Part shown: piece after piece, positions 1 to 37,542 of the stretch
Layout of the letters: each line of letters opens with the position of its first letter
Position numbering within the stretch: position 1 is the stretch's first letter
NCBI GenBank assembly: GCA_016795155.1
Contig: JAEUIE010000044.1
Span: forward strand, 252,224 to 289,765
DNA length: 37,542 bases
Reading direction: 5' to 3'
DNA from: Planctomycetia bacterium
GTDB taxonomy: Bacteria; Planctomycetota; Planctomycetia; Gemmatales; HRBIN36
Notes under the pieces: model-generated
What the model was told of the DNA's origin: nothing
The model's input: the letters and a program-made list of their open reading frames with translations, nothing else
Database searches by the model: none
Made by a program: the position numbers and the translations under genes

Positions 1-1508
1 ACTGCGGAAAAGAATGTCGATACGGCAATGGTGACGGCAAATTGCCTGAAGAACTGCCCGGTGATGCCAGAGATGAAAGCACATGGAATAAACACTGCCA
101 TCAACACCAGAGAAATGGCAACGATCGGATTAGCCACTTCATTCATGGCGGAGTGGGCTGCTTCCTTCGCTGACATGCCATGCTCGAGCTTATGCTCCAC
201 CGCTTCCACCACCACAATGGCGTCATCTACTACAATGCCGATTGCCAGAACCAGACCGAGCAATGAGAGATTATTCAAACTGAAGCCCATACCCGCCATG
301 ACTGCAAAGGTACCCACGATGGCGACAGGCACTGCCACCAGTGGAATGATCGTCGCACGCCAGGTCTGCAGAAAGACGAGCACCACGATGGCGACAAGGA
401 TGATGGCATCACGCAATGCCTTGAATACTTCATGAATGGATTCTTCGATGAACGGAGTTGTGTCGTAGCGAATGGCATAGTCCACGTCATCGGGAAAGTT
501 CTTCTTGAGTTCTTCCATGCGCTTCTTGATGCGTTCCGCGGTCTCCAGCGCATTGGAGCCAGGCAACTGGTAAATAGCCATGCCGATGGCATCCTGGCCA
601 TCCAGCGTACACCCCGTGTCTTCAGCCTTGGCGCCGAGTTCGATGCCGCCAAAATTACGCGTTTTCCCGCCATTCATCGTAACCTTGCGCTGTTCCGAAA
701 CGATATCGACCATGCGCGTGATCTGGCCATCTGCCCCGGTGCGAACGATGATGTTTCCGAACTGTTCTGTATCCTTGAGTCGACCCAACGTACTCAGCGT
801 GTACTGAAATGCCTGACCAGCCGGACTCGGCGGACGTGCCAGCGCACCGGCAGCTACCTGCACATTCTGTTCTTTCAACACATTGACGATATCGCTTGCA
901 GTCAGATCGCGGGCAGCCACCTTGTCTGGATCGAGCCACATGCGCATGGAGAAATCGAGTTGCCCCATGACAGCCAGATCGCCCACACCTGAAATCTGCT
1001 TCAACTCATCCTGAATGTTGATGACTGCATAATTACTCAGATAGAGTTGATCTCGTGTTTGCTTCGGGCTGTAAAGATTGACCACTAGCAGAATGTTAGG
1101 CGATTTCTTTTTGACACTCACACCTGTTTGCTTAACCACATCCGGCAAGACGGGCATCGCCAGATTGACACGATTCTGCACCTGCACCTGGGCAATATCC
1201 AGATCGACCCCATTTTCGAAAGTCACTGTCAGCGAATAGACGCCATCATTCGTGCTCTGCGACGACATGTAGAGCATCCGCTCCACGCCGATGACCTGCT
1301 GTTCAATAGGGGCTGCAACAGTATCTGCTACGACCGTTGCACTGGCACCGGTGTAGGTACACGTGACGGAAACCGTTGGAGGTGCAATTTCAGGATATTG
1401 TGCAATAGGCAGGGTTTGCAGCGCCAGCAATCCCGTGATCACAATCACTACGGAGATGACAGCGGCAAAAATAGGGCGATCTATGAAGAAGCGGGAAAAA
1501 GCTGACAC
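1..1508 (-). CDS. RND efflux permease, AcrB/MexB-like (partial, N-terminal ~502 residues)
   Basis: Inner-membrane pump subunit of a tripartite RND drug or solvent exporter driven by proton influx. The frame is open from a GTG at 1508 to the left edge, so the C-terminal half is outside the window. GTG is chosen because AGG lies five bases upstream and the upstream in-phase region gives no better start; the ATG two bases earlier is in another frame and stops after nine codons. The protein opens with the family-typical SAFSRFFIDRPIFAAVISVV first membrane helix, then the periplasmic porter region (PIAQYPEIAPPTVSVTCTY). Later come the helix-4 motif GIVVDDAIVVVEAVE with the paired Asp residues (about 428-429, equivalent to AcrB Asp407/Asp408) needed for proton relay. 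The adaptor gene lies about 90 bases upstream on the same strand, the usual MFP-permease order. Family certain; substrate not readable. Confidence 0.95.
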   Translation of the reverse strand, partial: MSAFSRFFIDRPIFAAVISVVIVITGLLALQTLPIAQYPEIAPPTVSVTCTYTGASATVVADTVAAPIEQQVIGVERMLYMSSQSTNDGVYSLTVTFENGVDLDIAQVQVQNRVNLAMPVLPDVVKQTGVSVKKKSPNILLVVNLYSPKQTRDQLYLSNYAVINIQDELKQISGVGDLAVMGQLDFSMRMWLDPDKVAARDLTASDIVNVLKEQNVQVAAGALARPPSPAGQAFQYTLSTLGRLKDTEQFGNIIVRTGADGQITRMVDIVSEQRKVTMNGGKTRNFGGIELGAKAEDTGCTLDGQDAIGMAIYQLPGSNALETAERIKKRMEELKKNFPDDVDYAIRYDTTPFIEESIHEVFKALRDAIILVAIVVLVFLQTWRATIIPLVAVPVAIVGTFAVMAGMGFSLNNLSLLGLVLAIGIVVDDAIVVVEAVEHKLEHGMSAKEAAHSAMNEVANPIVAISLVLMAVFIPCAFISGITGQFFRQFAVTIAVSTFFSA

Positions 1509-1600
1509 ATTTACCTCGCTGCTGAATGGAACCTGTTGAGTCCAGGCGAACCTGGCGGATGCCGCACTAGCCCGTTATTCCATCGAACACAAATAGGATT

Positions 1601-2833
1601 TCATTTTGACGGTTTTGCCGCATCAGATCCTGATTGTGCTGATGTCTTTTTTGCCCCAGGATCTTTAGGATCAACCGTCATGCCGGGCCGAACGCGCTGG
1701 ATGCCATTGATAATGACCCGCTCGTCGGTGCGCAGTGCACGCGGTTCCTTACCTTCTTCTTTGATCGATTCAATGACTCGCAATCCCTCATCAAGCCCGC
1801 CAATGGTGACATTGCAGCGTTTCGCCTTGTTATCCTGCTCGACGAGGTAAATGAACTTGGTGCCCATATCCGAACCCAGTGCACTGTCAGGAACCAGAAT
1901 GGAAGGTACCGGATCACCAATACGGACTCGAATCTTTGCAAACATTCCAGGGGTCAGAACACGTGCACCTTCGGCGCTTTTGGGATTGGGAAATTCGGCT
2001 TTTATGCGAATAGTACCTGTCTTGCGGTCTGCTTCATTGTTGATAAAGACGATTTCGCCCTTAAGTGGGAATTGATCAGCGTGAATAGCCTGTATACCCA
2101 TCTCCACAGGAATTTTCTGTCCTTTGGTTGTCTTGATGATGCCTTTCCGGACGTTTTCCTGAATACGCTGTAGCACACTTTCCGGACAGTCGAAAGAAAG
2201 AAACATTTTGTCTACTGCCACGATGGTGGTCAGCAATGTGGTGTTCGTCTGCCCGCCTGTCACTAGATTTCCTTCGGTGACAAGACGATCCCCCACTTTG
2301 CCATCGATCGGAGCATCAATGGTGGTGAAGTCCAGATCCAGTTCACTGGCCTGTAGCTTGGCTTTCTCGGCTTTGACGTTAGCCTCCGCTTCGAGTTTGT
2401 TGCCGATGATCTTGTCAAAATCTTCCTGACTGACCGCACCTGTTTTGACCAGTTTTTCGTTGCGGTTAAAGTCGAGAGTCAATCGATTCACCAGCGCCTG
2501 ACTGCGCTCAATCATCGATTTTGCCTGGGCAATTTCCGCTTCAAAAGGGCGCGGGTCGATGTCAATCAGACGATCACCTTTCTTCACCTCAGCTCCAGGC
2601 TGAAAGTGGATCTTATTGAGATAGCCACTCACCCTGGCTCGTATTTCAACACGCTCCGTCGATTCCAGGTTGCCTTGAAAATACTCAAAATAAGGAACAG
2701 ATTTGCTGACAGGGTTACCAACTGTCACCATCGGTGCAGGCATGGTGGCGGTGGGTAACTCTGAACTCTTCTGGCAACTCGAGTTACTCAAGGTTGCTAT
2801 CAGAACGAAAAATAAGACCGTAATGCGTTGCAT
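1601..2833 (-). CDS. RND efflux periplasmic adaptor (membrane fusion protein, AcrA/HlyD-like)
   Basis: Periplasmic adaptor linking the downstream RND permease to an outer-membrane channel. The frame extends to 2932, but I place the start at the ATG at 2833, because the encoded MQRITVLFFVLIATLSNSSC is a hydrophobic export signal ending in a Cys, suggesting a lipoprotein; the lipobox is poor. AAGGA lies 11 bases upstream. The 33 extra residues of the longer form look like non-coding upstream sequence. From the 2833 start it has 410 residues, normal for AcrA-type adaptors. Visible in order: a biotinyl-lipoyl-like half motif (VEIRARVSGYLNKIHFQPG), the coiled-coil hairpin (about residues 85-155), the second lipoyl half (DFTTIDAPIDGKVGDRLV), beta-barrel and membrane-proximal domains. 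The Lys/Ser-rich tail (about 385-410) is probably disordered. Likely co-transcribed with the permease. Confidence 0.93.
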   Translation of the reverse strand: MQRITVLFFVLIATLSNSSCQKSSELPTATMPAPMVTVGNPVSKSVPYFEYFQGNLESTERVEIRARVSGYLNKIHFQPGAEVKKGDRLIDIDPRPFEAEIAQAKSMIERSQALVNRLTLDFNRNEKLVKTGAVSQEDFDKIIGNKLEAEANVKAEKAKLQASELDLDFTTIDAPIDGKVGDRLVTEGNLVTGGQTNTTLLTTIVAVDKMFLSFDCPESVLQRIQENVRKGIIKTTKGQKIPVEMGIQAIHADQFPLKGEIVFINNEADRKTGTIRIKAEFPNPKSAEGARVLTPGMFAKIRVRIGDPVPSILVPDSALGSDMGTKFIYLVEQDNKAKRCNVTIGGLDEGLRVIESIKEEGKEPRALRTDERVIINGIQRVRPGMTVDPKDPGAKKTSAQSGSDAAKPSK

Positions 2834-3023
2834 GAGTTTGGCAATCCTTCCAGGCTCGATGGATCTGCGTCTCGATTTTGCCCTGCAGCAAACAGAAGTT
2901 GACTGCCAGCATACTATTTGTCCGGAGACCAATGTTCACTGGCAATAGTAACAGTTATGGAAATCAGGTGCAATCATACAAAAGATAAGTTAAGTTGGAG
3001 CCAGTATCCAAGGAGTTTTCAAC

Positions 3024-3989
3024 ATGCGATTACAACTCACCAAAAGCCGACTGGCCAGAGCCAGTTGTTTAGTGGGCGTGCTCTGCCTGGCTGGTTACAT
3101 CACTCTGCAATCGGGTTTTGCTGAAGGTTTACGTTCGAGTACTCTTAAAACGCTGCCTGATCCGGCTGCTGATGTCACAGCATTCATCGGTGAGGTGGTG
3201 ACAACTTTCAACAAGCATGATGCCAAGGCAGTTGGCGCTCTGTTTTGTTCCAACGGCGAACTGGTAGATGCAGATGGCAATGTTCTGAAAACGCGTGATG
3301 CATTGATCTCTCACTATGAGAATGTCTTTACCAATGCCAAAGATTCCAAGGTAAGCGTGACCGCTGACAGCGTGAGAGTCATCAATGATCGCCTTGCCAT
3401 GTACGATGGCATTGCTTCGGTGAAACAGACCAATGGCCAGTCAGCACGGGAAACTCGCTTTGCTGCAGTATTAACCAGGGAAGGTGACCGCTGGCAACTC
3501 GCCAGCATTCGCGATCTGGAAGAAATGGAGACAGGCCCAGCAGCCATCCAGGAAAAACTGACCGCGCTGAAATGGATGATCGGAGACTGGGTAGAAGAAG
3601 GTGGAAGCTACCGCATCCATACTTCCTGTCAATGGAGTGAAGATAAGCTGTCGCTCATCCAGAAGTTTACCATCAGCGGCACGAATATGAAGGAACTGAC
3701 AGGCACCCAGCGAATTACCTGGGATGCAGCCACCCAGAAAATCAAATCCTGGTCACATGATAACATGGGTGGACATGCCGAGGCCCTCTGGACAGCCAGC
3801 GGTGAGCAGTGGGTTGTGAAGTCAACCGGCGCCAATAGCGATGGCGATGTGACTTCAGCCACCATGATTTACCGTCCTATCGATAAAGGGCGTATTGATA
3901 TAGTCTCGCGAGATCGAGTTGTCGGTGATGACGTCATGCCTGACGTAGCTGTCACGCTGGTACAACGTCCACCAGAACCCAAACCATAA
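3024..3989 (+). CDS. Secreted SnoaL/NTF2-like protein of the SgcJ/EcaC type
   Basis: A 321-residue protein starting with an export signal (hydrophobic residues about 10-30, probable cleavage after GFA near residue 33). AAGGAG sits eight bases before the ATG. Residues about 47-170 form an NTF2/SnoaL-like cone domain, recognised from the pattern AFIGEVVTTFNKHDAKAVGALFCSNGELVDADG and the ending DRWQLASIRDLE, which is the TIGR02246 (SgcJ/EcaC) style. Residues about 180-318 form a second beta-rich domain (LKWMIGDWVEEGG..., ending VTLVQRP) like those fused to this family in planctomycetes. No catalytic residues can be assigned. It is transcribed divergently from the efflux pair, with about 190 bases between starts that must hold both promoters. 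Function unknown; export and the fold are the parts I trust. Confidence 0.8.
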   Translation: MRLQLTKSRLARASCLVGVLCLAGYITLQSGFAEGLRSSTLKTLPDPAADVTAFIGEVVTTFNKHDAKAVGALFCSNGELVDADGNVLKTRDALISHYENVFTNAKDSKVSVTADSVRVINDRLAMYDGIASVKQTNGQSARETRFAAVLTREGDRWQLASIRDLEEMETGPAAIQEKLTALKWMIGDWVEEGGSYRIHTSCQWSEDKLSLIQKFTISGTNMKELTGTQRITWDAATQKIKSWSHDNMGGHAEALWTASGEQWVVKSTGANSDGDVTSATMIYRPIDKGRIDIVSRDRVVGDDVMPDVAVTLVQRPPEPKP

Positions 3990-4051
3990 TTATCCATTGT
4001 CTTGATTGTTCCATTTATTTCATTCCTCGATACACAACGAAAGCACGCATC

Positions 4052-5884
4052 ATGAAACTTTCAAAACGATTGTTGACGCTGGCCTCAGTTGGATCCATCT
4101 TCGTCCTTTGCCTGGCTACCACGATGGAAGTCAGCGCCCAGCGAGGAGGCCGCGGGGGCGGCGGTGGCCGTGGTGGTGGTGGAGGAGGCAGAGGGGGTGG
4201 ATTCAGTGGAGGCTTTGGTGGCTCACGGCCATCGGGTGGCTTTAGTGGTGGTGGCGGGGGTGGATTCAGTCGACCTTCAGCACCCTCCAGACCATCGATG
4301 CCCTCTGGCCCATCCATGAGTCGGCCTCAAGTCTCAGCTCGTCCATCAACACCCAGCATATCCAACCGTCCGAATATTCCATCCACCAGTAATCGCCCGA
4401 ACATCGGTTCTGGCGGAGCAGGAGTTGCCAATCGTCCTTCCACGCGCCCCAGCCTGCCTTCCACGGGAGCAGGTATTGGTGCAGGAATCGGCGCGGGCAT
4501 CGCTACGGGAAATCGACCTTCTACACTCCCAGGGAATGCAGGTCGCCCTGGTACTGGAAATCGCCCCTCCACCTTGCCGGGCCTGGGCGGAGATCGACCC
4601 AATGCTGGAAATCGTCCCAGCCAACTGCCCGGCAATCGATGGCAGAACCTTCAAGGTAACCGAGGAGACTTTATCTCCAATCGACATGATCAGATCAACG
4701 ATCGGTTGAATAACCGCCAGGATTTTCGTGATCAGAGGCAGAACAATCGCCAGGACTTCATGAATGATCGCCGAGAAGACTGGCAGAACCACTTGAATGA
4801 TCGCTATGGCTATCACAATGACTGGCATCATGGTTGGTGCGACAATGGTCATTGGAACAATTGGTGGGATCACATGTGGAGTGAACACCCCGTGTGGAGT
4901 GCATTCGCCATCACTAACTGGTCGCTGAACACCGCCAGTTGGCTCTTTGGCCTAGGATCGTACAGCAACCCCTATTACTACGCCGATAGTGGTGGCGGTT
5001 ACGATTACTCGCAGCCTATCGTTTACGAGCAGGCAGCACCACCTTTTGAATCAGCGCCAGCAGCAGACACCACAGCCAGTGCACTACCACCTGGAGTAAC
5101 CCAACAGGGTTTATCGGTGTTTGAAGAAGCCCGCACCCTGTTCCATAACAAGCAGTACAAGGAAGCATTGGCAAAATGCCAGGAGGCTCTCAAGCAGATG
5201 CCTCAGGATGCCACCCTGCATGAGTTCAAAGCCCTGTGTCAATTTGTTGCAGGTGATTACAAGAATGCCGCTGCAACTCTCTACGCTGTACTGAGTGTGG
5301 GGCCAGGCTGGGATTGGACCACCATGGCCAACATGTTTGAAAGCGTCGATGAATACACCACGTACCTTCGCAAACTCGAGGATTATTGCAGGGAAAACAA
5401 GCAGGCTGCGGATGCTTACTTTGTCCTCGCGTACCACTATCTCACAATGGACAAGAAGGAGCTTGCCATTCGGATGTACAAAGTCGTGGCGAAGTTGGCA
5501 CCCAATGATGCGGTGACCAATCAGATGCTCAAGATGCTGGGGTACGAGCCACCCGCCAACCAGGATACTGCACCCCCAGCCAAAGAGCCGGAAGCACCTG
5601 CGGTTGCTCCTGAGAAACTCGTCGGCCAATGGAAGGCCACCGGCCCCAATGATTCTTCATTTGGTTTGAAACTGACCAAGGAAGGCGAGTTCAACTGGAG
5701 CTACACCAAAAAAGGCAAAACCGAATCGGTCAAAGGAGCTTATGGACAGCAAGGCGTCAACCTGGTGATGGAGACTGATGGTGGCAACACCATGGTTTCC
5801 GACATCAAGCTGGTGGATGACTCGACACTCGAGTTTCAAATGACCGGCGTGCCCGACAGCCCCAAGCTGACGTTCAAGAAATAG
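4052..5884 (+). CDS. Secreted Gly/Arg- and Pro/Ser-rich protein with TPR region and C-terminal beta domain
   Basis: A 610-residue exported protein. Residues 1-29 are a signal peptide with a likely cut after VSA. Distinct zones follow: a Gly/Arg tract (about 31-70), a zone of RPS/NRPS/LPG repeats (about 70-205), an Asn/Arg/Gln/Asp-rich segment with repeated NRQDF and NDR words (about 205-250), a Trp/His-rich stretch (about 250-285), a Tyr-rich linker, two or three TPR-like helical repeats (about 355-500, e.g. ARTLFHNKQYKEALAKCQEA), and a C-terminal domain (about 527-610) starting LVGQWKATGPNDSSFGLKLT that resembles small lipocalin-like planctomycete domains. The low-complexity part suggests a surface or cell-wall role, but nothing shows it directly. 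It starts 62 bases after the preceding gene. No function can be named. Confidence 0.8.
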   Translation: MKLSKRLLTLASVGSIFVLCLATTMEVSAQRGGRGGGGGRGGGGGGRGGGFSGGFGGSRPSGGFSGGGGGGFSRPSAPSRPSMPSGPSMSRPQVSARPSTPSISNRPNIPSTSNRPNIGSGGAGVANRPSTRPSLPSTGAGIGAGIGAGIATGNRPSTLPGNAGRPGTGNRPSTLPGLGGDRPNAGNRPSQLPGNRWQNLQGNRGDFISNRHDQINDRLNNRQDFRDQRQNNRQDFMNDRREDWQNHLNDRYGYHNDWHHGWCDNGHWNNWWDHMWSEHPVWSAFAITNWSLNTASWLFGLGSYSNPYYYADSGGGYDYSQPIVYEQAAPPFESAPAADTTASALPPGVTQQGLSVFEEARTLFHNKQYKEALAKCQEALKQMPQDATLHEFKALCQFVAGDYKNAAATLYAVLSVGPGWDWTTMANMFESVDEYTTYLRKLEDYCRENKQAADAYFVLAYHYLTMDKKELAIRMYKVVAKLAPNDAVTNQMLKMLGYEPPANQDTAPPAKEPEAPAVAPEKLVGQWKATGPNDSSFGLKLTKEGEFNWSYTKKGKTESVKGAYGQQGVNLVMETDGGNTMVSDIKLVDDSTLEFQMTGVPDSPKLTFKK

Positions 5885-5910
5885 GGATCTAAAAGAAACT
5901 GTTGAGTCAC

Positions 5911-6009
5911 TGTGGCAGGGTTATTCGGAATCCGAATGCCCCTGCTGGATATTCAGGAACTCAGTAGTTTCGCAGGGTCATGCACGAGTACTTGCATGAC
6001 CCTGCCACA
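5911..6009 (+). repeat. Copy A of a ~100-bp hairpin-forming interspersed repeat
   Basis: The segment starts TGTGGCAGGGT and ends with its exact reverse complement ACCCTGCCACA (11-bp terminal inverted repeat), with further internal inverted segments such as ATTCGGAATCCGAAT and CATGCACGAGTACTTGCATG. It shares its ends and several internal blocks with segments at 28375-28473 and, less closely, 7314-7414. It fills the gap between the end of the secreted protein gene and the next gene. It has no coding signature. Confidence 0.75.
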
Positions 6010-6065
6010 TCTGTTGCGGGTGGTTCTAGTCTGCACTTCCGTGTCTTCGTTGGAAGCATCTCATC

Positions 6066-6551
6066 ATGGCTACATCGCCAGACGACAAACGCGAAGCGGA
6101 GGAACTCGAAAAAGAAATTCGTCGAGGGCGCAAATTCACCATAGCCGAGGCGATTGGCCGAATGGCTGGACCGGGAATGATGAAAGGAGTATCCCCCATT
6201 TCAGGGAAACAGCAGGCTGATGCCATCATTGAAGATGTAATCAACCGGCTTCTCGTAGACAATCAGGGCGCACTCAAATCGGTGATCATTCGACAACTCA
6301 AAGCAAGTAGTCAGTTGCTCACTCGTTTTCATGAACCGATTCAGGTCTTGCAGGATGTATTACAGCATCTGCTTCATTCGGAATATCATCTTAAGGAACT
6401 GGTTCGGGATGCAGATGTTGAATGGGGACAGATGAATGACGTCAGGCCTCACTTCGAGAGGGAAGGCTTTCCGCCCGATCCTGATGATCCTTATACTTTC
6501 GAATCGGTAAAAAAAACTCTGGAGAGTTTGCTGAAAGAAATCAGCAGCTGA
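6066..6551 (+). CDS. Hypothetical charged cytoplasmic protein
   Basis: I do not recognise this 161-residue protein. It has no signal peptide or membrane segment. The N-terminus (residues 1-35) is rich in Lys, Arg and Glu and helical (EAEELEKEIRRGRKFTIAEAIGRM). Residues 36-60 contain a Gly-rich turn (GPGMMKGVSPISG), and the rest is predicted helical, ending in an acidic DPDDPYTFESVKKTLESLLKEI segment. The start is an ATG after GGAAG with a nine-base spacer, a modest ribosome site. It precedes by 97 bases another unknown small protein on the same strand, so the two may be functionally linked, but the gap is long for an operon. Confidence 0.65.
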   Translation: MATSPDDKREAEELEKEIRRGRKFTIAEAIGRMAGPGMMKGVSPISGKQQADAIIEDVINRLLVDNQGALKSVIIRQLKASSQLLTRFHEPIQVLQDVLQHLLHSEYHLKELVRDADVEWGQMNDVRPHFEREGFPPDPDDPYTFESVKKTLESLLKEISS

Positions 6552-6648
6552 TTCAGCGTGAATCTGGTATTATTGACAGGTGTAAAAGGGGCTTGAAGCG
6601 GATTAGTTATAATCTCCATCACAGGCATTTCTGAATCAGGAGCTTCTC

Positions 6649-7296
6649 ATGGCTGATCTCGATCATCTGTTCAAACGCATTGATGCAGAATTCAGTGCCG
6701 TTGAAAACAAAGTCAAGCAGGCCCAGTTGGAAAACATGCAGGAGTACCGGGAACGACAGGAGAGGCTGGCCACCTTCGAAAAAGTAATGAACGACCTCCG
6801 CGAAATCTGGAAACCCCGCCTGGAAGCCTTGCAGCAGCGCTTTGGCGACAAGGTCAAGATTTCACCTCGTCTTACGCCTTCGAGCCGGGAAGCAACCTTT
6901 GAATTCCAGTCCAACCTGGCACGTATTCGTCTCAAATTCTGTGCCTACGCTGACCGCGATGTCAAACAGGTCCATCTCACTTCCGATCTGGATATTGTTC
7001 CTGTCCTGACTCAGTTCGATTCCCATTCAGAGATGACTTTCCCTTTATCTTCGCCTGATAAGGCAGCACTGGCGAAATGGATTGAAGATCGCATTGTCAG
7101 CTGCGTGCATACCTATCTCTCCATCCACGAGAACAATTTTTATCTGAAAGATCATCTGGTTCGTGATCCCATCACGAATGTAGAGTTCCCCAAGTATGCA
7201 GCAGGGGCCACGGTCGAATGGAAAAATGTCACCTACTATTTCGTCGATGATGTGTCCAAGACTGAATTCTGCAAGAAGAACAATCTCTCATCCTAA
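6649..7296 (+). CDS. Hypothetical coiled-coil protein with a C-terminal YHS-like domain
   Basis: A 215-residue protein with a well-placed CAGGAG six bases before the ATG. Residues 1-65 are a charged helix likely to form a coiled coil (HLFKRIDAEFSAVENKVKQA...). Residues about 65-150 are a mixed alpha/beta domain I do not recognise. Residues about 172-212 match the YHS pattern: a DP start, then VEFPKYAAGATVEWKNVTYYFVDD-style spacing ending in EFCKK. The cysteines that usually make YHS a metal-binding module are replaced (DPITNVEF rather than DPVCGM; VDDVSK rather than CSxxC), leaving only one Cys near the end, so metal binding through the usual site is doubtful. No signal peptide is present, so it is probably cytoplasmic. 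Confidence 0.7.
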   Translation: MADLDHLFKRIDAEFSAVENKVKQAQLENMQEYRERQERLATFEKVMNDLREIWKPRLEALQQRFGDKVKISPRLTPSSREATFEFQSNLARIRLKFCAYADRDVKQVHLTSDLDIVPVLTQFDSHSEMTFPLSSPDKAALAKWIEDRIVSCVHTYLSIHENNFYLKDHLVRDPITNVEFPKYAAGATVEWKNVTYYFVDDVSKTEFCKKNNLSS

Positions 7297-7313
7297 CATC
7301 CCATTGAAAAAAA

Positions 7314-7414
7314 TGTGGCAGGGGTCAGCGGATGCGAGTAAGATGTGCACTCGCTGAACGAATGTGCCGCTGCCCCTGCTAGCGATCGCGCGGCGTGCAG
7401 GGGCCAATGGCACA
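7314..7414 (+). repeat. Copy C of the ~100-bp hairpin-forming interspersed repeat
   Basis: It begins TGTGGCAGGGG, like copy A, and ends GGCACA. Inside, GCAGGGGTCAGCGG (7318-7331) pairs with CCGCTGCCCCTGC with a single bulged T, and GCGAGT pairs with ACTCGC further in, giving a long, stable hairpin. The internal sequence is far diverged from copies A and B, so family membership rests on the ends, the length and the folding style. Confidence 0.55.
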
Positions 7415-7507
7415 ACGATAGAACAAAACACCCGCGATTGCAATCCGTTGATCCCTACCACGCTCGATACACATGGTATGATAATCCCTTCTTAAGAACT
7501 GAATCGT

Positions 7508-9877
7508 ATGTCGAGTACGACAACCGTTCATCCTGGTGGAATCAGCGTCTCAAACGCGGTGCGTCGACGTAATATTCTCGGCCTGACGGTCATTCTCTTT
7601 GGCATTCTGACGTTACTGGCTCCACTTGGTCATGAAGAAGTAGTCGGTGGCCGTGCCGGGCTATTGCTGGTACTGACTGCCATCCTTGAATTTGTGCATG
7701 GGTTCCGACGAGCCAAGCCCAAGGAACAGCGCTCGGCATGGATCAGTTCAGCCATTACCCTGGCCATGGGCATCTTGTTGCTGAATACACCTTTTCTTGC
7801 AGGTAAAGCGTTATTGCTGTTTCTGGCCTGCTGGTTTGGCGTCGATGCCCTGCGTTACCTCTATCAGTTCATTACCGGCAACCATCCGACACGGGGCAGG
7901 TACTACTGTCTGAGCGCCATGATCGGCAATGCCCTGGTCTTTGCAGGCGTTTTGATCTTTCGCGACAAAGCGATGGCTTGGACCGTCGCGATCGCAGCAT
8001 CGCTTCGCATGTTCGGCATTGCCTACAACTTCTACGTGATGCCGGTGTTCAGCCTGACGGAAGCAGGAGAAACTGTTCTGCAGGAATATCATCTTCCTGA
8101 AAATGAGGAACTTCAGAAGCTGGCTGATAATCTGGCAGAAGGTGAAGTTAATCGCATCGCCATTGATCGTGGCTGGATCATCGGCTTTATCCTGACCCTC
8201 TTTGCCATCCATCTTGGTCGAATGGGATTCGATCGCAGTGCGATAGGCATCCTGTCCCCACTCATCGCGGTAATTGGCGACATCTTCATGGGATTGCTGA
8301 TTGCCTTCGTGATCATTATCCCGCTCCGGGTATTGTGGCTGCGACTGACCAGGCGTGTGGATGGAAAGTTATGGCAATGGGTACTGGCCGATTCACCTGA
8401 TCGGCGACGGCGTGGAAAACGGTTCATTCAATCATTACTGACTTATCGTTTAAAATCGTCCATCCGACTCCGGCAGGCCCGCTATTCGTTTCGACGTGCT
8501 TTCAACCGGGGGTTGCAGATTGGTTTGCCACTGTCAGCCATTATCGCTGCCACCTTTCCTATCTGGGGGATGAGCTGGTATTTCGATACCGAGAACTGGG
8601 CTGCTGGCATCTGGAATTCCTGGGCCGCTGCACGTGCAGATACCTGGCGTGAAGCAATGGCGCTCGAAGTACTGAAAGCTGAAGATGCCCAGGCGCCCGA
8701 TAAGGTCTTTGCAGTAACGCCACCGGGTATCAGTTCTGGCAAAGATTATTCCTTTGTCGTCATCGGCGATCCGGGTGAAGGCGATGCATCGCAACACATT
8801 CTGCGTTCACAATATCTGGAGGTAGTCAGGCAGGAACAAGTTAAATTTGTGGTCATCTCATCCGATGTTATCTATCCCACCGGTTCCATGAAGGATTTCG
8901 AAGCTCGGTTCTGGCTCCCTTTCATGGGTACAACCAAACCGGTCTATGCCATCCCAGGCAACCATGATTGGTACGATGCCCTCGAAGGATTCAATGCCAC
9001 CTTCCTCGAACCACATTCCGCTCGCGCAGCCTTGAAGGCTCGCATCGATGTGGATAAGCGCATTACCACGACAACCGAAAAGAACATCGATGGACTCATT
9101 GCAGAAGCAACTCGGCTGGGCAATGAATACAAAGTTCCCGTGCAAAGGCAGAAGGCTCCCTACTTCCAGTTTCAATCCGATAATTTTGCTCTTTTCGCCA
9201 TCGATACCGGCGTCGTCAAAAGGCTCGATGCCGCTCAGATGATCTGGCTCAAACGTGCGCTGGATGCAGCCAAAGGAAAAACCAAAATGGCAATCCTCGG
9301 CCACCCACTCTATGCTGGTGGAGTCTACATGGCTGAAGAGAACCCTGAATTCCAGGAACTGCATGAACTGCTCAGGCAACATCAGGTTGCCGTCATCATG
9401 GGCGGCGATACTCACGATTTGGAATACTACGCTGAACCCATGACCGGTTCCTCCGACCCAATCCATCATTTCGTCAACGGTGGCGGCGGAGCCTATCTGA
9501 GCTTTGGCACATCTCTGGCCTGGCCGGAAACAGTACCCGCTAAAGAATGGGCCTATTACCCAGCCAAGGCTCAGGTCGTCAGCAAGATCGAAGCCACCAC
9601 TCCCCGATGGAAATGGCCTGCCTGGTGGTGGACCAAGAACATGGGCGGCTGGCCTTTCTCGGCCGAGTTTCTGTCAGCTGCATTTGATTCCAATGTTGCA
9701 CCCTACTACCAGAGCTTTATGGAAATTCGCGTCGAGAATTCGAAGAAGCGCCTTGTCTTGATCCCCTATGGCATCCACGGGAGATTGCGTTGGTCAGACC
9801 TTGATCGTTCACCCGGCCTGCTTCAAGCGAATGCTGATGCGAGCCAGTTTGTTGAATGGATAGTGCCTATGAAGTAG
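7508..9877 (+). CDS. Membrane protein fusing HdeD/DUF308-like helices to a purple-acid-phosphatase-type metallophosphoesterase
   Basis: A 789-residue protein. Residues about 20-205 contain six closely spaced hydrophobic helices with the paired-helix pattern of HdeD/DUF308 proteins. Further helices lie around 225-300 and 335-360. From about 415 to 770 there is a calcineurin-like phosphoesterase: GDPGEG (Asp421), SSDVIYPTG in the position of the GDxxY motif, GNHD (484-487), GHPLYAGG (His599) and GGDTHD (632-637, His636). These match the metal-ligand order of purple acid phosphatase-type enzymes, with Ser replacing Gly in the second motif. The phosphatase part follows a final membrane helix, so it probably sits outside the cytoplasmic membrane. 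The ATG has no clear Shine-Dalgarno. The SulP gene follows after 14 bases, suggesting an operon that releases and imports an oxyanion; the substrate is inference. Confidence 0.85.
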   Translation: MSSTTTVHPGGISVSNAVRRRNILGLTVILFGILTLLAPLGHEEVVGGRAGLLLVLTAILEFVHGFRRAKPKEQRSAWISSAITLAMGILLLNTPFLAGKALLLFLACWFGVDALRYLYQFITGNHPTRGRYYCLSAMIGNALVFAGVLIFRDKAMAWTVAIAASLRMFGIAYNFYVMPVFSLTEAGETVLQEYHLPENEELQKLADNLAEGEVNRIAIDRGWIIGFILTLFAIHLGRMGFDRSAIGILSPLIAVIGDIFMGLLIAFVIIIPLRVLWLRLTRRVDGKLWQWVLADSPDRRRRGKRFIQSLLTYRLKSSIRLRQARYSFRRAFNRGLQIGLPLSAIIAATFPIWGMSWYFDTENWAAGIWNSWAAARADTWREAMALEVLKAEDAQAPDKVFAVTPPGISSGKDYSFVVIGDPGEGDASQHILRSQYLEVVRQEQVKFVVISSDVIYPTGSMKDFEARFWLPFMGTTKPVYAIPGNHDWYDALEGFNATFLEPHSARAALKARIDVDKRITTTTEKNIDGLIAEATRLGNEYKVPVQRQKAPYFQFQSDNFALFAIDTGVVKRLDAAQMIWLKRALDAAKGKTKMAILGHPLYAGGVYMAEENPEFQELHELLRQHQVAVIMGGDTHDLEYYAEPMTGSSDPIHHFVNGGGGAYLSFGTSLAWPETVPAKEWAYYPAKAQVVSKIEATTPRWKWPAWWWTKNMGGWPFSAEFLSAAFDSNVAPYYQSFMEIRVENSKKRLVLIPYGIHGRLRWSDLDRSPGLLQANADASQFVEWIVPMK

Positions 9878-9891
9878 CGGATGATTAACTC

Positions 9892-11598
9892 ATGTCACGT
9901 TTCAACATGACTCAGTGGGAAGACTGGATACCCGGCATCAAGCTTGTTCGTACCTATCGACTTGCCAATTTCTCAAGTGATTTTCTCTCCGGCCTGGTTG
10001 TCGTGCTGGTGCTGATTCCTTCTGCCATTGCCTACGCCGATCTGGCTCATTGCAAACCGATTGCCGGGCTCTATGCATCGCTGGGCAGCATGATTCTGTT
10101 TGCCCTGTTTACCAGTTCACGGCATGTAATAGCCGGCCCCGATGCTGCCATTGCTCTCATGGTGGGTTCCACGATTGGCACCCTGGCAGCAGGCAATGAA
10201 TCACAGGCCCTGGTGCTTTCCACCTGGCTGTGCCTGTTGACCGGTCTCCTGTTGCTACTCGGTGCCTATTTCAAACTCGGCGCCGCTGCCGATTTCCTGG
10301 CACACCCCGTCATGCTGGGTTTCATGAACGGAGCAGCAGTAGTCATTATCATCAGCCAGCTAGGCAAGCTATGCGGCATCGCGCTGCATGAAGATAATTC
10401 ACTGCTTCGATTGCTCGAGTGGGTCACGGCACTTCAGAATACACATTGGCCTACTTTGTTGCTGGGTCTGTCCTGCATCGCCATTCTGATCGTATTGCGT
10501 TGGCGTTTCCCCAAAGTGCCGGGTACCGTGGCGATTTTTGCTCTGGCTCTTCTCGCGGGAAAACTGATCGATTTTCAACATAACGACTTCGCCGTGATCG
10601 GCATGGTAGATACCAATATCCCCGACCCGGTGCCGCCGGAACTGTCGCTGAATGAAATTGCCAAGCTGGCGGTTGCATCACTGGGTTTAGCCCTATTGAT
10701 CTTCCCTGAAGGAATCGTGCTCGGCAGAAGTATTGCCAGCAAACACAATGAAAATATCAACCCTGATCGTGAACTCATTGCCCTGGGCATGGCGAACCTG
10801 GCAGCAGGCCTGCTGCGTGGTTTTGCTGTTGGCGCCAGCCAGACGCGTTCACTGTTGAACGATTCCACCGGCGGTCGTACGCAGATGGTCAGCCTGATTG
10901 CCGCTGCACTACTCATTGCCTTCATGTACTTCCTGGCATCGTGGATTGCCCAACTCCCTGTGGTCGCCATTGCAAGTATCCTTGTTTTCACTGGCTTCAC
11001 CTTGATTGATGCCACCAGTATTCGCAAACTTCGATCCATGAGCCTGTACGATTCCCGCCTGGCTATGCTGACCTCTATTTCCGTTGTTGCATTTGGAGTA
11101 TTACCCGGAATCATGGCTGGCATCATCGCCTCGCTTTTGCGAGTACTCAGCCAACTGTCTCGCCCACATGATGCCCTCCTGAGCAGAATAGTTGGACAGC
11201 CTTCGTTTCATGATGTAGGCGATGATGAAAAAGCTGAGACCATTCCAGGCTTGCTTATCTACCGTTTCTATGGTCCACTCATCTTTGCCAATGTACGTTA
11301 CTTCATCGAACGCATCGAGCACTTCATTGCACGCGAGGAATTCCCGGTCAGGCAAGTTATTCTCGATGCACGGGCGATTCCGGAAATTGATGTTTCCGCA
11401 GCCGAAGCCATTCATAGATGGCTGAAGGAACTCCAGGCACGAAACATCGATTTTATCATCGCCAAATCACATCTCCCGTTTCGGGAAACTGCAAGTCGGC
11501 TCGGATTAGGAGAGCATGTTGCAGAAGGGAAATACTACCCACAACTGCCTGATGCCGTGGCAGCCTTTGAGCGTCTCGCACCACAGCCTCGAAACTAA
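9892..11598 (+). CDS. SulP-family anion transporter with C-terminal STAS domain
   Basis: A 568-residue inner-membrane permease of the SLC26/SulP family (sulfate, bicarbonate or other anions). The N-terminus carries the family signature: residues about 25-75 contain the first helix, IPSAIAYADLA, and GLYASLGSMILFALF, followed by SSRHVIAGPDAAIALM, the region around transmembrane helix 3 that forms the substrate site. About ten or more hydrophobic helices run to residue 420. Residues about 440-560 are a STAS domain (LIYRFYGPLIFANVRYF; VILDARAIPEIDVSAAEAI with the characteristic Asp and Ser). Length is normal. The stop codon overlaps the next start by one base, indicating translational coupling to the antiporter. 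Sulfate is only the default guess for the substrate. Confidence 0.93.
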   Translation: MSRFNMTQWEDWIPGIKLVRTYRLANFSSDFLSGLVVVLVLIPSAIAYADLAHCKPIAGLYASLGSMILFALFTSSRHVIAGPDAAIALMVGSTIGTLAAGNESQALVLSTWLCLLTGLLLLLGAYFKLGAAADFLAHPVMLGFMNGAAVVIIISQLGKLCGIALHEDNSLLRLLEWVTALQNTHWPTLLLGLSCIAILIVLRWRFPKVPGTVAIFALALLAGKLIDFQHNDFAVIGMVDTNIPDPVPPELSLNEIAKLAVASLGLALLIFPEGIVLGRSIASKHNENINPDRELIALGMANLAAGLLRGFAVGASQTRSLLNDSTGGRTQMVSLIAAALLIAFMYFLASWIAQLPVVAIASILVFTGFTLIDATSIRKLRSMSLYDSRLAMLTSISVVAFGVLPGIMAGIIASLLRVLSQLSRPHDALLSRIVGQPSFHDVGDDEKAETIPGLLIYRFYGPLIFANVRYFIERIEHFIAREEFPVRQVILDARAIPEIDVSAAEAIHRWLKELQARNIDFIIAKSHLPFRETASRLGLGEHVAEGKYYPQLPDAVAAFERLAPQPRN

Positions 11599-13343
11599 TG
11601 GATATCTTCATGCGGTGGATAACTGATCTTCTGACGAATGAGCAGTCGATTGCAACTACCATACTTGTGCTGGCATTAACCATGGTGGCCGGGCTGCTTC
11701 TTGGGCAGATCAAGTTCCGTGGCATTCAACTGGGTGTAGCTGGCGTACTCTTCAGTGGCCTATTCCTTGGACACCTTGGTTTGAAAGTAGAGCCGCATGC
11801 CTTGACCTTCATTCGCGAGTTCGGGCTGGTCATTTTCATTTATGCTGTTGGGTTGGCAGTGGGGCCAGGCTTCTTCAATACCTTTCGGCTGTATGGGCTG
11901 CGAACCAATCTTATGGCTATTTCCATCGTTCTCCTGGGAACCTTCTTCGCGAGCTTGGCCTGCTGGGTCGGCAAGCTTTCGCCAGCCATCGCTGTAGGTG
12001 TCTTGAGCGGCGCAACAACCAATACCCCCAGCTTGGGTGCAGCGAATCAGGTTTTGCATGAATCACCCCCCGATGCTCAGGCTTGTCGAACAGCACTTCA
12101 GCAAGCGGGAATCGATGTCGCTGCTATGACCGATCAGCAGTGGGTGGAACAAGTCAATCAGTTGCCGGGGCTGGGATGTGCTGTGACATATCCCTTTGGC
12201 GTGATAGGCAATATCCTGGTCTTTCTCATGCTCGGCTGGCTGTTCCGAATTGATGCTGTGAAGGAAGCAAGAGATTTGGAGAAACAGCTGGACGTCAAGG
12301 TACTGCCTCTGGAACGCTGCACGATCCAGATTACTTGTCCAGATTTCTGTGGAAAGTCAATCGCAGAAGTGATGGAACTGAGCAACAGCACGGTGGTCAT
12401 CAGCCGGATCCAGCGTCATGGTAAAACCGTGGTGGCTCAGGCTGAAGATATTCTGGGAAAGGATGACATCATCCTGGCTGTGGGGGCCAGGCATGAATTG
12501 GATCAGCTAACCCGGTTGGTCGGCAAACGAATTGAACACACTTCGGAAGACCAGACATCAGGCATTGAAGCACGTTGGGTCCTGATCTCCAAACCCAAAA
12601 TGGTCGGAATACCTCTTGAGCAACTGAACCTCGGGCGTCAGTTTCATGTCCAGTTGACTCGCATTCGCCGAGGTGAAACAGAGTTGCCCCCGAATGCTGA
12701 TCTGCGACTCTCCATGGGAGACAGTCTGTTGGTGGTTGGAATGCCTGAATGCGTCGCACGCATCTCACGCCATGCAGGCGATGCTCCCAAACAACTGGAA
12801 AAACCACATCTGCTTCCAGTATTTGTTGGCATCGGGTTGGGAGTGATCATCGGCAGCATTCCCATCTTCATCCCAGGCCTGTCTTCTCCCATCAAAATTG
12901 GCCTGGCAGGTGGGCCATTGATTATCGCACTCATTCTTTCGCACCTGCAACGTGTTGGCCCGCTCGTCTTTCATCTCCCCCGTGCTGCAGGAACTTCTTT
13001 CAAGGAACTGGGCATTGCCATGTTCCTGGCTGCAGTTGGCCTCGAAGGAGGCTCAACTTTTATTACCACCATTACCCATGGCGATGGTATGTGGTGGATG
13101 CTATGGGGTATCATCATCACTCTCGCCCCGTTGCTCCTGATCAGTGCCATAGCATATCGCTGCATGAAAGCACCTTACCCCGCTATTATCGGAGTGATGT
13201 CAGGCAGCATGACCAACCCGCCAGCACTGGCCTTTGCCAACACCTTGACACGCTCTGAAATTCCTGGCATCGCCTACGCTACGGTCTACCCCGTCACCAT
13301 GATCTTGCGTGTGGTGATTGCACAGATATTCGTGTTATTTTGA
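11598..13343 (+). CDS. AspT/YidE/YbjL-family antiporter with two RCK_C domains
   Basis: A 581-residue inner-membrane protein of the aspartate:alanine exchanger (AAE) family. It shows the duplicated architecture: an N-terminal five-helix half (residues about 10-210) with GPGFFNTFRLYGLRTN and SGATTNTPSLGAAN, a cytoplasmic middle with two TrkA C-terminal-like (RCK_C) domains (about 235-305 and 315-395), and a second membrane half (about 405-580) with the matching SGSMTNPPALAFANT repeat. The paired GATTNTP / GSMTNPP motifs are diagnostic of the family. ATG overlaps the TAA of the SulP gene by one base. RCK_C domains suggest control by a bound ligand, as in relatives. The exchanged substrate cannot be read; dicarboxylates or amino acids are typical. 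Confidence 0.92.
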   Translation: MDIFMRWITDLLTNEQSIATTILVLALTMVAGLLLGQIKFRGIQLGVAGVLFSGLFLGHLGLKVEPHALTFIREFGLVIFIYAVGLAVGPGFFNTFRLYGLRTNLMAISIVLLGTFFASLACWVGKLSPAIAVGVLSGATTNTPSLGAANQVLHESPPDAQACRTALQQAGIDVAAMTDQQWVEQVNQLPGLGCAVTYPFGVIGNILVFLMLGWLFRIDAVKEARDLEKQLDVKVLPLERCTIQITCPDFCGKSIAEVMELSNSTVVISRIQRHGKTVVAQAEDILGKDDIILAVGARHELDQLTRLVGKRIEHTSEDQTSGIEARWVLISKPKMVGIPLEQLNLGRQFHVQLTRIRRGETELPPNADLRLSMGDSLLVVGMPECVARISRHAGDAPKQLEKPHLLPVFVGIGLGVIIGSIPIFIPGLSSPIKIGLAGGPLIIALILSHLQRVGPLVFHLPRAAGTSFKELGIAMFLAAVGLEGGSTFITTITHGDGMWWMLWGIIITLAPLLLISAIAYRCMKAPYPAIIGVMSGSMTNPPALAFANTLTRSEIPGIAYATVYPVTMILRVVIAQIFVLF

Positions 13344-13423
13344 ACATGTTATTGACGGACGGGCATCTACCCGGAAACCAGATACCAACCCACACTGAAA
13401 TTCCATTTCGGGAAACGATCAAT

Positions 13424-13446
13424 CGGAGAGAAACATCTTCTCTCCG
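13424..13446. other. 9-bp-stem hairpin in intergenic region
   Basis: CGGAGAGAA and TTCTCTCCG form a perfect 9-bp stem with a five-base loop. It lies between the antiporter gene end and the tRNA pair. No T-tract follows on either strand, so it is not a standard intrinsic terminator; it could still end or protect either transcript. Nothing else was seen in 13344-13595. Confidence 0.4.
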
Positions 13447-13595
13447 ACAAAGTGTCTATTGCTCTTAAAGAGAAATTCTACCATGGTGCCTTATCCGTAC
13501 AACAAGGCAACAACATGTACCAAAAATGCTTCGTTTTAATGGTTGAGAATCAGTTACGCAACAATATCGCTTTATATCAGGCACATTGAATTGAG

Positions 13596-13668
13596 TGGAG
13601 GCGAGGGGGGTCGAACCCCTAACCCCTAGCTTGCAAAGCTAGTGCTCTCCCAGTTGAGCTACGCCCCC
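13596..13668 (-). tRNA. tRNA-Ala (anticodon UGC)
   Basis: Read on the minus strand, the acceptor arm GGGGGCG pairs with CGCCTCC (one G-T wobble), the D arm is AGCTCAACTGGGAGAGC, the anticodon stem CTAGC/GCTAG encloses the loop TTTGCAA with anticodon TGC, and the T arm contains GGTTCGACC. CCA is not encoded: CTC follows the discriminator A. It lies 13 bases downstream of tRNA-Ile in the same direction. Confidence 0.97.
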
Positions 13669-13681
13669 GTTGTTCTGTCAG

Positions 13682-13755
13682 TGCGCGTACTTGGATTCGA
13701 ACCAAGGACCTCAGCTTTATCAGAGCTGCGCTCTAGCCAACTGAGCTATACGCGC
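13682..13755 (-). tRNA. tRNA-Ile (anticodon GAU)
   Basis: On the minus strand, GCGCGTA pairs with TACGCGC, the D arm is AGCTCAGTTGGCTAGAGC, the anticodon stem CAGCT/AGCTG encloses CTGATAA with anticodon GAT, and the T arm contains GGTTCGAATCC. CCA is not encoded. Ile then Ala is the usual order inside 16S-23S spacers, but no rRNA sequence lies on either side here. Confidence 0.97.
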
Positions 13756-13763
13756 GGACTGCT

Positions 13764-13791
13764 AAGATACAAATCTCATTCTAAATGCCAA
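13764..13791 (-). promoter_or_regulatory. Candidate sigma-70-type promoter of the tRNA-Ile/Ala unit
   Basis: On the minus strand TTGGCA (13791-13786) is followed after 16 bases by TATCTT (13769-13764), eight bases before the tRNA-Ile 5' end. The fit to -35/-10 consensus and the position are both good for a tRNA promoter, but short motifs occur by chance. Confidence 0.45.
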
Positions 13792-14004
13792 GGGTTTGAA
13801 GGTCAATCAATGCCAGATCAGTCAGCTAGCGAACTTTCTCATTGTGCCGATACAGCCCCTATTGTTGTTCAAGACACCGGAAACCGCATGGAAGTTCACT
13901 GTTGGGTACAGCAAATGCCATAAAACAGGCCAAAATGCAGGTTCTTTACAAATTGAGCGTGAATTCCTACATCAAACATATCCATTGTTGGACTGACTCA
14001 CCGG

Positions 14005-14030
14005 CCGCCTCTCCCCAGGCGGTTTCTTTC
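14005..14030 (+). terminator. Terminator-like hairpin in the leader of the PPDK gene
   Basis: CCGCCT (14005-14010) pairs with AGGCGG (14017-14022) around a CTCCCC loop, followed by TTTCTTTC. It sits about 27 bases before the PPDK start and upstream of its ribosome site, so it could end an upstream transcript or attenuate PPDK. The rest of 13757-14004 shows no gene. Confidence 0.5.
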
Positions 14031-14056
14031 GTATCGTCAACCCTCCAGGAACCATC

Positions 14057-16771
14057 ATGTCCCAGTATGTGTATTTCTTTGGCAATGGTAAAGCGGACGG
14101 CAAAGCTGACATGAAAAATCTGCTCGGCGGCAAGGGGGCCAACCTCGCCGAGATGACCTTGATTGGCTTGCCCGTACCTGCTGGCTTCACACTCAGCACC
14201 GATGTCTGCACCTATTTCTACGCAAATGGCAAAAAGTACCCTGCGGAACTCAAAGCCCAGGTGGAAGAAGCACTGAAAAAAGTCGAATCGACCATGGGTG
14301 CCAAGTTTGGCGATGCCACCAACCCGCTTCTGCTTGCTTGCCGCTCTGGTGGCCGCGATTCGATGCCGGGCATGATGGATACCGTTCTCAATATCGGCCT
14401 CAATGATACCACGGTACAGGCACTCGCCAAGCAGTCGGGCAACGAACGTTTTGCCCTCGACAGTTATCGCCGCCTTCTCTTGATGTTCGGCGAAGTGGTG
14501 ATGGGTCTGAAGGGCCACAAAGACGAACCCTTTCACCACATCCTGGATAAGGCCAAGGAGAAGCAAGGCGTCACGCTTGATAACGAACTCAGCGTCGAAT
14601 CGCTCAAGCAGATCATTGTCGATTACAAGGCAGCCATCAAGAAATACACCGGGAAGGACTTCCCGACCGATCCGTACGAACAGATCTGGCAGGCGATCGG
14701 GGCCGTGTTCGGTTCATGGATGAATGACCGGGCCTGTGTCTATCGCCGGCAGTACGGCATCCCCGATGAATGGGGCACGGCTTGTAATGTCATGGCCATG
14801 GTCTTCGGCAACCTGGGCGATGACTGTGCTACTGGCGTGGCCCTCACCCGCGATGGCGCGCTCGGCACCCCTGGCATCTGTGGCGATTACCTGATCAACG
14901 CCCAGGGTGAAGATGTGGTCAACGGTTCGCGACCCACCAAGCGTATCGAAGAAACGCTCGGCAAGGATATGCCGGAAGCCTACAAGGAACTGGTTGCTGT
15001 CGGGCAGAAACTCGAGAAACATTACAAGAACATGCAGGACATCGAGTTCACGATCTCACGCAATAAGCTCTACATGCTGCAGACCCGTAACGCCAAACGT
15101 ACTGGGTTCGCTGCTGTCCGTGTCGCCACCGACCTCGTCGAGGAAGGACTGATCAGCAAGGAAGAAGCGATCTCGTCGAAGTTCATCCCGGCGGGTGATC
15201 TGAGCCAACTCCTTCAGCCGCTATTCAATGTGGAAGCGAAGAAGGCAGCCAGCAAAGCGGGCAAGCTGCTTACCAAGGGTATCCCCGCTGGGCCCGGTGC
15301 CGCGACGGGAAAGATCGTCTGCACGCCCCAACGGGCCGAGGCGATGAAGAACGCCAACCCGAACATCAACCTCATCCTCGTTCGCAAGGAAACCACCCCG
15401 GAAGATCTTCGCGGCATGAAGGCTGCTCTCGGCATCCTCACTGCCGTGGGTGGCGTGAGCAGCCACGCGGCACTCGTCTCCCGGCAGATGGGCAAGGTGT
15501 GTATCGTCGGTGCGGGTGAACTAAACATTGATAACGACAAGGGCACGGTGACAGTCAAGGGCCAGACCTTCAAGGAAGGGGATGACATCAGCATTGATGG
15601 CTTCACAGGCGAAGTGTTCGCGGGTTCCATCGCCACCAGCCCCAGCGAAGTGGTGCAGGTGTTGATCAAGAAGGAACTGGCCCCCGATAAGTCAGATGTT
15701 TATCGCCGCTTCAAGATGGTGATGGACTGGGCCAGCCAGCATGGCAAGCTGAAGGTTCGCACCAATGCCGATCTGCCCGATCAGGCAGCCGAGGCGATAG
15801 CGTTCGGTGCGGAAGGCATTGGTCTTTGTCGTACCGAGCACATGTTCTTTGATCACATCACCGAAATGCGTGAAATGATCATGGCCGAGGACACCCCGGC
15901 ACGCGTGAAGGCACTCGACAAGATGCTGCCCTTCCAGCGGAAAGACTTCATCGGCCTGTTCAAAGCGATGGCGGGCAAGCCGGTGACCATCCGCCTGCTC
16001 GATCCGCCGCTGCACGAGTTCCTGCCTCACGGGCCGAGCGAGCAGAACGAACTCTCCAACAAACTGGGGATTTCGAAAGACCAGATCATGCGCCGCGTAA
16101 GCGAACTGCATGAAGCCAACCCGATGCTCGGTCATCGTGGATGCCGACTCGGCATCGTCTACCCAGAAATCACCGCGATGCAGGCCCGGGCCATCTTTGA
16201 AGCTGCCGTCGCAGTGAAGAAGGAAGGCATCGAAGTCTTCCCCGAAGTGATGATTCCCCTCGTTGGCTTCCAGAAGGAATACACCAATCAGGAAAAGATA
16301 GTCCGCGACACCGCCGCGAAAGTCTTCGAAGAGACCAAGACCAAGGTCGATTACCTCGTTGGCACCATGATCGAACTGCCTCGGGCCTGCGTGGTGGCTG
16401 ATCAGATTGCCACGAACGCTGAGTTCTTCAGCTTCGGTACCAACGATCTAACGCAGACGACGCTGGGCGTCAGCCGCGATGACTATGGCCCGTTCATCAG
16501 TCCCTACACTGATCCAAAGAAGGCTGACATTCTCGCCGCTGACCCGTTCGCCACGATTGATCAGGATGGTGTAGGTTCACTGATGCAGATGGGTGTGGAG
16601 AAGGGACGAGGTGTAAGGAAGAATCTCAAGATCGGCATCTGTGGTGAACACGGCGGCGACCCCGATTCCGTGAAGTTCTGCCACAAGATCGGCCTCGATT
16701 ATGTAAGCTGCTCTCCATTCCGGGTACCGATTGCAAGGCTGGCCGCAGCGCAGGCGGCGCTGGGGAAATGA
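14057..16771 (+). CDS. ppdK: Pyruvate, phosphate dikinase
   Basis: Interconverts pyruvate, ATP and phosphate with phosphoenolpyruvate, AMP and pyrophosphate, in the cytoplasm. The protein has 904 residues (family about 870-900). The N-terminal nucleotide-binding region starts [30 protein letters not shown], the typical PPDK opening that distinguishes it from PEP synthase. The central swivelling domain holds the phosphorylated histidine in [16 protein letters not shown] (His470). The C-terminal PEP/pyruvate barrel has [10 protein letters not shown], the [10 protein letters not shown] motif and the catalytic cysteine region in [14 protein letters not shown] lies six bases before the ATG. Codon use is visibly more G/C-ending than in most neighbours (e.g. 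many AAG, ATC, CTC), as expected of a highly expressed gene. It precedes DAHP synthase, which consumes PEP, but a strong terminator separates the two. Confidence 0.97.
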
Positions 16772-16800
16772 TTTTCCTGAATCAACTTCGGTTAACAGGG

Positions 16801-16827
16801 CCTCCTCAGATTTTTGAGGAGGTTTTT
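16801..16827 (+). terminator. Intrinsic terminator after ppdK
   Basis: CCTCCTCA pairs perfectly with TGAGGAGG around a GATTTT loop, followed by TTTTT. It begins 30 bases after the ppdK stop. The 3' arm contains AGGAGG, but no in-frame start codon of the next gene lies at ribosome-binding distance. Confidence 0.85.
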
Positions 16828-16849
16828 ACATTCAAGCGGGAATCTCCAC

Positions 16850-17953
16850 TTGGCTATACGTCAACAAGATCATTCTGAAAAAACCAGCAAAACAGACGAC
16901 TTGCGCATCAAGAGCGTCGTCCCGCTACCGCCGCCAGAGCATCTGATCCGCTTTTTTCCCATTGCTGGCACGCCTGTCGAAAAGCTGGTCAGTTCCACCA
17001 GGCAAGCTATCCATCAGATATTACACGGCAAGGACGACAGGCTGTTGGTAGTCATCGGCCCCTGCTCTATTCACGATCCGCGAGCTGCGATGGAGTACGC
17101 CCAGCGCTTACTTCAGCAGCGTAAACACTTTGCAGACACCCTCGAAGTGGTCATGCGGGTTTACTTCGAAAAACCACGTACGACCGTCGGGTGGAAGGGG
17201 TTGATTAACGATCCTTATCTTGATGAGAGTTTCCGCATACATGAAGGGCTACGCATCGCCCGTCATCTGCTCTTGGAAATCAATCAGACGGGTGTTCCCG
17301 CTGCTGTGGAGTTTCTCGATACCATTATTCCACAGTACATCAGCGACCTCATCAGCTGGGGTGCCATTGGCGCAAGAACCACGGAAAGCCAGGTGCATCG
17401 CGAACTGGCATCCGGTTTATCCGCACCGATCGGTTTCAAGAATGGTACCGATGGCAGCTTGCGTATTGCCATCGATGCCATCCAGGCAGCACAAAGGCCA
17501 CACCATTTTCTCAGCGTTCACAAGAATGGGCAAGTGGCTATTGTGGAAACCATTGGCAACCGCGATTGTCATGTCATCCTGCGAGGCGGACAATTTCCCA
17601 ACTACGATTCCGAAAGCGTGGCACAGGCATGCAAAGTACTGACTGCAGCCAAACTCAATGCACGATTAATGATCGACTGCAGTCATGCCAACTCAGGCAA
17701 GCAGCATCAAAAGCAACTTGAAGTTGCTGCAGATCTTGCCAGGCAGATTGGTGCAGGCGATCTGCATATCGCAGGTGCCATGATAGAAAGCCACCTGTGT
17801 GCTGGTGCTCAAAAATTCCTGGCTGGTCAGCAGGATCCCAACAAACTGGAATATGGAAAAAGCATCACCGATCCCTGCCTGGGTTGGGACGATTCCATTA
17901 CGTTGTTAGATATGCTCAGTGAAGCTGTCAAACAACGCAGAAAGAAACATTAA
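16850..17953 (+). CDS. Class I (AroG-type) 3-deoxy-7-phosphoheptulonate synthase
   Basis: Condenses phosphoenolpyruvate with erythrose 4-phosphate, the first step of the shikimate pathway. The protein is the AroG/AroF/AroH type: DDLRIKSVVPLPPPEHL near the N-terminus, LVVIGPCSIHDPRAAMEYA, MRVYFEKPRTTVGWKGLIND, SWGAIGARTTESQVHRE, GFKNGTDGS, DCSHANSGK and AGAMIESHL. These include the PEP-binding and metal-ligand segments. The start is uncertain. The frame is open from a TTG at 16814, which lies inside the preceding terminator; I take the TTG at 16850, giving 367 residues, close to the usual 350. No ATG or GTG exists before the conserved DDLRIK segment. The N-terminal segment that binds feedback amino acids in E. 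coli enzymes is present, but which amino acid inhibits it cannot be read. Confidence 0.9.
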   Translation: MAIRQQDHSEKTSKTDDLRIKSVVPLPPPEHLIRFFPIAGTPVEKLVSSTRQAIHQILHGKDDRLLVVIGPCSIHDPRAAMEYAQRLLQQRKHFADTLEVVMRVYFEKPRTTVGWKGLINDPYLDESFRIHEGLRIARHLLLEINQTGVPAAVEFLDTIIPQYISDLISWGAIGARTTESQVHRELASGLSAPIGFKNGTDGSLRIAIDAIQAAQRPHHFLSVHKNGQVAIVETIGNRDCHVILRGGQFPNYDSESVAQACKVLTAAKLNARLMIDCSHANSGKQHQKQLEVAADLARQIGAGDLHIAGAMIESHLCAGAQKFLAGQQDPNKLEYGKSITDPCLGWDDSITLLDMLSEAVKQRRKKH

Positions 17954-18057
17954 CATGAGCTGCCACTAATACCGTTTCCGCTTGCTGGATTCTTATTCGA
18001 AACGGAGTAGGATAGGTTTCAGTTTGATGAGATTATCAATTCAAGAAGAGGTGCATC

Positions 18058-18474
18058 ATGCCGAGAGCAATCTGGGGCAGTTCATTGGTTTTATTACTGG
18101 CCAGTGTATTAATTGCAGACGACAAGGATGACGCAGCAAAGAAGGAACAGGAAAAATTCCAGGGCGAATGGAAGCTGGTGCAGTCCGACGAGATTACTTT
18201 GAAGATCAAAGGAGCTGAGTATGAGTTCAATGGAGGCGGTCAGTCGGAAAAAGGCAAGTTCAAGTTTAATCCCTCCACTTCACCTGCAGAAATCGATGTT
18301 GAAATCACTGAAGGAACCGATGCAGGCAAAAAACAGGTTGGAATTTACGAATTGAAAGGTGACAAGGTTAAGTTCTGTTTTGCCCTAGCCGGCGATGCCA
18401 AGCGACCTAAGAAATTTGAAGCTGCTGAAGATGGGTCGATTATCCTCTTTGAATTTGAGAAGGTGAAAAAATAA
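18058..18474 (+). CDS. TIGR03067-domain protein (planctomycete-typical, secreted)
   Basis: A 138-residue protein with a short hydrophobic N-terminus (residues 5-19, SSLVLLLASVLIA) that looks like an export signal. The mature part contains KEQEKFQGEWKLVQSDE, where the QGxW motif opens the TIGR03067 domain, followed by GKFKFNPSTSPAEIDVEITEG and IYELKGDKVKFCFALAGDAKRPKKFEA, the closing signature (usually R-P-x-x-F). The domain is a small beta-barrel-like fold found in many copies in planctomycete genomes; its function is not known. Gene start is the ATG at 18058 with only AAGAGG as a weak ribosome site. Confidence 0.88.
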   Translation: MPRAIWGSSLVLLLASVLIADDKDDAAKKEQEKFQGEWKLVQSDEITLKIKGAEYEFNGGGQSEKGKFKFNPSTSPAEIDVEITEGTDAGKKQVGIYELKGDKVKFCFALAGDAKRPKKFEAAEDGSIILFEFEKVKK

Positions 18475-18492
18475 CTATTGAGTGGTTATCGG

Positions 18493-18528
18493 TAGATGGT
18501 TCCGACTTGCGAAACCATCTACTGTTTT
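18493..18528 (+). terminator. Candidate intrinsic terminator
   Basis: TAGATGGTT (18493-18501) pairs perfectly with AACCATCTA (18513-18521), with CG/CG extending the stem inside, followed by CTGTTTT. It begins 18 bases after the TIGR03067 gene. The T-tract is short. Confidence 0.6.
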
Positions 18529-18604
18529 AGCCAGAAATTTGCGTCACATTTGCCAAGGCTACCTACTTAGAGATCAATGACCATTCTCTGCAGGAGTTTC
18601 AACC

Positions 18605-19009
18605 ATGCAGTCTACGCGGCAATGGTTAGCTGGATTTGCTGTAGTCACCTGTGTAGCATCCGTAATTATTACTGCAAATATCCTGTTTCCGGCAAGTAGT
18701 GATATTGCATTAGCTATGCCCACCATTGGCTGGGCCATTGCACCTTATTTCATCTTGATTGGCATCAGCTTCTTTACTGGTAAGCGAATCGAAAGTGCCT
18801 GCGTTGCACTCATAGGTTCCCTTTTTGTATCTGTCATTGGGATTTACTGGTTGGTTGATGCATTTTACATCCACCCCGATCCGCAAGCCGGTCTTGCAAT
18901 GCTGGTCATTCCCTTGCTGCAATGGATTGGCTGCGGATTAACAGCTGCTGCTTGTCTAGCCATGGTTTTTCTGAAATGGCTGGTATGGCCTCAGCGTCGA
19001 ACAGCGTAG
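18605..19009 (+). CDS. Hypothetical four-helix integral membrane protein
   Basis: A 134-residue protein with four hydrophobic segments (about residues 8-28, 40-58, 65-87 and 98-124) separated by short loops and ending in a basic tail WPQRRTA. CAGGAG lies eight bases before the ATG. No conserved motif is recognisable. It stands alone, about 130 bases after the previous gene and 120 before the next. Function unknown. Confidence 0.65.
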   Translation: MQSTRQWLAGFAVVTCVASVIITANILFPASSDIALAMPTIGWAIAPYFILIGISFFTGKRIESACVALIGSLFVSVIGIYWLVDAFYIHPDPQAGLAMLVIPLLQWIGCGLTAAACLAMVFLKWLVWPQRRTA

Positions 19010-19132
19010 CGGCTACCAAAGTTATCATTCAATTCAACATGCAAAACATTATTCATCTGGATTTTACTTGTATCCAGTCAGTCTACCGGTTAACCCTAAT
19101 GAAGATTCGCGACTTTACTTTGGAGTAGCACC

Positions 19133-20155
19133 ATGAACATTATTGAAATGATCAAGAACAACATGTCGAGCGGAATGCTCAATCAGCTGAGTTCACTGAT
19201 CGGAGCTAGCCCGGAGCAAACCAAGGCTGCAGCTGGCGCTGCGGTTCCCTCCATCCTGGCTGGCATGTCCAAGCTGTCGGAATCTCGCGATGGTGCCGAT
19301 CGGTTGTCAGAAATTCTGAACAACCTTGATCCCAGTATCATAGGCAACCTCGATGGTATGTTTACCGGAGACAAGGCCGAGAAAGTACAGCAGCAAGGCG
19401 GTGGCATGCTGGAAAAACTGCTCGGCGGTGGCCTGCTGGCTGGGCTGGTGTCTGCCATTGGTAAATTTACCGGCTCTGGCAGCGGCGTGATTCAGAAACT
19501 ACTAGCGTTCCTGGCGCCGTTAATAATGGGCACCATCTCCAAATCACTCGGAGGCAAGACCTCGGCACAAGGGCTGACTCAGTTCTTCAGTGAACAGAAA
19601 AACAACATCACCAATGCCATGCCTGCCGGCTTTTCGCTGGGCAACATACCCGGCTTGGGAAGTGTCACTGCAGCCGCCGAGCGAACGGTAGAGGGTGTCA
19701 AGCAGGGCGTCAGTGCCATGACCTGGCTCTTACCTGTACTTCTCGTCGGCCTGGGCATTGCCTTATGGTTTTATCTTCGTGAACCAGAACCTGTCAAAAT
19801 GCCTGCCAACCCGGATTTGACGAAAAAGCTTGGCGACCAGGTCGGACAAATGACCGATTCCATCAATAACCTGTTCAAAACAGCAACTACCTCATTGGAA
19901 GAAATAAAAGATGCAGCAACTGCAGAAGCTGCCATTCCAAAACTGAAGGAATTGTCCAATAACGCGGAGGATATGAAAAAGCTCTTCGGATTGTTACCAG
20001 ATGCTGGCAAAGCAACCATTAAAACATTGCTGAGCACCGGTATAGAAAAACTCAAAGCCCTGGTAGACAAAGTCCTGGCGATTCCTGGTGTAGGTGAAAA
20101 ACTGAAACCGGTGGTTGACGGCTTGATGGCAAAGTTAACAGCGGTAACCGGTTAG
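19133..20155 (+). CDS. DUF937-domain protein with a membrane anchor
   Basis: A 340-residue protein. Residues about 1-140 match the DUF937 pattern: a short helix, MLNQLSSLIGASPEQTKAAAGAAVPSILAGM, then LSEILNN and a Gly-rich segment (GGGMLEKLLGGGLLAGLVSAIGKFTG) leading to LAPLIMGTISKSLG. A single membrane helix lies at about 198-216 (LLPVLLVGLGIALWFYLRE). The last third (about 220-340) is helical and charged, with Lys/Leu periodicity. DUF937 proteins (E. coli YidB relatives) are uncharacterised in role. The start ATG lacks a clear Shine-Dalgarno. It is followed by a good terminator, so it is probably monocistronic. Confidence 0.82.
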   Translation: MNIIEMIKNNMSSGMLNQLSSLIGASPEQTKAAAGAAVPSILAGMSKLSESRDGADRLSEILNNLDPSIIGNLDGMFTGDKAEKVQQQGGGMLEKLLGGGLLAGLVSAIGKFTGSGSGVIQKLLAFLAPLIMGTISKSLGGKTSAQGLTQFFSEQKNNITNAMPAGFSLGNIPGLGSVTAAAERTVEGVKQGVSAMTWLLPVLLVGLGIALWFYLREPEPVKMPANPDLTKKLGDQVGQMTDSINNLFKTATTSLEEIKDAATAEAAIPKLKELSNNAEDMKKLFGLLPDAGKATIKTLLSTGIEKLKALVDKVLAIPGVGEKLKPVVDGLMAKLTAVTG

Positions 20156-20186
20156 TTTGTACTAACATTAACATCATCCAACTCTC

Positions 20187-20218
20187 ACCCTCAGCCATGT
20201 GCTGAGGGTTCTTTCTTT
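20187..20218 (+). terminator. Intrinsic terminator after the DUF937 gene
   Basis: ACCCTCAGC (20187-20195) pairs perfectly with GCTGAGGGT (20201-20209) around a CATGT loop, followed by TCTTTCTTT. It lies 31 bases past the stop codon. Confidence 0.85.
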
Positions 20219-20301
20219 GACTCTTGACCACGTTACATTTTGTTGGGTTTTACCAGTTTGTGAACTATGATCAGAATATCTGGATTCAGGAACATCGCCC
20301 G

Positions 20302-21159
20302 GTGCCTCCCAGCATTGATATTCAAAACCTTGTCATTCGCTACGGCAAGTTTGTTGCTGTAGATCAACTCAGTTTCCAGGTCAACACCGGCGAAATCTTT
20401 GGCCTGCTGGGGCCTAACGGTGCAGGCAAAACCACTACCTTTTTATGTCTGACCCGCCAAGTACCTATCCATTCAGGTTCCATTCAGCTTCTCGGGCTCA
20501 ATCTCCAGACGCAGTTCGATGCTATTAAGCCTCGTTTCGGCTATGTGCCCGATACCGATAACCACTTCGATGAATTCACTGCCTTCCAGAATCTCAAGTT
20601 ATTTGCCGACCTGTATCAGGTAAATCATGACCGGATAGATCATTGTCTTGAGCTGGTAGAGTTGATTCGAGCCAAGTATCTTCCCGTGCGCACCTTTTCC
20701 AAAGGCATGAAAAAGAAGCTTCTCATTGCCAGAGAATTACTGCACGAACCTGAACTTCTACTGCTCGATGAGCCTACTGCTAACCTCGATGTACACTCCA
20801 CCGAATTGATCCGCAAACTGATACTTGATCTGGCAAAACGAGGCACCACCATCCTCATTACCACCCACAACATGGGGGAGGTTGAACAGATTTGTGATCG
20901 CGTCGCCATCATCAATCATGGGCGACTGATCAACCTTGATACTCCCACTGCATTCAAGGTAAGACATACCGAACGCATCGTGGATGTGGTGCTCGAGCGA
21001 GGCAACACCCATGAACGTCTGGCCGTCAAACTGGATGATGAAGAAGCCCGGCAGGATCTTGCACGTATTCTGAACTCGGAAGTGCCAGTAACGCTGCACA
21101 CTCGCGAATTCAACTTCTATCAGGCTTTTCTCAAGCTGACAGGAGAAGAATACAACTAA
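20302..21159 (+). CDS. ABC transporter ATP-binding subunit (ABC-2 exporter type)
   Basis: Cytoplasmic ATPase of an ABC-2 exporter. In order: a core opening IDIQNLVIRYGKFVAVDQLSF, Walker A GPNGAGKTT, a Q-loop region around FGYVPDTDNHFDEFTAFQNL, a signature FSKGMKKKLLIARELL (SKGM for the usual LSGGQ, as in many ABC-2 ATPases), Walker B LLLLDEPTANLD and the H-loop ITTHN. The frame is open from a TTG at 20224, inside the tail of the preceding terminator. I prefer the GTG at 20302 (VPPSIDIQNL), placed just before the conserved first strand, though its AGG is 11 bases away; the true start is not certain. The stop overlaps the permease start by one base, so the two are coupled. Confidence 0.9.
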   Translation: MPPSIDIQNLVIRYGKFVAVDQLSFQVNTGEIFGLLGPNGAGKTTTFLCLTRQVPIHSGSIQLLGLNLQTQFDAIKPRFGYVPDTDNHFDEFTAFQNLKLFADLYQVNHDRIDHCLELVELIRAKYLPVRTFSKGMKKKLLIARELLHEPELLLLDEPTANLDVHSTELIRKLILDLAKRGTTILITTHNMGEVEQICDRVAIINHGRLINLDTPTAFKVRHTERIVDVVLERGNTHERLAVKLDDEEARQDLARILNSEVPVTLHTREFNFYQAFLKLTGEEYN

Positions 21160-22280
21160 TGCGATGGGCCATCGTTAGAACATTGTTAGCGAAAGAAGTT
21201 CTGCGGTTCCGCTATAACTGGGGCCTGCTGCTGATGGTTGGTGCCGTACTGGCATTGTCCGCCCTGGTTTCGCTCGGCGATCGCATGGGGGAAATCCCGG
21301 GGCAATCAGGGCGGATCATCAAGATTGCCATCATTGCTTACGATCAGACCAATCCTGTTGAAACCCGCTGGGCGGAAGCACTGTTGAATCAGCGACCTCA
21401 GTGGTTTACCGAGAAGAACCGCATTCCGTTTTTCAAGTACCACGATAGTGCGTGGCGATTTCAGCGAGGGCTTGTTTACCCCGATGATTACCTCATGATC
21501 AATCTTTTTGCCAATCGTGAACCGAGCAACGCGCCCTGGAAGGTAACGTATGATTACCAGGCACCTTCGCGACATGAAGCCATGTATTATCGGCTGTGGG
21601 TGAACCAGGTGACAGAGAATATTCGGGGACGCAAGCTGGTGCAGGAAGTGCTTCCCCGATTCAATGCAGAAGAACAGTCTGCTACCGAAGATCGCCTGCC
21701 GAAGATTGTCACGGCACTGGTGATCTTTGCTTTCTATCTGCTGTCGTTCAATCTCTACATCACTTCAACCGCGGAAGAACGGGAAAAGAAATCCCTGCTG
21801 GCCTTGATGCTAACCCCAGCCAGACCACTGGAAATTATCGGCGCTAAAGTGATCTTTTACTCGCTTGGCAGTCTGCTGGTTGCCGCGGGTGTCCTAGCAT
21901 TGTTTGATCCATCCCTGCTTACCTTGCCTTTGCTCTGGACGACCATTTTCTCGGGTTCCGTGAGTTATATCAGCATCGGAACCGTCGTTCTCTGCCTGGT
22001 GAAACGCCAATCGACTATCAATACCGTCTCCATGATGTATCTGCTGGTGACCGCACTCATCATGGCAGTATCAGTATTCCTGATACCGTTCATGATCCTG
22101 CGGTTTCTGATGATTGAAAACTATCTCTTCCACCAGTTGGAAATGATCATCGGACGCAAGCCGAACACGGTGGCTTACATCTACCAGCCTATCATGCTGG
22201 GCTTAACGGCAGGCTGGTTCTGCCTGGCTGTGTTCATTTTCTCGCGTCTGGGAATGTCGATTGCCACCGGTAGAAAATAA
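21159..22280 (+). CDS. ABC-2 type permease
   Basis: Membrane partner of the ATPase just upstream. It has 373 residues. An N-terminal helix (about residues 20-41, GLLLMVGAVLALSALVSLGD) is followed by a large extracytoplasmic domain (about 45-185) and five or six C-terminal helices (about 190-365), the layout of ABC2_membrane_3/NatB-like proteins. The motif EEREKKSLLALMLTPARPLEIIGAKV after helix 2 is the conserved cytoplasmic loop of this family. ATG overlaps the ATPase stop by one base. Substrate unknown. Confidence 0.88.
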   Translation: MRWAIVRTLLAKEVLRFRYNWGLLLMVGAVLALSALVSLGDRMGEIPGQSGRIIKIAIIAYDQTNPVETRWAEALLNQRPQWFTEKNRIPFFKYHDSAWRFQRGLVYPDDYLMINLFANREPSNAPWKVTYDYQAPSRHEAMYYRLWVNQVTENIRGRKLVQEVLPRFNAEEQSATEDRLPKIVTALVIFAFYLLSFNLYITSTAEEREKKSLLALMLTPARPLEIIGAKVIFYSLGSLLVAAGVLALFDPSLLTLPLLWTTIFSGSVSYISIGTVVLCLVKRQSTINTVSMMYLLVTALIMAVSVFLIPFMILRFLMIENYLFHQLEMIIGRKPNTVAYIYQPIMLGLTAGWFCLAVFIFSRLGMSIATGRK

Positions 22281-22287
22281 TCTTCTT

Positions 22288-22318
22288 CTCCTCCCCTGGC
22301 GGGAGAGGAGTAGGGGTT
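22288..22318 (+). terminator. Candidate terminator after the ABC-2 permease
   Basis: CTCCTCCCC (22288-22296) pairs with GGGAGAGGAG (22301-22310) with one bulged A and a TGGC loop. Only GGTTTCTT follows, so the T-tract is weak. It lies between convergent genes. Confidence 0.5.
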
Positions 22319-22336
22319 TCTTGGCATTTTGAAGTA

Positions 22337-23785
22337 CTAAGCAGGTTCTTCTACAGACTGTTCCAGTACTTTCTTCGCTGCCTTGCGGCGATAACGATAG
22401 AATCCCAGGCCAGCCAGTGCACCGGTGGCGATCAGGGCATACGTGCCAGGCTCAGGTACAGCAGCCAGGTCAAGTTCCAGAACAAACAATCCATTCTGTC
22501 TGTCACCTGCGATGATAATTCCATTATCAAAGAATGGATAATTACCCCAAAGGCCATTGAAACTCTTCTCGGCATCGTCGGCGGGATAAGTATCGAACCA
22601 TGCAATCTCTTCAATTTCCGGACCACCTGGTGCTCCCAGGTCGCCCATACGAAGAACTCGCAGTCCCATCACGTAATTTGAGGCAAAGATAAGATCACCT
22701 TTGATAAACAGATTATGATCAATCACTTTGCTATTGTTTGGAAATGTAAATGAACCCCTGTAGACAGGATTGGTCAGGTTCGAAACATCGTAGATGTGAG
22801 ACTTAGTGACACTTTGATCGTAGTACTCGTCCAGCTCGTCATTGACAACAAAATACCGATGATCTTCCGTCAACCATCCCTGGTGCGTGTAACGGGCATT
22901 GGGATGAGTTGTTTGTCCCAATTGTACGATATTCGATTTATTGCTTACGTTGAGAATCTGCACCATATCATCAGCTACGTTAGCTGATGATCTTGAATTG
23001 GCTCCAAAGAGAATTTCCTGACCGGTGAATCGAGTATCAGGACCTTGATAGACAACCGATTGTCCATCATGTACATATCCAGCTGCTGAGTATCCGCCTG
23101 CAAACGTTGGAGCCAGGGGATTATTAATGTTGACAACATGCACTCCCCCACTGTGTGTACTTGTTCCGAACACATACGCGTAACCGGTATCTTCGTTGAT
23201 ATGTATGGTATGAGCATTGCTGAATGCCCCTGCATTATTACCTGCGAAGTAACGTGTATTCGCACTGAACGTAATAGGCGTGCCACTGTAATTACGCAGG
23301 TTGGTCAGATCAAATACCTGCATGCCATGGTTCCCATTGCCATCGGAAATAACGTAAGCATAATTCTGATAAGTTTTGAGTTCTCTCCATACTGAGGTTC
23401 CTGTCGCAGATGGCAATCTACCAACATAGACAGGGTTGGCAGGATTCGTCACATCGACAAAGGATGTACCGTTATTGAGTCCAAATAGTGCGTAGTTCCG
23501 GGGACCACCGGGAGCAGTAGCATCAGTCCAACCCCAGATGGCGCTACCCAGGGTATTGGGATCGGCATTCATGACAGAAAGCGGGACGCGCGAATGCATC
23601 TTCACACCAAAGCCATTGAAAGGCAGATTGGAACCAAACTCCGGTGGCGCGCTGCCACCTCCACAACCACAATTACAACCGCCATTAGAACCACAGGGGC
23701 CACTATTACTTCCACAGCCGCACTGTGAGTAAGCAATAGCAGGCAGACAGAACAGAATCAACACAACCAAAACGATGTTACGCAT
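22337..23785 (-). CDS. Choice-of-anchor B family secreted protein with PEP-CTERM tail
   Basis: A 482-residue exported protein. The ATG at 23785 is chosen over an in-frame ATG at 23839 because it starts a clean signal peptide (MRNIVLVVLILFCLPAIAYS, cut near residue 20) and has AAGG eight bases upstream. After cleavage comes a Cys/Gly-rich segment (residues about 21-45, nine or so cysteines). The body consists of LVIVD-like beta-propeller repeats (FVDVTNPANPVYVGRLP, VHVVNINNPLAPTFAGGY, IYDVSNLTNPVYRGSF) with AHTIHINEDTGYAYVFG, the signature of choice-of-anchor B proteins. The C-terminus has VPEPGTYALIATGALAGLGF followed by YRYRRK, a PEP-CTERM sorting signal, predicting exosortase-dependent processing. 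It faces and separates two ABC transporter parts. Confidence 0.9.
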   Translation of the reverse strand: MRNIVLVVLILFCLPAIAYSQCGCGSNSGPCGSNGGCNCGCGGGSAPPEFGSNLPFNGFGVKMHSRVPLSVMNADPNTLGSAIWGWTDATAPGGPRNYALFGLNNGTSFVDVTNPANPVYVGRLPSATGTSVWRELKTYQNYAYVISDGNGNHGMQVFDLTNLRNYSGTPITFSANTRYFAGNNAGAFSNAHTIHINEDTGYAYVFGTSTHSGGVHVVNINNPLAPTFAGGYSAAGYVHDGQSVVYQGPDTRFTGQEILFGANSRSSANVADDMVQILNVSNKSNIVQLGQTTHPNARYTHQGWLTEDHRYFVVNDELDEYYDQSVTKSHIYDVSNLTNPVYRGSFTFPNNSKVIDHNLFIKGDLIFASNYVMGLRVLRMGDLGAPGGPEIEEIAWFDTYPADDAEKSFNGLWGNYPFFDNGIIIAGDRQNGLFVLELDLAAVPEPGTYALIATGALAGLGFYRYRRKAAKKVLEQSVEEPA

Positions 23786-24003
23786 GATGCACACCTTGCT
23801 TAAAGTGAAGCTCAGGTGATGATAAATACATGAAAACACAGATGCAAGTAAATTTTGATAATAACTGAAATCAGTAAAATATTCGCTCCTCAGCGTAATC
23901 CATTCCCAAGCTCCCTATGGGATTTCCGTTCTGATTTGGTAAATCAACTTCATGCTGAGAACAAGCACCACACAATAGCAAATTCGCAAATTGGGAGGCT
24001 GAC

Positions 24004-24249
24004 ATGAACGTTTCGATCACGTTCTGCATGATGTGAAATTACACGCCACAGGCCGTCAGTTTGGCGACCTCTTTACTAAATACCTACCGACAGAACATTC
24101 AACAACTGAAGTTGATACCCTCGGGAGGTGGAGTTTTTGAAGTTGAAGTCAATGGCATTCTGATTCATTCCAAGAAAGCTACTCGATCATTTCCCAATGA
24201 AAACGAGTTGTTTTCGGAGTTGAAGAAACAAGGATTCCAAGCTGCATAA
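24004..24249 (+). CDS. SelW/Rdx-family selenoprotein (in-frame UGA read as selenocysteine)
   Basis: Predicted thioredoxin-fold redox protein of the SelT/SelW/SelH (Rdx) family, 81 residues. GGGAGG lies five bases before the ATG at 24004. The frame reads MNVSITFCMM, then TGA at 24034-24036, then NYTPQAVSLATSLLNTY, then LIPSGGGVFEVEVNG, LIHSKKATRSFPNENEL, and stops at TAA 24247. In this family an N-terminal strand leads to C-x-x-C or C-x-x-U, then x-Y-x-P-x-A-x-x-L; the TGA falls exactly on the second redox position after Cys8, with the family pattern on both sides. A start after the TGA (TTG 24061) has no ribosome site and would remove the active site. Two weak stem-loops just after the TGA could serve as the SECIS. 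Alternatives are a nonsense mutation or a base error; the intact flanking frame argues against decay. No selA/B/C/D lies in the window. Confidence 0.85.
24044..24069 (+). promoter_or_regulatory. Candidate bacterial SECIS element in the SelW-like gene
   Basis: Directly after the TGA, CGCCA (24044-24048) can pair with TGGCG (24062-24066), with A24050-T24061 and G24051-T24060 adding to the stem and a loop starting with G about 16 bases after the TGA. An alternative fold pairs GGCC (24051-24054) with GG (24063-24064) and CC (24068-24069) around a GTCAGTTT loop. The position and a G at the loop start fit bacterial SECIS rules, but the stems are short, so this is tentative. Confidence 0.4.
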
Positions 24250-24305
24250 TCATCTTGATGAGCAACATCTAACCACTTCTGCAGTCGAATTTCTACGTTA
24301 ACCTC

Positions 24306-25244
24306 ATGTGGCATGCTTGGTGGTATCTGGTTAAACTCTCCTTCTGGCGACAAGGGCGATCTCTCCAGACGCTCACCGCATTTCTGCTGATATTTCTACT
24401 AGCGGGAATCATCGTTGTCGTTGCAACAGTCAACGCCAGTTTCGGCAGACCCGGCTGGAACGTTTCCAACTTTACCCGTGATCTGATCGTTGGCCGGGAC
24501 AATATCCCCGGAGTTTATCTGAATCTTCTGTTGCCTTTGATGTGTTTGTGCTTTGGAACGCAGGCGTTGGGTGGTGAATGGGAAGAACGAAGCCTAGTCT
24601 GGGTTCTAACTCGACCGATTCCTCGTTCCTTGATCTATTTAGCCAAATTTACCGCTGCCCTGCCCTGGACATTGGCAACCACCCTGGGTGGATTCTGGCT
24701 CGCTGGTTTTGCAGCAGGTTCCCGGTCTGTTGATTTAAACTGGAACCAATCCCTGGCTCAAAGGCTAACCGAAATGGGGCCATTCAGCGCACCTTTTCTG
24801 TTGCCTGAAATTCTGGAAGCTGGCAACTTGCGTCCAGACGTCACTTGGCCAGGTATCGAAGTTGTATCAGCTCTATGGCCTTGCGTAATGATGGGTAGTA
24901 TTGCCTACCTGGCGCTTTTTATGCTCTTTGGTGCCGTGTTTCGTCGCTCCACCGTGATGGGAATGACGTATGCTTTCCTGTTGGAAGGATTAGTTGGATC
25001 AATGCCGGGTTTGTTAAAAAGAGGAAGCTTGTCTTTCTATACCCGCTGTATGTCGTATGATTGGGCGGGAAGTACCAGTTGGGCAACAGCCAATGGAATG
25101 CTGGGGATCGATCCAACTCGAAACAGTCTGGTGCTACCCGTACCCGGTGTGGTAGCACTAAGTGTGCTGATATTGATCACGATACTGCTATTGGCCCTCG
25201 GAGCCTGGCGGTTCTCCCGAAAAGAATTCCACGATTTGACTTGA
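24306..25244 (+). CDS. ABC-2 type permease, second
   Basis: A 312-residue integral membrane protein. An N-terminal helix (residues about 22-45, LTAFLLIFLLAGIIVVVATV) is followed by a loop and about five more helices (about 72-90, 110-140, 195-225, 230-250, 285-305). The segment GTQALGGEWEERSLVWVLTRPIPRSLIYLAKF is the conserved cytoplasmic loop of ABC-2 permeases (E-x-R/G-S-x-x-x-L-x-x-P-x-x-R). No Shine-Dalgarno is evident before the ATG. It lacks an adjacent ATPase of its own, so it probably uses the ATPase at 20302 or a distant one. The cytidylate-kinase-like gene starts seven bases after its stop. Confidence 0.83.
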   Translation: MWHAWWYLVKLSFWRQGRSLQTLTAFLLIFLLAGIIVVVATVNASFGRPGWNVSNFTRDLIVGRDNIPGVYLNLLLPLMCLCFGTQALGGEWEERSLVWVLTRPIPRSLIYLAKFTAALPWTLATTLGGFWLAGFAAGSRSVDLNWNQSLAQRLTEMGPFSAPFLLPEILEAGNLRPDVTWPGIEVVSALWPCVMMGSIAYLALFMLFGAVFRRSTVMGMTYAFLLEGLVGSMPGLLKRGSLSFYTRCMSYDWAGSTSWATANGMLGIDPTRNSLVLPVPGVVALSVLILITILLLALGAWRFSRKEFHDLT

Positions 25245-25251
25245 GCTTGCC

Positions 25252-25989
25252 ATGTCTACCTCGATACACAACTTGAATGAACGGTCAGGAACTCATTCCA
25301 TTCCCCGTCACGGTGATGCCGGGGATCGCTCGCTGGTGCAGGTGTTCCATCCACCAGCAATTACCATTGCCATCAGCCGGGAAACCGGTGCACGTGGTGC
25401 CAGTATTGGCAAACGGGTCAGCAAGAAACTGGGATGGTCCTACTACGATCAGGAACTGCTACATTACCTCGCCCAAGGCAGTCGACTGGAAGATGAAATA
25501 TTCACCCAATTGACTCCTGAAGCACGCGAATGGGTCGGTGAGAATTTCGCGATGCTGCAGCAGGAAAACCGGCTGATCAAGGACGCCAAAGAACAGGACA
25601 TGGCTCAGGTCATCCTGGCTATTGCAGCTAAAGGTAAAGCAGTGATTGTGGGACGCGGTGCTGGTGCATTACTTCCTGCACAGTGTGTCATGCATGTACG
25701 CATCCTGGCACCTCTGGAAGACCGTGTCACCTGGATCAGGCAGATTCATCGTCTCACACGTGATCAGGCACTGGATTTTATACAACGGCAGGATAAGCAG
25801 CGGGCGGGCATGCTGGATGCTCATTTCCGCAAGTCAGCGCGAGATAACGTGATTTACGATATGATGTTGAATTCTTCCCGTTTGGGTGAGTTAGGGTGTG
25901 CCTCAGTGATTGCAGAAGCTGCCCGACTGAAGCAGAACCTCGGAGCCTTTTCAGGTTCTGCCATGCCAATTCAGGAGTCTACTCTTTAG
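25252..25989 (+). CDS. Cytidylate kinase-like family protein
   Basis: A 245-residue cytoplasmic protein of the cytidylate-kinase-like group (Cytidylate_kin2). Residues about 39-65 carry ITIAISRETGARGASIGKRVSKKLGW, the diverged P-loop of this family (ISRxxGxxGxxIGxxL), followed by YYDQELLHYLAQ, which matches the YDxELI motif of the group. VILAIAAKGKAVIVGRGAGALL and the following MHVRILAPLEDRV fit the second core strand. The C-terminal helices hold the Arg/Asp-rich lid region (DKQRAGMLDAHFRKSARD). The N-terminal 36 residues are low in structure. Whether it phosphorylates CMP is unknown; many members lack a tested substrate. It lies seven bases after an ABC-2 permease and overlaps the convergent gene by 11 bases. 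Confidence 0.85.
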   Translation: MSTSIHNLNERSGTHSIPRHGDAGDRSLVQVFHPPAITIAISRETGARGASIGKRVSKKLGWSYYDQELLHYLAQGSRLEDEIFTQLTPEAREWVGENFAMLQQENRLIKDAKEQDMAQVILAIAAKGKAVIVGRGAGALLPAQCVMHVRILAPLEDRVTWIRQIHRLTRDQALDFIQRQDKQRAGMLDAHFRKSARDNVIYDMMLNSSRLGELGCASVIAEAARLKQNLGAFSGSAMPIQESTL

Positions 25990-26374
25990 TTTTCTGCTTG
26001 CGTAGAAACAACGCACCCGACCAGACCAGATAAAGTAGCGCTACGAGAAAAACACAGGCGTATTCAGAAACCAGTTCATGTCGAACGGGTCTTCCATCAT
26101 AGACTGCTGGTTCGTTCTTCCAGATGGCAAGCATGAGACTTGCCAGGGGCACCGTCACCGCCAGGGTGAGCAGCGTCCAGAGTAGTGCTGCAAAGTGAAA
26201 TAACCGACGTCGTTTTATCTGGCTGCGCATGCCTTCAGCCAACGTCAAGTAGCCGAGCCCTAACACGAGTGGGATGAGTGCCTGCCATTCCGGAATGGGT
26301 ATGACGAACCTGGCCCCAGCCCCCAGTGCAAAAATCAGCAGGCCGGTAATAAAGGTCAGCCAGATCATGGGCAT
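25979..26374 (-). CDS. Hypothetical four-helix membrane protein
   Basis: A 131-residue protein with four hydrophobic segments (about residues 4-24, 30-47, 60-85 and 105-124), a cytoplasmic-looking basic loop (RSQIKRRRLF) between helices 2 and 3, and a Lys-rich C-terminus (RKQKTKE). The loop between helices 3 and 4 (KNEPAVYDGRPVRHEL) is polar. No known family recognised. The 3' end overlaps the convergent kinase-like gene by 11 bases. No clear ribosome site precedes the ATG; a second in-frame ATG lies two codons in. Confidence 0.65.
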   Translation of the reverse strand: MPMIWLTFITGLLIFALGAGARFVIPIPEWQALIPLVLGLGYLTLAEGMRSQIKRRRLFHFAALLWTLLTLAVTVPLASLMLAIWKNEPAVYDGRPVRHELVSEYACVFLVALLYLVWSGALFLRKQKTKE

Positions 26375-26385
26375 GGAAAGAATGA

Positions 26386-26417
26386 ACCCGCAGGGTTATG
26401 TGCTCACACCTGCGGGT
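26386..26417 (-). terminator. Candidate terminator after the HTH membrane protein gene
   Basis: ACCCGCAGG (26386-26394) pairs perfectly with CCTGCGGGT (26409-26417) around a 14-base loop. Read on the minus strand it lies 19 bases after the stop codon of the HTH gene and is followed by TCATTCTTTCC, only a weak T-tract. Confidence 0.5.
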
Positions 26418-26435
26418 ATAGTAGTATGTTGCCTA

Positions 26436-27998
26436 TCAGTTGGTTATCTTCTTCACCAGTTCAAACACTGCTCCCGTGACGGCACTCTTGGTCTCGTACC
26501 CAGCAATGCTGCGTACCATTTCAAAGAGAAGGAATCCGGTAAAGATCATGATCAACGCGGTTGGCAGGTGCACCAGGCTGACCCAACCCCATTCTGCTGC
26601 ACGGGCAGGTGCACCAGCATACACTTCTTCATCTGCCACTTCCACAACAGCCTCTTCATCATCGCCTGCCAGTTGCTGACGACGACCTCGTGCCGAGGCG
26701 GCACTAGCGGCTGCCATGTCAGTGGTAGCATCATCTTCATCGATAACCACTACTTCACTGCCGGTTTCATCGACGATGGCTGCATCATCATCCAGTGCCA
26801 ATTCGAAGTCTGAATCTTCCGTAACCATGACTTCTTCGCTAGGAATGCGAGCCGTCGATGAACCACTCGAATCAGGCGAAGAATCCAGTGCAGACATGTT
26901 GCCACTGGAGGAATCAGCACTCAGATCAAAGTCGCTGCTGGAATCTTCCGGTACCTGCAGAGACAAATCGAATTCAGATGATGTATCTTTCGGACCACCA
27001 TCCGGGCGAGGTGTGTAAGGCATCACTGCCAGTTCTTCACTACTGGCTGGTTCCAGGTTGAGTTCAAACGTGCTGGATTCGTCTGGAACAGGTGGCAACT
27101 TGGCTCGCATCGAACCACCCTGTGCAGGAGTCTGCACTGCACCACCCAGATCGACAATGTCTCGCTGCTTGGCAGCCAGATCAAGATCGATGTTATCCAT
27201 CGAGGGAGTCGTAAAATCAAAAATGCTGTCGTTCGGCCCGGGTGCTACGGGATTCAGTTCAAACTCACTGCTGGTATTAATGCCAGGCTTGGATGGTGGT
27301 TTGAGTTTGCCGGTGTCGCCTTTAGGTGGCTTGATCTTACCCGAACCGGTAGGCAGTTTGCCTGACCCGCCTGTGGGCAGTTTGCCTGAACCGGCAGGGA
27401 TAGGTGGAGGAACCAGTTTGCGGGAAGATGGCGGATCACTGATCGGCTTCATATCGAAATCAACCAGGTGCACACCCATATCGGGCAGACGACCGGACGG
27501 GCTATCGAGCCGAACTCGGCTGTCGCCGCTAGTTCCACCCAATGGTTCTCGCCCCAGTGGAACCGAGCTTTCATCATCAAAGCTCATTGGAGTGGCCGGC
27601 CCCAGTTTATCACTCTTGGCTGGCTTATTGCCAAAAACAAAGGAAGACGATGAGGGAACGCCAGAATCTTCGTCGCCCGCCAGTGCACCGAGGTCTACTT
27701 TTCCGGTATCCCCTCCTGCACTGGGCTTGCCTTTGGTATCTTTTTGAATTTCAGCGCGTTCTCCTGCAAATATATCGGAGGGAGCACCCTGAAGATCCGG
27801 ATCAGAAAGACGGAAATTGGGATTGCTCACTAAACCACGTCGCGTGGCTAATTCATCAACGTCGGAGACTTTAAACCGCCAGGTTCCACGGTCTGCAAAA
27901 GCACGGATTTCGCGATGTTGAGCCATCGCATTCAATTCCTGCGTCGTCAGCCCCAGCTTCTTGGCTGCATCTTCCAAACTGTAAAAGTCTTGTGACAT
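26436..27998 (-). CDS. HTH (excisionase/MerR-like) protein with a long acidic linker and C-terminal membrane anchor
   Basis: A 520-residue protein. The ATG at 27998 has GGGAGG five bases upstream, so the longer frame from 28037 is not used. Residues 1-50 form an excisionase-type winged HTH: FYSLEDAAKKLGLTTQELNAMAQHREIRAF then GTWRFKVSDVDELA. Residues about 60-470 are low-complexity: a Lys/Gly/Pro part with GSGKLPTGGSGKLPTGSGK repeats (about 215-250) between acidic Ser/Asp-rich parts (SSSDFDLSADSSSG). A single hydrophobic segment (about 484-502, ALIMIFTGFLLFEMV) lies 20 residues from the end. This suggests a DNA- or protein-binding head held at the membrane by a tail anchor. Similar HTH-plus-acidic-tail proteins occur in planctomycetes without known function. 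An 18-bp palindrome lies 55 bases upstream. Confidence 0.75.
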   Translation of the reverse strand: MSQDFYSLEDAAKKLGLTTQELNAMAQHREIRAFADRGTWRFKVSDVDELATRRGLVSNPNFRLSDPDLQGAPSDIFAGERAEIQKDTKGKPSAGGDTGKVDLGALAGDEDSGVPSSSSFVFGNKPAKSDKLGPATPMSFDDESSVPLGREPLGGTSGDSRVRLDSPSGRLPDMGVHLVDFDMKPISDPPSSRKLVPPPIPAGSGKLPTGGSGKLPTGSGKIKPPKGDTGKLKPPSKPGINTSSEFELNPVAPGPNDSIFDFTTPSMDNIDLDLAAKQRDIVDLGGAVQTPAQGGSMRAKLPPVPDESSTFELNLEPASSEELAVMPYTPRPDGGPKDTSSEFDLSLQVPEDSSSDFDLSADSSSGNMSALDSSPDSSGSSTARIPSEEVMVTEDSDFELALDDDAAIVDETGSEVVVIDEDDATTDMAAASAASARGRRQQLAGDDEEAVVEVADEEVYAGAPARAAEWGWVSLVHLPTALIMIFTGFLLFEMVRSIAGYETKSAVTGAVFELVKKITN

Positions 27999-28052
27999 GT
28001 CAGCCTCCCAGACGGTTCGCCTGGCCCCATGTGGCAATGCACGTTCCTACGA

Positions 28053-28070
28053 AAATGTACCGGTACATTT
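28053..28070. promoter_or_regulatory. Perfect 18-bp palindrome, candidate operator
   Basis: AAATGTACCGGTACATTT equals its own reverse complement. It lies 55-72 bases upstream of the HTH membrane protein start, a usual place for an operator bound by a dimeric regulator. No second copy was noticed in the window. Confidence 0.5.
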
Positions 28071-28361
28071 CCGCCACCTTCTCGATTCTAACCGGGTTCC
28101 CTCTCTTTGCAAGAAAAGCTTCAACGGAGTTCACCACTTAGACGGAAAAATCATCCGAAACAAGGCCGTTCACACCGATTACACCGATCGCAACTACGAT
28201 TCAGGCCTGAATAGCTCCACAAGACACCTCATGTGACGGAAAGCATAACCTACAATCCAAAAGCATCAGACATACGGGTACTATCGGTGGTGTTTCACAC
28301 TTGGGTGCTTGTTTCAATGTTGATGCTGTGTTAAGTTCAGGCATTAAAAGGATTTATCAGC

Positions 28362-28494
28362 CTGTTGAATAAACTGTGGGAGGGTTATCCGGTACTCGGG
28401 ATGACCATGCTGGATGCGCGAAACTCAATGGTTGAGCATCCAAATGCATGAGTACAAGCGTAACCCTGCAACATCTTTCCTTTTTATTCAACAG
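28362..28494 (+). repeat. Copy B of the interspersed repeat, with outer terminal inverted repeats
   Basis: The core 28375-28473 aligns along its length with the repeat at 5911-6009 (shared TGTGG, AGGGTTAT, CGG, TGCTGGAT, ACCCTGC and ACA blocks). Outside the core, CTGTTGAATAAA (28362-28373) and TTTATTCAACAG (28483-28494) form a perfect 12-bp inverted repeat, giving a 133-bp unit that looks like a miniature inverted-repeat element. It lies in the 516-base gap between divergent genes at 28038-28553; apart from this and the palindrome at 28053, I see nothing else there. Confidence 0.7.
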
Positions 28495-28553
28495 ACTCTT
28501 AATATTGCTGATCACTTATATGCTACGTGCCAGCAGCAATTCAGGAGAATTCT

Positions 28554-29615
28554 GTGTGCCTCATCATCCTATCGACATTGCTATTACCAAGCGAAATGGA
28601 TGTCAATTCGTTATTGACCATGCACACTGCAGCATTGCAGTCAATTAGTACATTGCAGTGTGATATGGAAATAGAACAGCATAATAAGGAAAAAATCTAC
28701 AAGGGAAGTGGCGCTTATGTCAGGTCGGGGACTTCAGCAAAAGCTATCGAAAAGAATCTAGTACCAGGGCGAAAAATTGAAAGTCTTTCTATCAACGGGA
28801 TAACAAAACGCCTCATGTTCGCTAATGGAAATTACACCGTAGGTATATTCGACTCCAGACTAGAAATACTCACGGAATGTGATGCATGGTTCTATGCCCT
28901 CCTCATAGTTAGACGTCCTGGAAAGCTCGAGCCGATTTCACTAAGTGAACTCGTTAGTGAATCGCAAAATGTCACGGTTCGCGAAACTACTAGCGAAGGC
29001 ATAAAACGGCTTGTTCTCAAAATGTCATATTCTAATCCCAAGGATACTAACGAACGATGGGATATTAATATTGAGTTTAACCCGACGAAGAACTACCTGA
29101 TCAATAATATAAAATACTATTCGGTCGGTTCTACTTATCCTCATGTCTTACTGCATTATCATATTCCATCTTTTCAAGAAGTGGCTTCGGGAATTTATTT
29201 TCCACAAAGGCTAGTTTATGATTGGTCGGTCAAAGAGGAGCGTCATGGGAAAATATTAGTAACTTTCAAGAACTTGCAATGCAATAAGCCTATCAACAAT
29301 CATGATTTAACAATTAGATATCCAAGAGGAGTCAAGGTGAGAGATTTGATCAGAGGGACTATGTACAATTACGATGAAAATGGTTCCATAATCTCAAAAG
29401 AAGTTCCGATAAACCATAATTCCAAGCCGCTGGAGAATACGGATATCAAGGCTAAGCCAAGTGACACTGTGCCTAAAAAAGTAGTCTACGATACCTCTGC
29501 CGAGTCGCAGAGTTGGCCATGGATTGTTTATGTGCTTCTAGGTGTTGTTGCGATCTCTATCGGGTATTTTGTATACACCTTCCTGGTGAATCGGCTGTCA
29601 AGTTCCAAGGGCTAA
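28554..29615 (+). CDS. Uncharacterised exported protein with C-terminal membrane anchor
   Basis: A 353-residue protein I cannot assign to a named family. The frame is open from a GTG at 28527, but the GTG at 28554 has AGGAG six bases upstream and starts a short hydrophobic segment (CLIILSTLLLP), so I take that. Residues about 20-280 are beta-rich (IESLSINGITKRLMFANGNYTVGIFDSRLEILTE), with a loose resemblance to LolA-like lipoprotein-sorting domains (a TMHTAALQSISTLQCDMEIE opening). A membrane helix lies near the C-terminus (about 320-343, WPWIVYVLLGVVAISIGYFV) followed by a short basic tail. First of three packed genes: the next starts one base after its stop. By eye more AT-rich than its neighbours. 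Confidence 0.65.
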   Translation: MCLIILSTLLLPSEMDVNSLLTMHTAALQSISTLQCDMEIEQHNKEKIYKGSGAYVRSGTSAKAIEKNLVPGRKIESLSINGITKRLMFANGNYTVGIFDSRLEILTECDAWFYALLIVRRPGKLEPISLSELVSESQNVTVRETTSEGIKRLVLKMSYSNPKDTNERWDINIEFNPTKNYLINNIKYYSVGSTYPHVLLHYHIPSFQEVASGIYFPQRLVYDWSVKEERHGKILVTFKNLQCNKPINNHDLTIRYPRGVKVRDLIRGTMYNYDENGSIISKEVPINHNSKPLENTDIKAKPSDTVPKKVVYDTSAESQSWPWIVYVLLGVVAISIGYFVYTFLVNRLSSSKG

Positions 29616-29616
29616 C

Positions 29617-30720
29617 GTGATGCGGAACTACTTTTCCAAAAATATACTCCTGATTTTTCTTATCCTGTTTCCAATTATTATATTCGTGCTGAGCCGTTTT
29701 CGTGCATACACCGTCGAGAGTACAGCGCCAAAGCTATCTTTAGTCGATGTTGTCAATCTCGGTGAGCGGGATCTTGGCGAGAAGATCGTATCACCTCTGA
29801 CTATTACGAACAATGGAAACAGCGATCTTGTGCTGGATGATCAAAGGTCCAGTTGTGCCTGCTCTGGTCTTTGCGTCAAGGAAAATAATGTTCTTTCCTT
29901 ACTGGAAAAGGCGGTAGTGGATGCTGGATCATCGCGAACCTTTTACATTCAAGTGACTGCCACTGGACTCTCAGGCCAACCCCGGCAACATATCCTCGAC
30001 TTGCGAACGAATGATCCACAGTTTCCCAGGAAGCAGATTCAAGTATCTATTTCCAAGATTCGTGCAGGGCCTTACACTCAGCCCTCTTCACTACTCTTTG
30101 GCAAAGTAAACAAGGGTGAAAAAATATCTAAAACGATCGAGGTTCGTCACCCTGATTCCAAAACACTACGCCTTCAGCAAGCTGTGAGTAATGATCGAAG
30201 GATAACGGTGAGATTGCTGCCGACTGTCGAAAAGGCAAATAAGGATATCGACCCAAGGAATGATCATCTGTCAGGCTTGATAGAAGTTTCGATAGACACT
30301 AGCACAGCTGGTGAGATCAACTCAATAGTTCAATTGCTTTTCACTGAAAAGCCAACTGGCGAACTTAACTTGCCAGTCCATGGAATCATTCAAGAAGAGA
30401 TCGTAGCTTTCCCAACAGTGATACTGCTCCCTAAAACGACGGAAAGTGGTCTCCAATACAAGGCAACCGTACGACTTTCTGCGAGCGATGGAAGCCTGTT
30501 TTTCGTGAGTAAAGTAACTTCACCGAAAATGGTCCAGGTCACCTCTCAAAATGATGAGGTTCCATCTCAAGCACATCAAATGCAAATAACCTTAGGTGAA
30601 GATTACAGTAGCGATGAGCCTCAGGAGCACATTCTCCACTTTGATTGCAGGAAAGCAGAAAGTGGTAACGTAATCACCATGAAGGTTAAACTCATCCTGC
30701 AACCGAAAGGTCGGCGATGA
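29617..30720 (+). CDS. DUF1573-domain membrane-anchored protein
   Basis: A 367-residue protein. GTG at 29617 and ATG at 29620 are adjacent possible starts; AAGGG upstream serves either. Residues about 8-27 are a hydrophobic signal or anchor (NILLIFLILFPIIIFVLS). Residues about 45-150 carry the DUF1573 pattern VVNLGERDLGEKIVSPLTITNNGNSDLVLDD, then SSCACSGLC (the conserved Cys region) and the typical ending LRTNDPQFPRKQIQVSI. The rest (about 155-367) is two further Ig-like beta domains with FGKVNKGEKISKTIEV, i.e. a repeated theme. DUF1573 is an Ig-like (ASPM/SPD-2/Hydin-like) fold found in envelope proteins. The stop overlaps the DUF1559 start by four bases (ATGA). Role unknown. Confidence 0.82.
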   Translation: MMRNYFSKNILLIFLILFPIIIFVLSRFRAYTVESTAPKLSLVDVVNLGERDLGEKIVSPLTITNNGNSDLVLDDQRSSCACSGLCVKENNVLSLLEKAVVDAGSSRTFYIQVTATGLSGQPRQHILDLRTNDPQFPRKQIQVSISKIRAGPYTQPSSLLFGKVNKGEKISKTIEVRHPDSKTLRLQQAVSNDRRITVRLLPTVEKANKDIDPRNDHLSGLIEVSIDTSTAGEINSIVQLLFTEKPTGELNLPVHGIIQEEIVAFPTVILLPKTTESGLQYKATVRLSASDGSLFFVSKVTSPKMVQVTSQNDEVPSQAHQMQITLGEDYSSDEPQEHILHFDCRKAESGNVITMKVKLILQPKGRR

Positions 30721-31652
30721 GAAAAGCCATTACTCTTGTTGAAGTTATCGTTGTCGTGGCGATCATACTGATTCTCATCGCGCTTGCCCTGCCAGCGGTG
30801 CAGAAAGTGCGTCGTGCAGCCGATATTCTGAAATGTAAATCCAATATGAAGCAGATGGGGATCGCTTTCCATAATCGACAAGCATCGCATGGGCAATTTT
30901 CTTTGCCGGATACTTCTACTTCACCTGCCAACCGGCAGGATTTGCTGGGCTGGTTAGTGCATATGCTCCCCGACATCGAGCAGGATGCTGTTTTTGCGAA
31001 GGCGATTCAAGACCTGGAAATATCCCGAGACACCAGTTCTGATCCAAGACACACGGGGCTGGCGAAGGTGATCCCCCTTTATGTATGTCCTACCGATACT
31101 CGTCTCTATGCACCACGCGTGTATCCTAACGGACTGGAAGTTGGCTACACCTCTTATCTCGGCGTGTTACAAGTACAGAAACTTGGTCCTTTGCAAGTAA
31201 TAGCAGGTCCTCAGTTTTTAACTGCGCCGCTCGGTATGAGTAAACAGTCGTTTTCATTAATTAAAGATGGTGTCAGCAATACCGCCATGGTCAGCGAACG
31301 CCCACCTCCCGATGGAAATGTTTATGCTGGTAGCTGGTATACTGCATTTTATTATAGCGGTAATCCTTTTCGCTGCGAGGGACCACACTCCAAGATGGAT
31401 TTGGGACCAGATGCACTCAAGTTTCTTCTTAACCAAAATAGCTGCCCGGAAGATTGCATCGTAAAAACGTATCTTGGCCCAGGAAGGTTGGATAACCCCT
31501 GCGATCGATTTCATCTGTGGAGTCTGCATGGGCTCGGCGCCAATTTTCTGTTCGCAGACGGATCCGTACGTTTTCTCAGCTATTCTGCCAATGCCATGAT
31601 GCCTTCCATCTTTTCCATTGATGGAGGCGAAGCAGTGGAATTGCCCGATTGA
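30717..31652 (+). CDS. DUF1559 prepilin-like protein
   Basis: A 311-residue protein of the planctomycete DUF1559 family. It begins with a type IV pilin-like N-terminus: MRKA then ITLVEVIVVVAIILILIALALP, where cleavage by prepilin peptidase would fall before ITLVE (Ala rather than the usual Gly at -1, though). After the helix come VQKVRRAADILKCKSNMKQMGIAFHN, the usual DUF1559 start (AREAAR..C..NLKQ.GLA.HN), a central domain with YVCPTDTR and TSYLGV, and the C-terminal LHGLGANFLFADGSVRFLS motif (H-x-GG-x-N-x-x-FADGS in the family). Fourth helix not needed. ATG overlaps the DUF1573 stop by four bases, so it is the last gene of the operon 28554-31652. These proteins may form pseudopili or extracellular fibres, but that is inferred. 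Confidence 0.9.
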   Translation: MRKAITLVEVIVVVAIILILIALALPAVQKVRRAADILKCKSNMKQMGIAFHNRQASHGQFSLPDTSTSPANRQDLLGWLVHMLPDIEQDAVFAKAIQDLEISRDTSSDPRHTGLAKVIPLYVCPTDTRLYAPRVYPNGLEVGYTSYLGVLQVQKLGPLQVIAGPQFLTAPLGMSKQSFSLIKDGVSNTAMVSERPPPDGNVYAGSWYTAFYYSGNPFRCEGPHSKMDLGPDALKFLLNQNSCPEDCIVKTYLGPGRLDNPCDRFHLWSLHGLGANFLFADGSVRFLSYSANAMMPSIFSIDGGEAVELPD

Positions 31653-31743
31653 GTGTTGTCTTGCTGTAAAATCGCTTGTGGAAAGCTGTTTTCCATCCAT
31701 TTTTAACCAGTTCACTTGCACCGTATCCAATCATGATGCAAAT

Positions 31744-31863
31744 ACTCATGAGGGCATGATGCCCGGTTCATGAGTTGTGCCGACGATGATAACCGCAACT
31801 CGTGAGGGGGGCGTCCGAGCTTTCATGGGTGATAGTCAGCCTATCCAACTGGCAGGCTATCAC
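31744..31863. other. Cluster of intergenic hairpins, two of them mutually exclusive
   Basis: ACTCATGA (31744-31751) pairs perfectly with TCATGAGT (31768-31775), with GGGCAT/ATGCCC inside. The same TCATGAGTTGTG (31768-31779) can instead pair with CGCAACTCGTGA (31794-31805) using two G-T pairs. A further hairpin joins GTGATAG and CTATCAC (about 31829-31863). They occupy the 444-base gap 31653-32096, in which I see no convincing gene. Confidence 0.5.
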
Positions 31864-31983
31864 CTCAGATTGCTTCTGCTCTGTTCTCAACACCGCCCTT
31901 TCCTCTGCAGACTTCCCTGCCCTTATTGACCCCATCAGACAGGTACCCTACGCTGAACGTAGTATAGATACATGGCATGCAGT

Positions 31984-32040
31984 GGGTGCCATGGTTTGCG
32001 TGTACTCACGCTAACCATGCCAATTCACCGCATGGTTACT
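31984..32040 (+). repeat. 57-bp hairpin repeat, copy 1
   Basis: It matches 36455-36511 at 52 of 57 positions, same orientation. It folds as CATGGTT/AACCATG, a T-T mismatch, then GCGTG/CACGC with a TACT loop. It ends 56 bases before the start of the large membrane protein gene. Confidence 0.75.
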
Positions 32041-32096
32041 ATGGGGCTTACTTAGTAACGTAAGTGCAGTTTCCTTTCATCAGCTACAGGTCCTTC

Positions 32097-35000
32097 ATGG
32101 CTGCTCCTCAACCTAAATCCAGTCCAGTCAAGTCAGGAACTGTCACGCCACTTCCACCATCCAGTTCAAACCTTGCTCATTCCGAAAGTGATTCCGGCAG
32201 CGCACCGCTTACCCCAGAATTACTGACAAGTTATAACCAGTCACATTACCGGCTGTTGCTATGGCTCTGCGTGCTGATGGCTTTTGTGCTCTCTTGCTTT
32301 CCCATCAGCGATCCCGATATCTTCTTCAGCTTGCAGACCGGTCGATTGATTGTATCCCCTGAAGCTGGCGAAAATTCTCAGCCAACCAACTTCCCGTGGG
32401 GCAAGGATCCCTACGGCTACGCAGAAGGAATCGACGCGCCGTGGTATCACACAGGCTGGCTGGGTGATGTCATCATTTATCTGCTCTACCAGACTGGTGG
32501 CGGACCTTTGCTGGTTCTGGTACGGGCACTACTGGTCGCATGGCTGGTCTGGCTGATTATGAACTCCGGCTCCCAATCTGTACCACGATTCTGGACAGTG
32601 CTGGCTGTATTCCTGGGCGTCCTGGTACTTTCACAACGTCTCTATTTCCGAACGGAACTTTTCAGCCTGGTCTTGCTGGGTGTTACTCTTGTCGCATTGA
32701 CCAAACAACCTGGCAACCGACTTGCTGCCTTGCATCGACTGACTGCCAACCGGTGGTACTGGATATTGCCTATCCTGTTTCTTCTATGGGTGAATCTCGA
32801 TGGATGGTTTTTCCTCGGACTTGCCGTTGTCATCATTTGGTGCATTGGCAGTTGGCTGCAGCAGTCAACCGTCGGAAAAGCTCAATGCAAAGCCTTGACG
32901 ATAGCAACTCTTCTCAGCTTAGCTGCCTGCTGTGTTTCCCCATTTCATATTCATGCATTCCTGCAGATACCAACCTGGCTTTATCCACCCACTGCAACAG
33001 AACTCCACAATCGCTTTGTGGAGCAAAAGGCAAATAATCCCAAACTGCGTATGGCGGAACAGCTAAGGTTGTTCACTTCTCCGTGGGACAATGAGTTCTT
33101 TGATCATGTGCGTGCCGATACTCTGAATTCGATAGCTAACGAAGCACCATTACTGCCTGCGTTTTATCCTAAGAGCCTGTCGCTTTCAGAATGGGCCTAC
33201 TACCCGTTCTTCATTCTGATTCTTGCATCGCTTTTCATGCTGCGTGGCCGGTGGTCGTGGGCCAGTTGCCTGGTTGCCTTGCTGTTCGTGATACTGGGAG
33301 CCTGGCAAAGCCGATTGGCAGGCTTTCTCGCTGTCGCAGGCATGACACTGGCAGTGCTCCATTTTCAAGGTGGTGCTTTGCCGACCCCGTGGATGAATCG
33401 ACTTGCCATACTTGGAAAACAACTATTGTGCCTGGTACTCGGCTTGGCCATTCAGATCATCTGCCTGCTTCATCTGATTCCGACACCCGATGTATCACCC
33501 TCCTCTCTGGGTCATATACATCCACGCGGAGCGTTTGGATTGGCATTCCGTTCTGACTCTGCAATACAGCAAGCCTGCGAAAAACTGGAACTCTGGCGAC
33601 GAACCTATCAGTTAGCTGGCAGGCCGTTTCATTACGACTGGACCGATGTGGTGGGTTATGATATCTGGTACAACCCGGGCAGCAGGCATTTCCTCGATCG
33701 TCGCCATGAAGTTCATACCACTGCCACCGTCAGCGATTTTCTTGCTGCCAATGATGCCATAGCCGGTGTGTTGTCAGATCCCTTGAAACCCGATGGCAGC
33801 AACCTCAGCAAAGTGTTTTCCCGGCAGGAACTCTGGCAGGGCATCTTCAAGAAATACGACATCAGCTATTTGATCGTCAAGAAACGTGGTTTCCAGAATG
33901 AACTGACTCGTGCCTTGCTCAGCGAGCGCGACCGCAACAACCTGCCTGTCTGGAAGCCTTTGCAATTGCAAAACGGGCAACTCTTTGCACTGGCTTGGAC
34001 AGGCTCGCAGCATTGGACCAAGCTTCAGGCACTGGAGTATGTCCCAGGCAACCAGGTTTTCAGACAGAATACCACAAGCACCAGCAAGGCAGAAACCAAA
34101 GCGCCATTCGGTACCTTATCGCATTTTCTGCTGGGTGACGCTTCTCGCAGACCTGCCGCACTCGATGAATCTGCCTGGCATATTTATTACACACAATCTG
34201 AAATGAGTGAGCTTATCGGCAATGAACTAGCCAGAATCGAGTCACTATTCAGTATCGTTGGCAATCTTGGACTTCGTATCGCCAACCCAATAAACATGTT
34301 GCCTCCAATACAAGTCTGGTTCAGTAACAGACAGCGATCAGCCTCGCCATTATTCCTGAGCTTGCAATCGGCCAGGCAGGCAATGGCTGATTTACCCGCT
34401 GATGCCACGCTGTTCCAGCGAGCAGAAGTCTGGACTCAATACCTGCAGGCAATTTCCCTGATGACCCAGTACGAGCAGGAATACACACCGCTGGCTGCGC
34501 GATACCGCGAACCGTTGCAGTTGTTTGCACTGCGACAGACAGCACTCGCAACTCTCGAAGCTCGATTGCCCAGTTCCATTCTGACCAATCTGCAACTGGC
34601 ACGCGCCTACCGCAGCGCCGGTGCTCTCGACGCCGCTCTGGAACATTGCTTGTATTTGCGTACGCTGGTGACCAGACAACGGCCTGACGATGCGGAAGGC
34701 CTCTACCGACGGCTAAGTGACGACTGCAAAAAGGAATTTGGTTTTTCCCCACTCGAACTCGAAAAAGAAGTCCAGCAACAACAGACAGGCTGGCAGAAAG
34801 CCGTCCATGAATCGGGCTGGGCACCACGCGATGGCAACCTCGAAAAAGACGTACTTAATCGTGCCGGAATGGCCATGCGGCTCGGTTTGCCACAACTCGC
34901 TCTACAGGAACTGATCCAGTCGGGAGTGAAGAATGCCGAAGCTGCTGTGCTTGCCTGCCAGATTTATTTCATGCTCGGACAGCATGATGTTGTCCTGGAA

Positions 35001-35435
35001 GAGTTCCTTAACCGTTCACCTGAAATCGTAAAAGCCCTGGGGCCATCTGAATATCATTACCGGGTATGTCTGGGCGAGTGGTGCCTGGGTCGGCCGGAGA
35101 AAGCAGCAGAACATCGTATTGCCCTGGCTAAATTCATGAACGATTCTGCTTTGCAGTCTGGACTTAATGCCGGCATGGTCAGCCTGTATGGCACCAGCAC
35201 ACAAAGCGTAGGCAGTATGTTGGGTGGCTCCATGCTGGCACAGCAGTCTGCATCTGATTCACTAGGCATCGCTGACCAGCAGGTTGCAGCAGGTCTCTTA
35301 CTTCTCGAAGCTGGCAAGCCACTACTGGCTGCAAAATATTTTGAACAGGCTATCTCTCAAACCGATCCCAATACACCCTGGCGTCCACTGATCGAAAGGT
35401 ATTACCAGCAGATCACTGGATCCAATCTGAAATAA
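32097..35435 (+). CDS. Large polytopic membrane protein with C-terminal TPR-like region
   Basis: A 1112-residue protein starting at ATG 32097, with ACAGG six bases upstream; the frame is open from a GTG at 32064 without ribosome site. Residues 1-50 are Pro/Ser-rich and cytoplasmic. From about 60 to 470 there are roughly ten hydrophobic helices. Just after the first comes SDPDIFFSLQTGRLIV and GIDAPWYHTGWLGDVIIYLL, the DPDxxxxLxTG-type segment seen in many uncharacterised GT-C-like membrane proteins. Residues about 490-700 are a soluble domain (YDWTDVVGYDIWYNPGSRHF), and from about 740 to the end the protein is helical with TPR-like units (QLARAYRSAGALDAALEHCLYLRTL; ACQIYFMLGQHDVVLEEFLN). A glycosyltransferase role is possible but not shown. 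Probably acts at the cell envelope. Confidence 0.72.
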   Translation: MAAPQPKSSPVKSGTVTPLPPSSSNLAHSESDSGSAPLTPELLTSYNQSHYRLLLWLCVLMAFVLSCFPISDPDIFFSLQTGRLIVSPEAGENSQPTNFPWGKDPYGYAEGIDAPWYHTGWLGDVIIYLLYQTGGGPLLVLVRALLVAWLVWLIMNSGSQSVPRFWTVLAVFLGVLVLSQRLYFRTELFSLVLLGVTLVALTKQPGNRLAALHRLTANRWYWILPILFLLWVNLDGWFFLGLAVVIIWCIGSWLQQSTVGKAQCKALTIATLLSLAACCVSPFHIHAFLQIPTWLYPPTATELHNRFVEQKANNPKLRMAEQLRLFTSPWDNEFFDHVRADTLNSIANEAPLLPAFYPKSLSLSEWAYYPFFILILASLFMLRGRWSWASCLVALLFVILGAWQSRLAGFLAVAGMTLAVLHFQGGALPTPWMNRLAILGKQLLCLVLGLAIQIICLLHLIPTPDVSPSSLGHIHPRGAFGLAFRSDSAIQQACEKLELWRRTYQLAGRPFHYDWTDVVGYDIWYNPGSRHFLDRRHEVHTTATVSDFLAANDAIAGVLSDPLKPDGSNLSKVFSRQELWQGIFKKYDISYLIVKKRGFQNELTRALLSERDRNNLPVWKPLQLQNGQLFALAWTGSQHWTKLQALEYVPGNQVFRQNTTSTSKAETKAPFGTLSHFLLGDASRRPAALDESAWHIYYTQSEMSELIGNELARIESLFSIVGNLGLRIANPINMLPPIQVWFSNRQRSASPLFLSLQSARQAMADLPADATLFQRAEVWTQYLQAISLMTQYEQEYTPLAARYREPLQLFALRQTALATLEARLPSSILTNLQLARAYRSAGALDAALEHCLYLRTLVTRQRPDDAEGLYRRLSDDCKKEFGFSPLELEKEVQQQQTGWQKAVHESGWAPRDGNLEKDVLNRAGMAMRLGLPQLALQELIQSGVKNAEAAVLACQIYFMLGQHDVVLEEFLNRSPEIVKALGPSEYHYRVCLGEWCLGRPEKAAEHRIALAKFMNDSALQSGLNAGMVSLYGTSTQSVGSMLGGSMLAQQSASDSLGIADQQVAAGLLLLEAGKPLLAAKYFEQAISQTDPNTPWRPLIERYYQQITGSNLK

Positions 35436-35442
35436 CCTCGTT

Positions 35443-35483
35443 TTCTCCCCACTCCCCTTGAGGGAGAAGGGTTGGTTTTTTTT
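35443..35483 (+). terminator. Intrinsic terminator after the large membrane protein gene
   Basis: TTCTCCC (35443-35449) pairs with GGGAGAA (35462-35468); an alternative CTCCC/GGGAG stem with a five-base loop also forms. A run of eight T follows at 35476-35483. Confidence 0.7.
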
Positions 35484-36441
35484 GTTAAACGCTCCTCCTC
35501 CAGCTGCCGACGATCCTGATCTGGCCAGTCTGTTCGAAGCCATACAAAAGGGTGAGCTTGAAAAGGTGGAAGCGCTGCTCAGGCAGAAGCCTGACCTGGT
35601 GCATGGCCGCGAAAAGGATGGCCAATCACCATTACACATTGCCGCGGAATATGATGATGCCAGGATTGGATTGCTCCTGCTGACCATGGGAGCTGATCCG
35701 CGGGCACGTTTCGGAGAAACGGGGCATACACCACTTTCGTGGGCAGTTACCTGTCATGCTTTGTCGTTCGCCAAAGCAATGGTTCACGCTGGAATCAAGC
35801 CAGATCTGTTCACCGCAGCAGGCATGGGGTCGCTGGAACTGGTGAAGCTCTGCTTCGACGACCAAGGCCAATTGCAACCTGACTCCGTAGTTACCGGCAG
35901 CACCAGGTTTGACCAGCAAGGTAACCGACTTCCCTGCCCGCCAATTTCACCAAGTGAACAGGTTGCCGATGCACTCTACATGGCATGCCGCAATGGTCAG
36001 TTGGAGATCGTGCGTTTTCTCCTGACGCGCCAGCCCGATCTGGCGTTCCGAGCTTACATGGGTGGAACCTTGTTGCACTGGGCCTACTTTGGCTGCAATA
36101 CTGATGTGATAAATGAGATGCTGCAGGCAGGATGCGATGCGACTGCACGCGATGACAATTTGAGTTGCATTCCAAAATCATTTGGAATCTGCACGCCTGC
36201 CAACTGGGGATTTCTGGAGCTGGTCGAACGTCAATTGAGACGTGACCCCACACTGGCCAACTTCATGGATGGCCAAACGAGTGCATTGCATGAAGCTGCA
36301 AGCAAAGGTCACGTTGAGATTGTGAAGTTACTCTTGCGAGCAGGTGTAAATCCCCAACTGTTGAATGGCACCGGCCAAACCGCAACGGACCTGGCAAAAG
36401 CAAACGGACACCAAGCCGTTGTCGATCTACTCTCAATATGA
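35482..36441 (+). CDS. Ankyrin-repeat protein
   Basis: A roughly 319-residue cytoplasmic protein of ankyrin repeats. The first repeat starts near DPDLASLFEAIQKGELEKVEALLRQKPDLVHGREKDGQSPLHIAAEYD, followed by MGADPRARFGETGHTPLSWAVTCHAL, then weaker repeats, and the clear last pair ALHEAASKGHVEIVKLLLRAGVNPQLLNGTGQTATDLAKANGH. This is a family recognised by the G-x-TPLHxAAxxGHxxxVxxLLxxGAD pattern. The start is not certain: TTG at 35482 (with GGGAGAAGGG upstream, spaced about 11) or TTG at 35458 inside the terminator stem; no ATG or GTG precedes the first repeat. Binding partner unknown. A weak start and position after a terminator suggest low expression or a separate promoter I cannot see. Confidence 0.8.
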   Translation: MLNAPPPAADDPDLASLFEAIQKGELEKVEALLRQKPDLVHGREKDGQSPLHIAAEYDDARIGLLLLTMGADPRARFGETGHTPLSWAVTCHALSFAKAMVHAGIKPDLFTAAGMGSLELVKLCFDDQGQLQPDSVVTGSTRFDQQGNRLPCPPISPSEQVADALYMACRNGQLEIVRFLLTRQPDLAFRAYMGGTLLHWAYFGCNTDVINEMLQAGCDATARDDNLSCIPKSFGICTPANWGFLELVERQLRRDPTLANFMDGQTSALHEAASKGHVEIVKLLLRAGVNPQLLNGTGQTATDLAKANGHQAVVDLLSI

Positions 36442-36454
36442 ACTCACGCGGATC

Positions 36455-36511
36455 GGGTGCCACGGTTTGCGTGTACGCACGCTAACCGTGCCAATTCACC
36501 GCACAGTTACT
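36455..36511 (+). repeat. 57-bp hairpin repeat, copy 2
   Basis: Same orientation as 31984-32040, with five differences. Stem: CACGGTT/AACCGTG then GCGTG/CACGC with a TACG loop. Compared with copy 1, T-A in the stem is replaced by C-G, a compensatory change. It starts 14 bases after the ankyrin gene. Confidence 0.75.
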
Positions 36512-36572
36512 TTTACGGCATGATTTTAGTTCTGAAGTCACTTTTTACGGTGGTACAAACTCAAGTTGATGA

Positions 36573-37316
36573 TTATTCAACGCTTTCAAGAAGTTCCTGA
36601 TTCACGCCCCATTTGCTAATAACATCCTTTTTGTCCCAGTATCGATAAATGAACTTGTTCTTATTCAAAAAACGGTGACACAATTGGAAGGTTGTTCCAT
36701 CATCAATTGTTCCCTCCACGTCTAATCCTCCTGCATTTCCGAAAGTTTCCAGAAGTCGATTGATGCGAATCTTGGTGCCGATTGGAATTTCTTTAATAAC
36801 AGTCAAGTGATATGGTGGCGAATATTCCGGATGGTTTCGATCAAATGAACACGGGGCCAACATGATGATTTCTGTACGATCCTGCCTATCGGTTATGTCT
36901 GCGAGTACCACTCTAGTTTTGGTTCTCCAAATCGTCCCTTGAAACTCCTTGAACTCGTACTTTTCTTCTTGGGTTACATCGAGTGGAGGATCAACAAAGA
37001 AACGACCCGGTAATACTAACATTAGCAGGAACAAGGAAACAGGAATGGCTATCGGAGCTACCTGGAAAATAAAAGCTGTTTTCAACCACTTCACACTTAA
37101 CATCACATATGCAAAAAGAGAGCAGACAAGGTAGATACCGGGATAAATCATCGTAGTGATGTAAAATGCAACCGGAATGAAAACAAGAGGCGCCTTAGGT
37201 CCTTTGTGTCCGATCGAGACCGAAAGACCCATTATGCCTGCAGTAAGAAACCCTGGCGTCAGAATGAGAAGGTAAGCGCACAGTACCCTAACTGATTCAA
37301 TACTTTTGATAGACAT
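36573..37316 (-). CDS. Hypothetical membrane protein
   Basis: A 247-residue protein of no recognised family. Three hydrophobic segments span the first 105 residues (about 10-30, 42-70 with a central YPGIYLVCSLFAY, and 78-102), and the last 140 residues form a soluble, beta-rich domain (EEKYEFKEFQGTIWRTKTRVVLADITDR, YHLTVIKEIPIGTKIRINRLLE). The soluble part has no signature I know. The ATG has only a weak GGAC upstream. It stands between the ankyrin gene and the transposon fragment. By eye more AT-rich than genes in the middle of the window. Confidence 0.65.
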   Translation of the reverse strand: MSIKSIESVRVLCAYLLILTPGFLTAGIMGLSVSIGHKGPKAPLVFIPVAFYITTMIYPGIYLVCSLFAYVMLSVKWLKTAFIFQVAPIAIPVSLFLLMLVLPGRFFVDPPLDVTQEEKYEFKEFQGTIWRTKTRVVLADITDRQDRTEIIMLAPCSFDRNHPEYSPPYHLTVIKEIPIGTKIRINRLLETFGNAGGLDVEGTIDDGTTFQLCHRFLNKNKFIYRYWDKKDVISKWGVNQELLESVE

Positions 37317-37406
37317 TTTTTAGTCCAGCGTTTTTAACTCCTGATATTAACCATTACCTTCTACTGAAGCCAACCTTAAATGATAACGAGCGTGCCAATT
37401 CACTAA

Positions 37407-37542
37407 GAGCATCTAACAAAAAGAACATTAGAGGAAATAGCCGCAGATGACGATGCACCCGAGTAGCATGAACGCTTCGTGGATGTCATCGCGTCGTTCA
37501 TAGCGAACCCGTAAGCGTCGAAATTGATGTAGCCAACTGATG
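37407..37542 (-). mobile_element. IS5-type insertion sequence (partial, one end visible)
   Basis: The right edge contains the 3' end of an IS5-type transposase gene. The IS end is probably at 37407 (GAGCATCTAAC..., possible terminal inverted repeat), preceded by CTAA (37403-37406), which fits the YTAR target duplication used by IS5-group elements. The other end lies outside the window, so neither repeat nor duplication can be confirmed. Confidence 0.6.
37428..37542 (-). CDS. IS5-family transposase, C-terminal 37 residues (partial)
   Basis: Reading from the right edge on the minus strand, the frame encodes ISWLHQFRRLRVRYERRDDI followed by HEAFMLLGCIVICGYFL and a TAA at 37428-37430. The phrase F-R-R-L-R-V-R-Y-E-R-R-x-D-I-H-x-A-F is the strongly conserved C-terminus of IS5-like DDE transposases (it includes the catalytic Glu helix region). 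The rest of the gene, with the DDE aspartates, is outside. The stop is normal, so there is no sign of truncation at this end. Confidence 0.85.
   Translation of the reverse strand, partial: ISWLHQFRRLRVRYERRDDIHEAFMLLGCIVICGYFL

Follow-up and report, generated by a model that had tools for sequence, protein, structure and literature searches.

A small gene on the forward strand of the window (the whole stretch of 37,542 nucleotides of planctomycete DNA analysed here) almost certainly encodes a SelW-like selenoprotein, in which the UGA of codon 11 is read as selenocysteine (Sec) through SelB and a downstream hairpin. Sequence comparison establishes the reading frame, the family, the conservation of the UGA, selection on the hairpin and a complete decoding machinery in the genome. 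The main elements of the gene are the following.

23993 to 23998, plus strand: Shine-Dalgarno sequence GGGAGG, five bases 5' of the ATG (read directly).
24004 to 24249, plus strand: gene for an 81-residue SelW-like selenoprotein of the Rdx family; it has a single in-frame UGA and is matched by the Rdx profile.
24025 to 24027, plus strand: TGC encoding Cys8, with which the C-x-x-U redox motif begins; of the 55 copies read, 54 have Cys here.
24034 to 24036, plus strand: TGA encoding Sec11, which takes the second redox position of C-x-x-U; the TGA falls in this column in each of the 46 TGA copies read.

The frame opens with ATG at 24004–24006, meets TGA at codon 11 and closes with TAA at 24247–24249. 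The initial annotation had proposed this combination of a GGGAGG site, an ATG and a TGA at codon 11 within C-x-x-U, and direct reading finds every element in place. With TGA translated as U, the product is MNVSITFCMMUNYTPQAVSLATSLLNTYRQNIQQLKLIPSGGGVFEVEVNGILIHSKKATRSFPNENELFSELKKQGFQAA. Pfam Rdx (PF10262) matches residues 2–74, on both sides of the TGA, with E=1.2e-21 and 77 bits (cut-off 22.6), and the product covers model positions 1–73 of 74. The TIGR02174 model (CXXU_selWTH) gives E=4e-18 and 65.5 bits (cut-off 34.2). The family match of the 81-residue product is far beyond chance, and the Rdx-family body that had been claimed past the TGA is borne out by a Pfam match that spans it. The strings LIPSGGGVFEVEVNG and SKKAT, put forward as marks of the family, do lie in conserved regions, but they are the protein's own letters and not invariant signatures. 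Against NF041051, a Campylobacter-type equivalog model, the product scores 84 bits, below the cut-off of 88, and we do not claim membership.

The in-frame TGA recurs among relatives. A sample of 392 genomes of the phylum was searched for the SelW-like gene and gave 148 matches in 139 genomes; an in-frame TGA is found in 139 of the 148 matches and none in the remaining nine. The best 30 relatives in this sample share 41–54% identity with the window's gene. Fifty-five copies, including that of the window, were examined base by base. TGA stands at exactly the Sec11 column in 46 of them, while the other nine have Cys (four), Gly (four) or Ala (one), so that the alignment places Sec or Cys at this position in most copies, as had been anticipated. 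Five of the 46 TGA copies are records of Chloroflexota (Herpetosiphonaceae, Anaerolineae) and Armatimonadota (Chthonomonadaceae).

These counts bear on the reading of the gene as a Cys-type Rdx gene whose TGA arose by nonsense mutation or is a TGC read in error. Cys-type homologues do exist (L058, L059, L062 and L065), and a single substitution turns TGC into TGA. However, sequencing error is not a sensible explanation because TGA recurs at the Sec11 column in 45 further copies; the rest of the gene is intact, the genome holds the full Sec machinery, and the SECIS hairpin described below is kept against synonymous drift. The conserved TGA and the SECIS refute a pseudogene or an error for practical purposes, and we consider either very improbable.

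Some copies have a changed redox centre. Four Rdx paralogues (L060, L061, L063 and L064, in genomes G133, G148, G349 and G320) have Gly (GGC or GGA) at the Sec position and keep the first Cys; each has I-F-Y-H near its C-terminus, and the host genome of each also has a TGA copy. TGA to GGA is a single base change. In L066 (G064) the two redox positions are taken by Ser and Ala. The Gly- and Ala-type copies look like duplicates that subsequently lost the second redox residue. In three matches with two TGAs (G266, G315 and G054) a U-x-x-U motif was considered and rejected, as the second TGA lies outside the motif, at or near the C-terminal end like a terminal stop.

The machinery for Sec decoding is present in the window's own assembly (5.28 Mb, 97% complete). 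The tRNA-Sec scores 70.7 bits against a gathering score of 47, and ARAGORN reads its anticodon as TCA. SelA (E=3e-141) and SelB (636 residues, E=4e-120) are encoded by adjoining genes, and SelD is found with E=3.5e-109 (L014, C12:77743-78672, minus strand). The genome search suggested in the initial annotation for selA, selB, selD and tRNA-Sec has therefore recovered all four. The SelD gene itself carries an in-frame TGA, in the context ASCAGUAGK, which we take to be the active-site position.

Carriage of the SelW-like gene follows SelB. Within the organism's own class, SelB (scored as carried only when far above the EF-Tu background) is present in 6 of 6 SelW carriers versus 1 of 34 non-carriers (p=1.8e-6). 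Across the whole phylum sample, judged by eye with a border at E ~1e-70, the figures are about 127 of 139 carriers versus 108 of 253 non-carriers. Among the exceptions are several genomes whose assemblies are incomplete or fragmented, and one, G004, whose gene is Cys-type. In the class, only one sampled genome, G377, lacks a SelW-like gene yet has a SelB-like score.

Bacterial SECIS elements are hairpins just 3' of the UGA, with a small apical loop and a conserved G (PMC1088965). The SelW-like gene agrees with this description in position, in loop size and in the conserved G.

24050 to 24070, plus strand: bacterial SECIS hairpin, AGGCCGUCA-GUU-UGGCGACCU; minimum-energy fold, with its register kept in relatives.
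24059 to 24061, plus strand: apical loop GUU, G first, 22 bases after the UGA.

The hairpin begins 13 bases 3' of the UGA, and its stem carries one C·A mismatch (24053 with 24067). All 46 TGA copies have a G as the first or second base of the loop. The hairpin of the window sequence by itself is not unusually stable (z about -0.4 to -0.5), and because a single hairpin is not significant alone, the relatives were used for the test. Pairing at the fixed register is found in 72.5% of cells in the relatives, compared with 23–48% when the partners are slid. Compensatory changes occur, such as C-G to G-C at columns 21/33, and covariation in the alignment is 0.208 versus 0.142 for shuffles. In 85% of copies at least five of the six core pairs are retained and the loop has G as its first or second base, against 24% (sd 5%) in synonymously recoded sets. 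None of 1000 recoded sets reached the observed 85%, a result that treats relatives as independent and is thus support, not a true probability. When hairpins were searched for freely, the comparison with synonymous recoding gave only a weak signal on average (mean z -0.87; 13 of 46 in the best tenth) because the recoded control could place its hairpin anywhere; with the register fixed, the outcome is clear. At the level of aligned sequences, these comparisons demonstrate nucleotide-level selection on the predicted hairpin. The bSECIS sought downstream of the TGA is present at 24050–24070, in a register conserved among relatives.

A second alternative is that the real gene is the shorter frame after the TGA, without a redox centre.

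24061 to 24249, plus strand: TTG-started ORF of 62 residues with the active site lost, as a standard caller would give it (mechanical table 11 ORF call).

This is the sole frame of at least 60 residues that the table 11 caller gives here, as foreseen in the prediction that standard calling would lose the active site, and a Thermomicrobium roseum relative (L081) is annotated likewise: its TGA lies at 625–627 and the annotated 'Rdx family protein' starts at 655, after the TGA. However, the shorter frame would cut the Rdx domain, would give the good ribosome site at 23993 only ten codons to serve, and would leave unexplained both the SECIS and the conserved upstream pattern I-x-Y/F-C-x-x-U-N-Y-x-P-x-A. 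There is very little chance that it is the true gene. The expected mis-annotation of relatives thus holds for T. roseum, the one homologue tested cleanly, though this is a distant relative and not a close one as had been supposed. Annotation can still truncate such selenoprotein genes. That the UGA is read as another amino acid, by Trp recoding or a suppressor, has nothing specific in its favour and is the least probable reading, as the window's frames and selA/selB terminate as usual under table 11, the genome has tRNA-Sec and SelB, and some homologues have Cys in the TGA column.

SelW-like matches were also found in a plasmid collection, all below 60% identity. A large plasmid of Cytobacillus spongiae (NZ_CP089998.1, L080) carries a SelW-like TGA gene directly beside selD and near selA; no gene is listed there, in a gene table that is incomplete. 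This arrangement suggests that the SelW gene can be transferred along with Sec decoding.

With Sec insertion at codon 11 as the preferred reading, ribosomes would start at 24004. When they reach the UGA, SelB with GTP and Sec-tRNA(Sec) would bind the hairpin at 24050–24070 and recognize its apical loop, as is established for the bacterial Sec system. Sec would be inserted at codon 11 and translation would go on to 24247, and without selenium it would end after ten residues. The 81-residue product is predicted to adopt a thioredoxin-like Rdx fold with Cys8 and Sec11 as the C-x-x-U pair. It is most likely a small thiol/selenol oxidoreductase, in which the selenol of Sec11 would attack the substrate and Cys8 would resolve the selenenyl-sulphide. 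We infer readthrough, this redox chemistry, a substrate that may be glutathione or protein disulphides, and an antioxidant role. The function of SelW-like proteins is probably redox, and glutathione is a reported partner (PMC1088965).

Compared with the bacterial SelW-like selenoproteins (TIGR02174, PF10262), the window gene has the same N-terminal C-x-x-U, length, Rdx domain and bSECIS directly after the UGA, and no difference was found beyond sequence divergence. Bacterial Rdx structures (2fa8, 2obk, 2oka and 2p0g) share the domain, with E down to 2.3e-11; in the alignment, 2fa8 has CxxC where the window protein has CxxU. Mammalian selenoprotein W (PDB 2npb) belongs to the same Rdx fold family and has CxxU, with a weak match (E=0.044). 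Its SECIS, as in eukaryotes generally, is located in the 3' untranslated region, whereas that of the window gene is inside the coding sequence, 3' of the UGA. SelW-like selenoproteins led all families in abundance both in the Sargasso Sea survey (PMC1088965) and, with 427 genes, in the ocean GOS survey (PMC2398784). The family occurs in several bacterial phyla (PMC1794560), and planctomycetes with full Sec systems and selenoproteins were described earlier (PMC4807772). Within a family of bacterial selenoproteins known from the literature since 2005, the gene is an ordinary member. Novelty is limited to its context, namely seven further candidate selenoprotein genes in a class mostly without the system.

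Contig C62: candidate L086.
Contig C22: candidates L087 and L090.
Contig C5: candidate L088.
Contig C55: candidate L089.
Contig C29: candidate L091.
Contig C19: candidate L092.

The genome has 23 AhpC-TSA matches, six of which have one in-frame TGA, all in U-x-x-C motifs. Four of the six are TlpA-like candidates (L086, L087, L088 and L090) that fit WGxWU(G/P)PC, with one WGFWUPPC, one WGFWUGPC and two WGHWUGPC among them, and they share an almost identical SECIS-like hairpin after the UGA, CACGAGCGGUCGCUUGUG (CACGAGCGGTCGCTTGTG). The two others are thioredoxin/peroxiredoxin-like UxxC candidates with FGUINC and LMUILC. The seventh gene is a CMD-family candidate with C-F-Y-U, a C-x-x-U motif. 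A TlpA-like candidate at C5:92028 sits 1.5 kb from the tRNA-Sec gene at C5:90415. A search of this genome for formate dehydrogenase as a further selenoprotein gave neither a match above the cut-off nor an in-frame TGA. Together with SelW and SelD the candidate selenoprotein genes number nine, from the few families searched. We suggest only tentatively that this is a selenoprotein-rich lineage in a class whose sampled members are mostly without a Sec system, which might reflect an undescribed clade-specific expansion of Sec-based redox proteins, or their acquisition followed by duplication.

The recoded gene was correctly read from raw sequence, and with it the SelW-like selenoproteins gain a clean example whose SECIS is well supported. 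Of broader interest is the selenoprotein repertoire of the genome, in a class with few SelB carriers among its sampled members.
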